This document shows positions 1-64,000 of a DNA stretch of 64,000 bases, piece after piece. A program made the translations under genes and the position numbers. The stretch's first letter is position 1. The number at the start of each line of letters is the position of its first letter. The notes under the pieces are model-generated. The model did no database searches, was not told the origin of the DNA, and worked only from the letters and a program-made list of their open reading frames with translations. The DNA comes from Egicoccus sp. AB-alg2 (GTDB lineage: Bacteria; Actinomycetota; Nitriliruptoria; Nitriliruptorales; Nitriliruptoraceae). The DNA lies in the NCBI RefSeq assembly GCF_041821065.1, contig NZ_JBGUAX010000002.1, positions 62,001 through 126,000 on the forward strand. Direction: 5' to 3'.

Positions 1-154
1 TGGCGGGAAGCGCGAGCGGGAGTTGTAGCCGAGCGATCGGGAACGCGCTGCCCGACACCAGCCTTGGCTCCGGCACGGAGCCGGCCCATGGCGAGCTAGC
101 TTCGCGGCGGCACGCACCGGACCGGGTGTGCTCGCCGAGCGGGAGGTGCTGCGC

Positions 155-1120
155 GTGCTGGTCGACAAGTCGCTCGAGGAACTCTGGACCTACCGGCCCG
201 AGGTGGCCGAGCCCGCCGACTTCGACGCGTTCTGGAAGCAGCAACGCGACGCCGCGGCCGCCCACCCGCTGGCGGCCCGCTTCGCGCCGGCGCCGGTCGA
301 CCTGGTGACCGTCGAGGTCCTGGACGTGACCTTCGCCGGGCACGGGGGCACACCGGTGAAGGGCTGGCTGCTTTTGCCCCGGGACCGGACCGACGCGCTG
401 CCGGCCGTGGTCGAGTACGTCGGCTACGGCGGCGGCCGTGGGTTGCCGCACGAGCGGCTGTTCTGGTCGGCCGCCGGGTTCGCCCACCTGGTGATGGACA
501 CGCGCGGGCAAGGCTCGTCGTGGGCGGTCGGTGACACCGCCGACGTCGGTGACACGGGCGCGCCGGCGGCCCCGGGGTTCCTGACGCGCGGGATCGCCGA
601 CCCGGCCACGCACTACTTCACGCGGCTGTTCGTCGACGCGGCCCGTGCGGTCGACGCCGTGCGGGCGCATCCGGCCGTCGATTCCGGCCGGGTCGCCGTG
701 CTCGGCGGCAGTCAGGGCGGCGGGCTCGCGCTGGCCGCCGCCCACCTCGCCGAGCAGCCCGCCGCCGTGTCGTCGCAGGTGCCGTTCCTGGCCCACTTCC
801 GGCGCGCCGTGGAGGTGACCGACGCGCTGCCCTACGGCGAGCTGTCGCGTTACTGCCGGACCCACCGCGACCGGGCCGACGAGGTGTTCGCGACGCTGAG
901 CTACCTCGACGTCGTCAACCACGCCAGGCGGGCCCAGGCGCCGGCGCTGTTCAGCGTCGGGCTGGCCGACACGGTGTGTCCGCCGTCGACCGTGTTCGCC
1001 GCCTTCCACGCCTACGCGGGCGACAAGGACATTCGCGTCTACCCGTTCAACGAGCACGAAGGTGGCGGTGCCCACCACGTACGCGAGGAGCTGACCTTCC
1101 TGCGCGAGGTCCTGACGTGA
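155..1120 (+). CDS. Acetyl xylan esterase / cephalosporin-C deacetylase family hydrolase
   Basis: An alpha/beta hydrolase of the AXE1 family, which removes acetyl groups from xylan, xylo-oligosaccharides or related esters in the cytoplasm. The 321-residue length is normal for the family. The nucleophile elbow GGSQGG puts Ser near residue 186. Asp near 272 (GLADTVCPPS) and His near 301 (NEHEGG) complete the triad, and the N-terminal LWTYRPEVAEPADFDAFW block is typical. An earlier GTG lies at 128, but GGGAGG at 141-146 sits 8 bases before GTG 155, which also gives a family-like N-terminus. TAGCTT at 97-102 is a possible -10. The stop overlaps the next gene's GTG. The physiological substrate cannot be read from sequence. 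Confidence 0.9.
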   Translation: MLVDKSLEELWTYRPEVAEPADFDAFWKQQRDAAAAHPLAARFAPAPVDLVTVEVLDVTFAGHGGTPVKGWLLLPRDRTDALPAVVEYVGYGGGRGLPHERLFWSAAGFAHLVMDTRGQGSSWAVGDTADVGDTGAPAAPGFLTRGIADPATHYFTRLFVDAARAVDAVRAHPAVDSGRVAVLGGSQGGGLALAAAHLAEQPAAVSSQVPFLAHFRRAVEVTDALPYGELSRYCRTHRDRADEVFATLSYLDVVNHARRAQAPALFSVGLADTVCPPSTVFAAFHAYAGDKDIRVYPFNEHEGGGAHHVREELTFLREVLT

Positions 1121-1842
1121 CGTACGCGAGTGCCGGGGTGCTCGCGGCGGCGGCCCGGGTCGCCCGGCGCCTGCGGCAGTACGACCTCACCGAGGCACAC
1201 CTGCTCGCGGGCGTCCTCGATGGACCGGTGACGGCCGGCCGGCGCGCACTGGAAGCGGTCGGGCTGACCGCGGACGTGGTCGAGCGTGAGCTGGCCGGAC
1301 GCGCCCCTGCGGCGGGTGCCGGAGGCGAGGCTGGCGCCACCACGCTCGCCGGCATCCGTGAGCTCTTGGCTCGGTCCGAGGGGGTGGCGATCGCCAACGG
1401 CTCGGCCGAGGTTCGCGCGGAGGACCTGCTGGTCGCGCTGCTGTGGAACGCCGCCGACACGGCCGGGATCGCGTTCCTGCAGCGACGTGGGATCACCACG
1501 GCGGCGTTGCGCGACGCGCTGGTCGCCGAGGGGGTCGCGGTGCCCGACCTGCCGCTGCCCCGGGCGGTCGAGCTCGCGTACGGCCCGGAGGTGTCGGGCC
1601 CGGCCGAGCGGTGGGGCGAGGTCTACGGCCACCTCGTGGAGGTGCTCGGCGCCCGCTGGCACTGGAGCTGGAACCTCACCGACGACGGCCGTTTCGTCGT
1701 CCAGGCCGAGGAGGACGCTGACCTGCCCGGCCTCCTCGGCGACCTCCTGGGTCCGGGCGCGGTGGACGTCGACGCGTCGCGACGCCACCGGTTGTGGGTC
1801 GACGCTCGTGCACCTCACGGCGCTGCCGGCCGCCCGTCGTGA
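1117..1842 (+). CDS. Clp N-domain-like protein of unknown role
   Basis: A 241-residue soluble protein. The first ~150 residues contain two copies resembling the Clp repeat (R) domain: an AARVARRLRQYDLTEAHLLAGVL segment and, later, VRAEDLLVALLWNAADTAGIAFLQRRG. That domain recruits substrates or adaptors for Clp chaperones. No Walker motifs follow, so this is a stand-alone N-domain protein, not a Clp ATPase. The C-terminal ~90 residues (RWHWSWNLTDDGRF onward) are not recognised. GTG 1117 overlaps the upstream TGA by four bases, so translation is probably coupled to the esterase gene. The partner is unknown. Confidence 0.6.
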   Translation: MTYASAGVLAAAARVARRLRQYDLTEAHLLAGVLDGPVTAGRRALEAVGLTADVVERELAGRAPAAGAGGEAGATTLAGIRELLARSEGVAIANGSAEVRAEDLLVALLWNAADTAGIAFLQRRGITTAALRDALVAEGVAVPDLPLPRAVELAYGPEVSGPAERWGEVYGHLVEVLGARWHWSWNLTDDGRFVVQAEEDADLPGLLGDLLGPGAVDVDASRRHRLWVDARAPHGAAGRPS

Positions 1843-1999
1843 GGACACCGCGCCGCCGGCTCGTCCTCGTCGCCGCCGGTCGAGAGCATGATCACCGGCA
1901 CGCCGGCCGCCCGGAGGTCCGTGACCGCCCGGTCCAGCCGCGTGTGCCCGATGCCCTGCGCCCAGCGAGATCGGCCCGGCCCCGCACCGGGGGTGGAGG

Positions 2000-3643
2000 T
2001 CAGCCCGCTCCGAGCCGGGCATGGGCTGCCGCGAGCCTCGCCGCGGGCGAGCGCGAGCGGCCCGAACCGCCAGCGAGGTCGTCCGCCCAGCGCAACAACC
2101 GCTGGAGGTGGGGATCGACGCCGTCCGCTCGCGCTCGCACGTCGCCGACGAACACGGCGCCGCTGGTGCCGTCGATGGAGACCACGTCACCGGTCCGCAG
2201 CACCGTCGGACCGACCGTCACCGTGCCGGCGCCGGCGTCGATCGCGATGCCGGCCGCGCCGACGACAGCGGCCTTGGACAACGACCTCGCCACCACCGCG
2301 GCATGACTGGTCAGCCCGCCGGCCGCAGTCAGGACGCCGACCGCCGCGGCGATCCCGGGCATGTCCCGCGGCGACGTCACGGGCCGGACGAGGACCACGG
2401 GCCCCGTTCGGGCCAGCCGTATGGCCTCCTCCGAAGTGGTCGCGATCCGCCCGGTTGCGACGCCGGGCGACGCACCCAGCCCGGCCGTCAGCACGCGCTC
2501 GCCATCGTGGCTCGCGCGCGCTGCGGCGGCGCTCACCCGGACCTGCTCGGGGGTGATCCGTCGCAGTGCCTCGGTCGTGCCGATGCGCCCCTCGTCCACG
2601 AGCTCGACGGCGATCTTGATGGCGGCGCGGGCCGTGGCACCACCGACGCGGACCTGCAGCAGCCAGAGCCGCCCGGACTCGATGGTGAACTCGACGTGCA
2701 CGAGGTCACGCAGTTCGCGCTCCAGCAGCGCCAAGGCGTCGAGGAGGGTGTCCCAGGCGTCTGGGAGGCGCTCCGCCAGGGCGGACAGTCGGCCGGTGTC
2801 GGCCCGGCCGGACACCACGTCCTCGCCCTGGGCGGTGAACAGCACGTCGCCGTAGGGCGCCCGATGGCCGGTCGTGGGGTCGCGGCTGAACGCCACACCC
2901 GTCGCGCTGTCGGCGTCCCGGTTGCCGAACACCATCGCCTGCACGACCGCGGCCGTCCCCAGGTCGTGCGGGATGTCCTGGCGCTGCCGGTAGGCGTGTG
3001 CCCGCGGCGAATGCCACGAGCCCAACACCGCCGCCACGGCACGCTCCACCTGCTCGACCGGGTCCTCGGGGATCGCGTGGCCGGCCCGGTCGAGCTGTTC
3101 CTCGACGGCTCCGAGCAACGCGTCGGGTCGTGTTGCACCCTGCCTCCCGGCGGCGTGCCGTCGCTCAAGGTCCGCGAAGACGGCCTCGTCCACCCCGGCG
3201 ACGGTGGTGGCGTAGCTGCGCAGGAACCGGAAGCGGGTGTCGACGTGGAACGCCGACGGCGCCGCCTCGAGCGCGGCCTGCACCGGCAGGGCGCCGAGGT
3301 TCACGACCGTGTCCATCATCCCCGGCATGGACACCGCTGCCCCCGACCGAACCGCGACGAGCAGCGGTGCCCGTGGATCGCCCAGCCGGCGTCCCGTCAC
3401 GCGTTCGAGTGCGTGCAGTTGCTCGCGGATCGCCGCGGCCACGTCGCCCGCGAGCGCGCCGTGGCGCAGGAAGTGCCGGCCGACCGGCGTGGTCACGACG
3501 AAGGCGGGCGGCACCGGCAGGCCCAGCCGCGCCATCGTGGCGAGCCCCACGGCCTTGTTCCCGAGCACCTCGGCGTCGAGGTCCTCCACGATGGCGTCGG
3601 CGAGCGCGACGACCCCTAGGCTTGCGCCGTGTCCTTCGCCCAA
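2000..3643 (-). CDS. ppdK: Short pyruvate, phosphate dikinase lacking the C-terminal PEP/pyruvate barrel
   Basis: PPDK converts pyruvate, ATP and phosphate to PEP, AMP and PPi. The ATP-grasp part has the family blocks RSGAAVSMPGMMDTVVNLG and QAMVFGNRDADSATGVAFSRD. The swivelling domain has GGLTSHAAVVAR with phospho-acceptor His near residue 447. The protein then ends at 547 residues, whereas full-length PPDK (~870-900) continues with a TIM barrel that binds pyruvate/PEP. Short PPDKs occur in actinobacteria (M. tuberculosis Rv1127c, ~490 residues, from memory), so this looks like a family form rather than a broken gene. The start shown is TTG 3643; GTG 3589 (MEDLDAEVLGNKA) would leave more room for the divergent promoter. 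Bases 2780-2818 recur inverted at 6084-6122. Confidence 0.85.
   Translation of the reverse strand: MGEGHGASLGVVALADAIVEDLDAEVLGNKAVGLATMARLGLPVPPAFVVTTPVGRHFLRHGALAGDVAAAIREQLHALERVTGRRLGDPRAPLLVAVRSGAAVSMPGMMDTVVNLGALPVQAALEAAPSAFHVDTRFRFLRSYATTVAGVDEAVFADLERRHAAGRQGATRPDALLGAVEEQLDRAGHAIPEDPVEQVERAVAAVLGSWHSPRAHAYRQRQDIPHDLGTAAVVQAMVFGNRDADSATGVAFSRDPTTGHRAPYGDVLFTAQGEDVVSGRADTGRLSALAERLPDAWDTLLDALALLERELRDLVHVEFTIESGRLWLLQVRVGGATARAAIKIAVELVDEGRIGTTEALRRITPEQVRVSAAAARASHDGERVLTAGLGASPGVATGRIATTSEEAIRLARTGPVVLVRPVTSPRDMPGIAAAVGVLTAAGGLTSHAAVVARSLSKAAVVGAAGIAIDAGAGTVTVGPTVLRTGDVVSIDGTSGAVFVGDVRARADGVDPHLQRLLRWADDLAGGSGRSRSPAARLAAAHARLGAG
2780..2818 (-). repeat. 39-bp segment of ppdK with an exact inverted copy at 6084-6122
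   Basis: The 39 bases are identical, in inverted orientation, to 6084-6122. Here they encode part of the ATP-grasp domain (around VVSGRADTGRLSA), a stretch of normal length for PPDK, so ppdK is the likely donor. Confidence 0.9.
3617..3622 (+). promoter_or_regulatory. Candidate -10 element (TAGGCT)
   Basis: TAGGCT matches the actinobacterial TANNNT -10 pattern. A start near 3629 would give a ~40-base leader for the gene at 3670. No convincing -35 is visible. It lies inside the TTG-started version of ppdK, an argument for the shorter GTG 3589 start. Confidence 0.4.
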
Positions 3644-3669
3644 CCGTCACCGACCGTGTCGACGTCCGG

Positions 3670-4299
3670 ATGATCGAACCACACCCCACCCCGCCCGACC
3701 TGCTCGTGCTGCACACGCTGCGCTGCATCGGCTTCGCGTCCGTGCAGCGTGTGGAGGCGGCCCTCGCCGGGCTGACCGATGCGGACGTCGAGGAGGAACT
3801 GCTGTCCCTGGCCGCGCAGGGGTTGGTCACCCATGAACGGGGCGAGTTCGGTGGTTGGGGGCTCACCGACGCCGGCAAGGCCGCGGATACCGAACGGATC
3901 GGTGACGAACTGGACGTCGCCGGCGGACGCGGCGAGGTCCAGGTGGCCTACGTCGACTTCCTCGACCTCAACCCTCGGGCCCTGGACCTGTGCGGCGCGT
4001 GGCAGGTCCGCGGCGTCGACGGCAGCGTCGTCCTGAACGACCACACCGACGCGGAGTACGACAACAGCGTGCTGGCTCGGCTGGCCGACCTGGACGCCGA
4101 GGCACAGCACGTCTGTGCGCGCCTCGGGGCCCGACTGCAGCGGTTCTCACGCTACGGCCCACGGCTGGCCAGGGCCCTGGAACGCGCAGGCGCCGGCGAC
4201 GTCGCCCAGATCACCGACAGCCTCGACTCGTACCACACGGTCTGGTTCCAGCTGCACGAGGATCTGCTCGCGACCCTGGGGATCGCTCGCGACGCCTGA
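3670..4299 (+). CDS. Winged-helix-like protein next to ppdK
   Basis: A 209-residue protein. Residues ~10-80 (LLVLHTLRCIGFASVQRVEAAL to WGLTDAGK) look like a winged helix: helix-turn-helix spacing followed by a GLVTHE-GGWGLT wing. The rest is helical and unrecognised, with LDLNPRALDLCGAWQVR as its most distinctive stretch. It is divergent from the short ppdK, 26 bases away. I recall a small conserved gene beside ppdK in mycobacteria but cannot confirm homology. A regulatory or PPDK-associated role is inference from position. ATG 3670 was chosen because no other plausible in-frame start with a ribosome site lies upstream. Confidence 0.6.
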   Translation: MIEPHPTPPDLLVLHTLRCIGFASVQRVEAALAGLTDADVEEELLSLAAQGLVTHERGEFGGWGLTDAGKAADTERIGDELDVAGGRGEVQVAYVDFLDLNPRALDLCGAWQVRGVDGSVVLNDHTDAEYDNSVLARLADLDAEAQHVCARLGARLQRFSRYGPRLARALERAGAGDVAQITDSLDSYHTVWFQLHEDLLATLGIARDA

Positions 4300-4313
4300 C
4301 CCGCCGTCGACGC

Positions 4314-4838
4314 TCAGACGGCGGTGCCGTCCCCGCTCTCCGCCACGATGCGGCCGGCGGTGCGCACGCCCGACCAGCGCTCGAGCTCGGCACGCAGGTC
4401 CAGCCGCTCGATGGGGGCGGCGTTCTCGAACTCACCCCAGGCCTCGCGCGGCAGCATCCACATGATCTCGAACTCGTTGCCGTCGGGGTCGATGCCGTAG
4501 AGGCTCTTGGTCGCGCCGTGGCTGCTCTCGCCGCTCAGCGCGCCTGCGTCGCCGAGGATCCGCCGGGCGTCGGCGAGTTCCTCGATGGTGTCGACCTGCC
4601 AGGCCAGGTGGTACAGCCCGATGCCGCCGCGACGCTTGGGCGGGGCGGCCGGTCCGACCCCGAACAGCCCGAGGTCGTGGTGGTTGCCCGACCGCGGCAG
4701 GCGCAGGAAGGCGGCGTTGGCGCGCGGCTCCCGCGCCACGACCTCCATGCCGAACACCTGGGTGTAGAAGCGTTCCGCGCGTTCGAGGTCGGCAACGAAC
4801 AGCACGGCGTGGTTGAGACGGACCGGCGAGACGGCCAT
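4314..4838 (-). CDS. VOC family protein (glyoxalase / extradiol dioxygenase-like)
   Basis: A 174-residue vicinal-oxygen-chelate fold protein with two beta-alpha-beta3 modules. The first starts at LNHAVLFVADLERAERFYTQVFGMEVV and the second at GLYHLAWQVDTIEELADARRIL, ending YGIDPDGNEFEIMWM. Probable metal ligands are His near residue 10, His in LYHLAW and Glu in NEFEIMW. The reaction (ring cleavage, isomerisation or thiol-dependent detoxification) cannot be assigned. GGAG lies 7 bases before ATG 4838. It is divergent from a MarR regulator and shares its operator region, so it is probably the regulator's target. Confidence 0.85.
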   Translation of the reverse strand: MAVSPVRLNHAVLFVADLERAERFYTQVFGMEVVAREPRANAAFLRLPRSGNHHDLGLFGVGPAAPPKRRGGIGLYHLAWQVDTIEELADARRILGDAGALSGESSHGATKSLYGIDPDGNEFEIMWMLPREAWGEFENAAPIERLDLRAELERWSGVRTAGRIVAESGDGTAV

Positions 4839-4887
4839 GGTGAGGCTCCAGCGGGAGAGGCGGCCCCCGGGACCGACCGGGGAATGG

Positions 4888-4899
4888 TTGAAGTGTCCA
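4888..4899 (-). promoter_or_regulatory. Operator-like site over the VOC gene -10 region
   Basis: On the minus strand this reads TGGACACTTCAA, a 9/12 match to the site at 4909-4920, exactly 21 bp (two helical turns) away. It covers GACACT, a weak -10 placed 17 bases after a perfect minus-strand -35 TTGACA (4915-4920). A bound MarR protein here would block the VOC promoter. Confidence 0.55.
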
Positions 4900-4908
4900 C
4901 CTTCTTTG

Positions 4909-4936
4909 TTGAGATGTCAACCAGTGTCGGTATGCT
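4909..4936 (+). promoter_or_regulatory. marR promoter with overlapping palindromic operator
   Basis: TTGAGA (4909-4914), a 16-bp spacer and TATGCT (4931-4936) form a good promoter whose start falls at about ATG 4944, giving a leaderless transcript. The inverted repeat TTGAGATGTCAA (4909-4920) covers the -35. On the other strand the same bases supply TTGACA, the -35 of the VOC gene. One operator could therefore control both directions, as is common for MarR pairs. Confidence 0.65.
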
Positions 4937-4943
4937 GCGCGAC

Positions 4944-5417
4944 ATGGATCAGGTGCAGTGGCTGGACGAGCACGAGGCGACCGCCTGGCGTGGGCTGCAG
5001 TTCATGCAGATGCGCCTGGAAGCCGCGCTCGCCCGACAGCTGTCGGCGGAGTCGTCGCTGTCGCTGCAGGACTTCATGGTGCTCGTCGCGCTGACCGACC
5101 ATCCCGACGGCCGCCTGCGGGCGTTCGAGCTCGCCAACACGCTCGGGTGGGACAAGACCCGGCTGAGCCACCACCTCAAGCGCATGTCCGCCCGGGATCT
5201 GGTCGAGAAGCAGACCTGCCCCACCGACCGCCGCGGCTACTTCGTCGCCGTCACCGTCGACGGGCGCGAGGCGATCCGGAACGCCGCCCCCGGTCACGTC
5301 GCCACGGTGCGGCGCCTCTTCCTCGACCTGGTCAGCGACGACGAGTTGGAGACGATCATCCGTGTCACCTCACGGGTGCTCGACCGGCTCTCGGAGGACG
5401 CCGACGGTCAGCGGTGA
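4944..5417 (+). CDS. MarR family transcriptional regulator
   Basis: A 157-residue protein. The winged helix spans residues ~35-105, with helix-turn-helix around RAFELANTLGWDKTRLSHHLKRM and the wing CPTDRRGYFVAVT, flanked by dimerisation helices. ATG 4944 is preferred over ATG 4932 because the promoter TTGAGA-N16-TATGCT predicts a transcript starting at 4944 and no Shine-Dalgarno is present. It is divergent from the VOC enzyme. Two related 12-bp operator-like sites 21 bp apart lie between the genes. Autorepression plus repression of the VOC gene, relieved by an aromatic or electrophilic ligand, is the usual arrangement; the ligand is unknown. Confidence 0.88.
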   Translation: MDQVQWLDEHEATAWRGLQFMQMRLEAALARQLSAESSLSLQDFMVLVALTDHPDGRLRAFELANTLGWDKTRLSHHLKRMSARDLVEKQTCPTDRRGYFVAVTVDGREAIRNAAPGHVATVRRLFLDLVSDDELETIIRVTSRVLDRLSEDADGQR

Positions 5418-5427
5418 CCCGCGCGAG

Positions 5428-6018
5428 TCACGACGATGGGGACCGCCGGGTGAAGGCGCGGTAACCGAGCAACCAGATCGGCCCCATGACGACGAGGCTG
5501 CCGACGACCTGGCCCCAGGCGGGCAGCTCGCCCGGTTCTACGCCGACCGCGCGGAGCCCGGCGAAGCCGACCCAGAGGAACATCCGGGCGGTGAAGACGG
5601 CCACCAGGAGGGCGAGGAGACCGGCCCCGATCCGTTGGCCGACGCTCGGTGCCGCTTCGGGGTCGATCCGTGCACCATCCAGAAGGGCCTGGTTGGCGCG
5701 CTCCGCCGCGGCGGCATTGGCGTGATCCAGCCACCCGAACCCCAACGCGAAGGGGGCCATCACCACGAGCGCGGCCACGACCAGCGTCCGATCCACCGTC
5801 CCCGTGACGACGAGTTGGACGAGGCCGGCAACGAGCGCCGGCACGGTGAGCATGCTGGTCATCAGCCAGAAGCTGACCCGCCGCTGCTGGCGGGCGAGCT
5901 CCACAGCAGCGCTCGCCAGGCGCGGATCGTCGACCGCACGCCCGTCCTGCACGATCTCGGCGAGACGATGCCGCTCGAGTTCGCCCAGGTCGGCCAGTCC
6001 CGGTTCGTCGTCGTTCAT
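5428..6018 (-). CDS. Four-helix membrane protein of unknown function
   Basis: A 196-residue protein. The charged N-terminal ~60 residues (ADLGELERHRLAEIVQDGRAVDD) precede four hydrophobic segments: about 62-85 (FWLMTSMLTVPALVAGLV), 90-110 (TLVVAALVVMAPFALGFGW), 140-165 (IGAGLLALLVAVFTARMF) and 170-190. No family is recognised. ATG 6018 was chosen over a longer frame reaching 6204, because upstream residues are low-complexity Arg/Pro and derive from repeat DNA. It is convergent with marR, 10 bases apart. Its upstream region carries the 39-bp ppdK copy, so a long minus-strand leader would be antisense to ppdK mRNA. Confidence 0.7.
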   Translation of the reverse strand: MNDDEPGLADLGELERHRLAEIVQDGRAVDDPRLASAAVELARQQRRVSFWLMTSMLTVPALVAGLVQLVVTGTVDRTLVVAALVVMAPFALGFGWLDHANAAAAERANQALLDGARIDPEAAPSVGQRIGAGLLALLVAVFTARMFLWVGFAGLRAVGVEPGELPAWGQVVGSLVVMGPIWLLGYRAFTRRSPSS

Positions 6019-6083
6019 CCTGCGCCGCTCCCGAGCAGGCGGTCGAACCGCGCGAACCAACCTCGATCCGGCCGGTCCCCGGT

Positions 6084-6122
6084 GTGGTGTCCGGCCGGGC
6101 CGACACCGGCCGACTGTCCGCC
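6084..6122 (+). repeat. Inverted 39-bp copy of a ppdK internal segment
   Basis: Exact match of 39/39 bases to the reverse complement of 2780-2818; flanking bases differ on both sides. The plus strand here has the sense of ppdK mRNA, so any minus-strand transcript through it would be complementary to ppdK mRNA. Confidence 0.9.
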
Positions 6123-6145
6123 GAAGGCGTCGCGGAGCCGGCCAT

Positions 6146-6204
6146 CGAAACCCGGCCATACACGGGAAGTGGGCACGCGCGCGCCGCGATCCGGCGGACA
6201 GCAC
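6146..6204 (+). repeat. Dispersed repeat, copy A
   Basis: Starts CGAAACCCGGCCATACACGG and runs to CCGGCGGACAGCAC. It is nearly identical over 59 bases to 6805-6863 in the same orientation. CCCG and CGGG within the first 20 bases can form a small hairpin. Confidence 0.85.
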
Positions 6205-6419
6205 GCCCGGCTCCGGACCAGCTGGCGTGGCGCCTTCTCACGCTCACGCAGCGTCACGACGCCCTCCTCGACCCACCGCAGGATGCCCGACCGAGGAGCG
6301 TCACCTTCGCTCGCGAACCCGACCGACGGGTCCGCGGCGGTCGACCGCCGCGTAGGGTGCGCCGCGGAGGACCGGGGCCGCGGGGGTCTTTGTTCTCCGG
6401 ATTCCGGGGAGGAGCCCTG

Positions 6420-6761
6420 GTGGCCGACGACGAGGGACGCCGGCGGCGGTCTCGCCGACCCACCGCCTCGACGGACGAGATCCGGCGCGTCACCGACCCC
6501 GAGGGACGCCGGTGGCTCGTGCGGCACGAGGCGGGTGACGTGATCCTCAACAGCTGGGGGACGCTGCTGCCACCGCCGCTCGACGTGCTGGTCATGGCCC
6601 GTGACGCGCGGAGGAATGGATGGTCGGCCATCATGGCCAACTCGTCCGATGGACAGGAACGCCGGGTCGGCCTGGGCACCGGGAGGTCACCGGTCGAAGC
6701 CCTCGACGAGGTCGCGGCCGCACTGTCCGAAGGCCGCCCACTCCCCGACCGCCTCGGCTGA
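6420..6761 (+). CDS. Small hypothetical protein between direct repeats
   Basis: A 113-residue protein with an Arg-rich N-terminus, then VTDPEGRRWLVRHEAGDVI, LLPPPLDVLVMARDARRNGWSAIMAN and a C-terminal helix SPVEALDEVAAALSEG. No family is recognised. GTG 6420 is preceded by GGGGAGG at 6407-6413. The gene sits between direct repeats A (6146-6204) and B/C (6805-6898), so the ~660-bp segment could be excised or duplicated by recombination. The C-terminal helix resembles those of DUF1876/dsRBD-like small actinobacterial proteins, but that is only an impression. Confidence 0.6.
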   Translation: MADDEGRRRRSRRPTASTDEIRRVTDPEGRRWLVRHEAGDVILNSWGTLLPPPLDVLVMARDARRNGWSAIMANSSDGQERRVGLGTGRSPVEALDEVAAALSEGRPLPDRLG

Positions 6762-6804
6762 CGACGCACGGCCCGACGTCCCAGACTCGAGCGACGCGCG
6801 CGCC

Positions 6805-6863
6805 CGAAACCCGGTCATACACGGGAAATGGGCAGGCGCGCTCCGCGATCCGGCGGACAGCAC
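6805..6863 (+). repeat. Dispersed repeat, copy B
   Basis: Same orientation as copy A, differing at only a few positions (for example GGTCATACACGGGAAATGG here and GGCCATACACGGGAAGTGG in A). It is followed after 4 bases by partial copy C. Confidence 0.85.
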
Positions 6864-6867
6864 GGCC

Positions 6868-6898
6868 CGAAACCCGGCCATCCACGGGAAGTGGGGGT
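6868..6898 (+). repeat. Dispersed repeat, partial copy C
   Basis: Repeats only the first ~31 bases of the unit (CGAAACCCGGCCATCCACGG then GAAGTGGGGG) directly after copy B, so the 3' part of the unit is missing. Confidence 0.75.
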
Positions 6899-6941
6899 TC
6901 CACACGAGCGAATCGGTGCCGACAGCCGCCGGCAGCGGTAC

Positions 6942-7628
6942 TCAGTCCCGAGAGAGTTCGGCGGCGATGGCCTGGGCAGCCGCGGCGGGGTCCTCGGCGC
7001 GGGTGATCGGGCGGCCGACCACCAGCAGGTCGGCACCGTCCGCCACCGCGGAAGCGGGCGTGGCGGCGCGCGCGTGGTCGTCGTCGCCGGCACCGGCGGG
7101 ACGGACGCCGGGCGTTACCAGCAACACCTCGCCACCGACGGTGCGACGCACGGCGACCAGGTCTGCCGGCGCGCAGACCAGCCCGGGCGCGCCGCCCTGC
7201 ACGGCCAGCGCCGCCAGCGTCGGCACCTGCGTCGTCGCCGCGGGCGCGCTGATCGAGGTCAGGTCGTGGTCGGAGATCGAGGTGAGCACCGTCACGGCCA
7301 GCACCCGGCCGTGCTCCCCCAACCCGGACACCGCGGCGTGGACCATGTCCTTCCCGCCGCTGGCGTGGACCGTCAGCAGCCCCACCCCGAGGTCGGCGAT
7401 GCGCCGCGCGGCACGCTCGACGGTCGTGGGGATGTCGTGCAGCTTGACGTCGAGGAACACCGGCCCGTAGCCACGGATGATCTCCACCGCGGCCGGCCCG
7501 TGGGCCGCGAACAACTCCAGACCCACCTTGAACCAGCCGACGTGCCCGGACAGCGTCTTGGCCAGGGCTTCGGCCTCGTCCAGGCTCGGTACGTCGAGGG
7601 CGACAGCGAGCCGCTCGGTGGGCGTCAC
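6942..7628 (-). CDS. pyrF: Orotidine 5'-phosphate decarboxylase
   Basis: Last step of de novo UMP synthesis: decarboxylation of OMP. The 228-residue TIM barrel has LAVALDVPSLDEA at the N-terminus, the catalytic block VFLDVKLHDIPTTV (the DxKxxDIP signature, here with His before DIP) and LLVTPGVRP, then GADLLVVGRPIT for phosphate binding. GTG 7628 overlaps the pyrD stop (GTGA), so it is the last gene of the pyr operon and translationally coupled. This is the bacterial group 1 form, not the long mycobacterial type. Confidence 0.96.
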   Translation of the reverse strand: MTPTERLAVALDVPSLDEAEALAKTLSGHVGWFKVGLELFAAHGPAAVEIIRGYGPVFLDVKLHDIPTTVERAARRIADLGVGLLTVHASGGKDMVHAAVSGLGEHGRVLAVTVLTSISDHDLTSISAPAATTQVPTLAALAVQGGAPGLVCAPADLVAVRRTVGGEVLLVTPGVRPAGAGDDDHARAATPASAVADGADLLVVGRPITRAEDPAAAAQAIAAELSRD

Positions 7629-8611
7629 GTGGTCACCTTCCCGCGGAGCTCGGCGATGCTCGCGATACCCCGCTGCGCGAGCCAGGTGCGCAGGTCGTTC
7701 ACCAGCGTCTGGCCGGCGAAGGGGTCGACGAAGTTGGCAGTCCCCACGGCGACGGCCGTCGCACCGGCGCGCGTGAACTCGATCACGTCCGCAACCGTCC
7801 GCACCCCACCACACCCGATGATGGGGACCTCGGGCATCGCCTGGTGGACCTGGTGGACGTTTCGGACCGCGACCGGCTTGATCGCCGGACCCGACAGCCC
7901 GCCGTAGGTGTTGTGCAGGCGCGGCCGGCCGGTCTCCGGGTCGATGGCCATGCCCAGCAGGGTGTTGATCAGCGTCAGCCCGTCGGCGCCGGCGTCGACG
8001 ACCGAGCGCGCCACCGCGACGATGTCGGTCACGTCCGAGGTCAGCTTGGCGAAGACCGGGACGTCGGTCTCGCGCGCCACCGCCGCGATCACGGACGCGG
8101 ACTCGTCCGGCGAGCAGGCGAACACCAGGCCGCGGTGCTCGACGTTCGGGCAGGAGAGGTTCACCTCGATCCCGACCACGCCGGCCTGCCGGCGCAGCCG
8201 ACGTGCCACCTCGCGGTACTCCTCGACGGTCTTGCCGGCGATGGAGGCGATCACCTTGGCGCCGCGTCCCTGCAGCCAGGGCAGGTCACGGTCGAGCCAG
8301 CCGTCGATGCCGGGATTCTGCAACCCGATCGCGTTGAGCATGCCGGACGGCGTCTCCGCCATCCGCGGCGTGGGCAGTCCCTCCCGCGGCTCCAGCGTGA
8401 TCGACTTGACCACGACCGCACCCAATTCGGTCACGTCGTAGAAGCGGTCGATCTCCACGCCGGAGGCGAAGCAGCCGGACGCGGTCGTGATCGGGTTGTC
8501 CAGCGCGATCCCCGCCAGGTCGACGGCGGTGTCGACGTCCGCCTGCGGGATGGCACGTTCGTCGACGACGGCGAGGTCCGCCGGATCGATGCGGCGTACG
8601 TCCGGGCTCAT
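7625..8611 (-). CDS. pyrD: Dihydroorotate dehydrogenase, class 1B catalytic subunit
   Basis: Oxidises dihydroorotate to orotate in the cytoplasm. The 328-residue FMN barrel has ITTASGCFASG, MLNAIGLQNPG, the VNLSCPN block whose Cys is the class 1B catalytic base, and FMN-phosphate motifs IIGCGGV and AVAVGTANF. The adjacent pyrK indicates an NAD-linked D2K2 heterotetramer rather than the quinone-linked class 2 enzyme of many actinobacteria. ATG 8611 overlaps the pyrK TGA. A start 12 bases upstream is possible, but the ATGA overlap fits the pattern of the operon. Confidence 0.96.
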   Translation of the reverse strand: MSPDVRRIDPADLAVVDERAIPQADVDTAVDLAGIALDNPITTASGCFASGVEIDRFYDVTELGAVVVKSITLEPREGLPTPRMAETPSGMLNAIGLQNPGIDGWLDRDLPWLQGRGAKVIASIAGKTVEEYREVARRLRRQAGVVGIEVNLSCPNVEHRGLVFACSPDESASVIAAVARETDVPVFAKLTSDVTDIVAVARSVVDAGADGLTLINTLLGMAIDPETGRPRLHNTYGGLSGPAIKPVAVRNVHQVHQAMPEVPIIGCGGVRTVADVIEFTRAGATAVAVGTANFVDPFAGQTLVNDLRTWLAQRGIASIAELRGKVTT

Positions 8612-9536
8612 GCGTCCCCCCACAGCTCGGCGTCGGTCAGCCGCGCCACCGGCTCAGGCTCCGGCTCCTCGTCCAGCACGTCGGGCTGGGCGGCCCAGCG
8701 GGTCTCGTCCCACGCGATGCGGGCACCGTTGAAGACGGGACCGTCGATGCAGCTGCGCTTCATCCGAACCTGCCCGTCCTTGGTCCTCACCGGCATCACG
8801 CAGGTGAAGCACACGCCGATGCCGCAGGCCATGTGCTCCTCGACGGCGACCTGGACCGGCAGCTCGAGTTCCTGGCAGCGTTCGGAGACGGCCCGCAGCA
8901 TCGGGTTCGGACCGCAGGCGTAGACCACGCCGGTGCGGCACTGCCGGGCGACGTCCTCGAGCACGTCGGTGACCCGGCCCCGCTCCCCCAGCGAGCCGTC
9001 CTCGGTCGTGAACGTGACGCTGGCGGTGATGCGCTTGGCCTCGATGGCGTTGAGGATCCGGCCCTCGTCGGCGGCGCCCACGATCATGTCCACCCGCAGG
9101 CCCTTGCGGACGAGTTCCTCGGCGAGGAAGAACAGCGGTGCGGCGCCGTAGCCACCGCCGATGAGGAGGCACGACACGCGCCGCTGCGGCAGCGGGAACG
9201 GCGTGCCGAGCGGCCCGACCACGTCGATGGTGTCGTGCGCGTCGACGGCCGTGAGCCATTCGGTGCCCGGCCCGTGGGCGTCGAACACGACGTCGACCGT
9301 GCCGGCGTAGATGCCCTGCCGTGACACCCGCGCGATCGAGAAGGGCCGCCGTAGCAGCGCGCCCTGGCAGGAGACGGCGATGTCGACGAACTGGCCCGGC
9401 CGGGCCCGTTCGGCGATCTCGGGCGAGGAGAACGACAGCAGCCAGTAGGCACCCTCGCGCCGCCGCGCCAGCACCTCGCACTGGGCCCGCACCGGGAACT
9501 CCGTGCCGGCACGGCCCTGGACCTGTCCTGCCCGTC

Positions 9537-9540
<4 letters not shown>
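8608..9540 (-). CDS. pyrK: Dihydroorotate dehydrogenase electron transfer subunit
   Basis: Carries electrons from PyrD to NAD+ through FAD and a 2Fe-2S cluster. FAD-binding [11 protein letters not shown] is near residues 65-75, the nucleotide-binding [16 protein letters not shown] near 145, and the cluster ligands are Cys in [12 protein letters not shown] plus the later [11 protein letters not shown]. At 310 residues it is somewhat longer than typical PyrK (~260-290) because of an N-terminal tail and an acidic C-terminus ([11 protein letters not shown]). ATG 9540 overlaps the carB stop by four bases. Confidence 0.95.
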
Positions 9541-12852
<3,312 letters not shown>

Positions 12853-12866
<14 letters not shown>

Positions 12867-14037
12867 CGCGAACCTCCAGGATCATGCGGGCGAACCGCTC
12901 GAACAGGTAGCGCGCGTCGGTCGGGCCGGGCGCGGCCTCGGGGTGGTACTGGACGCTGAACGCCGGCACGTCGAGGGCGGTCAGGCCCTCGACGACGTCG
13001 TCGTTGAGGTTGAGATGGCTGACCTCGACGCGGCCGTGGTCGCGGGTCGCGAACGTGTGCGCGTCGGTCTGCTCGCCCAGCGTGGAGGCCCGCACCGCGA
13101 ACCCGTGGTTGTGGCTGGTGATCTCCACGACCCCGTCGGCACGGCGCAGCACCGGCTGGTTCACGCCGTGGTGGCCGAAGTCGAGCTTGTAGGTCTGCGC
13201 CCCCAGCGCGTGGCCGAGCAGTTGCGAGCCGAGGCAGATCCCGAACGTCGGCACCTGCCCCAGCAACTCGGCCGTGGTCGCGATGCCCTGCGTGACCGTG
13301 GCGGGGTCGCCCGGCCCGTTGGAGAGGAACAGCCCGTCCGGGTCGCGTTCCCGGACCTGGTCCGGCGTCGCCGAGGCCGGCAGGACGTGCACCTCGGCGC
13401 CCTGCTCGCGCAGGAACCGGCCGATCGAGCGCTTCATGCCGAAGTCGAGCGCCACGACCCGGAAGCGGCGTTCACCGACCGGGTCGAGCACGTACGGCTC
13501 GGGCGTGGTGACCTCGCTGGCCAGCTCCGCGCCCTCCATGCCCGGGCTCCGCCGCACCTGCTCGAGCAGCACGTCGACGTCGAGGTGCTCCGTGGACAGC
13601 CCGGCGCGCATCGCGCCCTTGTCGCGCAGCAGGCGGGTGAGGCGGCGGGTGTCGATGCCCTCGATGCCGACGACTCCGGCCTCGGCGAGGGCGCTGCGCA
13701 GGTCGCGTTGCGAGCGCCAGTTCGACGGGCGCCGGGCGGCCTCGCGGACGACGAAGCCGGCCACCTGGATGCGCCCGGACTCCATGTCCTGGTCGTTGAG
13801 GCCGTAGTTGCCGACGTGCGGGGCCGTCATCGCCACGATCTGGCGCCGGTACGACGGGTCGGTCAGCACCTCCTGGTAGCCGGCCATGCCCGTGTTGAAC
13901 ACCGCCTCGCCGAAGACGGTGCCGGGCGCACCGATCGAGCGGCCGCGGAACGCGCTGCCGTCCTCCAGGACCAGCAGCGCCGGTGCGGCGTGGCGGGGCG
14001 GTAGCGGCCAGGTGGCTGCGGATGCACCTACCGTCAC
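12853..14037 (-). CDS. carA: Carbamoyl phosphate synthase small (glutaminase) subunit
   Basis: Hydrolyses glutamine and channels ammonia to CarB. Of the 394 residues the N-terminal part ([34 protein letters not shown]) is CarA-specific. The C-terminal class I amidotransferase domain has the nucleophile in [15 protein letters not shown], with His and Glu in [14 protein letters not shown] 14037 overlaps the pyrC stop (GTGA), and the gene end overlaps carB by 14 bases. Confidence 0.98.
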
Positions 14038-15340
14038 GCCTGCACCTTCCCGTCGAGCAGCGTGAAACGGCCCCGCAGCAGCGTGTGCACGGGTCGGCCC
14101 ACCAGCTCGGCGCCGTGGAACGGGGTGTTGCGGGCCTTCGAGTGCAACGCGCGGCCGTCGACGCTCCACCGCACGTCCGGGTCGAGGACCGCGAGGTTGG
14201 CGTCCGCGCCGGGGCTGATCGCGCCGCCGTGGGCGCCGACCGAGCGGACCGCCGCCGGCCCCGTGGTCAGCCGCGCGATCGCGGTCAGCGGGTCGAGCAG
14301 GCCGCTGCGCACCAGCTCGGTGTTGACGACCGCGAACGCCGTCTCCAGACCGAGCATCCCGCAGGGGGCGTGCTCCCACTCCTGGTCCTTGAGCTCCGGC
14401 GCGTGCGGGGCGTGGTCGGTGGCGACGCAGTCGATCGTCCCGTCGGTCAGCGCCGCCCGCAGCGCCTGTACGTCGGCCTCCGTGCGCAGCGGCGGGTTGA
14501 CCTTCAGGGCCGGGTCGTAGCTGCTGATGAGGTGGTCCTGCAGGCTGAGGTGGTGCGGCGTGACCTCGGCGGTGACCCGCACGCCGCGGGCCTTGGCGGC
14601 GCGGATGAGTTCCACCGCGCCGGCGGTGGAGACGTGCGGGACGTGCAGGCGCGCGTCGAGGCCGGCGGCGAGGATCAGATCGCGGGCGATCATGATCTCC
14701 TCGGCCTCGTGCGGCCAGCCCGGCAGTCCGAGCACCGACGACGCCTCGCCCTCGTTCATCTGCGCGCCGGCGGTCAGGTCGGGGTCCTCGGCGTGGTTGC
14801 AGATGACCGCGTCGAAGGCGCTGGCGTACTGCAGCGCGCGGCGCATGACCAGGCTGTCGGCGACCGGCTTGCCGTCGTCGGAGAAGAAGTCGACCTGTGC
14901 GGCGGAGTCGCGCAGTTCGCCGAACTCGGCCAGTTCCTCGCCCTTCAGCGCCTTGGTGATGGCACCGACCGGGAACACGTCGACGAGGCCGACCTCGTTG
15001 CCGCGCCGCCAGACCGTCTCCGCCACGGCCGCGGCGTCGCAGACCGGGTCGGTGTTGGCCATCGGGCACAGCGCCGTGTAGCCGCCGGCGGCACCGGCGG
15101 CCGAGCCGCTGGCGATGTCCTCGGCGTCCTCGAAGCCGGGCTCGCGCAGGTGGGTGTGCAGGTCGACGAACCCGGGCGTGACCCACAGCCCGTCGCAGTC
15201 GACGACCTCGCCGGCGTCGGTCGACAGGCCCTCGCCGACCTCGACGACCGCGCCGTCGCGGATCAGCACGTCGAGGTGTGCGTCGGTGCCCGAGGCGGGG
15301 TCGAGCAGACGGCCGCCGCGGAGCAGGATGGTGGTGTCGG

Positions 15341-15344
<4 letters not shown>
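14034..15344 (-). CDS. pyrC: Dihydroorotase (class I)
   Basis: Cyclises carbamoyl aspartate to dihydroorotate. The 436-residue amidohydrolase has the metal ligands in [10 protein letters not shown] near residue 60, further His in [12 protein letters not shown] and EVTPHHL, and the catalytic Asp in CVATDHAPH. It ends with the typical beta-sandwich segment ([20 protein letters not shown]). ATG 15344 overlaps the pyrB stop (ATGA); upstream in-frame residues are a pyrB shadow. Confidence 0.97.
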
Positions 15345-17602
<2,258 letters not shown>

Positions 17603-17634
17603 CTCACGACCGCCGAGTCCGGCTGCGGGGTGGA

Positions 17635-17685
17635 GTTGCTTCCTGCACTGGATCGGTTCAGTCGACGGGTTCGGAAGGAAGCAAC
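17635..17685. terminator. Inverted repeat between convergent genes
   Basis: GTTGCTTCCT (17635-17644) and AGGAAGCAAC (17676-17685) are a perfect 10-bp inverted repeat around a 31-base loop, between the 3' ends of the PH-like gene and the patatin gene. A bidirectional terminator is likely, although no T-tract follows. Confidence 0.5.
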
Positions 17686-17710
17686 CCGGGCGCCGACCCC
17701 GCACGCGGGC

Positions 17711-18652
17711 CTAGACGGTGGTGAGCCAGGACAGCGCGGCGTTGCGGCCCTTGTCGGCCAGGGCGGCACGGTCCTGGGCGTCGAGGTCGAAGTCCAGCGA
17801 CGGGTAGCCGGTGGTGTCGACGAACACGGTGCGCGCCAGCACCGACGGGTCGTCGAGGTGGCGCTGGTCCCAGGCGGTCACGGCAGTGCCCATGAGCGCG
17901 CGCAGGTAGCTGACCGGTCCCGTCACCGGCTGCACGATGTCGCCGACGCCGTCGGGCCGGGCGGTCAGCTTGACGCCGATGGTCGGGAAGCGTGCCGGCT
18001 GCCCGTCGCGACGGTCGAAGACGTCGACCGGGAAGTTCGACAGCAGTCCCCCGTCCACCAGCACGGCCGGGTGCTCACGGTCGCGGAACGGCAGTCGGAC
18101 CGGCTCGAACACCAGCGGGATCGCCGCGGAGGCCGCCACTGCCTCCACCACCGGCTGGGCGTCGGGGTCCAGGCCGTAGTCGGCATAGTCCCACGGCAGC
18201 AGCACCTGCCGGGCGCGGGTGACGTCCGCCGCCGTCACCACCAGCCGGTACTGGTGCCGGCCGGTGACGTCGTCGCCGGGCACCTCACGGCGTAGGTCGC
18301 CGAAGGTGCGCACCCCGAGTGCCGCCAACTGCTCGGCCAGCCACGCCTTCATCGGCCGGTGGTCGTGCAGGCCCAGCTCGAGCAGCACCGACAGCCCGCG
18401 CAGCCCCTGCCCGATGCGGCCCAGCTGGTCCAGCGGGCCGGCGGGCACCAGTCGGCGCAGGTCCAGGTCGCGAGCCAGCCGGTCCAGTTCCGTGGGCGCC
18501 ATCCCGGCGGCCAACAGCGCCGCGACGATGGCGCCCGCCGACGTGCCGGCCACGCGTTCGAAGCGCACGCCTGCCTCGGCGAGCCCGGCGACGGCGCCGG
18601 CGAGGGCGACCCCGCGCGCGCCGCCACCTTCCAGCACCAGGTCGGCCTGCAT
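17711..18652 (-). CDS. Patatin-like phospholipase
   Basis: A 313-residue lipid acyl hydrolase with a Ser-Asp dyad. The oxyanion loop GGGARG is near residues 9-14, the nucleophile elbow is GTSAG (Ser ~40) and the catalytic Asp is in LVDGGLLSNFPVDVF (~200). It lacks a signal peptide and membrane segments, so it is probably cytoplasmic or peripheral. ATG 18652 begins the conserved beta-strand (MQADLVLEGGGARG). It is the last gene after nusB (32-base gap), probably in the aroQ-pepQ-efp-nusB unit. The substrate is unknown. Confidence 0.9.
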   Translation of the reverse strand: MQADLVLEGGGARGVALAGAVAGLAEAGVRFERVAGTSAGAIVAALLAAGMAPTELDRLARDLDLRRLVPAGPLDQLGRIGQGLRGLSVLLELGLHDHRPMKAWLAEQLAALGVRTFGDLRREVPGDDVTGRHQYRLVVTAADVTRARQVLLPWDYADYGLDPDAQPVVEAVAASAAIPLVFEPVRLPFRDREHPAVLVDGGLLSNFPVDVFDRRDGQPARFPTIGVKLTARPDGVGDIVQPVTGPVSYLRALMGTAVTAWDQRHLDDPSVLARTVFVDTTGYPSLDFDLDAQDRAALADKGRNAALSWLTTV

Positions 18653-18684
18653 CCTCGCCTCCCCCGTCGGCGACGGGGTAGACC

Positions 18685-19281
18685 TTAACCCTCGGCTGGG
18701 ACGTCCTCGCCGGCCACGTGGCGGCGTACGGACTCCAGCACGCCGTTGACGTAGCGGCCGGAGTCCTCGGTCGACAGCGACTTGGCGAGCTCCACGGCCT
18801 CGTTGATCACCACGGCGGGGCTGGTCTCCTCGTGGGTCAGCTCGTAGGTGGCCACGCGCAGCACCGTGCGGTCGACGACCGGCATGCGCCGGATCGACCA
18901 CCGCCGTGCGTAGCGCTCGATGAGCTGGTCGATCTCGGCCCGGTGCTCGCTGACCCCCAGCACCAGCCGTCGCGTGAACGCGTCGATCGGGGCGACGCGG
19001 GGGCGCTGGTCGTCCAGCGTCGTGCCAGCTGAGGCGTCCGCCTCGGCCTGACGGCGCAGTACCTCGGCGGTTGCCTGTTCGTCCCCGAGGTCATCGAGGT
19101 CGTCGAGCATCGCCAGCGCCGACGGGTCGTTGGCGACCAGGTCGAGCGTGGCCACCGGATCGGCGCCGCGCAGGTCGGCCTGGAACAGGATCTTCAGGGC
19201 CCGTTCACGGGCTCGACGCGGGTCGCGGGTGTCGCGGCGGCGCGTGGGGTTGCGCGGGCCGGACGGGGCAGGGTCCGCCAT
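18685..19281 (-). CDS. nusB: Transcription antitermination factor NusB
   Basis: With NusE, NusB binds boxA RNA and supports antitermination on rRNA operons. Of the 198 residues, ~20 Arg/Pro-rich ones precede the core (RRARERALKILFQADLRG), with the conserved C-terminal MPVVDRTVLRVATYEL and VVINEAVELAKSLSTEDSGRYVNGVL. An insertion around residues 60-95 (DDLGDEQATAEVLRRQAEAD) makes it longer than E. coli NusB (139). ATG 19281 overlaps the efp TGA (TGATG). Confidence 0.95.
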   Translation of the reverse strand: MADPAPSGPRNPTRRRDTRDPRRARERALKILFQADLRGADPVATLDLVANDPSALAMLDDLDDLGDEQATAEVLRRQAEADASAGTTLDDQRPRVAPIDAFTRRLVLGVSEHRAEIDQLIERYARRWSIRRMPVVDRTVLRVATYELTHEETSPAVVINEAVELAKSLSTEDSGRYVNGVLESVRRHVAGEDVPAEG

Positions 19282-19838
19282 CAGGCGCGGGAGATGTACG
19301 CGCCGGTGCGCGTGTCGACCTTGACTTTCTCGCCCTGCTCGATGAACAGCGGGACCTGGATCTCCTTGCCCGTCTCCAGGGTGGCCGGCTTGGTCGCGCT
19401 GGTGGCGGTGTTGCCCGCGACCCCCGGCTCCGTGTAGGTGATCTCCAGCACCTTCGACGCCGGCAGCTCGACCCCGACGATCCGGCCCTGGTAGGTCTGG
19501 ATCTGCAGCTCGTCGCCCTCGACGAGGAAGTCGGCGGCGTCGCCGATGGCGGGCGCGGGCGCGTTCTGCTGGTCGTAGGTCTCGTTGTTCATCAGGACGT
19601 AGTCGTCGCCCTCGCGGTACAGGAACTGCACCGTGGAGCGCTCGACGATGGCCTGCTCGACGTCCTCCCCGGCACGGAAGGTCTTCTCCACCACCTTGCC
19701 GGTCTCCACTTCCTTGAGCTTCGTGCGCACGACGGCGCCACCCTTGCCGGGCTTGTGGTGGTTCCAGTCGACGATCTGCTGCAACTTGCCGTCGATCAGG
19801 AGGGTCATGCCGTTCTTGAGGTTGTTGGTCGAGACCAC
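19281..19838 (-). CDS. efp: Elongation factor P
   Basis: EF-P relieves ribosome stalling at polyproline. The 185 residues contain the N-terminal KOW-like domain with the tip loop HHKPGKGGAVVRTKL (Lys at the tip), the central OB domain (FLYREGDDYVLMNNETYDQ) and the C-terminal OB domain ending KVDTRTGAYISRA. The start is GTG 19838 with GAGG upstream. It lies 32 bases after pepQ and one base into nusB, the usual actinobacterial order. Confidence 0.97.
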   Translation of the reverse strand: MVSTNNLKNGMTLLIDGKLQQIVDWNHHKPGKGGAVVRTKLKEVETGKVVEKTFRAGEDVEQAIVERSTVQFLYREGDDYVLMNNETYDQQNAPAPAIGDAADFLVEGDELQIQTYQGRIVGVELPASKVLEITYTEPGVAGNTATSATKPATLETGKEIQVPLFIEQGEKVKVDTRTGAYISRA

Positions 19839-19870
19839 GATGGGACCTCACACGGAAGGCCGGGCGCGTG

Positions 19871-21034
19871 TCACGACAGGACGCGCAGCGCTCGGGGGGC
19901 GGTCGTCAGGATGGTCGGCGGTCCGTCCGCGGTGACCACGATCGTGTCCTCGATGCGGACCCCGCCGACGCCGGGCAGGTACACGCCCGGTTCGACGGTC
20001 AGCGCCGTTGCGGGCGCGAGCGTAGCAGGCGACCCCTTCCCGACCGCCGGGGCCTCGTGGATGTCCAGCCCCACCCCGTGGCCGGTCCCGTGGACGAAGC
20101 GGTCGCCGTACCCGGCGGCCGTGAGGTGTTCGCGACATGCCGCGTCGACGTCCCCGGCCCGGGCGCCGGCGACCGCGGCGGCCCGGCCGGCGGCCTGGGC
20201 GGCCTCCACGGCCGCGTACACCTCGCGCAGCCGGTCGTCGAGGTGCCCGAGGGCGACGGTGCGCGTGCAGTCGGCGTGGTAGCCGTCGACCAGCGCGCCG
20301 CAGTCGACGGTGAGCACGTCGCCGACCTGAAGGCGCCGGTCGCTGGGCGCGTGGTGGGGCACGGCGGCGTTCGGGCCGCTGGCGACGATGGAGGCGAACG
20401 CCACCCCGTCGGCACCCAGGTCGACGAAACGGCGTTCCAGGGCCGTCGCGAGATCGCGTTCGCTGCGTCCGACCGCGACCACCTCGGCGAACAGCCACTC
20501 GAGCGCCTCGACGGTGAGGGCGCAGGCGCGGGCGAGCCGGGCGATCTCCGCGTCGTCCTTGACCACGCGCCGCCGCTCGACCAGGGCGCGGGTCGGGCGT
20601 ACCTCGACACCGGCTGTCTCGCCCTGTTCGACCCAGTCGGTGGCGTCGGCCCAGGCGAGGTGGACGGCTTCGACGCCCAGGCGCTGTCCGCGCTCGCATG
20701 CGGCCAGGGCGATCTCCAGCGGAGCGCGGGTCAGCGCGAGGGGCAGGCCGGCGGCCTCGACGGCGGCGCGGTGCTCGTAGCGGCCGTCGGTGACCAGCAG
20801 GTCGACGCCCGGCTCGGGACCGATCAGCACCTGCCCGTTGCTGCCCGAGAACCCGCTCAGCCAGCGGACGTTGGCGGGGGCGGTGACCAGCAGCAGGTCG
20901 ACCCCGGCGCCGGCGAGGTCGGCGCGCAACCGGTCGCGCCGGGACTGGTGGTCGGGTACCGGCAGGTCCGGTCGTGGGCCGGCCGGCTGGGTGCCGGCCT
21001 CGTGGACGCCGTGGGCGCCGTGGGCGCCGGTCAC
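19871..21034 (-). CDS. pepQ: Xaa-Pro aminopeptidase / dipeptidase (M24 family)
   Basis: A cytoplasmic metallopeptidase acting on X-Pro peptides. The 387 residues have an N-terminal creatinase-like domain (LLLVTAPANVRWLSGFSGSNGQ) and a pita-bread domain in which all five metal ligands are visible: two Asp in DVLTVDCGALVDGYHADCTRT, His in VHGTGHGVGLDIHEAP, Glu in LTVEPGVYLPG and Glu in GGVRIEDTIVV. GTG 21034 overlaps the aroQ stop. The first ~25 residues (Gly/His/Pro-rich) are not conserved, so a later start is possible. Aminopeptidase P and prolidase cannot be told apart here. Confidence 0.93.
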   Translation of the reverse strand: MTGAHGAHGVHEAGTQPAGPRPDLPVPDHQSRRDRLRADLAGAGVDLLLVTAPANVRWLSGFSGSNGQVLIGPEPGVDLLVTDGRYEHRAAVEAAGLPLALTRAPLEIALAACERGQRLGVEAVHLAWADATDWVEQGETAGVEVRPTRALVERRRVVKDDAEIARLARACALTVEALEWLFAEVVAVGRSERDLATALERRFVDLGADGVAFASIVASGPNAAVPHHAPSDRRLQVGDVLTVDCGALVDGYHADCTRTVALGHLDDRLREVYAAVEAAQAAGRAAAVAGARAGDVDAACREHLTAAGYGDRFVHGTGHGVGLDIHEAPAVGKGSPATLAPATALTVEPGVYLPGVGGVRIEDTIVVTADGPPTILTTAPRALRVLS

Positions 21035-21480
21035 GCCGCGCGCCGTTCGAGCAGCGCGACCGCCGCTCGGACGGCGAGCGGATAGCCGGCGGTCCCGAAC
21101 CCGGCGATGGAGCCGTCGCAGGCGGCCGCGATGACCGAGTGCTGCCGGAACGGCTCGCGGGCGTGGACGTTGGACAGGTGCACCTCGACGGCCGGGACGC
21201 TCAACAGTTCCAGCGCGTCGCGGAGTGCGTGGCTGTAGTGGGTCAGCGCCCCCGCGTTGACGACCACCGCGTCGGTCCCGTCGCGACGGGCCGCGTGGAC
21301 CCGGGCGACCAGTTCGCCCTCGGACTCGTACTGCTCGGCGACGACCTCGGCGCCCAGACCCTGCGCCTCCGCCCGGGCGGCGACCACGACGTCGGCGAGT
21401 GTGTCCGTGCCGTAGTGGGCGGGATCGCGCGTCCCGAGCTGGGACAGGTTGGGGCCGTGCAGCAGCAGGATGGACGTCAT
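21031..21480 (-). CDS. aroQ: 3-dehydroquinate dehydratase, type II
   Basis: Third step of the shikimate pathway. The 149 residues match type II enzymes: LLHGPNLSQLGTRDPAHYG near the start (catalytic Arg and Tyr), VVNAGALTHYSHALRDAL and EVHLSNVHAREPFRQHS with the catalytic His. ATG 21480 was chosen because the next upstream residues are not conserved. It starts the aroQ-pepQ-efp-nusB run. aroC-aroK-aroB lie 3.8 kb away on the same strand. Confidence 0.96.
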   Translation of the reverse strand: MTSILLLHGPNLSQLGTRDPAHYGTDTLADVVVAARAEAQGLGAEVVAEQYESEGELVARVHAARRDGTDAVVVNAGALTHYSHALRDALELLSVPAVEVHLSNVHAREPFRQHSVIAAACDGSIAGFGTAGYPLAVRAAVALLERRAA

Positions 21481-21609
21481 CGCGGCCTCGTCGCTCGTGT
21501 CGCAGCGATGCGCTTTCCTGATGAGCACCGCCAGACGGAACCTTACGTCCGTGGGCGGAGCCTCCTGGACCGGCCCGCCGGGACCGGCCGCCACGCCCCG
21601 TTACGAACC

Positions 21610-21649
21610 TTCGCGAATCTCGCTAGTCACTGCTAGTTTTCCTAGTGAC
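21610..21649 (+). promoter_or_regulatory. Promoter region with inverted repeats before the AAA ATPase gene
   Basis: Palindrome TTCGCGAA (21610-21617) is followed by GTCACT (21626-21631) and AGTGAC (21644-21649) flanking TAGTTT (21634-21639), a good -10 with TTCGCG as a poor -35 about 18 bases upstream. The GTCACT/AGTGAC repeat brackets the -10 and could be an operator. Confidence 0.4.
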
Positions 21650-21668
21650 CAGGATGCGAGGTGCCGTC

Positions 21669-22835
21669 ATGCCCGATCCGTTCCGGGACGACCACCCCGC
21701 CGGCGGGATCCTGCCGGCGGCCGCCAACCCGTTCCGGCCGGGAGCGGGGAAGGTCCCGCCCGCGTTCGGCGGCCGAATGCAGCCGCTACTGGCGGCCAAG
21801 AGCATCGTCGACCGGCTGGCCGTGCCGGCGGACCCGGTCACGATGCCGGTGCTGCGCGGCTTTCGCGGCATGGGCAAGACGGCGCTGATGGCCTACGCCC
21901 GCGAGCATGCCGCCGCCGCGGGCACGGTGACCCTGCACATCGAGGCCGACCCGTCCGACACGTCGTTGGCCTCGACGTGTGCCGGCATGGCTCGCGACGC
22001 CCGGCCGCTGACCACCGATCTGCCGGCGGCGTTCGCCAAGCGGCTGGCGGCGCTGGACATCACCGGCCGGGTCGAGTTCCACCCGAGCTCGTCCACGGAT
22101 CCCGGCAGCAACATCGAGGCCCTGCTGCACGACCTGGTCCTGCTCGGTGACGCGCAGCGACGGGGCATCCTGCTCACCGTCGACGAGGCGCACGAGGCCG
22201 AGGACCTGCTGCTCAAGCCGCTCGTGCGGGCGCTGCACCGTCACGCGCAGGACGCCCGCGCCTTCGGCGTGATCATCTCCGGGCTGCCGGGTGTGGCCGA
22301 CACGCTGATGGAGGCCGGGCAGACCTACACCGAGCGCCTCGCGAGCTACGACCTCGGCCTGCTCGACGAGGACGGCTGCGCCGAGGCCCTGCGCCTGCCG
22401 TTCGCCGACGACGCCCGCATCGTGGTCACCGATGCCGCCGTCGCGGCCGTCCATGCCGAAGCCGGCGGCTACCCGTGGTTCGTCCAGCTGTGGGGCGCCC
22501 ACCTGTGGAACTGTCTGCAGCAGGCCGAGGCCGTGACCGTCGACGACGTCGAGCGGGCCCGCCCGAACGTGGAACGGGACACCGGCGCGTTCTATGCGCG
22601 TCGCTGGGCACGGGTGCCCGACGGACGCGCCCGCGGGCTGGTGCGGGCGCTCGCCGGTGCGAGCGGCCGGGCGCCGCTGCGGACGCTGCTGGCGGAGCTG
22701 GGACTGGAACGCTCCGCCCAGCTGGGTCCGGCCCGCGCCGAACTGATCGACCGCGGACTGGTCTTCGCCCCCTCGCGCGGCTGGCTCGCGTTCACCGTTC
22801 CCGGTTTCGACGCCTGGGTTCGCGAACACACCTGA
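21669..22835 (+). CDS. AAA ATPase-domain protein (orphan, STAND-like)
   Basis: A 388-residue protein. NPFRPGAGKVPPAFGGR precedes a P-loop GFRGMGKTAL (Walker A, residues ~65-74) and a Walker B ILLTVDEAH (~170-178). A winged-helix-like C-terminal region (RAPLRTLLAELGLERSAQL, LIDRGLVFAPSRGWLAF) follows. This resembles AAA proteins of the archaeal-ATPase/ORC-like type widely scattered in actinobacteria, with no known role. ATG 21669 has GAGGTG 5 bases upstream; GTG 21645 or ATG 21654 would add up to 8 residues and could be leaderless. It is alone on the plus strand with no obvious partner. Confidence 0.7.
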   Translation: MPDPFRDDHPAGGILPAAANPFRPGAGKVPPAFGGRMQPLLAAKSIVDRLAVPADPVTMPVLRGFRGMGKTALMAYAREHAAAAGTVTLHIEADPSDTSLASTCAGMARDARPLTTDLPAAFAKRLAALDITGRVEFHPSSSTDPGSNIEALLHDLVLLGDAQRRGILLTVDEAHEAEDLLLKPLVRALHRHAQDARAFGVIISGLPGVADTLMEAGQTYTERLASYDLGLLDEDGCAEALRLPFADDARIVVTDAAVAAVHAEAGGYPWFVQLWGAHLWNCLQQAEAVTVDDVERARPNVERDTGAFYARRWARVPDGRARGLVRALAGASGRAPLRTLLAELGLERSAQLGPARAELIDRGLVFAPSRGWLAFTVPGFDAWVREHT

Positions 22836-22978
22836 GCCGACGGCCCGACGTGCGTTGCGTGCACGGGCGGCGGGCGGTCGTCGAAGTCGCGGTCGGGTGT
22901 TCGTCAACGTGGTGACGGGCCGGACCCGTCCGACGCTCGATCCGCACCGAGCGCCACGACCGCCGAAGGAGCGAAGAC

Positions 22979-23695
22979 ATGCATTACCTGGTCCTGCTGC
23001 ACGACACCGAGGACGCCGCGTCCGTGCCCGGAACCCCCGAGTGGGACGCCGAGGTGGCCGAGTACGCCGCCTTCGGCGAGGAGGCCGGCGACCACATCGC
23101 GGGCGGCGAGGCGCTGCAGCCCTCGAAGCAGGGGCTGGTCGTCCGCCATGTCGACGGGGCACCCGTGGTCACCGAAGGCGCCTTCGCGGAGACCGCGGAG
23201 GTCGTGGGTGGCTACTACGTGCTGGAGGCCGACGACCTCGACGTCGCACTCGACGTCGCGCGGAAGCTGCCGGCGCTGCGCACCGGCGCCGTGGAGGTCC
23301 GGCCCATGGTGGGCTGGTGGCGCCCGGGTGCCACACCCGCGGCGGGCAGCACCCGCTGGCTGGCGTTGCTGCACGGCGCACCGACCGAAGCCGACCGGCC
23401 CGGCAGCCCGTCGTGGGAGGCTGCCGAGGCAGCCCACGCGGTGTTCGAGCGCGAACACGACCGGCACCTGATCAGCGGCGCCGCGCTGCAACCGCCCGAC
23501 ACCGCGACCACCCTGCGACGACGCGACGGCGAACTGGTCGTCAGCGACGGACCCTTCGCGGAGACCGCCGAGGTCGTGGGCGGCTACTACGAGTTGTGGG
23601 CCGCCGACCGCGAGGAGGCGGTGCGCATCGCCGAACGGATCCCGGTCGGCGCCGGAGCGGTGGAGTTGCGGCCCATCGTCGAGTGGGACACATGA
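22979..23695 (+). CDS. Tandem YCII/DGPF-domain protein
   Basis: A 238-residue protein made of two YCII-related domains. Copy one is MHYLVLLHDTED to EVRPMVGW (residues 1-115), copy two RWLALLHGAPTEADRP to ELRPIVEW (~120-236). Both contain the signature FAETAEVVGGYY, after EGA- in the first and after SDGP- in the second, so only the second keeps DGPF. Single-domain relatives are coded beside ECF42-type sigma factors, as here; the role is unknown. AAGGAG precedes ATG 22979, and the end overlaps the sigma gene (ATGA). Confidence 0.85.
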   Translation: MHYLVLLHDTEDAASVPGTPEWDAEVAEYAAFGEEAGDHIAGGEALQPSKQGLVVRHVDGAPVVTEGAFAETAEVVGGYYVLEADDLDVALDVARKLPALRTGAVEVRPMVGWWRPGATPAAGSTRWLALLHGAPTEADRPGSPSWEAAEAAHAVFEREHDRHLISGAALQPPDTATTLRRRDGELVVSDGPFAETAEVVGGYYELWAADREEAVRIAERIPVGAGAVELRPIVEWDT

Positions 23696-24950
23696 GCGAT
23701 CCGACGCCACGCGCCGTCACGCGCGCCTTCCGCGAGTCCGCGGCGGGCGCCCTGGCGACGCTGGCGCGGGTCACGGGGAGCCTCGACGCCGCCGAGGACG
23801 CGGTGCAGGACGCCTTCGAGGTGGCCGTGCGCGAGTGGCCGAGACGCGGCGTGCCCGACGACCCCGCTGCCTGGATCTTCGTCACGGCCCGCAACCGGTT
23901 GCGCGACCGGTGGCGGCGCGAGGCCCGGCGGCCGTTGCGGGAAGCAGCGGCTGCCGGCCCGCCGCCGACGTCGGATCCGGCCGATCCCGCCGGTGCGGCC
24001 GACCCGGCTGTTCCGGTCCGCGACGACCTGCTGCGGTTGCTGTTCACCTGCGGCCACCCGGCGATCGGCACGGCCGCGCAGGTCACGCTGATGCTGCGTC
24101 TGGTCTGTGCGTTGCCGACGGCGACCATCGCGCGGCTGTTGCTGGAGCCCGAGGCCACCACGGCCCAACGGCTCAGCCGCGCCAAGCGCAAGATCCGTAC
24201 GGCGGCGATCCCGTTCCGGGTGCCGGACGAGCGTGAAGTGCCGGAGCGACTCCCGCCCGTCCTGAAGGCCATCGAGCTGCTGTTCACCCACGGCTATGCC
24301 CCGCAGACCGGGCCGGCGGTGGACACCGACGCCTGCGTGGAGGCGATCCGCCTGGCGCTGCTGCTCGTGGACCTGCTCCCCCAGGAACCGGAGGCGCGGG
24401 GGCTCCTGGCGCTGCTGCTGCTGCAGGACAGCCGGCGGACGACCCGCACGGATGCCGACGGTGAGCTGGTGCTGCTCGAGGACCAGGACCGCAGCCGCTG
24501 GGACGCGGACCGGATCCGCGCCGGCCGTTCGCAGCTGGAGCGGGCGACGACGCTGCGGCGGCTCGGCCCGTACCAGCTGCAGGCGGCCATCGCCGCCGAG
24601 CACGCCCGCGCCCCGAGCTACGCCGCCACCGACTGGGCACGCATCGTCGTCGGCTACGACCAGCTGCTGGAGCACCTTCCCTGCCGGTCGTCGCCCTCAA
24701 CCGGGCGGTCGCCGTTGCGGAACGCGACGGGCCGGCGGCCGCGCTGGAACTCGTCGACGCGCTGCTGGTCGATCCCCGGCTCGCGCGGAGTCATCGGCTG
24801 CCCGCCACCCGGGCACTGCTCTTGGAGCGCCTCGGCCGGTGCACGGAAGCGCGAGCGGAGCTGAACCGCGCGCTGGAGCTGGCCCCGGACGGCGCCGAGC
24901 GGCGCCTGCTCAGCCGGCGGCTGGCGGGCCTCGAACCGCACCCCGAGTGA
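23692..24950 (+). pseudogene. ECF42-type sigma factor gene with a frameshift near its 3' end
   Basis: Region sigma2 is at residues ~10-80 (LDAAEDAVQDAFEVAVREWPRRG), sigma4 at ~125-170, then the long ECF42-type C-terminal domain (PPVLKAIELLFTHGYAP, IRLALLLVDLLPQEPEA, LGPYQLQAAIAAEHA). After YDQLLEHL (about 24683) the frame turns to Ser/Arg-rich sequence. A different frame continues the family without break: SLPVVALNRAVAVAERDGPAAA to LAGLEPHPE, stopping at 24950. One base appears to be missing between about 24670 and 24690. Sequencing error, true mutation and programmed shift are all possible. Without correction the ORF ends at 24864. Confidence 0.8.
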
Positions 24951-25305
24951 CCCCTACAAAGGCCGAAACCCCGTCCCTGGGACGGGGCTTCGACTACCCC
25001 CCGCGCGTACTTGCGGAGCAGGAGGATACCGGTCGGGCGACCAGAACAGCCAGAGACGGTGGTGCCAGCACCACTACATCGGGCGTGGACCGCGCAAAAG
25101 AGTGGTCGGCCGTCCGCGACGGGGGGACACGGACGACCGACCGTTCGGAAGCCTACGCGCCGGTAACCAGAATGTGAAGCGTTTCCGCCGACGAATCCCG
25201 GGCCGGCGGCGACGCCGCCCGCCGAAGGCCACTCGGGCGAGCCGCTCCGCCGGCCGCGGACGCCCCGCGATCCCACTCAGAGACGCCCGGTTCTCGCCGC
25301 CGGGG
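24951..25305. other. Convergent intergenic region with several hairpins, no gene
   Basis: It separates the 3' ends of the sigma gene and aroB. It holds a strong terminator-like hairpin (24964-24992), GTGGTG-CCAG-CACCAC (25059-25074), GGTCGGGCGACC just upstream, and GGCGG/CCGCC pairs near 25206-25220 that may end the aro operon. No frame looks like protein and no tRNA fold was seen. A small structured RNA cannot be excluded. Confidence 0.5.
24964..24992 (+). terminator. Terminator-like hairpin after the sigma gene
   Basis: CGAAACCCCGTC and GACGGGGCTTCG pair around CCTGG with one mismatch. It lies 14 bases after the corrected sigma-factor stop (24950). There is no run of T, as is usual in high-GC actinobacteria. 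Confidence 0.6.
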
Positions 25306-26436
25306 TCACGCGTCAGCCGCCTCGACGTCCTCCGGCGGGGTGGGCACGCCCAGCTCGTCGAGGACGGCGTCGACGTCGGCGCGTTCCGGGGTGATCACGG
25401 CCGGCTTCGCCAGCGCGTCGAGCACGACGAAGCGCACACCGCCGGCATCCGCCTTCTTGTCACGGGCGATCGTGGCCCACATCTCGTCGCGGTCCAGCGC
25501 CGGCCCGCGCACCGGCAGACCGAGCCGTTCCAGCAGCGCCTCGGCCCGGTCGGCCAGCTCGGCGGGGGTCCGACCCAGCCGCACGCCGAGCCGGAGCGCG
25601 ACGACGGTGCCGATCGCGACCGCCTCGCCGTGCAGTACCTCGTTGTAGCCGGTCAGCGACTCCACCGCGTGGCCGTAGGTGTGGCCGAGGTTGAGGTGGG
25701 CGCGCACGCCGCCCTCCTTCTCGTCGGCCGCCACGACCCGCGCCTTCACGGCAGCCGACCGGCGGACGATCTCCGCGAGCAGCTCCGGGTCGCCGGCGAG
25801 GACCTCGTCGGTGCGCTGCTCCAGGAGGTCGAGGAGTTCCGGGTCGGCGATCAGGCCGTACTTGACGACCTCGCCCAGCCCTTCGACGCGGATCCGCTCC
25901 GGGAGCGTGGCGAGGACCGCGACGTCGCAGGCGACGGCGACGGGCTGGTGGAAGGCCCCGACGAGGTTCTTGCCCTGCGGCAGGTTGATGCCCGTCTTGC
26001 CGCCGATGGCCGCGTCGACCTGAGCCAGCAGGGTCGTGGGGATCTGCAGGACCGGCACGCCGCGGTTCCAGGTGGCGGCCGCGAACCCGGCCGCGTCGCC
26101 GACGACCCCACCACCGAGCGCCACGATCAGATCCCGGCGGCTGAGCGGCGCGGACGCGCACGCCTCCCACAGCTCGCGCAGCACGCCCGCCGACTTGGCC
26201 GCCTCGCCGTCGGGCACGTCGTAGCGGTGGACTTCCAGCCCGGCCCGCTCGAACACCTCCATGACCGGTGCGACGAGGCCCGCCTCCTCCAGCGGCTCCT
26301 GGGTGACGACCATGACCTTGGCGACGCCCTCGGGCAGCGTCACGTGGTCGAGCAGCCGGTCGAGCCAGCCGGTGCCGACCAGGACGGGATAGGCCCGGCC
26401 GGCGAGTTCGACCGGGACGAGGACGGGATCCGTCAA
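25306..26436 (-). CDS. aroB: 3-dehydroquinate synthase
   Basis: Second step of the shikimate pathway, NAD- and metal-dependent. The 376 residues include the NAD loop VALGGGVVGDAAGFAAATW, IPTTLLAQVDAAIGGKTGIN, NLVGAFHQP and the metal His residues in LNLGHTYGHAVE and LHGEAVAIG. The start TTG 26436 overlaps the aroK stop as TTGA; in-frame upstream sequence belongs to aroK. Last gene of aroC-aroK-aroB. Confidence 0.96.
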   Translation of the reverse strand: MTDPVLVPVELAGRAYPVLVGTGWLDRLLDHVTLPEGVAKVMVVTQEPLEEAGLVAPVMEVFERAGLEVHRYDVPDGEAAKSAGVLRELWEACASAPLSRRDLIVALGGGVVGDAAGFAAATWNRGVPVLQIPTTLLAQVDAAIGGKTGINLPQGKNLVGAFHQPVAVACDVAVLATLPERIRVEGLGEVVKYGLIADPELLDLLEQRTDEVLAGDPELLAEIVRRSAAVKARVVAADEKEGGVRAHLNLGHTYGHAVESLTGYNEVLHGEAVAIGTVVALRLGVRLGRTPAELADRAEALLERLGLPVRGPALDRDEMWATIARDKKADAGGVRFVVLDALAKPAVITPERADVDAVLDELGVPTPPEDVEAADA

Positions 26437-26990
26437 CGCATCACCTGTTCGTGTTCGGAGGGGGTGAGCACGTCCCCCTGGGCCAGAGCCCATGCCAGGA
26501 TCTCGTCGACGACCTGCTCTGGTGGCTGCGAGGCGTCGACGGTGAGGTCGGCGACCTCGGCGTAGCGTTGCGCACGGGCGGCATACGTCTGGCGCACCCG
26601 CACCTCCAGTTCGTCCGGTGTCCCCAGCAGCGGGCGGTCCGTACTACCGGCCAGCCGCTGGACCAGCACCTCGGGGCTGGCGCGCAGTTCGACCAGCACG
26701 CCGGTCATCAGCAGGGACGCGACGTTGTCGTCGCGCAGCACCGCTCCCCCGCCCAGAGCGACGACGAGGTCGTGGAACTTCGCCAGTTCCTCGACGACCT
26801 GGCGCTCCAGGTCCCGGAAGCCGGCCTCGCCGTGGGCGGCGAACAGCTCGGGGATGGTGCGGCCCGTCCAGGTGCGCAGTTCCTCGTCCGTGTCGGCGAC
26901 CCGGCGACCGAGCCGCTCGCCCAGCAGCGCCGCGACCGTGGACTTGCCGGCGCCCATCATCCCGTGCAGCAGGAGGTTGCGGCTCATCAT
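26433..26990 (-). CDS. aroK: Shikimate kinase
   Basis: Phosphorylates shikimate at the 3-hydroxyl. The 185 residues have Walker A GMMGAGKSTVA (~10-20), the shikimate-binding DTDEELRTWTGRTIPELF, FRDLERQVVEEL, VVALGGGAV and the lid Arg in STDRPLLG. Two ATG codons in a row at 26990 and 26987 directly follow the aroC stop (TGATGATG), with the first overlapping by one base. TTGA overlap with aroB downstream. Confidence 0.96.
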   Translation of the reverse strand: MMSRNLLLHGMMGAGKSTVAALLGERLGRRVADTDEELRTWTGRTIPELFAAHGEAGFRDLERQVVEELAKFHDLVVALGGGAVLRDDNVASLLMTGVLVELRASPEVLVQRLAGSTDRPLLGTPDELEVRVRQTYAARAQRYAEVADLTVDASQPPEQVVDEILAWALAQGDVLTPSEHEQVMR

Positions 26991-28177
26991 CAGCGGCCGG
27001 CCACCTCGTCGAGGTATCCCTGCAGGTTGCGCTTCACCTCGGCCAGCGTGTCCCCGCCGGTCTTCTCCAGCAGCGCGTCGGCCAGCTCGAACGCGACTAC
27101 CGACTCCAGCACCACGCCGGCCCGCGGGACCGCGCAGGCGTCGGAGCGCTGGGTGATGGCCACCGCCTCGTCGTGGGTGTCGAGGTCGACCGTTCGCAGC
27201 GGGCGCGGCAGCGAGGAGATCGGCTTCATCACGACCCGCAGCCGCAGCGGCTGGCCGGTGGACATCCCGGCCTCCAGCCCACCGGCGCGGTCCGACAGGC
27301 GGGCGTAGCCGGCCGTGTCGTGGACGATCTCGTCGTGGGCCTGCGAACCGGGCCGGTCCGCCAGCGCGAAGCCGTCGCCGAACTCCACGCCCTTCATGGC
27401 CTGCACCGACAGGCACGCGGCCGCCAGGCGGGTGTCGAGCTTGCGGTCCCAGTGCACGTGGCTGCCCAGCCCCGGCGGCAGGCCGTGGGCGATGACCTCG
27501 ATCGTGCCACCGAGGGTGTCGTTGTCGGCGTGCGCGGCGTCGATGCGCGCCACCATGGCGTCGGCCGTCGGTGGGTGGAAGCAGCGCACCTCGGAGGCGT
27601 CGACGGCGTCGAGGTCGTCGGGGCCGGGGCGGGGCGCGTCTTCGGGCACGCGGACGCCGCCGATGTTGACGACGTGGCTGACGACGGTGATGCCGGCCTC
27701 GGCGAGCAGCCGCTTCGCGATGGTGCCGACGACCACGCGTGCCGCGGTCTCGCGGGCCGAGGCGCGCTCCAGCGCGTCGCGCACGTCGTCGTAGCCGTAC
27801 TTGAGCGCGGCGGTCAGGTCGGCGTGTCCGGGCCGGGGCCGGGTGAGGCGACGGCCGCGGCCGGTGTCACGGATGTCGTCGAGGTCCTCGCGCGGCTCGG
27901 GGTCCATCGCGTCGACCCACTTCGGCCATTCCGTGTTGCGGATCACGACGGACACGGGCGAGCCGAGGGTGCGGCCGTGGCGGACGCCGCCCAGCACCTC
28001 GAGCTCGTCGACCTCGAACGCCATCCGCGGCGAGCGGCCGTGGCCGAGCCGGCGGCGCGCCAACTCGTCGGCCAGCAGCTTGCGCGACATGGTCAGCCCG
28101 GCCGGCAGGCCTTCGAGCGTGGCGACCAGCGCGGGGCCGTGGGACTCCCCCGCGGTCAGGTAGCGCAGACGGGGCAA
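26990..28177 (-). CDS. aroC: Chorismate synthase
   Basis: Forms chorismate from EPSP using reduced FMN. Signatures in order: LRYLTAGESHGPAL, RLGHGRSPRM, RPRPGHADLTAALKYGYDD with RASARETAARVVVG, and PISSLPRPLRTVDL. TTG 28177 gives the conserved N-terminus (MPRLRYLTAGESHG) with AGG 6 bases upstream. The alternative GTG 28198 adds seven unconserved residues. A TAGGCT -10 at 28211-28216 would give a leader of ~27 bases to TTG. Confidence 0.95.
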   Translation of the reverse strand: MPRLRYLTAGESHGPALVATLEGLPAGLTMSRKLLADELARRRLGHGRSPRMAFEVDELEVLGGVRHGRTLGSPVSVVIRNTEWPKWVDAMDPEPREDLDDIRDTGRGRRLTRPRPGHADLTAALKYGYDDVRDALERASARETAARVVVGTIAKRLLAEAGITVVSHVVNIGGVRVPEDAPRPGPDDLDAVDASEVRCFHPPTADAMVARIDAAHADNDTLGGTIEVIAHGLPPGLGSHVHWDRKLDTRLAAACLSVQAMKGVEFGDGFALADRPGSQAHDEIVHDTAGYARLSDRAGGLEAGMSTGQPLRLRVVMKPISSLPRPLRTVDLDTHDEAVAITQRSDACAVPRAGVVLESVVAFELADALLEKTGGDTLAEVKRNLQGYLDEVAGR

Positions 28178-28210
28178 CGGACACCTCGGGAACGACACGA
28201 CGGTCCGGGC

Positions 28211-28216
28211 AGCCTA
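28211..28216 (-). promoter_or_regulatory. Candidate -10 of the aro operon
   Basis: TAGGCT on the minus strand, a good actinobacterial -10, overlapping the GGCAGCC/GGCTGCC inverted repeat (28208-28214, 28225-28231). No clear -35. The predicted start near 28204 precedes aroC. Confidence 0.45.
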
Positions 28217-28269
28217 TCCCCGCGGGCTGCCGACCCCGACGGGCCGGCAGCCAGGCCCGGCATGGGGAC

Positions 28270-28294
28270 GAGCGGCCGCCACGGGCGGCCGCTC
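28270..28294 (-). terminator. Hairpin at the end of the pilus operon
   Basis: A perfect 11-bp stem, GAGCGGCCGCC with GGCGGCCGCTC around a 3-base loop, 20 bases after the last pilus gene and before the aro promoter. No T-tract; it is the only strong hairpin in this gap. Confidence 0.65.
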
Positions 28295-28314
28295 GCGTCG
28301 TGCCGCGACCGGTG

Positions 28315-29487
28315 TCAGTTGTTGGAGAAGCTGGTGGTGTTGCGACCCTCTTCGCGCCAGCCGTGGACGGCGAAGTCGTCCTCGGCCACGTCACGGAAGC
28401 GCTCGTCGTAGTGGAACGCCCAGCCGCCCTTGCTGTCCATGGTGCGGCACACGATCGAGCCGTAGATGTCGCCCTGCGCGTTCGGGCCCGAGCAGTCGGA
28501 GGTCGGCGCGTAGATGCCGGCGGCGATGATCGTGTGGTTGTTGGCCGACACGTTGCCGCTGGCGAGGTAGATCATCAGGCTGATCGCGTCGGGGGTCTTG
28601 TCGTTCGGGCCGTCGACGTTCACGCAGGCGACGTTGGAGCAGTCCTTGGTGTTGCCCTGACCCAGTAGGCGCAGCCCTCCCGAGGGGGCGATGTAGATCC
28701 GCGTCGGCTCGGTGGTCGGCGTCTCCGGCGCCGCGAGCTTGTGCAGGCCGGCCGGGAAGGTGACGTTGCTGAAGCAGTACGTCTGACCGCGTACGAGAGG
28801 GAAGCTGCCGGTGTAGGCGCCGTCGTCACGCCCGAAGCACTCGCCGCCCTCGGCGTAGGCCTGCTCCCCGAGATTGGGCAGGAAGGCCGGCTCCGGCACC
28901 GTCTCGACACCCACGTTGACGATGCCCTTGTCGCTGTAGGTCGCGGTGTTGTAACGCATCACCCAGTCGACGGTCGCGTTGCCGCGCAGCACGATCTCCC
29001 GGTTGGACCCGACGCGGCCGAGCCTGTTGGTCCCGCCCGTCTGCGTGTACGAGTCGGCGTCGTTGCCACCGCGGAGTTCGATCCGGTAGTCGGCGAACGC
29101 CGCGAGGTTGAACAACTGGTACGGGCCGATCGTGGCCTCGACGACGCGGGTCGCGTCGCCGAAGGTGCCCTCGGCCCGGACCTGCCAGCGCATCTCGCCG
29201 ACCCGGTCGGCGGTCCACGTGGCCGAGCCGCCACCGTCCAACGCAAGGCTGTCGCCCAGCGCGGTCGCCGGGTCCTCCTTGTCGAACGCTGCCAGCTCGG
29301 TGAACGCCTGCTGGATGCCGGCGTCCGCCACCTGGATGGCCTGGTTGAAGTCTCGGTCGGCACGTGCCGTCACCTGGCCGGTCCGCACGTCGCTGAACAC
29401 GACGACGATCAGTCCCCCGACGACGATGGCCGCCAGCAGCACCAGCATCAGCGAGCCGGATTCTTCCTGCTGCAGTCGACGCCCCAT
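28315..29487 (-). CDS. PilX-like type IV pilus assembly / minor pilin protein
   Basis: A 390-residue protein with a PilX-type N-terminus: MGRRLQQEESGSLMLVLLAAIVVGG, a hydrophobic helix without the pilin FTLxE motif, then RDFNQAIQVADAGIQQAFTELAAF, the helix typical of PilX proteins. The large extracellular part has several Cys (ECFGRDD, TYCFSN, DCSNVACVNV, DCSGPNA, IVCRT), probably disulfide-bonded, and a beta-rich stretch resembling DUF7305-type domains. It is the last pilus gene, 1 base after the preceding stop. A role in pilus initiation or a tip complex is inferred from position. Confidence 0.7.
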   Translation of the reverse strand: MGRRLQQEESGSLMLVLLAAIVVGGLIVVVFSDVRTGQVTARADRDFNQAIQVADAGIQQAFTELAAFDKEDPATALGDSLALDGGGSATWTADRVGEMRWQVRAEGTFGDATRVVEATIGPYQLFNLAAFADYRIELRGGNDADSYTQTGGTNRLGRVGSNREIVLRGNATVDWVMRYNTATYSDKGIVNVGVETVPEPAFLPNLGEQAYAEGGECFGRDDGAYTGSFPLVRGQTYCFSNVTFPAGLHKLAAPETPTTEPTRIYIAPSGGLRLLGQGNTKDCSNVACVNVDGPNDKTPDAISLMIYLASGNVSANNHTIIAAGIYAPTSDCSGPNAQGDIYGSIVCRTMDSKGGWAFHYDERFRDVAEDDFAVHGWREEGRNTTSFSNN

Positions 29488-29488
29488 C

Positions 29489-30121
29489 TCAGCTGCTCCT
29501 GTAGCGCATGTTGCGGACGGTGATGAAGGTCTCGGCACGAACGGGCGACTGTCCTTCGAGCTGGCGTTCCAGCCGGATGCCGATCTTGTAGGCGTCGGAG
29601 TACGCGAGATCGCACTCCTCCTGGGTGACACTCCCGCTGACCGTGCAGATGATCTCCGCGCCGTAGTCGTCGAAGTACGTGAACACCGGCGCGGTGCCGT
29701 TGTCGATGTTGGTGACGAGGGTGCGGCGCGGCTGCTCGACGATCTCCACGGTGCCGTTGCCGACGGCGCTGAGGTCGGCGGTCGCCGTGTCCTGAACCAG
29801 GAACTGTCCACCGTTCTCGTTGACGACGCGGAAGGCGACGACCTGAACCTGCCGGTCGCGGATCAACTCGGCGCCGATGTGGGTGCCGTAGGACCCGTTG
29901 TCGCTGACGTAGAGCGGGTCGGCCGCACGCAGATCGCGACCGACGCGCTGCAGCGCCACCTCGAGCTCGTGGATGGCCATCGTGCGGGCGGTCGTGGTCC
30001 GGGCGCTGCTCATGCCGGTGACGATCGCGCTGACCACCACCGAGCCGACCACGCCCAGCAGCACGATGGCGACGAGCAGCTCGACGAGGGTGAAACCCTC
30101 CTCTTGCCGTGAGCGGTTCAT
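29489..30121 (-). CDS. PilW-like minor pseudopilin
   Basis: A 210-residue class III-signal protein: MNRSRQEEGFTLVELLVAIVLLG, where PilD would cut between Gly and Phe and Glu5 follows. The ectodomain (ELEVALQRVGRDLRAADPLYV, FRVVNENGGQFLVQDT) resembles PilW/PulJ minor pilins. ATG 30121 overlaps the previous stop (ATGA). It probably initiates or caps the pilus with its neighbours. Confidence 0.8.
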   Translation of the reverse strand: MNRSRQEEGFTLVELLVAIVLLGVVGSVVVSAIVTGMSSARTTTARTMAIHELEVALQRVGRDLRAADPLYVSDNGSYGTHIGAELIRDRQVQVVAFRVVNENGGQFLVQDTATADLSAVGNGTVEIVEQPRRTLVTNIDNGTAPVFTYFDDYGAEIICTVSGSVTQEECDLAYSDAYKIGIRLERQLEGQSPVRAETFITVRNMRYRSS

Positions 30122-31617
30122 AGGCAGCTGTTGTCCTGGTCGACCCGGTTGGGCTGGCGAACCGTCAGCTGCGCCGTCTCGATCGGCCCGGCCGACTTGC
30201 CGTCCGAGACACGTGAGGCGGTGATGCTGAACTTCGTGCGGTCGTTCTTCTTGAACCCGTGGCTGTCCCCCACCGGGAACGTGACGGAGAACACGGTCCC
30301 TGCGGGACTGACCGTGGCCGGGTCCGGCGGCTCCATGGCCTGGACGCGTTGCTCCTTGTTGGCCGTGTACTGCATGCGCACCGAGTAGTCGGTCGGCGTC
30401 ATGCCCTTCACCAGCACGTCCACCTTGACGGCGCGGTAGAAGCGGCCGTTGGCGTCGAGACAGACCTGGGTCCGGCTGACCAGCGCGTTCGACAGCTCGA
30501 CCGGTTGCGCGGGGGTGCCTTCGCCGCCGCCCGGCGGCGGCTGCACGACCGGCGGCAGCGGCTCCTGTCCGGTCTCCTCGGGATCGAGGACCTGCGGGAA
30601 GGGCGTGCCGCTCCAGAAGGTCGCCGTCGTTGCGCCGGGATAGGGCTCGCCGTTCAGCGTGCCCGTGACGCGGAAGGTCCGCGGCCCGTTGGGGAAGCGA
30701 TGCTCGGCGGGCAGGGTCACGTTGAACCCGACGAACAGAGCCGGATCCTCCGGGTCGGCCAGCGTGCCGGTCATCGCGATGGTCGCCTTCTGCAGCTCGG
30801 GTACCGGTGCGATAACGGGCGGCTCGGCGTCCGGGTCGGAAGCCGGGAAGTAGTGGCCGTCCTTGATGACCCAGTAGGTCAGCTCGGCGGATTGGACGCC
30901 GCGGCTGAAGCGCACGATCACGTTGACCGGCTCGGTCGCCGTGTCGACGCGCGGGTCCTCCAGCGTCACCTCGCCGTCTGGCGCCACCAGCGGCATCGGC
31001 GAGGGGCCGACCTCGAACTGGATGACGCGCGGCCGCAGGGGGTCGCCCGCCTCCCCGGCGGTGGCGGCGCGCTGGGAGTCGAAGCGCTGGGTGACGGTCT
31101 GGCCCATCACCTGCCAGCGCAGGAACGTCGTGAAGTGCTTGATGCCGTCGTTGACCGAGTCCCAGCTGACGTACTGGTAGACCTCGTAGTCGTGGCCGTC
31201 CAGGGTCATGACCGGCGGCACGCTGTAGGGCACGAGGTCGCGCCGGGCGGTGCAGGTCGCCGGCGGCGGCGGGCACGACCCGGGCCCTTCCAGCAGCACC
31301 AGCTCGCGACCCTCGAAGGTGCCGTCGGCGACGACGAGGCCGGCGGTCACGTCCGCGGGCGCATCCTCCAGTGCCTCCAGTTCGTCCTCGTACAGCGCCG
31401 CGTCCTGCCACGGCAGCGCCTGCAGCTCCTCGTGGAGCCGGTTGGCGACGGCGGTGGCCTGCACGCGGCGCTCGTTGTCGACGGCGCTGCGGCCGAAGGT
31501 GATCAGCGATCCGGCGGCCGCCGCCAGGATGATGGACAGCAGCGCGAACGCGACCACCAGTTCGATGAGCGTGAGACCGTGCTCGTCCTGGTATCGCCGA
31601 GGCGTAGTCGATGACAC
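30118..31617 (-). CDS. Large minor pseudopilin (PilV-like N-terminus)
   Basis: A 499-residue protein. Prepilin motif EHGLTLIELVVAFALLSII has Leu at mature position 1 where Phe is usual, and Glu5. The large ectodomain contains beta-rich segments (VNVIVRFSRGVQSAELTYWVI, FVGFNVTLPAEHRFPNGPRTFRVTG), a Pro/Gly hinge PPVVQPPPGGGEGTP and a terminal Cys (NSCL). Large minor pilins often sit at the pilus tip as adhesins; that is inference here. GTG 31617 was chosen because it leaves a short basic leader before the cleavage site. Confidence 0.72.
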   Translation of the reverse strand: MSSTTPRRYQDEHGLTLIELVVAFALLSIILAAAAGSLITFGRSAVDNERRVQATAVANRLHEELQALPWQDAALYEDELEALEDAPADVTAGLVVADGTFEGRELVLLEGPGSCPPPPATCTARRDLVPYSVPPVMTLDGHDYEVYQYVSWDSVNDGIKHFTTFLRWQVMGQTVTQRFDSQRAATAGEAGDPLRPRVIQFEVGPSPMPLVAPDGEVTLEDPRVDTATEPVNVIVRFSRGVQSAELTYWVIKDGHYFPASDPDAEPPVIAPVPELQKATIAMTGTLADPEDPALFVGFNVTLPAEHRFPNGPRTFRVTGTLNGEPYPGATTATFWSGTPFPQVLDPEETGQEPLPPVVQPPPGGGEGTPAQPVELSNALVSRTQVCLDANGRFYRAVKVDVLVKGMTPTDYSVRMQYTANKEQRVQAMEPPDPATVSPAGTVFSVTFPVGDSHGFKKNDRTKFSITASRVSDGKSAGPIETAQLTVRQPNRVDQDNSCL

Positions 31618-31697
31618 GTGCGGCTCCCCGACACGATCCGTGGGCCCCTGTGCCCCTCTGCTTGGTTTCGGCGCGCCGGGGGGCCGGCTTGAGCCGC

Positions 31698-32384
31698 CTA
31701 CTTCAGAACGCGCTCGTCGAGGCACAGACGGATGATCCCGTCCTCGTGCAGCACGCTCACGCACGGGTCCTCGATGGTCATCAGCACGAACGCGTCCGCG
31801 AAGCCCTGGCCCTCGCTGACCTCGTACATCGTGGTGCCGACCTGGATGACCGCGTAGGTGGTCCCGTCGCGCTTCTCCAGCCCGCCCAGCGCGACGACCT
31901 GGCCGTCGCAGGTGACCTCGCCGTCCTCGTCGACGGTGCAGCCGCGCTGCCGCTCGTCGTCGGGCGCCGGCTTGCTGCCGTCGTCCGCGTCGCCGTCCTT
32001 GCCATCGTCGCCCGTGTCGGCATCGTCGCCGGCGTCGGCGTCGTCACCCGCGTCGGCGTTCGTGTCACCGGACGAGCCGTCGGACGACGCCTTGGCCTGC
32101 ACGACCGGCGTGAACGGGTCGTGCGAGAGCACCACGTCGACGCCGTCGATGGTCAGGTTGACCGGCTCGGCGGTCGGGTCGATGTCCTCCGTGGCCTCGT
32201 CGGCCGGCTCCTCGGTCCCGGTCGCGGCCGGCGCGGCCGGGACGGCGGGTGCGCGGACCCACCACAGGGAGATGCCGAGCGCCACCAGCGCCAGGGCGGC
32301 CACGCCGCTGAGTGCGACCACCAGGGTCGAGGGTCGCTTGGTGGGTGCCGCGTGCGCCGCGGTCCGTCGTGTGAGCGCCATCAT
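31698..32384 (-). CDS. Membrane-anchored acidic protein in the PilP position
   Basis: A 228-residue protein: cytoplasmic N-terminus, one transmembrane helix (~residues 20-42, LVVALSGVAALALVALGISLWW), an extracytoplasmic linker with a run of Asp/Gly repeats (DADAGDDADTGDDGKDGDAD, ~100-140), and a C-terminal domain with three Cys (RGCTVDED, VTCDG, DPCVSV). It follows PilO directly, where Gram-negative loci have PilP, but similarity is not evident. GGGAGG precedes the double ATG at 32384/32381; the gene overlaps the PilO stop. The acidic linker might bind cations. Confidence 0.55.
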   Translation of the reverse strand: MMALTRRTAAHAAPTKRPSTLVVALSGVAALALVALGISLWWVRAPAVPAAPAATGTEEPADEATEDIDPTAEPVNLTIDGVDVVLSHDPFTPVVQAKASSDGSSGDTNADAGDDADAGDDADTGDDGKDGDADDGSKPAPDDERQRGCTVDEDGEVTCDGQVVALGGLEKRDGTTYAVIQVGTTMYEVSEGQGFADAFVLMTIEDPCVSVLHEDGIIRLCLDERVLK

Positions 32385-33043
32385 TCGCCTCCCATGGCCT
32401 CGACGCCGACCGTCTCGTCGTCGTCCTGCGGCTGCCCGTCGCCCTCGGCGTCGGGGTCGGCCGCGTCGGGGTCCTCCGTCGGCGCGGCCGGGGCCGGCAG
32501 CGACGGGGCGCGGGTGTAGAGCGTCCCGCCGAGGTTGACGGTGAGGACCGGGTACTCGTCCTCGGCCACCGTCACGCTCGTCCACTGCAGGCCGCGCGGG
32601 GTGATCGTCGGGTCCTCGATGCGGCGGAAGAAGTCGACCAGCTGGAAGTAGCTGCCTGCGACGGTTGCCGACAGGTCGATGGCGGTCAGCTCCTCCTGGC
32701 TGTCCGGCAGCGGGGAGGGCCGCGACGTCGACACGGCGTGGACCGTGACACGGGCGTCCTCGGCGGCACGCTGCACCTGGGCGATGGCCGCCGGCAGCGA
32801 CGCACTGCCCGGCACGACGGCCGACGCGGCCGCCAGCTCGGCCTCCAGCTCCGGTGCGCGGTCGCGGACGGCCCGGTAGCGCTCGAGCTCCAACTGCAGC
32901 TGCAGCTGCCGGTCCTGCTGGGCGACGATCTGCTCCTCGAGGGCGGCCTGTTCCTCGCGCTGCGGCTTGAACATCAGCATCCAGTACATGGCCACGACCA
33001 GCACGGCGGCCAGCACGGAGAGCAGGACGGTCTGCCGTCTCAT
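32381..33043 (-). CDS. pilO: Type IV pilus inner-membrane protein PilO
   Basis: A 220-residue bitopic protein: helix MRRQTVLLSVLAAVLVVAMYW near the N-terminus, a coiled coil (EEQAALEEQIVAQQDRQLQL), then the ferredoxin-like domain LTAIDLSATVAGSYFQLVDFFRRIEDPTI typical of PilO. The acidic C-terminal tail (EDPDAADPDAEGDGQPQDDD) is unusual. With PilN it forms the alignment complex linking PilM to the envelope. ATGA overlap with pilN. Confidence 0.85.
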   Translation of the reverse strand: MRRQTVLLSVLAAVLVVAMYWMLMFKPQREEQAALEEQIVAQQDRQLQLQLELERYRAVRDRAPELEAELAAASAVVPGSASLPAAIAQVQRAAEDARVTVHAVSTSRPSPLPDSQEELTAIDLSATVAGSYFQLVDFFRRIEDPTITPRGLQWTSVTVAEDEYPVLTVNLGGTLYTRAPSLPAPAAPTEDPDAADPDAEGDGQPQDDDETVGVEAMGGE

Positions 33044-33669
33044 CGGAGTCCCTCCGGAAGTCCCTCGGCGTAGCGGCCGGTCTTGGCGAACGGCGCCAGC
33101 TCCCCATCGACGGAGAAGGTGGCGACCTCGGTGCCCTCCTCGTCGTCGAGCGACGACGAGTTGAAGTAGAGGTTGCGGAAGATGGCGACCTTGCCGAGCT
33201 CGTGGAGGATCGCCTCCACGCCCGGGGCGTGGGTCTCGACCGTCTTGCCGGTGATCGTGAACGAGCCGACCGACGTGGTCTCCGCCGCCGGGTCGGGCCG
33301 CGGCATGTTGATCGTGATCGTCTCCAGCTGCGCGTCGGCCGGCATGACCGAGGCGAGGTCGGAGAGGATCCAGGCCAGCGACACCTCGCCGGCCATCGCT
33401 TCGGTCAGCGAGGCGTTGGCCTTCATGCCCAGCTCTTCGAGCTCGCGGTACTCCGACATCTGGGCGACCTCGCCCTGGAGCTCGGCGGTGCGCAGCTCCG
33501 CGGCGGCGAGGCGGTCCTCGGCGTCGCGCAGCTGGCCGGTCCCCCACCAGTGGACGCCGCCGACGGCGACCAGGAGTCCGAGGCCGCTGGCCGCCAGGAT
33601 CCTGCGCTGCTTGGCGGCGCGCGCCTGTTCCCGGGTGACCTGCGGCAGCAGGTTGACGCGAACGCTCAC
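33040..33669 (-). CDS. pilN: Type IV pilus assembly protein PilN
   Basis: A 209-residue protein beginning VSVRVNLLPQ, the conserved PilN motif that inserts into the PilM groove. One membrane helix (~28-46), a coiled coil and a C-terminal domain (VGSFTITGKTVETHAPGVEAIL) follow. GTG 33669 overlaps the pilM stop (GTGA). Confidence 0.88.
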   Translation of the reverse strand: MSVRVNLLPQVTREQARAAKQRRILAASGLGLLVAVGGVHWWGTGQLRDAEDRLAAAELRTAELQGEVAQMSEYRELEELGMKANASLTEAMAGEVSLAWILSDLASVMPADAQLETITINMPRPDPAAETTSVGSFTITGKTVETHAPGVEAILHELGKVAIFRNLYFNSSSLDDEEGTEVATFSVDGELAPFAKTGRYAEGLPEGLR

Positions 33670-34703
33670 TCCAGACCCCCGAGCGCGAGACCGACGGCGG
33701 TGGCGAGGGTCGGCCCGACGTCGTGCAGGTCCTCCTCGCCGTAGACGGTGTCCTTGACGTTCGTACGTGCGAACGGGCTGGCCAGGTCGACCGGCAGGCG
33801 CAGGCTGGCGGCCAGCCGCTCCGGCAGGCCTGGCAGCGCGGCCGCGCCGCCGCTCAGCACCACGTAGGACAGCCGGCGTGAGCCGGGCTGGGCGGCGTAG
33901 TAGTCCAGCGAGCTGCGGATCTCGTCGATGAAGCGGTCGACCTGCGTGGTCAGCAGTTGGCTGGCCGGGTCGGTGGCGCCCAGCCGGCACTGGCGCTTCT
34001 GCTGTTCGGCCTGGTCGCGGTCGAGGTCGAGCCCGCGGGCCAGGGCCTCGGTCAGCGAGTCACCGCCGGTGGCGAGGATGCGCACGAACGTCGGCGTGCC
34101 GGCCTCGTGGATGACGAGGCTGGTGACGCCGGCGCCGATGTCGATGACCATCTCGCTGCCCTGCTCGAGCGGCGAGGTGTTGCCGACCGCCCGCAGCACG
34201 GCGAAGCAGTTGAGGTCGATGCCGATGGGCTTCAGACCGGCGCGGGTCGCGACCTCCACGTGGGAGGTCAGCATTTCCTTGTGGGCGGCGACCAGCAGCA
34301 CACGCTGCAGGTGGTCGCCCTCCTCGGTGAACCAGTCCTCGACCGGGTAGACGTCCAGTTCAGCGTCCTCCACGGCGATGGGCAGGTGCTCCTGCGCCTG
34401 GTAGCGGATCGACGTGCGCAGCTCCTCGAGCTCCATGTAGGGCAGGTCGATCTGCCGGACGACCACGCGCGGGTTGGCGACGCCCAGCCACACGCGGTCG
34501 GTCTTCACCTTGGCGGTGGACAGCAGCTCGCGCAGCGCCGCGGCGGCCGCGGCGGGGTCGAGGACCTCACCGCCGTTGACCACGTCGCCGGGGAGCTCGA
34601 TACCCCCGAAGTTGGTGACGACGACGCCGGTGCGGCCCTCACGGACCTCGGCGACGGTGATGGTGCGGGTTCCGATGTCGATGCCGACGGCACGTGATGC
34701 CAT
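33666..34703 (-). CDS. pilM: Type IV pilus assembly protein PilM
   Basis: A 345-residue actin-like ATPase. Phosphate-1 motif VGIDIGTRTITVAEV at the N-terminus, the PilM-specific LPYMELEELRTSIRYQAQEHLPI, phosphate-2 VIDIGAGVTSLVI, and SYVVLSGGAAALPGL near the adenosine pocket. It is the cytoplasmic ring that binds the PilN peptide and connects to the motors. It lies 3 bases after the small HTH gene. Confidence 0.93.
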   Translation of the reverse strand: MASRAVGIDIGTRTITVAEVREGRTGVVVTNFGGIELPGDVVNGGEVLDPAAAAAALRELLSTAKVKTDRVWLGVANPRVVVRQIDLPYMELEELRTSIRYQAQEHLPIAVEDAELDVYPVEDWFTEEGDHLQRVLLVAAHKEMLTSHVEVATRAGLKPIGIDLNCFAVLRAVGNTSPLEQGSEMVIDIGAGVTSLVIHEAGTPTFVRILATGGDSLTEALARGLDLDRDQAEQQKRQCRLGATDPASQLLTTQVDRFIDEIRSSLDYYAAQPGSRRLSYVVLSGGAAALPGLPERLAASLRLPVDLASPFARTNVKDTVYGEEDLHDVGPTLATAVGLALGGLE

Positions 34704-34706
34704 GGA

Positions 34707-34922
34707 TCAGCCGTTCGATCGCTCGGCGTGCACGACGCCGGCCGAGAGGTAGTCGTGGAGGTCCTGCTGCCGCACCCGGTAGTTCTTGCCGACGCGCAGC
34801 GCCGGCAGGTCACCGGACCGGATCAGGCGGTAGACGGTCATCGTCGACACGCGCAGGACGTCGGCGACCTCGGCGACCGTGCGCAGTTGCACGGCCCGGT
34901 TCCCGTCGTCCATCGCGGTCAT
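34707..34922 (-). CDS. Small excisionase/MerR-type helix-turn-helix protein
   Basis: A 71-residue DNA-binding protein of the excisionase family: LRTVAEVADVLRVSTMTVYRLIRSGDLPALRVGKNYRVRQQDLHDYL. No integrase is nearby, so this is a stand-alone regulator comparable in size and fold to BldC of Streptomyces, although not clearly an orthologue. AGGA lies 8 bases before ATG 34922. Position directly before pilM suggests it regulates pilus genes or itself. Confidence 0.8.
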   Translation of the reverse strand: MTAMDDGNRAVQLRTVAEVADVLRVSTMTVYRLIRSGDLPALRVGKNYRVRQQDLHDYLSAGVVHAERSNG

Positions 34923-35081
34923 CGTCGGCGTCCTGGAGAAGTCAGGGATCGACGAGGCACACCAGCAACTGCAGCCCCATCGACCACACGCGGCCTACGC
35001 GCGCGTCATCCGCAACAGTCGGCACGAAGGGCCGTCAGCTTGAGCGTTGGGCTCCAGAACGGCGCTTCAGCGCACGACGGT

Positions 35082-35891
35082 TCAGAAGCCCAGCACCCGC
35101 CGGACGACGTCCGCGCTGCCGGTCGGGGCGAGCACGACGACCAGCGCGCCCATGGCCAGGTAGGGCCCGAACGGGATGCGACTGGCCATCTTCGCTCGCC
35201 GTGCCACCAGCAGGACCACGACCACGACGACGGCGCTCAGCATGGTGGCGTACGCGAAGGCGACCAACTGCAGGCCGCCGAGGTAGCCGACCACCAGGCC
35301 GATCGAGATGGCGAGCTTCACGTCGCCCATCCCCATGCCCATCTGCCCGCGCAGCAGGCGGAACAGCTCGGCGAACAGGAACATGATGCCGGGCACGACG
35401 AGTGCCCAGATGACTGCCCGGCGCAGCTCCGGCCACGCGCCGTCGGCGGCGGCCGAGCCCACGATCAACGGCAGCAGCACCAGCGGGAGCCGCAGCGTGA
35501 GCCGGTTCGGGATAATCCGGTGCTCGAGGTCGATGGCGGTGGCGACGACCAACGCCCATACGAACACCAGGAGCGCCGGGAGCAGCGGGTCAGCACCCCA
35601 GACGGCCGTCACGGCACCGAACAGCACGGCGGTCATGACCTCCACCACCGTGTAGCGGGCGGAGATCCGGGCGCCGCAGTTGCGGCAGCGTCCCCGGAGC
35701 AGCAGCCAGGACACGACGGGAACGTTGTCGCGGGCGCCGATCAGCGCCCCACAGGACGGGCACGACGAGCGCTTCGGCTCCGTGACCGTGCCGCCACGCG
35801 GCCAGCGGTGGATCGGCACGTTCGCGAACGAGCCGACGACCAGCCCCATGAGGACCGCGCCGACCACCAACAGCGCATCCACCACGACCAC
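35082..35891 (-). CDS. pilD: Prepilin peptidase / N-methyltransferase
   Basis: Cuts the leader from PilA and pseudopilins and methylates the new N-terminus. The 269-residue polytopic protein has the N-terminal GSFANVPIHRWPRGG, two CxxC pairs for zinc (CPSCGALIG, CRNCGARIS), and the two catalytic Asp: ATAIDLEHRIIPN and the GxGD motif MGMGMGDVKL. About eight hydrophobic segments. GTG 35891 start. A 159-base gap to the next gene shows no clear promoter. Confidence 0.95.
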   Translation of the reverse strand: MVVVDALLVVGAVLMGLVVGSFANVPIHRWPRGGTVTEPKRSSCPSCGALIGARDNVPVVSWLLLRGRCRNCGARISARYTVVEVMTAVLFGAVTAVWGADPLLPALLVFVWALVVATAIDLEHRIIPNRLTLRLPLVLLPLIVGSAAADGAWPELRRAVIWALVVPGIMFLFAELFRLLRGQMGMGMGDVKLAISIGLVVGYLGGLQLVAFAYATMLSAVVVVVVLLVARRAKMASRIPFGPYLAMGALVVVLAPTGSADVVRRVLGF

Positions 35892-35928
35892 CCCTGCTCA
35901 CGTGCCTACGGAACCTACTGGCAAGGAG

Positions 35929-35954
35929 AAGGGGCGGCCCGTAGGCCGCCCCTT
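35929..35954 (-). terminator. Terminator after pilA
   Basis: AAGGGGCGGCC pairs with GGCCGCCCCTT around a 4-base loop, perfect 11-bp stem, followed on the minus strand by CTCCTT. It lies 27 bases after the pilA stop and could make pilA the dominant short transcript, with read-through to pilD. Confidence 0.75.
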
Positions 35955-35980
35955 CCAGTCCCCTGGGAGAGAGGGGTGAA

Positions 35981-36451
35981 TCAGGTACCGCTGCCACCGG
36001 TGCCGGTGGTGGTCCACTGGCCAAGACCGCCAGTGGCCGAGTTGTAGACGACCTGCTCCCCACCGACAGCCGCGTGGACGGCCGTGATGGTGTAGCTAGC
36101 GGGCGCTGCCGCCGTACCCGTCCCGACCACCGGGGCGTACGTAAGTGTCACCCCGTCGCTGACGCGCAGGTCGACGTTGGTGGCCGGCGTGATGGTCGTC
36201 TCCCCGGCCGTGTTCTGAGTCGCAACGAAGCCGGCGGCCGGGTACGCGCCTGTACGAGTCATGAATGACTCGATCTCGATGGCGGCGTTGCGGGCGTCCG
36301 ACTCCGCCGATCCGCGCCAAGCGTTCTGACGCTGGTTGAGGAAGACGGGGATGGCGATCGCGGCGAGGATGCCGATGATGATCACCACGACGAGCAGTTC
36401 GATGAGGGTGAAGCCCTCTTCGTCCCGCTTCGTGCGGATGGACTCGAGCAT
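35981..36451 (-). CDS. pilA: Major type IV pilin
   Basis: A 156-residue prepilin: MLESIRTKRDEEGFTLIELL, cleavage between Gly and Phe, Glu5 present, and a long hydrophobic alpha-1 helix (VVVIIIGILAAIAIPVFLNQ). The variable C-terminal part is Thr/Ala/Gly-rich with no Cys, so no disulfide D-loop as in Neisseria. AAGGAG precedes ATG 36451. The gene is downstream of its own sigma-28-type promoter and a c-di-GMP-I riboswitch and is followed by a strong terminator. Confidence 0.95.
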   Translation of the reverse strand: MLESIRTKRDEEGFTLIELLVVVIIIGILAAIAIPVFLNQRQNAWRGSAESDARNAAIEIESFMTRTGAYPAAGFVATQNTAGETTITPATNVDLRVSDGVTLTYAPVVGTGTAAAPASYTITAVHAAVGGEQVVYNSATGGLGQWTTTGTGGSGT

Positions 36452-36544
36452 GAAACGCTCCTTGGCATGATGGCGATGATGAACCTGTGCCGACGTCCCG
36501 CCCGCTTGACAAGCACAGGCCCCATCGGGTGATGGAGCGTCTCT

Positions 36545-36642
36545 GCGCGAGGCAGCCCGGCTGACCGTCCCGATGATGCTGGGGGCTGAGGTCCCGTGGC
36601 GTTGCTTCCCCGCCTCTCGACGGAGTCGCCCTTGTCACGCGC
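36545..36642 (-). ncRNA. c-di-GMP-I (GEMM-I) riboswitch before pilA
   Basis: Minus strand, in order: P1 5' strand GCGCG; GACAAGGGCGACUCC; a C-GAGA-G GNRA tetraloop capping the first hairpin; GGGGAAGCAACGCCACGGG, which matches the class I core (G-GCAA-GCC); a second hairpin; then GACGGUCAGCCGGGCUGCC, corresponding to the conserved A-GCCGGG-U-CC end that docks the tetraloop; and P1 3' strand CGCGC. The following hairpins (CCATC-ACCC-GATGG; CCTGTGC...GCACAGG) could form the expression platform before the AAGGAG of pilA. Confidence 0.85.
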
Positions 36643-36661
36643 TTGCGGTTCGTCCCCCGTG

Positions 36662-36688
36662 TTCTCGGCCACTTCGGCCATGGTCTTA
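36662..36688 (-). promoter_or_regulatory. Sigma-28 / WhiG-type promoter before the pilA riboswitch
   Basis: TAAGACCA, exactly 11 bases, then GCCGAGAA; the FliA/WhiG consensus is TAAA...-N15-GCCGATAA counted from TAAA. Transcription would start near 36655, 13 bases before P1 of the riboswitch, which is the expected geometry. The same layout occurs before the first gene of the operon (44615-44641). Confidence 0.7.
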
Positions 36689-36775
36689 AGCACAATCCAG
36701 GAAGATGCGCGATGACCCCCACTACCGCATACAGATTGATCTTTGAGCCAAAGACGCCAGCGAGGCCGGTATACG

Positions 36776-36795
36776 CGCGGACGTCATCGTCCGCG
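36776..36795 (-). terminator. Hairpin after pilC
   Basis: CGCGGAC and GTCCGCG, a perfect 7-bp stem around 6 bases, 35 bases after the pilC stop and before the pilA promoter. A plausible end for the upstream transcript; no T-tract. Confidence 0.45.
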
Positions 36796-36830
36796 ACCAT
36801 TCCGGCCTCTTGTGCGAACGCCGACGGCTG

Positions 36831-38072
36831 TCAGCTGCCGATGAGTTCGAAGATCTTGAACATCGGCATGTACAGCGCGATGACCATGCCACCGACGATG
36901 CCGCCGATCACGGCGATCATCAGCGGCTCCATGAGCGCGGTCAACGACTCCGTTGTCGACTCGATCTCCGTGTCGTAGAAGTCGGAGATCTTGCCGAGCA
37001 TGCCGTCGACGTTGCCCGTCTCCTCGCCAACGGCGATCATCTGCACGACCATCGGCGGGAAGATGTCGTGCTGCGACAGCGGTCGGTTCATCGATTCGCC
37101 CTGACGGACCGACTCCTGCACGTCCTTCACCGCATCACCGATAGGGCCATTGTTGACCGTTTCTGCGGTGATTTCCAGCGCCTGCAGGATCGGCACACCC
37201 GCGGCGAGCAACGTCGACAGATTCCGCGCGAAGCGCGTCAGCGCGATCTTGTGGAACAGTGGACCGAAGACCGGAACCCGCAACTTCATCACGTCGAGCG
37301 CATACCGCCCTCTCGGGTTCGCTCGGATTCGTTTATATCCGAACCATGCAGAGACGGGAACAACAACGTAGGTGACGACGCCCTTCCACGACGTGACGAA
37401 GTTCGACGCCTTTACAAGCATCTTCGTCAGCCACGGGAGTTCACCGCCGAGATCCTGGAACATGCCGTCGAACACGGGAACGATGAAGATGAGCATGACG
37501 GTCGACAGCGCGATCGCCATGAAGAAGACGATGGTCGGATAGGTCATCGCTGACTTGATCTTGCTACGGAGCTTGACATCGGCCTCGAGCATCACCGCGA
37601 CGCGGATGAGGACCTGGTCGAGCATGCCGGCGGTCTCGCCGGCCTTCACCATGGCGCGGTAGAGCTTCGGGAAGACCTTCTCGTGCTCCGCCATCGCGCT
37701 GGACAGCGAGGCGCCCGACTCGACGCGATTGCGGATGTCGTCGATGGTCTCCGCGAGCTTCTTGTTCTCCGTCTGGTCGTGGAGGATCGACAGCGATCGG
37801 ATCAGGGCCAGCCCGGAGTTGATCATCGTCGCGAACTGGCGCGAGAAGATCGCGAGGTCCTTCAGCCCGACACGGTCGGACAAGCCCGGGATCCGGATCT
37901 CCGTGTTGAGACCCTTCTCGTCGACTTGCGTGATCCGGATCGGGGCGTAGCCCATCGACGCGAGCTTCGAGGCGACGGCCGCCTGGCTGTCGGCCTCGAG
38001 TTGCCCCGTGATCATCTTGCCCGTGCGGTCACGGACCTGGTAGTCGAACTTGCTTACGGTCGCGCTGGGCAT
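36831..38072 (-). CDS. pilC: Type IV pilus platform protein PilC
   Basis: A 413-residue inner-membrane protein of the GspF/PilC family with two cytoplasmic T2SSF domains. Domain one: FSRQFATMINSGLALIRSLSIL to VKAGETAGMLDQVL; domain two: FARNLSTLLAAGVPILQALEI to MIAVGEETGNVDGML. Membrane helices at about 175-200, 225-245 and 385-407. It rotates pilin subunits into the fibre using the motors. AAGGAG precedes ATG 38072, 11 bases after pilT. Confidence 0.95.
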   Translation of the reverse strand: MPSATVSKFDYQVRDRTGKMITGQLEADSQAAVASKLASMGYAPIRITQVDEKGLNTEIRIPGLSDRVGLKDLAIFSRQFATMINSGLALIRSLSILHDQTENKKLAETIDDIRNRVESGASLSSAMAEHEKVFPKLYRAMVKAGETAGMLDQVLIRVAVMLEADVKLRSKIKSAMTYPTIVFFMAIALSTVMLIFIVPVFDGMFQDLGGELPWLTKMLVKASNFVTSWKGVVTYVVVPVSAWFGYKRIRANPRGRYALDVMKLRVPVFGPLFHKIALTRFARNLSTLLAAGVPILQALEITAETVNNGPIGDAVKDVQESVRQGESMNRPLSQHDIFPPMVVQMIAVGEETGNVDGMLGKISDFYDTEIESTTESLTALMEPLMIAVIGGIVGGMVIALYMPMFKIFELIGS

Positions 38073-38083
38073 CGTGGTCTCCT

Positions 38084-39796
38084 TCAGCCCTTGCCGGACA
38101 GGCGCTGGAATTCGGCCACGTTGTTGGCCTTCTCGAGCGCGGCGTCGTAGGTCACTTTGCCCGCCTTCACCAGCGTCGCCAGCGACTGGTCCATGGCGAC
38201 CATCCCGTGCTGGGCGCCGGCCTGGATCGCGCTGTAGAGCTGGTGGGTCTTGCCCTCACGGATGAGGTTCCGGACCGCCGAGGTCGCGGTCATGATCTCC
38301 ACCGCCACGGCGCGGCCCTTGCCGTCGGCGGTCTTCAGCAGCGTCTGACAGACGACGCCCTGCAGCGCGCCGGCCAGCATGACGCGGATCTGCTCCTGCT
38401 GGTGCGGCGGGAAGACGTCGATGATGCGGTCGACGGACTGCGGCGCGTCCTGGGTGTGCAGCGTCCCGAACACGAGGTGGCCGGTCTCCGCGGCGGTCAA
38501 CGCGATCTGGATCGTCTCGAGGTCGCGCATCTCGCCGACCAGGATCACGTCCGGGTCCTGGCGCAGCACGTGCTTCAGCGCCGCGTTGAACCCGTGGGTG
38601 TCCGTGCCCACCTCGCGCTGGTTCACGACCGAGCGTTTGTGGGTGTGCAGGAACTCGATGGGGTCCTCGACGGTCATGATGTGCGACGGCCGGTTGCGGT
38701 TGACCAGGTCGATCACCGACGCCAGCGTCGTCGACTTGCCGGAGCCGGTCGGCCCGGTGACCAGCACGAAACCACGCGGCAGGTAGGCGAAGTTGGCCAC
38801 CTGCTCCGGGATGCCCAGCTGCTCCAGCGGCCGGATCTCGAACGGGATGACACGCATCACCGCGCCGATGGAGTCGCGCTGCATGAAGACGTTGACGCGG
38901 AAGCGCGACTTGCCCGGGATCGCGTAGCTCATGTCCAGTTCGAGTTCGTTCTCGAACTGCTCGCGCTGCTTCTGCGTCATGATCGAGTACAGCATCTTCT
39001 GCAGCTCGTCCGGCACGCAGACCGGGAACTCCTCCATCGGCGTCAGGTCGCCGTGCACGCGGATGGTCGGCGGGATCCCGCACGTCAGGTGCAGGTCGGA
39101 CCCGCCGCGCTCGACCAGGGTCAGCAGCAGCTGATCGAGGTCGATCGCCGTGTCCTCCTCGGACATCAGCAGCGGCGTCACCGGTGCCGAGGCGCCGTCA
39201 CCGCCCACGGCTGCCCCTCCGTCGACCGCCGCCATCGCCGGTGTCCCTCCGGGCGGCGGCGTCGACGGAACCGCGGGCGGTGACGACAGCGCGCCGGCCG
39301 TGGAGCCCTCGCCGCCCCTGGCGCCCACGCCGGCGGGGACTGCCTGCGCCTCGATGGCCGCCAGCAGGGTCCGGCGTGATGCCAAGGCGAGTGCGACGGG
39401 AAGACCCATCGCCGACTCCAGCCGCGCACGCAAGGTCGTGTCGTAGGGGTCGGCCACGGCGACCATGATCTGGTCGTCCTCGCCGAACCGGATCGGCAGC
39501 GCCAGCAGCTCGCGAGCGATCTCGCCGGGCAGCAGCGCCGCCGCGTGCGGGTCGACGTGTGCGGCGTCGACCTCGGCGTAGGGCATGCCGAGCGTGGCCG
39601 CCAGGGCGCGCACGAGGTCGCCCTCGCCGGCCAGGCGCTGGTCGAGCAGCACCTTGGGCAGGCTGCCCTCGCCGGCCGCGGACCGCTCCTCCGCCCAGCG
39701 CAACTGCTCCGGGCTCAGCACGCCGTGCCGGACCAGCACCTCGCCGAGTGCGCTCACGACTTCTTCCTCCTGCGTCGCCGTCTCAGACGACGACAC
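38084..39796 (-). CDS. pilT: PilT-type retraction ATPase with N-terminal MshEN domain
   Basis: A 570-residue protein. Residues ~15-160 form an MshEN-like domain (ALGEVLVRHGVLSPEQLRWA, SLPKVLLDQRLAGEGDLVRALA), the c-di-GMP-binding module normally found on PilB/MshE. A Pro/Ala/Gly linker (~175-215) follows, then a complete PilT ATPase: GGSDLHLTCGIPPTIRVHG, Walker A GPTGSGKSTT, Asp/His boxes, Walker B DVILVGEMRDLETI and the retraction motif region AIQAGAQHGMVAMDQSL (AIRxG-like). Typical PilT is ~350 residues without MshEN. GTG 39796 overlaps pilB by 14 bases. Confidence 0.92.
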   Translation of the reverse strand: MSSSETATQEEEVVSALGEVLVRHGVLSPEQLRWAEERSAAGEGSLPKVLLDQRLAGEGDLVRALAATLGMPYAEVDAAHVDPHAAALLPGEIARELLALPIRFGEDDQIMVAVADPYDTTLRARLESAMGLPVALALASRRTLLAAIEAQAVPAGVGARGGEGSTAGALSSPPAVPSTPPPGGTPAMAAVDGGAAVGGDGASAPVTPLLMSEEDTAIDLDQLLLTLVERGGSDLHLTCGIPPTIRVHGDLTPMEEFPVCVPDELQKMLYSIMTQKQREQFENELELDMSYAIPGKSRFRVNVFMQRDSIGAVMRVIPFEIRPLEQLGIPEQVANFAYLPRGFVLVTGPTGSGKSTTLASVIDLVNRNRPSHIMTVEDPIEFLHTHKRSVVNQREVGTDTHGFNAALKHVLRQDPDVILVGEMRDLETIQIALTAAETGHLVFGTLHTQDAPQSVDRIIDVFPPHQQEQIRVMLAGALQGVVCQTLLKTADGKGRAVAVEIMTATSAVRNLIREGKTHQLYSAIQAGAQHGMVAMDQSLATLVKAGKVTYDAALEKANNVAEFQRLSGKG

Positions 39797-41450
39797 GTCC
39801 GATCTCCTCGAGCGTCGTCCGCCCGAGCAACACCTTCGACAGGCCGTCCTGCCGCAACGTCTGCATGCCCTGCTCGATCGCGACCTTCGCGATCTGTTCC
39901 GAGGAGGCCCGTGCGACCGCCAGTCGCTCGATCTCCTCGGTGACCGTCAGCACCTCGTGCACCGCGAGCCGGCCCCGGTAGCCGGTGTTGCTGCAGGCCG
40001 AGCAGCCGACCGCGCGAGGCAGCGGCGGCCGTTCGCGGACGATGTCGTCCGGGAACCCGGCCGCCGCAAGGATTTCCGGTTCTGGGGCCACGTGTTCGAC
40101 GCAGCGCGCACAGACCTTGCGGGCCAGTCGCTGCGCCAGCACGCAGTCGACGGCCGAGCCGACCAGGAACGGCTCGATGCCCATCTCCGTCAGCCGGGTG
40201 ACCGCCGACGGGGCGTCGTTGGTGTGCAGCGTCGACAGCACGAGGTGGCCGGTGAGGGCGGCCTCGATGCCGATGTGGGCCGTCTCGCGGTCGCGCATCT
40301 CGCCCACGAGGACGATGTCGGGGTCCTGCCGCAGGATCGAGCGCAGCGCCGACGCGAACGTCAGGCCGATCTTCGGGTTGACCTGGACCTGGCTGATGCC
40401 GGGCAGGCGGTACTCGACGGGGTCCTCGGTGGTGATGATGTTCACCCCCGGCTCGTTGAGCACGTTCAGCGTCGCGTACAGCGTCGTGGACTTGCCCGAA
40501 CCGGTCGGACCGGTGACCAGGATCGTGCCGTAGGGCTTGCGGTAGGCCTCTTCGAACCGCTTGTGGTTGTGCTCGAGGAAGCCGAGGTCCTCCAGCTCGA
40601 GCAGCACGGCGGTCTTGTCGAGGATGCGCATCACGACCTTCTCGCCGTACACGGTCGGCAGCGTCGAGAAGCGCAGGTCGATGGCCTTGTTGTTCGAGGT
40701 GACGCTGATGCGCCCGTCCTGCGGGACGCGGCGTTCGGCGATGTCGACGTCGGCCATGATCTTGAGCCGGCTGATGACCCCGGACTGGATCGTCTTCGGC
40801 GAGCGCATCACCTCGTGCAGCACGCCGTCGATGCGGTAGCGCACCCGCAGGTCGCGCTCCCCCGGCTCGATGTGGATGTCCGACGCGCCGTCCGCGACCG
40901 CCTGCGAGATGAGCAGGTTCACGAACTTGACGATCGGCGCTTCCTCGACGACGGCGCGGATGGAGCTGAGGTCGCCGTCCTCGTCGCCACCATCGGCGAT
41001 GTCGCCCGCCATCGCCTCCATGTCGTCGGCGAGGTGGGCGAACTTCTCGATCGCCGCCTGGATGTCCTCCTTGGTGGCGACGACGGGCTGGACGTCCAGC
41101 TTGGTGATCGTGCGCAGGTCGTCGATCGCAACGATGTTGGCCGGATCGCTCATCGCGACCAGCAGCTTGCCGTCCTGCATCGCGTACGGGAGCACGCTGT
41201 GCCGGGTCAGCGTCGTTGCCGGCACGAGTGTGGCCAGCCGCCCGTCGACGTCGGCCTCGGCGAGGTCGACGAACGACAGACCGATCTGGCCGGCCAGGGC
41301 CGCGACCAGCTGCTTCTCCGTCAGCAGACCCCGCTCGACCAGCACCCGGCCCAGCGAGCGGCCGGTGCCACGCTGCTCCGTCTCGGCCTCGCGCAGCTGG
41401 TCGGCGGAGACCAGGCCCTGGGCGACGAACACCTGCCCGAGCGATCTCAT
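39783..41450 (-). CDS. pilB: Type IV pilus extension ATPase PilB
   Basis: A 555-residue GspE/PilB ATPase. N-terminal MshEN domain (SLGQVFVAQGLVSADQLREA, SLGRVLVERGLLTEKQLVAALA) for c-di-GMP; then SDIHIEPGERDLRVRYRIDG, Walker A GPTGSGKSTTLYATL, Asp box, Walker B DIVLVGEMRDRETA, and a C-terminal zinc site with two CxxC pairs (CARCVEH, CSACSNTGYRG). ATG 41450 overlaps the GTPase stop (ATGA). Confidence 0.96.
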   Translation of the reverse strand: MRSLGQVFVAQGLVSADQLREAETEQRGTGRSLGRVLVERGLLTEKQLVAALAGQIGLSFVDLAEADVDGRLATLVPATTLTRHSVLPYAMQDGKLLVAMSDPANIVAIDDLRTITKLDVQPVVATKEDIQAAIEKFAHLADDMEAMAGDIADGGDEDGDLSSIRAVVEEAPIVKFVNLLISQAVADGASDIHIEPGERDLRVRYRIDGVLHEVMRSPKTIQSGVISRLKIMADVDIAERRVPQDGRISVTSNNKAIDLRFSTLPTVYGEKVVMRILDKTAVLLELEDLGFLEHNHKRFEEAYRKPYGTILVTGPTGSGKSTTLYATLNVLNEPGVNIITTEDPVEYRLPGISQVQVNPKIGLTFASALRSILRQDPDIVLVGEMRDRETAHIGIEAALTGHLVLSTLHTNDAPSAVTRLTEMGIEPFLVGSAVDCVLAQRLARKVCARCVEHVAPEPEILAAAGFPDDIVRERPPLPRAVGCSACSNTGYRGRLAVHEVLTVTEEIERLAVARASSEQIAKVAIEQGMQTLRQDGLSKVLLGRTTLEEIGRVVV

Positions 41451-42100
41451 TGGCCAGCCACACGATCCGGCACGGCCGCCGGCAGCGAGGTGACGGTGCC
41501 CGGCAGCTGCCGCAGCAACGCGCGCAGCAGCGCGACGAGGACGGCCTTGACCTCCTCACGACGGCGGGCGTCGGCAGCCAGGACGGGCACGTGGTCGGGC
41601 AGGCCGAGCTGGCGGCGGATGCGCGTCAGCGCCGCGCCCGTCCCCCGGTCACGGGGGAGCTTGTTGACGGCGACGACCAGCGGCACCTCGGCGAGATCGC
41701 GGAAGTACAGGTGCTGCTCGCGGGCCTCGGCGATCGTCTCCGGCCGGCTGGCGTCGACGACCAGCACGAATCCGAGCATGCCCTCGGCCAGGATCTGCCA
41801 CATGAACTCGAACCGCTCCTGCCCGGGGGTGCCGAACAGGTGCAGTGCGAGATCGTCGGCGAGCGACACCCGGCCGAAGTCCATCGCGACTGTCGTGCGG
41901 CCCGAATGACGCTGGCCGACCACCCCATGGTCGTAGGTGCTGACGTCCCGCTCCGTCGAGACGACGGCGATCTCCGAGATCGTGCGGATCAGGGTGGTCT
42001 TGCCGGCGTCGAACGGGCCGGTCACGACGATCTTGAAGCTGCGATGGCGCGCCCGATCGACGGCGTGGCGCCGTGTGGGGCCGGCCGTCTGGAGGGCCAT
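41447..42100 (-). CDS. Small Ras-like GTPase (MglA / CvnD type)
   Basis: A 217-residue P-loop GTPase: G1 VVTGPFDAGKTTLI, G3 LFGTPGQERFEFMW and a G4-like VAVNKLPRD, where the usual NKxD reads NKLP, so nucleotide specificity may be altered. It belongs with the actinobacterial conservon (CvnD) and the MglA-like proteins that set cell polarity and T4P activation in Myxococcus. Co-occurrence with a roadblock protein, DUF4388 and the pilus motors suggests control of pilus motor placement or activity. Confidence 0.85.
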   Translation of the reverse strand: MALQTAGPTRRHAVDRARHRSFKIVVTGPFDAGKTTLIRTISEIAVVSTERDVSTYDHGVVGQRHSGRTTVAMDFGRVSLADDLALHLFGTPGQERFEFMWQILAEGMLGFVLVVDASRPETIAEAREQHLYFRDLAEVPLVVAVNKLPRDRGTGAALTRIRRQLGLPDHVPVLAADARRREEVKAVLVALLRALLRQLPGTVTSLPAAVPDRVAGQ

Positions 42101-43428
42101 CAGAGCTGCTCGACGCCGCGGATCAGGCGCTGCACCAGCGCGGCGTCGACGTTCGCGTCCTGCCGCAGTCGGTCAGGCCGCACGCGCGGCCGCAGGCCAC
42201 GGGGACCGGCCGGCTCGAACAGCAGCGCCTCGGTGGGCTCGGACGCCGTCGTGTCCGTGGCCTCCGCCACCGCGGCCAGCACCGGGGCGACGGGCGCGGG
42301 CGGTGCCATCGTCGGGTAGTCGTGGGTGACCGGCTGGATCGGCGCGGTCTCGAACAGGTCGGCGGCAAGGTCCTCGTCGTTGCCGACGAACGCGGTCTCG
42401 GCGGCGACAGCCGGCACGTCGTCGAGGTCCGCCTCGGCGGCCGCAGTGACCACGTCGACGTCCTCGTCGAAGGCCGCGAACGCCTCGACGGTCTCGGGGG
42501 CCTCGTGCTCCTCGAGTACGTCGAGGGTGTCGGCGGCCTCGGCGGCGGCCATGTCCTCGGCGGCCTCGACGGCGGCCACGTCCTCGACGGCTTCGGCGGC
42601 GGGGACGTCGAGCTCGGGCCCGGCCGTGATGTCGGCCGTCTCGGTGATGGCGGGCATGACCGGCCCGGTCAGCCCGAAGGTCGCGTAGGCGGTGGTGAGA
42701 CGACCGGCCACGCCGGCGTCCGGCTCACGGGCCGGCGCCACGATGCCGTCGTCGAGCAGGTCGGCGAGCGTCGCGTGGGCGCGGTAGTCGCCCTGCCCCC
42801 ACAGCCGAGCGAGCTCCGCGACGGTGCGACGGCCGTCGATCATGGCCAGCAGCCGCCAGCGGTCACCCGACAGCGTGAGCGTGCCGGTGTGCGGCGGCGC
42901 GTCCAGCACCAGGACGGCGTCGGCGCCGCCGGTCCGCTCCTGCAGGCGCGGCCAGGCCGCGAGCCGCTCGCGTGCGGCCAGCACCAGCGGGTCCTCGACC
43001 GGCTCGAAGCCGTGGGCGCGGTGCGGCTGGTCGGACGGGCCCTCGAAGTGGAAGGTGCCCTCGCGCCACAGCAGCAGGTCGAAGAGGCGGTCGGTGCGCA
43101 GCTCGGCGAGCAGCGTGTCCACCGTGGCCTCGTCGAGCAGCTCGTGCTCGGCCAGCGCCAGGAGCCGGCCGCGGTCGTCGTCGGCGCCGTCGATCAGCTG
43201 CCACAGACCGCCGGACGTGACCAGGCCGGCGCCCAGCAGGCGGTGTGCCAGGGCGGTGCCGTCGGTGTCGGTCGCGACGTCGACGACACGGCCGACCTCG
43301 AGGTGCAGGCGGGCGTGGTCGTCGCCGCGCTGCAGCTGCAGGCTGCCGCTCTTCGCGGTCGCCGAGATCAGCTGCAGGAGGTCGAGAAGTCGGAAGTCCC
43401 CCAGTCGTCCTTCGAGCACGGCACTCAC
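42100..43428 (-). CDS. DUF4388 (PATAN-like) protein with acidic tail
   Basis: A 442-residue protein. Residues 1-~115 are a DUF4388 domain (LEGRLGDFRLLDLLQLISATAKSGSLQLQRG, LHLEVGRVVDV), which elsewhere mediates interactions in motility and polarity systems. A second copy-like region (WRLLAMIDGRRTVAELARLWG) follows to ~230. Residues ~255-390 are Ala/Glu/Asp-rich (EAVEDVAAVEAAEDMAAAEA), probably a disordered spacer. GTG 43428 directly follows the previous stop, and the end overlaps the GTPase start by one base. It may be an adaptor between roadblock protein and GTPase. Confidence 0.75.
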   Translation of the reverse strand: MSAVLEGRLGDFRLLDLLQLISATAKSGSLQLQRGDDHARLHLEVGRVVDVATDTDGTALAHRLLGAGLVTSGGLWQLIDGADDDRGRLLALAEHELLDEATVDTLLAELRTDRLFDLLLWREGTFHFEGPSDQPHRAHGFEPVEDPLVLAARERLAAWPRLQERTGGADAVLVLDAPPHTGTLTLSGDRWRLLAMIDGRRTVAELARLWGQGDYRAHATLADLLDDGIVAPAREPDAGVAGRLTTAYATFGLTGPVMPAITETADITAGPELDVPAAEAVEDVAAVEAAEDMAAAEAADTLDVLEEHEAPETVEAFAAFDEDVDVVTAAAEADLDDVPAVAAETAFVGNDEDLAADLFETAPIQPVTHDYPTMAPPAPVAPVLAAVAEATDTTASEPTEALLFEPAGPRGLRPRVRPDRLRQDANVDAALVQRLIRGVEQL

Positions 43429-44550
43429 CTATCCCCAGCCGTTGGTGGAGGGCTCGGGACGAGCCCAGGAGTTGGACGAGACGGTGTCGCCGCCGGTCGC
43501 CCGTCGTACCTCGAACAGCGCTTCGGTCAGCAGGTCACGGTCGTCACCGGCCGTCAGCGGCTCTGTGGCGAGCACGGACATCAGGTCGGCCTGGTGGTCG
43601 TCTTCGGCCTGGCGGTGCATGGCCTCTTCGGCGGCCGGAGCGGCCGGAGCAGGCGGTGCGGCCGGTGGCGGCACCTGGGGCGCGGCGGCGACCGGCGTGT
43701 AGCCGTTCGTGGGCGCGTGCCCGTTGGTCGGGACGTAGCCGTCGGTCGGCTCGTGGCCGTTGCTGGCGACGTAGCCGTTGGACGGTGCGTGACCGTTGGT
43801 CGGCGCGTACCCGTCGGCCGGCGCGTGGTGGTTGGTCGGCGCGTACCCGTTGGCGGGCGCGAACCCGTTGGCCGGGGCCTGGTCGTCGACCGGACCGGCC
43901 TCGAAGCTGGCGGCAGGCTCGAAGCTCGGCGGCGGCTCGTAGGCGCGCGGCGGCTCGGGTGCCGCGACGGGCGCGAAGCCGTTCGGCAGGTCGAAGGGTG
44001 CTTCCTCGACCCCCTGCGCGACGGGCTCGTGGTAGGGCTCCTCGACGGAAGCCGGCTCGGGGGCCGGCGGCACCGTCTGCGAGAACGCGTCGACGGCCGC
44101 CTGGACCGGGTCGTCGGTGGCGGCGCCGGGGTCCCACTCGGCGGGCGCGACCAGCTCCGAGCCCTGCGGCTCCAGCACGTGGCCGACGCGGTCGGCGGTG
44201 CGCCGCATCTCGAAGAGCATGAAGCCGATCTTGGCGTTGCGGTGCGCGATGGCGGCGAGCACGGCCTGGTCGCGGGCGCTCATCAGGAACACGAAGCCCT
44301 CGTCACCCTGGACGAAGACCTGGTTCAGCTGGCCGCGCCCGAGCCCGAGGGCGGCCTGCTCGCCGAGCGACAGCAACGCGGCGCTCATGGCGCCGACGCG
44401 GTCCTCGTCGAGCTCGTCGGGCAGCGCGCTGGCCATCGGCAGCCCGTCGAACGACACGACGGCCGCCGCCTCGACGTCCGGTGACGAGCGGAGGAAGTCG
44501 TCCAGGGCAGCGGCCAGCCGGGCCGCACGGGTGTCGAGGTGGTCGGACAC
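43429..44550 (-). CDS. Roadblock/LC7-domain protein with repeat-rich tail
   Basis: A 373-residue protein. Residues ~1-125 are a roadblock/LC7 domain (FLRSSPDVEAAAVVSFDGLPMASALP, GQLNQVFVQGDEGFVFLM) of the MglB/CvnB class, which acts as GAP or scaffold for small GTPases. A Pro-rich segment and a block of 7-residue repeats of NGxAPTN type (~225-285) follow, then a short C-terminal helix (DRDLLTEALFEVRRAT). GTG 44550 has GGAG upstream. It is the first gene of the pilus operon, ~58 bases after the predicted sigma-28-type start. Confidence 0.82.
   Translation of the reverse strand: MSDHLDTRAARLAAALDDFLRSSPDVEAAAVVSFDGLPMASALPDELDEDRVGAMSAALLSLGEQAALGLGRGQLNQVFVQGDEGFVFLMSARDQAVLAAIAHRNAKIGFMLFEMRRTADRVGHVLEPQGSELVAPAEWDPGAATDDPVQAAVDAFSQTVPPAPEPASVEEPYHEPVAQGVEEAPFDLPNGFAPVAAPEPPRAYEPPPSFEPAASFEAGPVDDQAPANGFAPANGYAPTNHHAPADGYAPTNGHAPSNGYVASNGHEPTDGYVPTNGHAPTNGYTPVAAAPQVPPPAAPPAPAAPAAEEAMHRQAEDDHQADLMSVLATEPLTAGDDRDLLTEALFEVRRATGGDTVSSNSWARPEPSTNGWG
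43694..43878 (-). repeat. In-gene heptapeptide repeat tract
   Basis: About nine degenerate 21-base units encode ANGFAP, ANGYAP, TNHHAP, ADGYAP, TNGHAP and similar. A flexible linker is likely, and copy number may vary between strains by slippage. Confidence 0.8.
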
Positions 44551-44614
44551 GGCGATCTCCGTTCGCGTGCGTCGATGCGGCGGAGGCGGCGTCCGCGCCG
44601 TCCCCCGCGTTGTT

Positions 44615-44641
44615 GCATCGGCGCAGGAACCCCCCGGCTTA
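44615..44641 (-). promoter_or_regulatory. Sigma-28 / WhiG-type promoter of the pilus operon
   Basis: TAAGCCGG, exactly 11 bases, GCCGATGC on the minus strand. The -35 lies in the 12-bp palindrome CGGCTTAAGCCG (44635-44646). The start near 44608 gives a ~58-base leader to the roadblock gene. Same element and spacing as at 36662-36688. Confidence 0.65.
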
Positions 44642-44744
44642 AGCCGAGACGGACGAACGGCCGCGAAACGGGCGGTCCAGCCCACGGTTCCGGACGGTTC
44701 GGGCCGCGGCGACACCGGCGCCGCCGGCCCGTACCGGGACGCGC

Positions 44745-45275
44745 TCAGAGGAGTTGCGGTTCGCCGCCGTCGTAGACGAGCCGGCCGTCCTGGACGCGGA
44801 CCACGTCGGTCGGGCGGTGCTCGTCGAGGCGGCCGTCGTGCAGCAGGTGACGCAACGGGACGTCGGTCAGCAGCGTCACGTGGTCCGCGATCATCCGCCG
44901 GTGGCAGCGCCACCACAGCGACTCGGAGCACATCACCGCGACGCGATGGCGCCTCGCCTCGACCAGGACGGCGTGGATCGCCTCCCGGAACTCGGGTGTG
45001 TCGAGGTGGTCCGCGTACGCCTGGAACGAGGCGTTGCGCAGACCGGTGTGTGGTGAGCCCTCCACGCGCTTGCGGCGGCCGCCGAGCCGTTCCTCCCAGC
45101 GGTAGTCGATGCCGGCCGCGGGCACCCACAGCTCGAGCCGGTCCCGCGCCACGTGCGGGTGACGGCGGCTGCCCGGGAAGCGGCGCACGTCCACGACCGA
45201 GGCCACGCCCGCATCGGTCAGCAGTGCCTCGAGCTCCTGCTGCGACGCCGTGCCGTGCCCGACGGTGACGATCAC
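44745..45275 (-). CDS. DUF488 family protein
   Basis: A 176-residue protein with the DUF488 blocks VTVGHGTASQQELEALL, VVDVRRFPGSRRHPHVARDRL, YRWEERLGGRRK and VAVMCSESLWWRCHRRMIAD. The paired Cys in CSESLWWRCH and the Arg/His cluster suggest a nucleic acid- or nucleotide-related enzyme, but no activity is established for the family. GTG 45275 was chosen because the conserved strand VIVTVGHG starts there. Located between the pilus operon and a divergent gene fragment. Confidence 0.8.
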   Translation of the reverse strand: MIVTVGHGTASQQELEALLTDAGVASVVDVRRFPGSRRHPHVARDRLELWVPAAGIDYRWEERLGGRRKRVEGSPHTGLRNASFQAYADHLDTPEFREAIHAVLVEARRHRVAVMCSESLWWRCHRRMIADHVTLLTDVPLRHLLHDGRLDEHRPTDVVRVQDGRLVYDGGEPQLL

Positions 45276-45407
45276 GAGCCCACCACGATCCCGTCCCCCT
45301 GCCGGTCCGGACGCAGCGACGTCGAGGTCGCCGCGAGGTCCCGGCCACGGTAGCCCCGGGCGCACGTCCGGTAGCTAGCCTGCCGCCGAAGCGCTCGGGG
45401 GCTCGTC

Positions 45408-45515
45408 ATGCCGCAGGTCGAGGTCAACGGCACGCGGCTGTACTACGAGGACACGGGCGCGGGCGAAGAGACGATCCTGTTCAGTCACGGCCTGCTGTGG
45501 GATCGCAGCCTGTTG
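45408..45515 (+). pseudogene. 5' remnant of an alpha/beta hydrolase gene
   Basis: ATG 45408 begins MPQVEVNGTRLYYEDTGAGE and continues through the oxyanion strand ILFSHGLLWDRSLL, a typical epoxide-hydrolase-like N-terminus. Family similarity ends about codon 36 and the frame runs into the upstream region of the DUF1905 gene. The nucleophile and the remaining ~230 residues are missing, so this is a truncated copy. The frame stays open to 45620 by chance. Confidence 0.7.
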
Positions 45516-45592
45516 GGCCCGCCGGCTCACGGACGGCATGTGTCCGCGTCATGCGGCATGCTGTCCCGGCGCCGGCGTGGGGGGAGGTTCAG

Positions 45593-45910
45593 GTGGCGGA
45601 CACCTCGGCCGCGCTGTTGACGTTCGAGTTCGACGGTGAGCTGTGGTACTGGCGGGGGCCGGCGCCGTTCTACTTCGTCACGGTGCCCGCGGACGCGTGC
45701 GCGCTGATCCACGACGAGGCGCCGCTGGTGAGCTACGGCTGGGGCATGATCCCGGCCACGATCCGGATCGGCGAGAGCGAGTGGGAGACGGCGCTGTGGC
45801 CGAAGGACGGCCGCTACGTCGTGCCGGTCAAGGCCGCCGTGCGCGACGCGGAGCACCTCGACGAAGGCGATCACGCGACCGTGCACCTGCGCATCGACGG
45901 TCCGGGATGA
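45593..45910 (+). CDS. DUF1905 domain protein
   Basis: A 105-residue beta-rich protein: LTFEFDGELWYWRGPAPFYFVTVPADACALI, then WGMIPATIRIGESEWETALWPKDGRYVVPVKAAVR and HLRIDGPG. This is a complete DUF1905 domain; function unknown, often coded as a stand-alone small cytoplasmic protein. GTG 45593 has GGGGAGG (45581-45587) 5 bases upstream. It directly follows the hydrolase remnant and ends 6 bases from the convergent oxidase. Confidence 0.85.
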   Translation: MADTSAALLTFEFDGELWYWRGPAPFYFVTVPADACALIHDEAPLVSYGWGMIPATIRIGESEWETALWPKDGRYVVPVKAAVRDAEHLDEGDHATVHLRIDGPG

Positions 45911-45916
45911 GGTGAG

Positions 45917-47308
45917 TCAGGCGGTTGCGGGTTCGATGTTGTGGTTGAACCGGAACACGTTGTCCGGGTCGTACTCGGCCTTGACCGCGGCCAGGCGCCG
46001 GTAGTTGGCCTCGCCGCCGAAGCCGGCGATCGTGCGATCGCGGCCCTCGTCGGTGGTGTAGTTGAGGTAGGTGCCTGCCGCGGCGTAGGGGGCCAGGTCG
46101 GCCCGGACGGCCTTTGCCCAGGCGATCGCCCGGTCGTCGTCGGCAGGGTCCTCCCACAGCCCCAACGGGTGCACGCACCACGTGGCGTCCCGGTTGGCGA
46201 TCGGCCACGTGCCCGCCTGCGCCGCGATCGCGCCGCCCCAGGGCAGCAGTGCGTGCTGGGACGGTGACGGGACCACCATGTCGGAGGCGCGCCGGCAGAA
46301 GGCCGTCACGGCCTCGTCCGGCAGCCGCGTGAGGTGCTCGGCCGTCCAGTAGTTGCGGTAGCCGGGTGGGTCGTCGAGCGCCCCCTGGACCTCGGCGTAG
46401 GGCAGTTCCTCGACGATCTGGCCGGCCGGACCGAGGTCCAGCAGCGGCGCCATCAGCCGGCGCGCCTCCGGCTCCTGGCCGGCGTGCACCACGACCACGG
46501 CCGGCGTCAACCTGCCGACGAGCCGCTGGGGGAGGAAGTCCTCTTCCGGGCCGGTCAGGTAGACCAGACCGCCGCCGAACGCGTCGGGCGCGTCCGACTC
46601 GATCAGGTCCCGGTAGCGGCGAACGAGCTCCTCGCCGTCCTCCGGGTCGTAGACGAGGATGGCGAACGTCGTCACGGGCAGCTCGTGCAGGCGGAAGGTC
46701 AGCGAGGTGGCGACGCCGAAGTTGCCGCCGCCGCCGTGCAGGGCCCAGAACAGCTCGGGATGCTCGTCCTGCGACGCGACGACCGTGCGTCCGTCCGCAG
46801 TCACCAGCTCGACGGCCAGCAGGTTGTCGCAGGCCAGGCCGAAGCCGCGGGCCAGCCAACCGTCGCCGCCGCCGAGGGTCAGGCCGGCGACGCCAGTGGT
46901 CGTCACGCGCCCGCCCGTCGTCATCAGCCCGTGCGGTTGGCACGCCCGGTCGACCATGCCCCAGTTCGCCCCGCCGCCGACCCGTGCCGTTCGCGCCACG
47001 GGATCGACGTGGACGTCGTGCATGAGCCGGGTGTCGATCACCAGTCCCCCGTCGCTCAAGGCCGCGCCCGCGACCCCGTGGCCGCCCGAGCGCACCGAGA
47101 CCGCGAGGTCGTGCGCACGTCCGAAGGCGATGGCCTCGGCGACGTCGGCGGGGGTGGCGCACCGGGCGATGACGGCGGGCCGGCGATCGATGGTGGCGTT
47201 GAAGAGGGTGCGGGCGTCGTCGTAGCCGTCCTGGCCGGCGACGAGCACGGTCCCGGCGAGGCGGTCGCGCAGTGCGGCGACGTCGCCGGCGATGGTGGGT
47301 GCGCTCAT
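45917..47308 (-). CDS. FAD-linked oxidoreductase, berberine-bridge-enzyme type
   Basis: A 463-residue flavoprotein. FAD-binding domain: RPAVIARCATPADVAEAIAFGRAH, RSGGHGVAGAAL (His likely bound to the FAD 8-alpha carbon), GGGANWGMVDRACQPHG and TGVAGLTLGGGDGWLARGFGLACDN. The BBE C-terminal block is YLNYTTDEGRDRTIAGFGGEANYRRLAAVKAEYDPDNVFRFNHNI. Such oxidases act on carbohydrates, alkaloid-like compounds or other alcohols. ATG 47308 has AAGGA upstream; an in-frame extension to 47428 is not conserved. No signal peptide. Confidence 0.88.
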   Translation of the reverse strand: MSAPTIAGDVAALRDRLAGTVLVAGQDGYDDARTLFNATIDRRPAVIARCATPADVAEAIAFGRAHDLAVSVRSGGHGVAGAALSDGGLVIDTRLMHDVHVDPVARTARVGGGANWGMVDRACQPHGLMTTGGRVTTTGVAGLTLGGGDGWLARGFGLACDNLLAVELVTADGRTVVASQDEHPELFWALHGGGGNFGVATSLTFRLHELPVTTFAILVYDPEDGEELVRRYRDLIESDAPDAFGGGLVYLTGPEEDFLPQRLVGRLTPAVVVVHAGQEPEARRLMAPLLDLGPAGQIVEELPYAEVQGALDDPPGYRNYWTAEHLTRLPDEAVTAFCRRASDMVVPSPSQHALLPWGGAIAAQAGTWPIANRDATWCVHPLGLWEDPADDDRAIAWAKAVRADLAPYAAAGTYLNYTTDEGRDRTIAGFGGEANYRRLAAVKAEYDPDNVFRFNHNIEPATA

Positions 47309-47510
47309 CGGTGTGGTCCTTCTCCGCGAGTCCGCGAACACGGCGGCGAGGTGGGCGAGCCGCTGGAGCTCCCCGCGAACGGGGGCGCCGACGCGGTCGC
47401 GTGGATCGCCGGGCGTGTCGCTGGTCATGCCTCGACGCTACGGCGCGGCCGCTCCCCTGCCGTCCCCCGCGATGGCCAACCCGGCCGCCGCAGCTGATGG
47501 CCCGTTCTGG

Positions 47511-49187
47511 CTACAGCAGCCCCTGCTGCACCGCCAGCGAGGCGGCCGCGGTCCGCGACGGCAGTGCGAGCTTGCGCAGCAGGTTGCCCACGTGGCGGTG
47601 GACGGTGTGCTCGCTCAGGACCAGCCGTTGCGCGATCTGGTGGTTGGTCAGCCCCTCGGCCACCAGGCACAGGACCTCCCGCTCCCGCGGCGTCAGGGAG
47701 CCCAGCGGCCCGTCGGGGCGCAACGGTTCACCCGGACCTGCCTCGGCGCGCCACTGCCGTGCCAGCGCCTCCACGCGGGCACACTCGGCGGCGGCCCCGA
47801 GGTCGCGGAGGCCGACCAGGGCGCGCTCGAGTTCGACGAGCGCGGCGGAGCGGCGACCGAGTGCCCGCAGGGTGGTGGCCAGTTCCACGCGGATGCGGGC
47901 GGCCTCGAACGGCGCGCGGCGGCCCGCCGGGGTGTCCAGGGCGTCCTCGAAGGCTCGACGGGCTGACGCATGGTCGCCGTCGAAGGCGGCCACCGTGCCC
48001 GCACACGCGAGCGCCGCCGTCTGCAGCGGGCCGGTCCCGACGCGCGCCGCCAGTTGCTGCAGCTCGTCGAGCGACCGCCGTGCGCGTTCGCCCTGCCCGA
48101 GACGGACCGCGGCATGGACCGCCAACTCGAGTCCACCGGCCCGCTCGAACGCGTGGGGCGGGAGCCGGCGGAGGAACCGGTCGGCGAGGTCGAGTGCCTG
48201 CTCGGCGTCGCCCCGCGTCAACGCGAGCGAACCGAGGCCGAGGGAGGCGTAGAGGTTGCCGTCGCAGCGTGCGTACAGGGCGGCCGCCTCCTCGAGGCGT
48301 CCCTGCTGTTGCCGGAGGTCGCCGAGGCGCACGAGCGCTTCGCCGGTCAATGCCGGGCGGGCCAGGCCGAGTTCGGTCTCGGCCTGCCCGAGCTGGGTCT
48401 CGGCCTCCTCCCAGCGCCCCTCCCAGATCAGCACGCGGGCGTACTTGGCGCGGCACTGCCCCAGCATGAGCCCGACCCCGTGCCGCTCGCAGAATTCGGT
48501 CATCCGCACGCACCACTGGCCGGCGCGGTCGTAGTCACGGACCTGCTCGCAGGCCGAGATCAGGTAGCAGCACGCCCAGGCGACGCACGCCAGCTGGTCC
48601 GCCTCACCACCCAGCGCCACCACCGTCGCCTCGTCGAGGCGGTGCATGCCGTCCGCGAGGTCCCCCTCGAGCACCTTCGCCAGGCCTTCCGTGGCCAGGC
48701 CGACCATCTCGAGCTCCGGCACGTCGTAGCGGCGACCCAGCGCCGCCGCCTCAGCACCCAGGCGCCCGGCTGCCTCCGGGTCGTCCAGCAGGATGAAGGA
48801 CGCCTCGTGGACAGCGAGCCAGCCGTGATCCGGCCCGGGCGGCTGCCCCTCGAGCAGGCGGCGGGCACGCCGCAGCCAACCGTTGGCGACCGCCGGTTCG
48901 CCACGGAACTCGTAGTGGTCGGCCGCCAACCACGCGGCCACACGCGCGGCCGACGCGTCGTCGCCGCGCTCCCGGTACGCCCGGTAGGCCGCCTCCCGCG
49001 CCTCGAACGTGCCCGGGTCCTCGTCGAGGAAGTAGTTCGCCCACCCGAGACCCTCCCAGGCCTCGGGAGCGCCGTCGACCGCCACGGCGGCATCGAACAG
49101 CGTGCGCGCGGCGGCCCAGTCACCAGCGCGGAGCGCCTCCCAGCCACCGTCGGTGCCGGTCGGTGCTGTCGGCCGTGATGAGCTCAT
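47511..49187 (-). CDS. LuxR family regulator with long TPR-like N-terminus
   Basis: A 558-residue protein. Residues ~1-480 consist of TPR-like helical repeats (WEALRAGDWAAARTLFDAAV, EALVRLGDLRQQQGRLEEAAALYARCDG); there is no ATPase motif, unlike MalT/LAL regulators. The C-terminal LuxR helix-turn-helix is SLTPREREVLCLVAEGLTNHQIAQRLVLSEHTVHRHVGNLLRKL. ATG 49187 start. It is divergent from the hydrolase at 49349 (161 bases between starts), its likely target, and upstream of the FAD oxidase on the same strand. Confidence 0.88.
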   Translation of the reverse strand: MSSSRPTAPTGTDGGWEALRAGDWAAARTLFDAAVAVDGAPEAWEGLGWANYFLDEDPGTFEAREAAYRAYRERGDDASAARVAAWLAADHYEFRGEPAVANGWLRRARRLLEGQPPGPDHGWLAVHEASFILLDDPEAAGRLGAEAAALGRRYDVPELEMVGLATEGLAKVLEGDLADGMHRLDEATVVALGGEADQLACVAWACCYLISACEQVRDYDRAGQWCVRMTEFCERHGVGLMLGQCRAKYARVLIWEGRWEEAETQLGQAETELGLARPALTGEALVRLGDLRQQQGRLEEAAALYARCDGNLYASLGLGSLALTRGDAEQALDLADRFLRRLPPHAFERAGGLELAVHAAVRLGQGERARRSLDELQQLAARVGTGPLQTAALACAGTVAAFDGDHASARRAFEDALDTPAGRRAPFEAARIRVELATTLRALGRRSAALVELERALVGLRDLGAAAECARVEALARQWRAEAGPGEPLRPDGPLGSLTPREREVLCLVAEGLTNHQIAQRLVLSEHTVHRHVGNLLRKLALPSRTAAASLAVQQGLL

Positions 49188-49348
49188 GTCCGATCGAGTA
49201 TGCACCTGCCGACCACCCCTGACCACCGCGTCGGAGCGATCGGCCCCAGACCCGGTGCGACGTTTTCCCGACTGGGTAGGACTACCGATGCAATCCTCCC
49301 CCGAGGAGCCCAGGGTGGACGTCGTCAGCCAGGTTCAGGAGGACGACG

Positions 49349-50182
49349 ATGACCGCGACGACCGACCGCGCCGCCCAGACCCGCATCACCTCGCCCGACG
49401 GCACCCAGATCGCCTGCTTCACCAGCGGTGAAGGCCCGCCGCTGGTCCTCGTCCACGGCACCACCGCCGATCACGCGCGGTGGGCTCCCATCCTGGGGCT
49501 GCTCGAGGCGCATGCCACCGTCCACGCGATCGATCGCCGAGGACGGGGCGCCAGTAGCGACGGCCCTGTCTATGCCATCGAGCGCGAGTACGAGGACGTC
49601 GCAGCGGTCGTCGACCACGTCGCCGCGGCGTCGGGCCAGAAGGTCGACGTGCTCGGGCACTCGTACGGTGGCGTCGTCGCCTACGGCGCCGCTCACCTCA
49701 CCGAGAACGTCCACTCGCTGCTGCTCTACGAGGGCTGGCCCGCAGCCGATCCCGCCAGCATGAGCGCCTCCGCGGACGTGCACGAGCGGATGGGGCAGCT
49801 GCTGGGTGCCAGCGCCCCGGAGGCCGCGCTGGAACTGTTCATGCGCGAGGTCGTCGGCATGCCGGACGCGGAATTCGCCATCTACCGCACCCTGCCCGCG
49901 TGGCCCCGCCGGGTCGCCGCAGCACACACCATCCTGCGCGAGGAACGCAGCGTGCCGGCGTTCGATGCGGACGAGGCCGCCGGGCTGGCGTTGCCGGTCC
50001 TGCTGCTGGTCGGATCCGACAGCCCGCCGTCGATCCAGAACGACTACGCGACGGTCGCCGCTGCCCTACCCGATGTCCGGGTCGAGATCCTCGAAGGACA
50101 GCAGCACATCGCGATGGACCTGGTCCCGGAGGAGTTCAGCCGACGGGTCGTCGACTTCCTCCGCAGCGGCCCGGGCGCCTGA
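49349..50182 (+). CDS. Alpha/beta hydrolase
   Basis: A 277-residue protein with the oxyanion block LVLVHGTTADHARW, DRRGRGASSD, nucleophile elbow VLGHSYGGVVAYGAA (Ser ~105), acid LLLVGSDSPPS and His in LEGQQHIAMDLVP. Substrate unknown. AGGA precedes ATG 49349. Divergent from the LuxR regulator. Relatives of this kind often serve as esterases or chloroperoxidase-like hydrolases. Confidence 0.88.
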   Translation: MTATTDRAAQTRITSPDGTQIACFTSGEGPPLVLVHGTTADHARWAPILGLLEAHATVHAIDRRGRGASSDGPVYAIEREYEDVAAVVDHVAAASGQKVDVLGHSYGGVVAYGAAHLTENVHSLLLYEGWPAADPASMSASADVHERMGQLLGASAPEAALELFMREVVGMPDAEFAIYRTLPAWPRRVAAAHTILREERSVPAFDADEAAGLALPVLLLVGSDSPPSIQNDYATVAAALPDVRVEILEGQQHIAMDLVPEEFSRRVVDFLRSGPGA

Positions 50183-50231
50183 TCGAAGCGGCCCGGCTCC
50201 CGCACCCGTCGGTACAGCAGATCCTGTATCC

Positions 50232-50252
50232 GACAGGTGATGATGTACTGTC
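50232..50252 (+). promoter_or_regulatory. Operator of the ArsR/CmtR-like repressor
   Basis: GACAG-N11-CTGTC, a perfect inverted repeat, overlaps TGTACT (50243-50248), a probable -10 whose transcript would start at ATG 50258. This is the expected position for autorepression. Confidence 0.5.
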
Positions 50253-50257
50253 TTCGC

Positions 50258-50590
50258 ATGGATGCCAATGACCACGACATCGACCTCGACGGGCTGAGTC
50301 GTCTGGGCAGCGCCCTGTCCGACCACACCCGCCGGCGCCTGCTCGTCGCACTCGCCCGCGGTCCCGGCTACCCCGCCGAGCTCGCGGTCGAACTCGACGA
50401 GTCGCGACAGAACATCTCGAATCACCTCGCGTGTCTGCGGGGCTGCGGCCTCGTCGTGGCGTTCCCCGAGGGCCGGCGGATGCGCTACGAGCTGGTGGAC
50501 GCCGGACTGGCGACCGCGCTGCGCGACCTCGTCGAGCTCACGGTCGCCGTCGACCCGCAGCACGCCCACCGGCCGGAGCGATCGGCATGA
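50258..50590 (+). CDS. CmtR-like ArsR family metal-sensing repressor
   Basis: A 110-residue winged-helix protein. LDGLSRLGSALSDHTRRRLLVALARGPGYPAELAVELDESRQNISNHLACLRGCGLVVAFPEGRRMRYEL closely resembles mycobacterial CmtR, including both alpha-R Cys ligands (CLRGCGLV). The third ligand, Cys102 of CmtR, is replaced by a His-rich stretch (VDPQHAHRPE), so metal preference may differ from Cd/Pb. ATG 50258 is preferred (leaderless); ATG 50237 would place the operator inside the gene. Overlaps the transporter (ATGA). Confidence 0.85.
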   Translation: MDANDHDIDLDGLSRLGSALSDHTRRRLLVALARGPGYPAELAVELDESRQNISNHLACLRGCGLVVAFPEGRRMRYELVDAGLATALRDLVELTVAVDPQHAHRPERSA

Positions 50591-51225
50591 CCACGACCGC
50601 GCCGAGCATCAGCCGGGTCGAGGCCGTCCGGCGGGTCCGGCTCTACAACAACCTGACCATCGGCTGGAACGTCGTCGAGGGCATCGTGGCCGTCGCGGCG
50701 GGGATCGCCGCCGGCTCGATCAGCCTGATCGCGTTCGGGCTCGACTCCGGGGTCGAGGTGTCGACCTCGATCGTGCTCGCCTGGCGGCTGGCGCAGGAAC
50801 GTCGCGGTGGCTGCATGGCCGGCTACGACCGCCGTGCCACCCGGTGGATCGCGGGATGCTTCGCGGTCCTCGCCGTGTACGTCGGCTACGAGGCGATCGC
50901 GCAGTTGGTCGAGCAGCGCGCCCCGGACGTCAGCGTCCCCGGGATGGTGCTCGCCAGCGTGTCGGTGATCGTCATGCCCGTGCTCGCGCGCGCGAAGAAG
51001 CGGCTCGGACCGGTCCTGGGCTCGCAGGCGGTCGTGTCCGAGTCCCGCCAGACCGAGCTGTGCGCCTGGCTCTCCGCGGTGGTCCTCGCCGGCCTCGCGC
51101 TGAACGCCCTCCTCGGCTGGTGGTGGGCCGACCCCGTCGCGGCGCTCGCTCTCGCCGGGTTCGCGTCTTTCGAGGCCATCAGGACGTGGCGAGCCGACAG
51201 CCTCGAGGACACCTGCTGCGCCTGA
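50587..51225 (+). CDS. Short cation diffusion facilitator-like transporter
   Basis: A 212-residue membrane protein with about six helices and no C-terminal cytoplasmic domain. Helix 2 has GLDSGVEVSTS (D-x3-E where CDF transporters have HxxxD or DxxxD) and helix 5 NALLGWWWADPVAALALAG. Cys residues at RRGGCMAGYD, RWIAGCF, ELCAW and the terminal DTCCA could handle soft metals. Coupled to the CmtR-like repressor by ATGA overlap, which strongly suggests metal efflux. Confidence 0.85.
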   Translation: MTTTAPSISRVEAVRRVRLYNNLTIGWNVVEGIVAVAAGIAAGSISLIAFGLDSGVEVSTSIVLAWRLAQERRGGCMAGYDRRATRWIAGCFAVLAVYVGYEAIAQLVEQRAPDVSVPGMVLASVSVIVMPVLARAKKRLGPVLGSQAVVSESRQTELCAWLSAVVLAGLALNALLGWWWADPVAALALAGFASFEAIRTWRADSLEDTCCA

Positions 51226-51346
51226 TTGGCGGGACGCTTGGAGCGGGCGCTGCCGGCGCGGGCTGGCAGCTCGCATCGACCGGTCGCGCCCGCCCGGCCG
51301 CCCTGCCATGCTGTGGTCACGTGGTCATCGAGGTGGATGGGGCGAA

Positions 51347-54300
51347 GTGACCGCGCACGCGCCGGACGCACCGTCGCCGGAGGCCGGGGGGAGCCGGGCC
51401 GCGGGCTTCCGCTTCCAGCTCGTCGGGTCGTTCGCGGCGTGGCGAGACGGCCACCCGGTGCCGGACCGGGACATCGGCAGCCGCAAGGGCCGGACGCTGC
51501 TGAAGCTCCTGCTCGTCCACGCCGACGACAGCGTCCGTCTCGGCCACGTGAGCGAGCTGTTGTGGGGCGACGCGCCGCCCGACCACGCCGAACGCAACGT
51601 CGCCAGCCTCGTCAGCCGTCTGCGGGCGATGCTCGGACGCGACGCGATCGAGGGTGGCGCGGGCACCTACCGGCTCCGGACCAGCGCGCGGCTCGCCACG
51701 GACCTGCACGACGCCGAGCGCCTGGCCGCCGAAGCCCGGGCACGGCTCGCCGCCGCCCAACCGGCCCTGGCCGCGACCGCGGCCCGACGGGCGCTCGGCC
51801 TGGTCGGCGCGGGGACCCTGCTCCCCGACGACGAAGGCCACTGGCTCGTACCGGCCCGCGCCGCGCTCGAGCGCCTCCGTCACGACCTTCGCCGCCTCGG
51901 CTGGGACGCGGCCCTCGCACTCGGCGACGCCGCGGGCGCGCGCGACCTGGCCCGCGACGCGCTCGCCGCCGACCCGCTCGACGAAGTGGCAGCGCGCACC
52001 GCCATGCGGGCGGCGCATCTGCTCGGCGAGCAGGCCGACGCGCTGCGCACCTACGACGACCTGCGCACGGCGCTGGCGGACGAGCTGGGCGTCGACCCCG
52101 ACGTGCGCACGCGCCACGTCCACCTCGCGATCCTGCGCGACGAACGCCTCATGGTCGACGGCGATCGGACCACACCGACGCCGGTCGTGGGCCCGTCACC
52201 TCATGACGCCAGCAAGACCGTCTCGGCCGGCTTCGTCGGTCGCGACCACGAACTGGCCGTCCTGCGGCGCCAGTGGGAAGCCGCGATCGGGGGACGCTCT
52301 GGACTGGTACTGGTCGTCGGCGAGGCCGGGATCGGCAAGACCCGACTCGCCGAGCAGCTGGGCGAGCTCGTGCGGTCCACCGGCGGCCGGCGGCTGCACG
52401 TGCGCTGCCACGAGGCCGAGCAATCCCAGTTCGTCGCGCCACTCGTCGAGGTCGTGGTGCAGCTCGCCGGCAGCGAGCCGCCGGACCGGCTCCGCGAGCT
52501 CGCCGGGCCGTGGACGGGCACGCTGGTCGAGCTCGTCCCCGAGCTTCGCCCGATCCTCGAGCCCGGTCCGTACGACCGGGCGTCGGCGGACATCGAGCGG
52601 CGCCGCGCCTTCCAGGCCGTCACGGACCTGCTCGGTGACCTCGCGCGGGACCGGCCGACCCTGCTGCACCTCGACGACCTGCACCTCGCGGGTGCGTCGA
52701 CGCTGGAGGCGCTGCACTTCCTCGCGCGCCACACGATCGTTGCCCCGTTGCTGATGGTGGCGACGATCCGGGTCGAGGAAGGCGCCGAGGTGCTGCGCGA
52801 GCTACACGACGTCGCACAACGCCTCGACCTCGGACCGTTGCCCGACGATGCCGTGGCCGCCCTCGTCCGCGCGGCCGGCGCCGAGCGGTTCGCGGCGCGG
52901 ATCCTGTCCATGACCCGGGGGCACACGCTGTCCGTCGTCGAGTCGCTCGCTGCGCTGGCGGAGGCCGACGACGACGCGGACGAGCCGCCCTTGCCGGTCA
53001 CGTTGCAGGCCGCCGTCCTGCGTCGGGTGGAGCGGGCCGGCGCCGACGTCGAGGAGCTGCTGCGCGCCGCGGCCGTGCTCGGGCCGACCTTCGAGCCCGG
53101 CGCCGTGGCCGCCCTGCTCGACCTGGCAGTCGCCGAGGCGGTGCGCCGTGCCGGACGTGCCGTGCACGCCCGGCTGCTGGTGGAGGACGGGGTCCGGTTC
53201 GCGTTCGGCAACGACCTGAACCGGGAGATCGTCTACCGGTCGATCCCTGGGCCGGCCCGGGCTCTGCACCACCGGCGTGCAGCCGCGCTCCTGGCCGGGC
53301 AACCGGAAGCCGTGGCGCGCCATGCCCACGCCGCCGGCGACCTGCCCCTGGCGCTCGAGTCCTGGCTGGACGCCGCCGACGACGCAGCGAGCCAATACGC
53401 GAACCGCGACGCGGAGCGCCTGCTCACCCAGGCCATTGACGCCGGCGAGCGCCTCGACGACACGATCGGGACGGCACGCGCCCGGCTCGCGCGCGGGGCC
53501 GTCCGGGAGGTCCAGGGCGACTACGTCGGCGCCTTCGTCGACCTGGAGGTGGCCGCGGAGCTGGCCCGCGGCAGCGCCCGGCCAGACCTGGAGGCGGCCG
53601 CGCTGCGAGCTCTGGGCGGGGACGTGATCGTCGGGCTCGGCCGGCCGACGACCGACTGCGTGCCCTACCTCGAGGTCGGGTTGGACGTCGCCGAGGCGGC
53701 CCGGCTCGGCACGATCGAGGTCGAGCTGATGGGGCGGCTCGCCGTCGTGTGGGCCAACCGGACCCGCTTCGACCTCGCGTCCGACCTAGCCGACCGTGCG
53801 CTCGCCCGCGCCCGCGAGCTCGACGACGACCGGGCGCTCGCCCTGGCGCTGGACGCGGTCAAGAACGTCACCGCCTACACCGGCGACCTCGACCGGCTCC
53901 AGGAGGTCGTGCCGGCCCTCGAGCGGCTCCTGCGCGACACCGGCGACCTCGCCCTGCTGCAGTGGTGTCTGTTCGAGTCCGCCATGCCCCCGTTCGCACG
54001 CGGCCGGTGGCGGACCGCCGAGCTGGTCCTGGACCGCGCGTTCGCGCTCAACCGGCGCACCGGTCATCCGTGGCGGGCCTTCTTCCTCGCCCACCGTTCG
54101 TGGTTCCGACGGGCGCAGGGCGACTACGGGCGGGCCATCGACGACGCGCGCACGGCCGGTCGCGCCGAGGTCTCGGCACGCCACCCGTGGTGGACGGCGT
54201 TCGCGGCGACGATGCTGGGCTGGGTACTGAGCGACGCCGGCGCCCATGAGGAAGCCGTCGACCGCCTGCAGCAGGCGGTCACGGCGGTCGAACGCGACGG

Positions 54301-54886
54301 CATGGAGGGCTACCTGCTGCGCTGCGTCGCCCACCTCGCGCTGGCGACGTGGCGTGCTGGCGACACGGAGCAGGCAACGAGGTGGCTCACCCGCGGCGAG
54401 CGGCTGGCGGCGGCGGTGCGGACGCCACCGCGTCAGGCGTTCCTCCACGGGGCGCACGCCTACGCGGCCCTGGCAAGGGTACGACTGGCGCGCGGTGACC
54501 TGGACGCGGCCGAAGCCCTCCTGGCACCCGTCCGCGCACCGGCGGCCGCCGCCGACTGGCACGAGATCGTCGTCACCGACCGGCTGCTGCGCGGCCGATC
54601 CCGGCACCTGCTGGGCGACCACGAGCACGCGCGGCGCCTGCTCGACGAGGCACACCGCACCGCCGAGGAGGTCGGGCTGCTCCCCCTCGCCTGGGAGGCA
54701 CGCGTCGCGAGCGGCCACGCCTGTACCGCCATGGGCGACACGGACGCCGCCGTCGCGCACGCCGTGATGGCGGACCGCCACCTCGACGCCATCGCCGCAT
54801 CCGTCGACGACGCCGCGCTGGCGGCGCGACTCCGCCAGGTCGCACAGCGGCGGGCGGCGGACCCGACGGGCGAGCCGGCCGGCTGA
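51347..54886 (+). CDS. AfsR/SARP-like large ATP-binding regulator
   Basis: A 1179-residue regulator. Residues ~15-90 resemble the OmpR-type winged helix (FRFQLVGSFAAWRDGHPVP, LLKLLLVHADDSVRLGHVSELLWG); ~100-265 is the BTAD domain (DLHDAERLAAEARARL to LADELGVDPDVRTRHVHLAIL); ~295-560 an AAA domain (GFVGRDHELAVL, Walker A VVGEAGIGKTRL, Walker B LLHLDDLHLAG); the rest TPR-like repeats. GTG 51347 is preferred to ATG 51308, because CATGCT there fits a -10. No biosynthetic cluster is adjacent, so the target is unclear. Confidence 0.9.
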   Translation: MTAHAPDAPSPEAGGSRAAGFRFQLVGSFAAWRDGHPVPDRDIGSRKGRTLLKLLLVHADDSVRLGHVSELLWGDAPPDHAERNVASLVSRLRAMLGRDAIEGGAGTYRLRTSARLATDLHDAERLAAEARARLAAAQPALAATAARRALGLVGAGTLLPDDEGHWLVPARAALERLRHDLRRLGWDAALALGDAAGARDLARDALAADPLDEVAARTAMRAAHLLGEQADALRTYDDLRTALADELGVDPDVRTRHVHLAILRDERLMVDGDRTTPTPVVGPSPHDASKTVSAGFVGRDHELAVLRRQWEAAIGGRSGLVLVVGEAGIGKTRLAEQLGELVRSTGGRRLHVRCHEAEQSQFVAPLVEVVVQLAGSEPPDRLRELAGPWTGTLVELVPELRPILEPGPYDRASADIERRRAFQAVTDLLGDLARDRPTLLHLDDLHLAGASTLEALHFLARHTIVAPLLMVATIRVEEGAEVLRELHDVAQRLDLGPLPDDAVAALVRAAGAERFAARILSMTRGHTLSVVESLAALAEADDDADEPPLPVTLQAAVLRRVERAGADVEELLRAAAVLGPTFEPGAVAALLDLAVAEAVRRAGRAVHARLLVEDGVRFAFGNDLNREIVYRSIPGPARALHHRRAAALLAGQPEAVARHAHAAGDLPLALESWLDAADDAASQYANRDAERLLTQAIDAGERLDDTIGTARARLARGAVREVQGDYVGAFVDLEVAAELARGSARPDLEAAALRALGGDVIVGLGRPTTDCVPYLEVGLDVAEAARLGTIEVELMGRLAVVWANRTRFDLASDLADRALARARELDDDRALALALDAVKNVTAYTGDLDRLQEVVPALERLLRDTGDLALLQWCLFESAMPPFARGRWRTAELVLDRAFALNRRTGHPWRAFFLAHRSWFRRAQGDYGRAIDDARTAGRAEVSARHPWWTAFAATMLGWVLSDAGAHEEAVDRLQQAVTAVERDGMEGYLLRCVAHLALATWRAGDTEQATRWLTRGERLAAAVRTPPRQAFLHGAHAYAALARVRLARGDLDAAEALLAPVRAPAAAADWHEIVVTDRLLRGRSRHLLGDHEHARRLLDEAHRTAEEVGLLPLAWEARVASGHACTAMGDTDAAVAHAVMADRHLDAIAASVDDAALAARLRQVAQRRAADPTGEPAG

Positions 54887-55003
54887 CCCGGGGCAGCCGG
54901 GAGCAGGTCCTCGGGCTGCGTCAGGCCGGGATCGTGCTCGGCGTCGCCCGGTCATCGCGGCTGGCCCGCCGGGATCGGCCACGTCGGTGTCCTGGTGACT
55001 CCC

Positions 55004-55026
55004 GACGCCCGCGTGGCGCGGGCGTC
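55004..55026 (+). terminator. Terminator after the AfsR-like gene
   Basis: GACGCCCGCG and CGCGGGCGTC, a perfect 10-bp stem with loop TGG, followed by GTCTTGG. It lies 118 bases after the stop codon. Confidence 0.65.
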
Positions 55027-55119
55027 GTCTTGGTCGTGCGGTGCTGCAGGCTGTGGAACGTTGACCGACGAATCCACAAGGAACCGCAGATCCAGCCGCT
55101 GAATCGCCAACCCGCCACA

Positions 55120-55125
55120 TACCAT
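55120..55125 (+). promoter_or_regulatory. -10 for leaderless DUF222-HNH transcript
   Basis: TACCAT lies 7 bases before ATG 55133 with no Shine-Dalgarno between, consistent with leaderless transcription. No clear -35. Confidence 0.4.
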
Positions 55126-55132
55126 ACGCACC

Positions 55133-56620
55133 ATGCCCACACCCCCCGCCACCCCGCCCAGCACCGTCAGCGCGGTGCCCGCGACCGCGCCTCGCGCGGG
55201 GTACCGAGCAGTCCGGCTGCACCACAACGGCGCCCGCGAACACGCCCCGGACTACACGACCGACGCCGCTCCGGTGCCCGGCCACACCGATGGTGGGGAT
55301 CTGCGCCTGGCGATCCGGCACGCGGCCGCTGCGATGGAACGGGTCCGGGTGTTGGCGGCCGACCGGGCCGTGTCTGGTAACGGGGAGCTGGCCGGGCTGC
55401 TGGAACTGCTCGCCACTGCTGACACCTGCCAGGCCGCGGTGGTCGAACTGGTCGACCGCATCGAAGACGGCTCGCTGGCCGAACGTCGGGCCGGTCTGCC
55501 GTTGGAGGGGCTGCTCGCATTGCAGTCCAAGGCCACGTTCGGGGACCGGCGGTTCCTGCACACCGTCCGGGACGTGCTGGCCTGTATGCCCAACGTCAAG
55601 GCCGCGTTCCATGCCGGTGCGCTCGGCTGGGGGCAGGTCCGCGCGATCGTGTGCGAAGCCGGCCCGTTGACGGTGGCGCTGCGGGCCGAGCTCGACCAGC
55701 GGTTCGCGGATCTCGACGAGCTCGAGCGGCTGCAGGCCGACGAGCTGGTCGACCACGTGCGGGTCGCGGCCGGCCGGCTACGTGAAGACCTCGAACAGGC
55801 CCGTAGTGTCCGGCGGGTCGAGCGGCGCTATCTGCACGTCCAGCCCGACCTCGAAGGCGGCGTGCGCGGTTCGTTCGCGTTCCCGGCCACCGAGGGGGCG
55901 CTGCTCCGCGAGGCGCTCGAAGCCGCCGCCGCACCGCCCACCGGTGACCGCGACGTGACCCGTGACGCCCTCGACCCTGATCCGGACACCGTCGACGACG
56001 ACGGCCCGGACGTGCTCGGCGAGGGGTTCGATCGGCCGCGGGGCCGGCAGCTGGCGGATGCGTTCGTCAAGCTGGCCGAGGTGTTCCTGTCCGGCCACCG
56101 TACCGACGGCACCATGGTGCGTGCCCGCCCGTCGATGGTGGTGGTCACCGACATCCAGTCCCTGGTCGGTGACTCCGAGCAGGCGCGGCGGGCGCGGCTG
56201 TTGTGGCGGCTGCCGGGCGCGCCGCCGGCGCTGACCCCGTTGGCGTTGCGGCGGCTGACGGATGACTGCCGGATGCAGTTCGTGCTGACCGACGGGCACG
56301 AGGTGCTGGGCATCAGCGCCCCGACCACGTCGATCCCAGCCCGGCTACGTCAGGCGGTGCTGGCCCGCGACCAGGGCTGCCGGTTCCCGGGCTGCCGGAT
56401 GCCGGCCGCCTGGACCGACCTGCACCACGTCATCCCACGCGAACACGGCGGCCACACGGTGCTGCACAACCTGGTCGCGCTCTGCCGACGGCATCACACC
56501 GCGGTCACCGAAGGCCGCTGGCAACTCGACATGACCGTCGACGGGACCGTCACCGTCAAACGCGGACTTCGGCGGGCGACCTCCGACCCGCCGCTACGGC
56601 GACAACCGGTCACCGCCTGA
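55133..56620 (+). CDS. DUF222 / HNH endonuclease-like (13E12-type) protein
   Basis: A 495-residue protein: a DUF222 helical region (~60-330, AMERVRVLAADRAVSGNGELAGLLELLA, MPNVKAAFHAGALGWGQVRAIV) and a C-terminal HNH domain (LARDQGCRFPGCRMPAAWTDLHHVIPREHGGHTVLHNLVALCRRHH) with two CxxC-type Cys and the His-His-Asn-His catalytic set. These repetitive genes are numerous in actinobacteria and sometimes inhabited by inteins or mobile elements; role unknown. No intein is present here. High copy similarity elsewhere in the genome is expected. Confidence 0.92.
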   Translation: MPTPPATPPSTVSAVPATAPRAGYRAVRLHHNGAREHAPDYTTDAAPVPGHTDGGDLRLAIRHAAAAMERVRVLAADRAVSGNGELAGLLELLATADTCQAAVVELVDRIEDGSLAERRAGLPLEGLLALQSKATFGDRRFLHTVRDVLACMPNVKAAFHAGALGWGQVRAIVCEAGPLTVALRAELDQRFADLDELERLQADELVDHVRVAAGRLREDLEQARSVRRVERRYLHVQPDLEGGVRGSFAFPATEGALLREALEAAAAPPTGDRDVTRDALDPDPDTVDDDGPDVLGEGFDRPRGRQLADAFVKLAEVFLSGHRTDGTMVRARPSMVVVTDIQSLVGDSEQARRARLLWRLPGAPPALTPLALRRLTDDCRMQFVLTDGHEVLGISAPTTSIPARLRQAVLARDQGCRFPGCRMPAAWTDLHHVIPREHGGHTVLHNLVALCRRHHTAVTEGRWQLDMTVDGTVTVKRGLRRATSDPPLRRQPVTA

Positions 56621-56848
56621 CCTCGCACTTGCGGCGACATCCGTCGACCGCACCCGACCGCACCACGCTCGGCACGCCCGGCTACATCCGCATGTCGCCG
56701 GGCCGTCAGACGGGCGCCGTCACAGGCGCGCGGCGAGGCGGTCGTCGTCGGTGGCCAGCCCGAGCAGCCGGTTGCGCTGTGTCGCTGCAACGCCGCTGCA
56801 ACAGGGCGCGGCAGTGTGTGGGCATCACCACGTCAGGAGGGATGCCCC

Positions 56849-57241
56849 ATGACCACGACCGCACGCGCACGTACCGAGGTGGAGGCCGAGATCAAGGAGA
56901 CGCTGGGACTCGTCCCGAGCTTCTTCACCACCATCCCGGAGGACACGCTCGACCACGAGTGGCAACTGTTCCAGCGCATGGAGTTCGGCGAGACCCGCAT
57001 CCCGAACAAGTACAAGGAACTGCTGATGCTCGCAGTGCACGCGGAGACGCGCTGCCGCTACTGCACGCTGTTCCACACCGAGGCCGCGAAGCTCTTCGGC
57101 GCGACCGACGAGGAGATCCAGGAGGCGGTCCACCTCGCCAAGTACACGGTCGGCTGGAGCGTGTACCTGAACGGCATGCGCGAGCCCGAGGACCGGTTCG
57201 CCGACGAGCTCGCGCAGATCGGCGCGCACCTGTCCGCCTGA
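56849..57241 (+). CDS. AhpD-like carboxymuconolactone decarboxylase family protein
   Basis: A 130-residue helical protein with LGLVPSFFTTIPEDTLDHEWQLFQ and the redox motif AVHAETRCRYCTLFHTEAAKLFGATDEEI (E-x6-CxxC-x3-H), as in AhpD peroxidase/disulfide reductases. GGAGG lies 8 bases before ATG 56849. First gene of a five-gene unit. Upstream (56783-56802) CGCTGCAAC is repeated with an 11-bp period, possibly an activator site. Confidence 0.9.
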   Translation: MTTTARARTEVEAEIKETLGLVPSFFTTIPEDTLDHEWQLFQRMEFGETRIPNKYKELLMLAVHAETRCRYCTLFHTEAAKLFGATDEEIQEAVHLAKYTVGWSVYLNGMREPEDRFADELAQIGAHLSA

Positions 57242-57274
57242 CCGCGAGGCGGCGTCTGCCCAGGAGGAACGCTC

Positions 57275-57457
57275 GTGAGGGTCGAGCGAGTCCGACCGAC
57301 CGCATGGCGCGTGACGTTCCACCCGCTGGAGCTCGCGGCGCTCATCTCCGCGGCCCGGTGGGCCGAGGGCGGGGCGGAGGGCGAGCTGCCCCCGGAGGCG
57401 CGCTCGCAGCTCCGCGCCGTGCTCGACAGCTACGACGAGGCGGTCGCCCGCAGCTGA
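57275..57457 (+). CDS. 60-residue hypothetical protein
   Basis: MRVERVRPTAWRVTFHPLE, then a helix LAALISAARWAEGGAEGELPPEARSQLRAVLDSYDEAVAR. AGGAGG lies before GTG 57275, and it sits 33 bases after the AhpD-like gene in the same operon. No family recognised. The small helical fold with one amphipathic helix suggests a binding partner of a neighbour. Confidence 0.7.
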   Translation: MRVERVRPTAWRVTFHPLELAALISAARWAEGGAEGELPPEARSQLRAVLDSYDEAVARS

Positions 57458-57527
57458 CCGCCGCAGCCGCGCCGCGCGCCTCCCTGCTGCGGGCCTGCGA
57501 ATCCCGAACGCCGTCCGGAGGTACCAC

Positions 57528-58112
57528 ATGCACCGCAATGGACTGGATCTGACCGTACTCGAACGTTCCACGGCGCAGCTCGCCGCCGGACCGGCTGCCG
57601 GCGCCACCCGTCTACGCGTCACCAACCGCTGGGCGGGCGCCTTCGCCGCGACCGCGCGGGCCGACGAACTCCGCGTCGGGCCGCTCGCCCTGCCGCGCGA
57701 TCACGAGGTCGGCGTCGACCTGCCCACACCCTTCGGCGGCCACGACCGTGCGCCCGCCCCGGGCGAGCTGCTGCTGTCCGCGCTCACGGGCTGCGTGTTG
57801 CACCAGTTCGTGCAGCATGCCGCCGTCGGCGGGCTCGACCTCGACGGGCTGACGATCAGCGCCGAGGGACACCTCGACCTGCGCGGCAGCCTGGGAGTAC
57901 CCGGCGTCGAGCCCGGCATGACACGAATAGCGCTCCACGCCGAGGTGGCGACCGAGGTGGACGATGGCGCGCTGCGCGAACTGCTCGCCTCGGCCGTCGC
58001 CACCTCGCCGGTCGCCGGCTCCCTGCGCGGCTCGGTCCACCTCGACGCCGAGGCGGAGGCGATCGCGCCGGTGCGCCCGACGCCTACGACTGCCACGACC
58101 GCCACGACCTGA
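57528..58112 (+). CDS. OsmC family protein
   Basis: A 194-residue OsmC/Ohr fold protein. GELLLSALTGCVLHQFVQHAAVGGLDLDGLTISAEGHLDLRG contains the resolving-type Cys of the helix, with VNRWAGAF-like strands before it. The other Cys expected in classical Ohr is not evident, so peroxidase activity is uncertain; many OsmC proteins have only one. GGAGG precedes ATG 57528. The C-terminus ends in a Thr-rich tail. Third gene of the operon. Confidence 0.85.
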   Translation: MHRNGLDLTVLERSTAQLAAGPAAGATRLRVTNRWAGAFAATARADELRVGPLALPRDHEVGVDLPTPFGGHDRAPAPGELLLSALTGCVLHQFVQHAAVGGLDLDGLTISAEGHLDLRGSLGVPGVEPGMTRIALHAEVATEVDDGALRELLASAVATSPVAGSLRGSVHLDAEAEAIAPVRPTPTTATTATT

Positions 58113-58145
58113 CAGCCAGGGACGCGACGACCACGCAAGCGGAGG

Positions 58146-58931
58146 ATGATCATGCGACGGCTGCTCCTCGTCGGGTACGGCGCCCTCGCCTACCTGCTGT
58201 TCCTCGGCGTCTTCGCCTACACGGTCGGGTTCCTCGCCAACGCGGTGGTCCCACGCGGCATCGACGAGGGGCCGGCCGGGCCACTGCCGGTCGCGATCGC
58301 CGTGAACGCCGCGCTGCTGGGGCTCTTCGCCGTCCAGCACACGGTCATGGCCCGGCCCGGTTTCAAGCGCTGGTGGACCCGATTCGTGCCGCCGTCGATC
58401 GAACGCAGCACGTTCGTGCTGGCCGCGAGCCTGTCGCTCGTGCTCGTCGTCCGGCTCTGGCAGCCGATGCCGGAGACGGTCTGGCCCGTCGAGTCCGGAT
58501 GGCTACGGGTGGGGCTGTGGGGCCTGTACGGCCTGGGTTGGGTCACCGTCGTGGGCAGCACGTTCATGATCGACCACTTCGAACTGTTCGGGCTGAGCCA
58601 GGTGGTCGCGCGCGCCCGCGAGCGCGCCCACGTCCCGCCGCCGTTCCGTCTGACGATGCTCTACGCGTTCGTCCGGCACCCGATCATGGTCGGCTTCCTG
58701 ATCGCGTTCTGGGCCACGCCCGACATGAGCCAGGGCCGGCTGCTCTTCGCGGCGCTCGGCACCGGCTACATCCTCTTGGGGGTCCGGTTCGAGGAGCGCG
58801 ACCTACGGGCGAGCCTCGGCGACACCTACCGGCGCTACGAGGCCGAGGTCCCGCGGTTCGTGCCTCGGTTCGCCCGCCCGCACGAGGGTGCGCCGGTGGA
58901 CGATGGCGTGCCCGTCGCGCAGGATGGCTGA
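58146..58931 (+). CDS. NnrU / methanethiol S-methyltransferase (MddA)-like membrane protein
   Basis: A 261-residue protein with about six membrane helices. Blocks typical of the MddA/NnrU/isoprenylcysteine methyltransferase group: AVQHTVMARPGFKRWWTRFVPPSIERSTFV, TFMIDHFELFGLSQVV and LYAFVRHPIMVGFLIAFWATP, LGVRFEERDLRASLGDTYRRYEAEVPRFVP. MddA methylates methanethiol to dimethyl sulfide; whether this one does is not proven. Fourth gene of the unit, 15 bases before the fusion gene. Confidence 0.85.
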   Translation: MIMRRLLLVGYGALAYLLFLGVFAYTVGFLANAVVPRGIDEGPAGPLPVAIAVNAALLGLFAVQHTVMARPGFKRWWTRFVPPSIERSTFVLAASLSLVLVVRLWQPMPETVWPVESGWLRVGLWGLYGLGWVTVVGSTFMIDHFELFGLSQVVARARERAHVPPPFRLTMLYAFVRHPIMVGFLIAFWATPDMSQGRLLFAALGTGYILLGVRFEERDLRASLGDTYRRYEAEVPRFVPRFARPHEGAPVDDGVPVAQDG

Positions 58932-58946
58932 CGGAGGGAGCGGATC

Positions 58947-61130
58947 ATGCGAGCGCGGGAGGCCGACGCCGACGGCTTCGTCGAGCACGAGGGCGTCAAG
59001 ATCCACTACGAGGTGTTCGGCGACGGCGCCCCGACGCTGCTGCTCCTGCCGACCTGGACCATCGTCCACAAACGGTTCTGGAAGGCGCAGATCGGCCACC
59101 TCGCCCGCCACTTCCGCGTCGTCACCTACGACGGTCCCGGCAACGGCCGCTCCGACCGGCCCGTCGACCCGCAGGCCTACCACCATCAGCGGCAGGTCGC
59201 TTACGCCCTCGCGGTGCTGGACGCCACAGGGACGGAGCTGGCCGTGCTCGTGTCGCTGTCGCAGGCCGCGAACTGGGTGCTCGACCTCGCGAGCAACCAC
59301 CCGGACCGGGTCCTCGGTGCCGTCTACGTCGCGCCGTCGCTGGACGTGGCGGACGGCCACGATGCCCGCAGCGTCGGTGTCGACTTCTCGGGTCCGGCGC
59401 CGCGCGGACTGCAGCCGTCGCGTGTCCCGTCGGGCGGACGCGATGCGGCCACCGACTGGCCCAAGTACAACCTCGCCTACTGGCAGGAGCACCACGAGGA
59501 CTTCCTCTGGTTCTTCTTCGGCCAGTGCTTCTCCGAGGAGTTCTCGACCAAGCCGATCGAGGACTGCGTCGCCTGGGGCCTGGAGACGACGCCCGAGGTG
59601 CTGGTCGCCGAGGCGCGGGGGCAGGCCAGGCCCGAACGCCCGGTCGTCGAGGCATGGGCGGCCGCCGTGGCCAGCCCGACGCTGGTGATCCACGGCGATC
59701 GGGATCGCATCAGCCGACTGCGACGGGCCGAACGGTTGGCGGAGCTGACCGGGGGTGAACTGCTGGTCCTGGAGGGCGGCGGGCACCTGCCGCTGGCACG
59801 CGACCCCGTCCGGCTCAACCTGGCGATCCAGCAGTTCGCCGAACGGTTCCGGCCGGCTCCGTCGGGGCGCCGCACCTGGCGGCGTGCCGCACGGCGTGGC
59901 AGGAGCGTGCTGTACCTGTCCTCGCCGATCGGGCTGGGTCATGCCCGCCGCGACCTCGCGATCGCACAGGAACTGCGCCGCCACCACCCGGACGTCGAGG
60001 TGGACTGGCTCACGCAACATCCGGTGACCCGGTTCCTCGAGCAGGCCGGCGAGCGCGTCCATCCAGCCAGCGCCTGGCTCGCCAGCGAGTCCGGCCACGT
60101 CGAGGCGCAGGCCGGCGAGCACGACCTGCACTGCTTCCAGGCGCTGCGCGAGATGGACGAGATCCTGGTCGCCAACTTCCACGTCTTCCACGACCTCGTC
60201 GCCGACGGCACCTACGACCTGGTCGTCGGGGACGAGTCCTGGGACGTCGACCACTTCCTCCACGACAACCCGGAGCTGAAGCGCGGCGCGTACGCGTGGT
60301 TCACCGACTTCGTGGGGATGCTGCCGATGCCGGGCGGCGACCGCGGGCCGTTCTCCGGCTCGACCGACCCGGACGCGCGCGAGGCGGTCGTGGCTGCCGA
60401 CGTGAACGCGGAGATGATCGAGCAGATCGAACGGTTCCCGTACGTACGGGACCGGGCCATCTTCGTGGGCGACCCCGAGGACATCGTGCCCGGTCGCTTC
60501 GGTCCCGACCTGCCCGGGATCCGCGAGTGGACCGAGGCGCACTACGACTTCGCCGGCTACGTGACCGGCTTCGACCCGGTGGGCCTGCCCGACCGCGACG
60601 AATTGCGCGCCGAACTCGGCTACGCGCCGGGCGAACAGGTGTGCATCGTCACGGTGGGTGGATCGGGTGTCGGCGGCGACCTGCTGCGTCGCGTCATCGC
60701 GGCCCACCCGCAGGCCGCACGCGCGGTCGACGGGCTGCGCATGGTGGTCGTCGCCGGCCCGCGTATCGACCCGGCGTCCCTGCCGAGCCACGACGGTCTC
60801 GAGGTGGTCGGCTTCCTGCCCGGCCTCCACCGCCACCTCGCGGCCTGCGACCTGGCCGTGGTGCAGGGCGGGCTGACCACCTGCATGGAGCTGACCGCGA
60901 CCGGCCGCCCGTTCGTCTACGTGCCGCTCCGCCACCACTTCGAGCAGCACCACCACGTGGCGCACCGGCTGCGACGCTACGGCGCCGGCCGCCGCCTGGA
61001 CTACCAGGAAGCGGACCCGGACCACCTCGCGGCCGTGATCGCGCAGGAGATCGGCCGGGACGTCGCCTACCGGCCGGTCGCCACGGACGGGGCCGAACGC
61101 GCCGCGGCGCTGCTCGCCGACCTGCTGTGA
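58947..61130 (+). CDS. Alpha/beta hydrolase - GT-B glycosyltransferase fusion
   Basis: A 727-residue two-domain protein. Residues ~10-295: alpha/beta hydrolase (LLLLPTWTIVHKRFW, YDGPGNGRSDRP, elbow LVSLSQAANW, acid VIHGDRDRI, His in LEGGGHLPLARD). The elbow lacks the first Gly of GxSxG. Residues ~315-727: GT-B/MurG-like glycosyltransferase (LYLSSPIGLGHARRDLAIAQELRRHHP, VTVGGSGVGGDLLRR, VVQGGLTTCMELTATGRPFVYVPLRHHFEQHHHVAHRL). Neither product nor donor is known. GGAGGGAG precedes ATG 58947. Last gene of the operon; convergent with the frameshifted gene, 8 bases away. Confidence 0.85.
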   Translation: MRAREADADGFVEHEGVKIHYEVFGDGAPTLLLLPTWTIVHKRFWKAQIGHLARHFRVVTYDGPGNGRSDRPVDPQAYHHQRQVAYALAVLDATGTELAVLVSLSQAANWVLDLASNHPDRVLGAVYVAPSLDVADGHDARSVGVDFSGPAPRGLQPSRVPSGGRDAATDWPKYNLAYWQEHHEDFLWFFFGQCFSEEFSTKPIEDCVAWGLETTPEVLVAEARGQARPERPVVEAWAAAVASPTLVIHGDRDRISRLRRAERLAELTGGELLVLEGGGHLPLARDPVRLNLAIQQFAERFRPAPSGRRTWRRAARRGRSVLYLSSPIGLGHARRDLAIAQELRRHHPDVEVDWLTQHPVTRFLEQAGERVHPASAWLASESGHVEAQAGEHDLHCFQALREMDEILVANFHVFHDLVADGTYDLVVGDESWDVDHFLHDNPELKRGAYAWFTDFVGMLPMPGGDRGPFSGSTDPDAREAVVAADVNAEMIEQIERFPYVRDRAIFVGDPEDIVPGRFGPDLPGIREWTEAHYDFAGYVTGFDPVGLPDRDELRAELGYAPGEQVCIVTVGGSGVGGDLLRRVIAAHPQAARAVDGLRMVVVAGPRIDPASLPSHDGLEVVGFLPGLHRHLAACDLAVVQGGLTTCMELTATGRPFVYVPLRHHFEQHHHVAHRLRRYGAGRRLDYQEADPDHLAAVIAQEIGRDVAYRPVATDGAERAAALLADLL

Positions 61131-61138
61131 CGGCCGGA

Positions 61139-61634
61139 TCAGCTCGCGGTGTCCCGCGGGTGGTCGCGGATCCGTTCGGGTCGCCAGGGCCACGCGTTCT
61201 CGAGCCACGCGCGGACGGTCGCGGCCAGCAGCGCGTCGAGATCCACCCGGTCGACGCGAACCCAGCTCTGCACATGGACGTCGGTGCCGGGCTGGTCGTC
61301 GGGGTAGATGTAGACGCACCCGATGACGTCGGCGACGTCGGCGGGGCCACGAGCCTCGAGCACGGTGTAGGTGAAGCCGACCCGGTCGCGGAAGTGGTCG
61401 TGGTGGCGCTGCAGGTCCGCGAGGTTCTGCTCGAGCGACATGGGCCGCGGCCAGCTCCCGTCCGGATACCCCGGCGTCGAACGGATGTGGTCGATGGAGC
61501 CCATCCACGCCGCGTGGTCGCGCTCGTTGTGTTCCGGGCCGAGAAGGCCGGAGCCGGAAGGCCGTGTGGTCCAGGTGCGTCGGCGGTGAGAAATCGGCCG
61601 GGACGAACGGTTCTTGGTCCTGGCGTATCGGCAC
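61139..61634 (-). pseudogene. Acetyltransferase-like gene with a +1 frameshift
   Basis: Start GTG 61634 (GGAGGAG upstream) reads MPIRQDQEPFVPADFSPPTHLDHTAFRLR, then the frame degenerates. A frame one base different continues LLGPEHNERDHAAWMGSIDHIRSTPGYPDGSWPRPMSLEQNLADL, and ends VRAWLENAWPWRPERIRDHP. Combined they match a compact actinobacterial GNAT-like family with GFTYTVLEA and VIGCVYIYPD. One extra base lies near 61545-61555. Length 496 is not a multiple of three. Confidence 0.78.
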
Positions 61635-61835
61635 GGGCGCTCCTCCGTGTCCGGGCATCGCCGCGATCCTACGGCCGCGAAGCCGCCCAGTTCAGATCGA
61701 GGTCGGTGACGGCCCCGCACCGGGGCGAGCACGGTGGATCGGTGCCATATTCCCCGGCTCGTTCCGACCGCACGGCCGCCCTCGAACGACTAGACGTACG
61801 ACTTGCGCTGCGCAATGAGCCCGCGAGGAGGCCAT

Positions 61836-62792
61836 GTGGACGGTTCGAGGGTCGAACAGGCTGGCGCCGAACATCCCGTCGTCGTGCGCGGGTTGCGGAT
61901 GCGGTACGGGAACAGCGACGTGCTCACGGGTGTCGACTTCGACGTGGCGCGCGGGGAGGTCGTCGCGCTGCTCGGTCCCAACGGTGCCGGCAAGACCACG
62001 ACGATCGAGATCCTCGAGGGCTTCCGGATGCCGTCCGGCGGTGAGGTCACCGTGCTCGGTGCGGACCCGGCGACCGGCGACGAGTCCTGGCGGGCACGCA
62101 GCGGGGTGGTGCTGCAGTCGTGGCGCGATCATCCGCGATGGACGCCCCGTCGGCTTCTGACCCACCTCGGCCGCTACTACCTGCCCTTCTCGACCGCGGA
62201 GAGGCCACGTCCCCGTGACGTCGAGGAGCTGATCTCACTCGTCGGCCTCGTCGAGCAGGCCGACCAGAAGATCGTCACGCTCTCCGGAGGCCAGCGCCGC
62301 CGGCTGGACGTGGCCATCGGCATCGTCGGCCGCCCAGAACTGCTCTTCCTCGACGAGCCGACGACCGGGTTCGACCCGCACGCGCGCCGGGAGTTCCACG
62401 ACCTCGTGTATCGACTGTCGGAGGTCGAGGACACCACGATCCTGTTGACCACCCATGACCTGGCGGAGGCCGAGAAGCTCGCCGACCGGATCCTGATCCT
62501 GGCGGCGGGCCGGATCGTCGCCGACGGTTCGGCCGACGAGCTCGCGCGGCAGGTCGAGGGCAAGACCCACGTCCGCTGGCGCCGCGACGGGGAGCACCAC
62601 GTGCACGCGGCCGACGACGCCGTCGGCTTCGTCCGGCAGCTGCTCGCCCAGTACGACGACCTCGACGACCTGGAGGTGCGCCACACGAGCCTCGAGGACA
62701 CCTATCTGACGATGGTGCAGCAGCACGAGTCTGGCGACGCGGTCGATGCGGCATCCACGTTCACGCGCACGACCGAGGAGGTGGGTCCGTGA
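61836..62792 (+). CDS. ABC-2 type transporter ATP-binding protein
   Basis: A 318-residue ATPase: Walker A LLGPNGAGKTTTI, signature LSGGQRRRLDVAIG, Walker B LLFLDEPTTGFDP, H-loop TTHDLAEAEKL; the C-terminal ~90 residues are DrrA-like. It exports drugs or lipids together with the permease. GTG 61836 has GAGGAGG 4 bases upstream; ATG 61815 is an alternative. Overlaps the permease by four bases (GTGA). Confidence 0.93.
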   Translation: MDGSRVEQAGAEHPVVVRGLRMRYGNSDVLTGVDFDVARGEVVALLGPNGAGKTTTIEILEGFRMPSGGEVTVLGADPATGDESWRARSGVVLQSWRDHPRWTPRRLLTHLGRYYLPFSTAERPRPRDVEELISLVGLVEQADQKIVTLSGGQRRRLDVAIGIVGRPELLFLDEPTTGFDPHARREFHDLVYRLSEVEDTTILLTTHDLAEAEKLADRILILAAGRIVADGSADELARQVEGKTHVRWRRDGEHHVHAADDAVGFVRQLLAQYDDLDDLEVRHTSLEDTYLTMVQQHESGDAVDAASTFTRTTEEVGP

Positions 62793-63643
62793 ACCCCAAG
62801 TTGCATGCGAGCCGGATCGGGCTCCACCGAGGCTGGACCGAGTTCCTCCAGAGCTTGAAGAGCCCGCAGGACCAGGGGTTCTACCTGTTCATGGCGCTCG
62901 CCGTGCTCGGCTACCTCTTCATCCGTCGCAACACGGTCATCGACGAGATCGGGATGACCATCCCGCAGGTGTCGATGCCGTCGATCCTGGGTGGCTTGCT
63001 CGCGTTCGGGGTGGTGATCGGTCCTGCCTACCAGTTGGCCATGGATCGGGAGGACGGCACGTTGCTGCGCTACAAGGCCATGCCGCACGGCATCGGCGGA
63101 TACGTCACCAGCCAGCTCGCCTACCACTCGCTCGGGTTGGTACCGATGCTGCTGGTCATCCTGGTCCCGGGCTTCCTGTTGTTCGACGGGCTCATGCAGC
63201 GCGGCACGACGGGCTGGCTGACCATGATCTGGGTGCTGCTGCTCGGTCTGGCCGCGATGATGCCGATCGGCATCGTCATCGGCGCCCTCGTACCGAGCAC
63301 GCAGAAAGTCGGCAGCTGGGGCATGCTGCCGATCATGGTGCTGGTGAGCATCTCGGGCATCTTCTTCCCGATCCAGGCCCTCTGGGGCTGGGTCCAGCCG
63401 ATCGCGCAGGCCTTCCCGCTCTACTGGATCGGGCTCGGCATGCGCTCGGCGTTCCTGCCCGATGCCGCCCTGGCGATCGAGGTTGGACAGTCGTGGCGCA
63501 CCGGCGCGACCGTCGCCGTCCTCGCCGCGTGGGCCATCGTCGGCACGGCCATCTGCCCGCCGGTGCTGCGGCGCATGGCACGCCGCCAGTCCGGCGCAGC
63601 GGTGCAGGCTGCCCGTGAGCAGGCGACGCAGTGGGTGCGATGA
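62789..63643 (+). CDS. ABC-2 type transporter permease
   Basis: A 284-residue membrane protein with about six helices (GFYLFMALAVLGYLFI, SILGGLLAFGVVIGPAYQL, PMLLVILVPGFLLF, LLGLAAMMPIGIVIGAL, VLVSISGIFFPIQALWGWV, VLAAWAIVGTAI). The DREDGTLLRYKAMPHG loop is typical of DrrB/ABC-2 permeases. Coupled to the ATPase. Substrate unknown; no sensor kinase follows on this strand. Confidence 0.92.
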   Translation: MNPKLHASRIGLHRGWTEFLQSLKSPQDQGFYLFMALAVLGYLFIRRNTVIDEIGMTIPQVSMPSILGGLLAFGVVIGPAYQLAMDREDGTLLRYKAMPHGIGGYVTSQLAYHSLGLVPMLLVILVPGFLLFDGLMQRGTTGWLTMIWVLLLGLAAMMPIGIVIGALVPSTQKVGSWGMLPIMVLVSISGIFFPIQALWGWVQPIAQAFPLYWIGLGMRSAFLPDAALAIEVGQSWRTGATVAVLAAWAIVGTAICPPVLRRMARRQSGAAVQAAREQATQWVR

Positions 63644-63700
63644 CCGCCGGGATGGACCGTGGAACTGGCGCAGTGACCTCGCAACACGACACCAGGCTGG

Positions 63701-64000
63701 TCAGCCTTCGCCGGGGCTGACGAGACCGGTTTCGTAGGCGAGCACGACGGCCTGGACGCGGTCGCGGAGTCCGAGTTTCGCAAAGATGCGGGTGACGTGC
63801 GTCTTCACGGTGGCCTCGCCGAGGTAGAGCTCGGCAGCGATCTCTGCGTTGGACAGACCGCGGGCGATGACGCGCAAGACCTCGATCTCCCGTGGTGTGA
63901 GTGCGGCCAGGGTGTCCGGGATGTCACCCGAGGCTGGGGGATGATGGACGTAGGTCTCGACGAGCCGGCGGGTGACGGTGGGTGCGAACAGCATCTCGCC
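63701..64000 (-). CDS. NarL/LuxR-type response regulator, N-terminus beyond the window
   Basis: The visible ~98 residues contain FAPTVTRRLVETYV and the LuxR helix-turn-helix LTPREIEVLRVIARGLSNAEIAAELYLGEATVKTHVTRIFAKLGLRDRVQAVVLAYETGL. The receiver domain and start are outside. An in-frame ATG exists at 63994, but the frame is open to the window end and such proteins have ~210 residues, so the gene is taken as partial. It is convergent with the ABC transporter, which it may regulate. Confidence 0.88.
   Translation of the reverse strand, partial: GEMLFAPTVTRRLVETYVHHPPASGDIPDTLAALTPREIEVLRVIARGLSNAEIAAELYLGEATVKTHVTRIFAKLGLRDRVQAVVLAYETGLVSPGEG

Follow-up and report, generated by a model that had tools for sequence, protein, structure and literature searches.

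The pil locus of Egicoccus sp. AB-alg2 carries a candidate c-di-GMP riboswitch in the leader of its pilin gene, pilA, which raises the question of whether this RNA senses c-di-GMP, and whether it would be the only point at which the second messenger acts on the pilin. We addressed this question in a stretch of 64,000 nucleotides that includes the locus (64 kb, hereafter the window), in the whole 4.8-Mb genome, and in further genomes of the class Nitriliruptoria and the phylum Actinomycetota. In the window, the genes for a PilB-type and a PilT-type ATPase are followed on the same strand by pilC, the riboswitch and pilA, and at a greater distance by pilM:

39783..41450, minus strand: PilB-type ATPase with MshEN domain (TIGR02538, 659.7 bits, just below the cut-off of 675.65; PF05157, 79.3 bits)
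38084..39796, minus strand: PilT-type ATPase with MshEN domain (TIGR01420, 490.9 bits against a cut-off of 319.1; PF05157, 46.1 bits against 23.1)
36831..38072, minus strand: pilC (PF00482, 231 bits)
35981..36451, minus strand: pilA, type IV pilin of 156 aa with GFTLIEL (PF07963, 35.8 bits)
33666..34703, minus strand: pilM (PF11104, 175 bits)

The initial annotation counted two further probable c-di-GMP inputs, and MshEN domains were found on both ATPases; the PilB-type ATPase also matches the c-di-GMP motif NF053729 (54.3 against a cut-off of 38).

The aptamer and its ligand pocket

Scanning the window with cmscan and Rfam 15 yielded a match to RF01051 (c-di-GMP-I) at 36640-36548 on the minus strand, which spans the full model (1-87) and scores 40.3 bits, above the gathering score of 35 (E = 2e-4 when 4227 families are searched on both strands of the 64 kb). 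It was the only match above its cut-off in the window and the only RF01051 copy in the genome, and none was found in 14 control genomes; RF03167 (c-di-GMP-I-GGC) matched the same stretch with 44.9 bits, under its own cut-off of 59. This agrees with the initial annotation, which had placed a c-di-GMP-I riboswitch at 36545-36642, between pilC and pilA and 94 bases ahead of the pilin start at 36451. The landmarks it named were all found in the sequence as well, namely a GNRA tetraloop (GAGA, on P2), the GCAA-GCC junction block, the AGCCGGG receptor stretch (AGCCGGGCUGCC) and a closing P1 helix, GCGCG/CGCGC:

36638..36642, minus strand: P1 5' strand GCGCG, pairing with 36549-36545 (the same in G001, G002, G003 and G010)
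36548..36640, minus strand: c-di-GMP-I (GEMM-I) riboswitch aptamer (RF01051)
36545..36549, minus strand: P1 3' strand CGCGC (the same in G001, G002, G003 and G010)

Judged by homology, the pilA leader carries a genuine, if divergent, representative of this known riboswitch family. In Vc2 numbering, the bases G20, A47, A48 and C92, whose roles in contacting the ligand are described in PMC3764141, are intact, and four core positions are changed (A23G, A25C, C44A and A49C). The same paper lists A23, A25, C44 and A49 as highly conserved, with C44 pairing with G83 and A49 taking part in an A-minor contact, and it is because these four positions are changed that the RF01051 score is modest. All four changes are common to the four species of the genus that were compared. 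The flanks of the aptamer are far less alike between these species. Two genomes from a different family of the class also have A23G, C44A and A49C. Of the 55 copies parsed, most have A/C at positions 23 and 44; seven, one of them a duplicate record, have G/A, and G010 alone has G/U. The long-range pair 44/83 reads C44/G83 in most relatives, A44/G83 in the window and U44/A83 in G010. This last exchange (locus L028), read by hand, is a possible compensatory change and suggests that the fold is maintained.

The pocket appears to be of the c-di-GMP type, and c-di-GMP would be its likeliest ligand, since the bases that contact the ligand are all kept and the Ser diagnostic of Hypr GGDEF enzymes, which make cGAMP (PMC6456294), was absent from 13 of the 13 GGDEF-domain loci with a readable signature. 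We also considered cGAMP, which is disfavoured by these signatures and by the G at position 20, where a cGAMP (GEMM-Ib) riboswitch is expected to have A. A different reading of the core changes is that they reflect decay or a shift in ligand, such that the RNA has lost c-di-GMP binding or binds another nucleotide; this would fit the scores within the genus (32.6 to 40.3 bits, compared to up to 88 in the phylum) and the fact that the changed positions are among the highly conserved ones. We hold such degeneration to be very unlikely, given that all four species compared have the changes despite diverged flanks and PilC identities of 73-85% to the window protein, that positions 23 and 44 change together, with U44-A83 standing for C44-G83 in G010, that all four ligand contacts are kept, and that Ser-type GGDEF was not seen among the signatures read.

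A candidate WhiG-type promoter upstream of the aptamer

RF01051 is present in 36 of the 66 Nitriliruptoria genomes analysed, and in 17 genomes of the class it lies ahead of a GFTLIE type IV pilin; on contigs of sufficient length the pil gene order is conserved as well. A survey of 80 PilC loci from named genomes gave 17 with RF01051 or RF03167, each ahead of a pilin. Two of these duplicate genomes of the class count (G001 and G060), and the other 15 come from Actinomycetota outside the class. An alignment of the congeners' leaders first brought to notice a TYAAG...GCCGA motif upstream of the aptamer, where the window has:

36662..36689, minus strand: predicted flagellar/WhiG-type (sigma28) promoter (-35 TTAAGA at 36689-36684, N14, -10 GCCGAGAA at 36669-36662)

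The predicted promoter ends 21 nt upstream of the aptamer and would start the pilA message at ~36655. It matches the published flagellar consensus TAAA-N16-GCCGATAA at 10 of 12 positions (two mismatches, shuffle p = 0.005), and on both strands of the 64-kb window only one other site, at 31692, scores at least as high as 10/12; this second site (~31692, minus strand) reads TCAAGC...GCCGAAAC. The rule used for WhiG promoters in Rubrobacter allows up to two mismatches within 200 bp of the start codon (PMC8325347); the pilA site has two mismatches to TAAA-N14-17-GCCGATAA and lies 210 nt from the start codon, slightly past that distance. A spacing of 16 gives the best site in 13 of the 17 pilA leaders, and the best scores sum to 151 where 122.6 is expected; single leaders such as those of G046, G040 and G010 score no better than shuffles, so that the weight rests on the repeated position and spacing. 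The pilA message most probably has a promoter of its own, of WhiG/FliA type, immediately upstream of the aptamer.

The same arrangement was then sought across the phylum in 90 RF01051 loci, one per genome, drawn from 396 genomes as the best-scoring of the listed matches, a sample in which strong aptamers are over-represented. Scoring covered 12 positions, with C allowed at one -35 base, within 90 nt upstream of the aptamer. A match of at least 10/12 was found upstream of 57 of the 90 aptamers, in 17 of 24 families, compared to 1.6% in dinucleotide shuffles and 1.1% with the motif reversed; in the 90 nt downstream of the same aptamers the figure was 0%, and before TPP riboswitches of the phylum it was 0/30, with none even at 9. 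The end of the -10 box lies a median of 27 nt upstream of the aptamer. A pilin follows 15 of the 90 sampled aptamers, and coupling to this promoter as a property of pilins only was ruled out, as the non-pilin riboswitches of the class score alike (9.12 vs 9.6, p = 0.42). Other RF01051 copies of the class (L005, L007, L014, L021, L036 and others) precede predicted secreted proteins that look CAP-like by eye, and several of these copies have near-perfect TCAAGC-N14-GCCGATAC promoters.

WhiG, RsiG and a proposed double gate

RsiG is the c-di-GMP-dependent anti-sigma factor of WhiG, and this genome encodes WhiG and a likely RsiG with twin motifs. The WhiG equivalog scores 374 bits with NCBIfam NF004935 (cut-off 343) and matches 6pfj_A with E 7e-91, and RsiG, found by its motif, matches 6pfj_T with E 5.9e-17 (PDB 6pfj). 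The first RsiG motif, EEAVSYARRLTQGRLD, fits E(X)3S(X)2R(X)3[Q/H](X)3D exactly, and the second has Phe for Gln; Phe stands at this place in all 10 aligned sequences (L110-L119), and Gln in Streptomyces. Relatives of RsiG occur in 50 of the 66 class genomes, including 16 of the 17 with a pilA riboswitch, and in the phylum sample RsiG was found in 140 of 154 genomes with the riboswitch compared to 104 of 242 without it, an association inflated by relatedness.

As to what the riboswitch would control, the 3' end of the aptamer is followed by a strand that can pair with the Shine-Dalgarno (SD) sequence of pilA:

36534..36543, minus strand: anti-SD strand GAGACGCUCC (10 bp with the pilA SD, shuffle p = 0.007)
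36484..36519, minus strand: predicted leader hairpin CCUGUGC...GCACAGG between anti-SD and SD (arms identical in G000-G003, from the alignment)
36452..36461, minus strand: SD strand GGAGCGUUUC of pilA, pairing with the anti-SD strand

The P1-adjacent strand pairs with the SD over 10, 8 and 9 bp in the window and two congeners, G001 and G002 (shuffle p 0.007, 0.026 and 0.011), and an SD/anti-SD helix was not found in other genomes of the class, its significance being limited to G000-G002; SD sequestration as a class-wide output was ruled out on this ground. When P1 and P2 were enforced during folding, the SD was not freed in G000 and G001 and was partly freed in G002. The leader as a whole is no more stable than shuffles (z = -0.52), and neither an intrinsic terminator nor a sigma70-type promoter was found near it. 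Translation is a plausible output of the riboswitch, as judged from the 10-bp helix confined to three close species. The pilA leaders of G040, G044, G060 and G043 (L009, L012, L035 and L030) share another motif, CUGC(A/G)ACUUGC, between the aptamer and the start codon.

On balance we think it probable that the pilA leader forms a two-stage c-di-GMP gate, with RsiG-WhiG acting at transcription and the riboswitch in the leader, besides MshEN on PilB and PilT. RNA polymerase with WhiG, whose gene and motif are both present, would start the pilA message at 36689-36662. At high c-di-GMP, ligand-bound RsiG would sequester WhiG in the manner of Streptomyces and Rubrobacter, and so shut off transcription. 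The 5' end of the message would then fold into the c-di-GMP-I aptamer, recognised here by homology, whose P1 abuts the helix predicted to bury the pilA ribosome-binding site, and c-di-GMP would tune PilA translation. At a third stage, c-di-GMP may act on the MshEN domain observed on PilB and perhaps on that of PilT. If the riboswitch is of the OFF type, the gates would act together and pilin would be made only at low c-di-GMP; if it is of the ON type, the gates would be opposed and pilin would peak at intermediate c-di-GMP. The initial annotation had the pilin dose, relative to the machine, follow c-di-GMP. A c-di-GMP-I aptamer in the pilA leader, with a pocket of c-di-GMP type, and the MshEN domains of the two ATPases are supported; control of the pilin dose through the RNA alone would be an incomplete account, given the candidate WhiG/FliA-type promoter and the presence of WhiG and a likely RsiG.

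Several observations weigh against the double gate: the pilA promoter is two mismatches off the consensus and several leaders of the class are individually non-significant, Phe replaces Gln in the second RsiG motif, the SD helix occurs in three close species only and stays closed in G000 and G001 with P1 and P2 enforced, and the co-occurrence statistics are inflated by relatedness. That the upstream motif is no promoter at all and arises from base composition, as leaders at the shuffle level such as G046, G040 and G010 might indicate, is extremely improbable in view of the phylum sample (57 of 90 loci, compared to 1-2% for shuffles and the reversed motif, 0% downstream of the aptamers and none of 30 TPP riboswitches) and of the recurring spacing and distance. 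A more serious candidate is an ordinary c-di-GMP-I riboswitch transcribed without RsiG, by a FliA-type sigma or by read-through from pilC, in which case c-di-GMP would be sensed by the leader and MshEN only and the pili would be made with the motility programme. FliA could use the pilA promoter, given that flagellins are encoded at C5:462-472 kb, with another FliA/WhiG-family sigma nearby (C5:474 kb, 179.5 bits), and that the two sigma factors have the same promoter specificity (PMC8325347 on WhiG and FliA); moreover, 14 riboswitch genomes have no RsiG match, and two of these have a good promoter. Set against this are the strong co-occurrence of RsiG with the riboswitch and the case of Rubrobacter, where mapped start sites led to the proposal that RsiG-WhiG controls type IV pili (PMC8325347). 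Read-through from pilC would leave the conserved promoter at a fixed distance unexplained. We judge this alternative unlikely, and retain the RsiG-WhiG double gate as the preferred reading.

Relation to known systems

Extending the double gate to the phylum, we tentatively propose, as a possibility that is somewhat short of even, that c-di-GMP-I riboswitches of Actinomycetota as a rule sit in messages of RsiG-controlled WhiG, with one second messenger gating the same surface genes twice in series; serial gates of opposite sign would form a band-pass filter for c-di-GMP. Each part is known, and what appears to be new is the repeated, phylum-wide coupling of the riboswitch to WhiG/FliA-type promoters in RsiG-carrying genomes; in the open-licence literature we found no report of c-di-GMP riboswitches recurrently placed directly behind promoters of a sigma factor that is itself gated by c-di-GMP. 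If true, it would provide a ready-made WhiG regulon in non-sporulating Actinomycetota, bear on the role of the RsiG-WhiG switch before sporulation, and raise a question testable in cultured strains, namely why one message should sense the same molecule twice.

The nearest precedents are RsiG-WhiG with pili in Rubrobacter and a merRNA in the FliA-dominated programme of Bdellovibrio. Like Rubrobacter (PMC8325347), this genome has WhiG-type promoters in the pil cluster along with WhiG and a likely RsiG; it differs in the Phe of the second motif of its twin-motif RsiG and in the c-di-GMP riboswitch directly behind the promoter, riboswitches going unmentioned in that paper. The Bdellovibrio merRNA, likewise an RNA of the c-di-GMP riboswitch type, is expressed within a programme dominated by sigma28 (FliA), but, unlike here, no coding gene follows it and its table row holds no FliA promoter (PMC3627812). 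With Vc2 of Vibrio cholerae (RF01051) the pilA aptamer shares the fold, the tetraloop, the ligand-contacting bases and a place in the 5' leader of a surface gene, whereas it differs in the A23G, A25C, C44A and A49C core, in the intrinsic terminator, which was not seen here, and in the possible SD helix of three species. The GEMM-Ib (cGAMP) riboswitches of Geobacter have the same fold and are GEMM-I class switches ahead of type IV pilus genes as well, but G20, whose change to A leads to cGAMP binding in GEMM-I, is kept here, and Ser-type GGDEF was not among the signatures read. Finally, as in the MshE/PilB ATPases (PMC5013675), the PilB-type ATPase has an MshEN domain above the cut-off; in contrast to them, the PilT-type retraction ATPase, whose NF053729 c-di-GMP motif scores 27.7, under the cut-off of 38, also carries an N-terminal MshEN.
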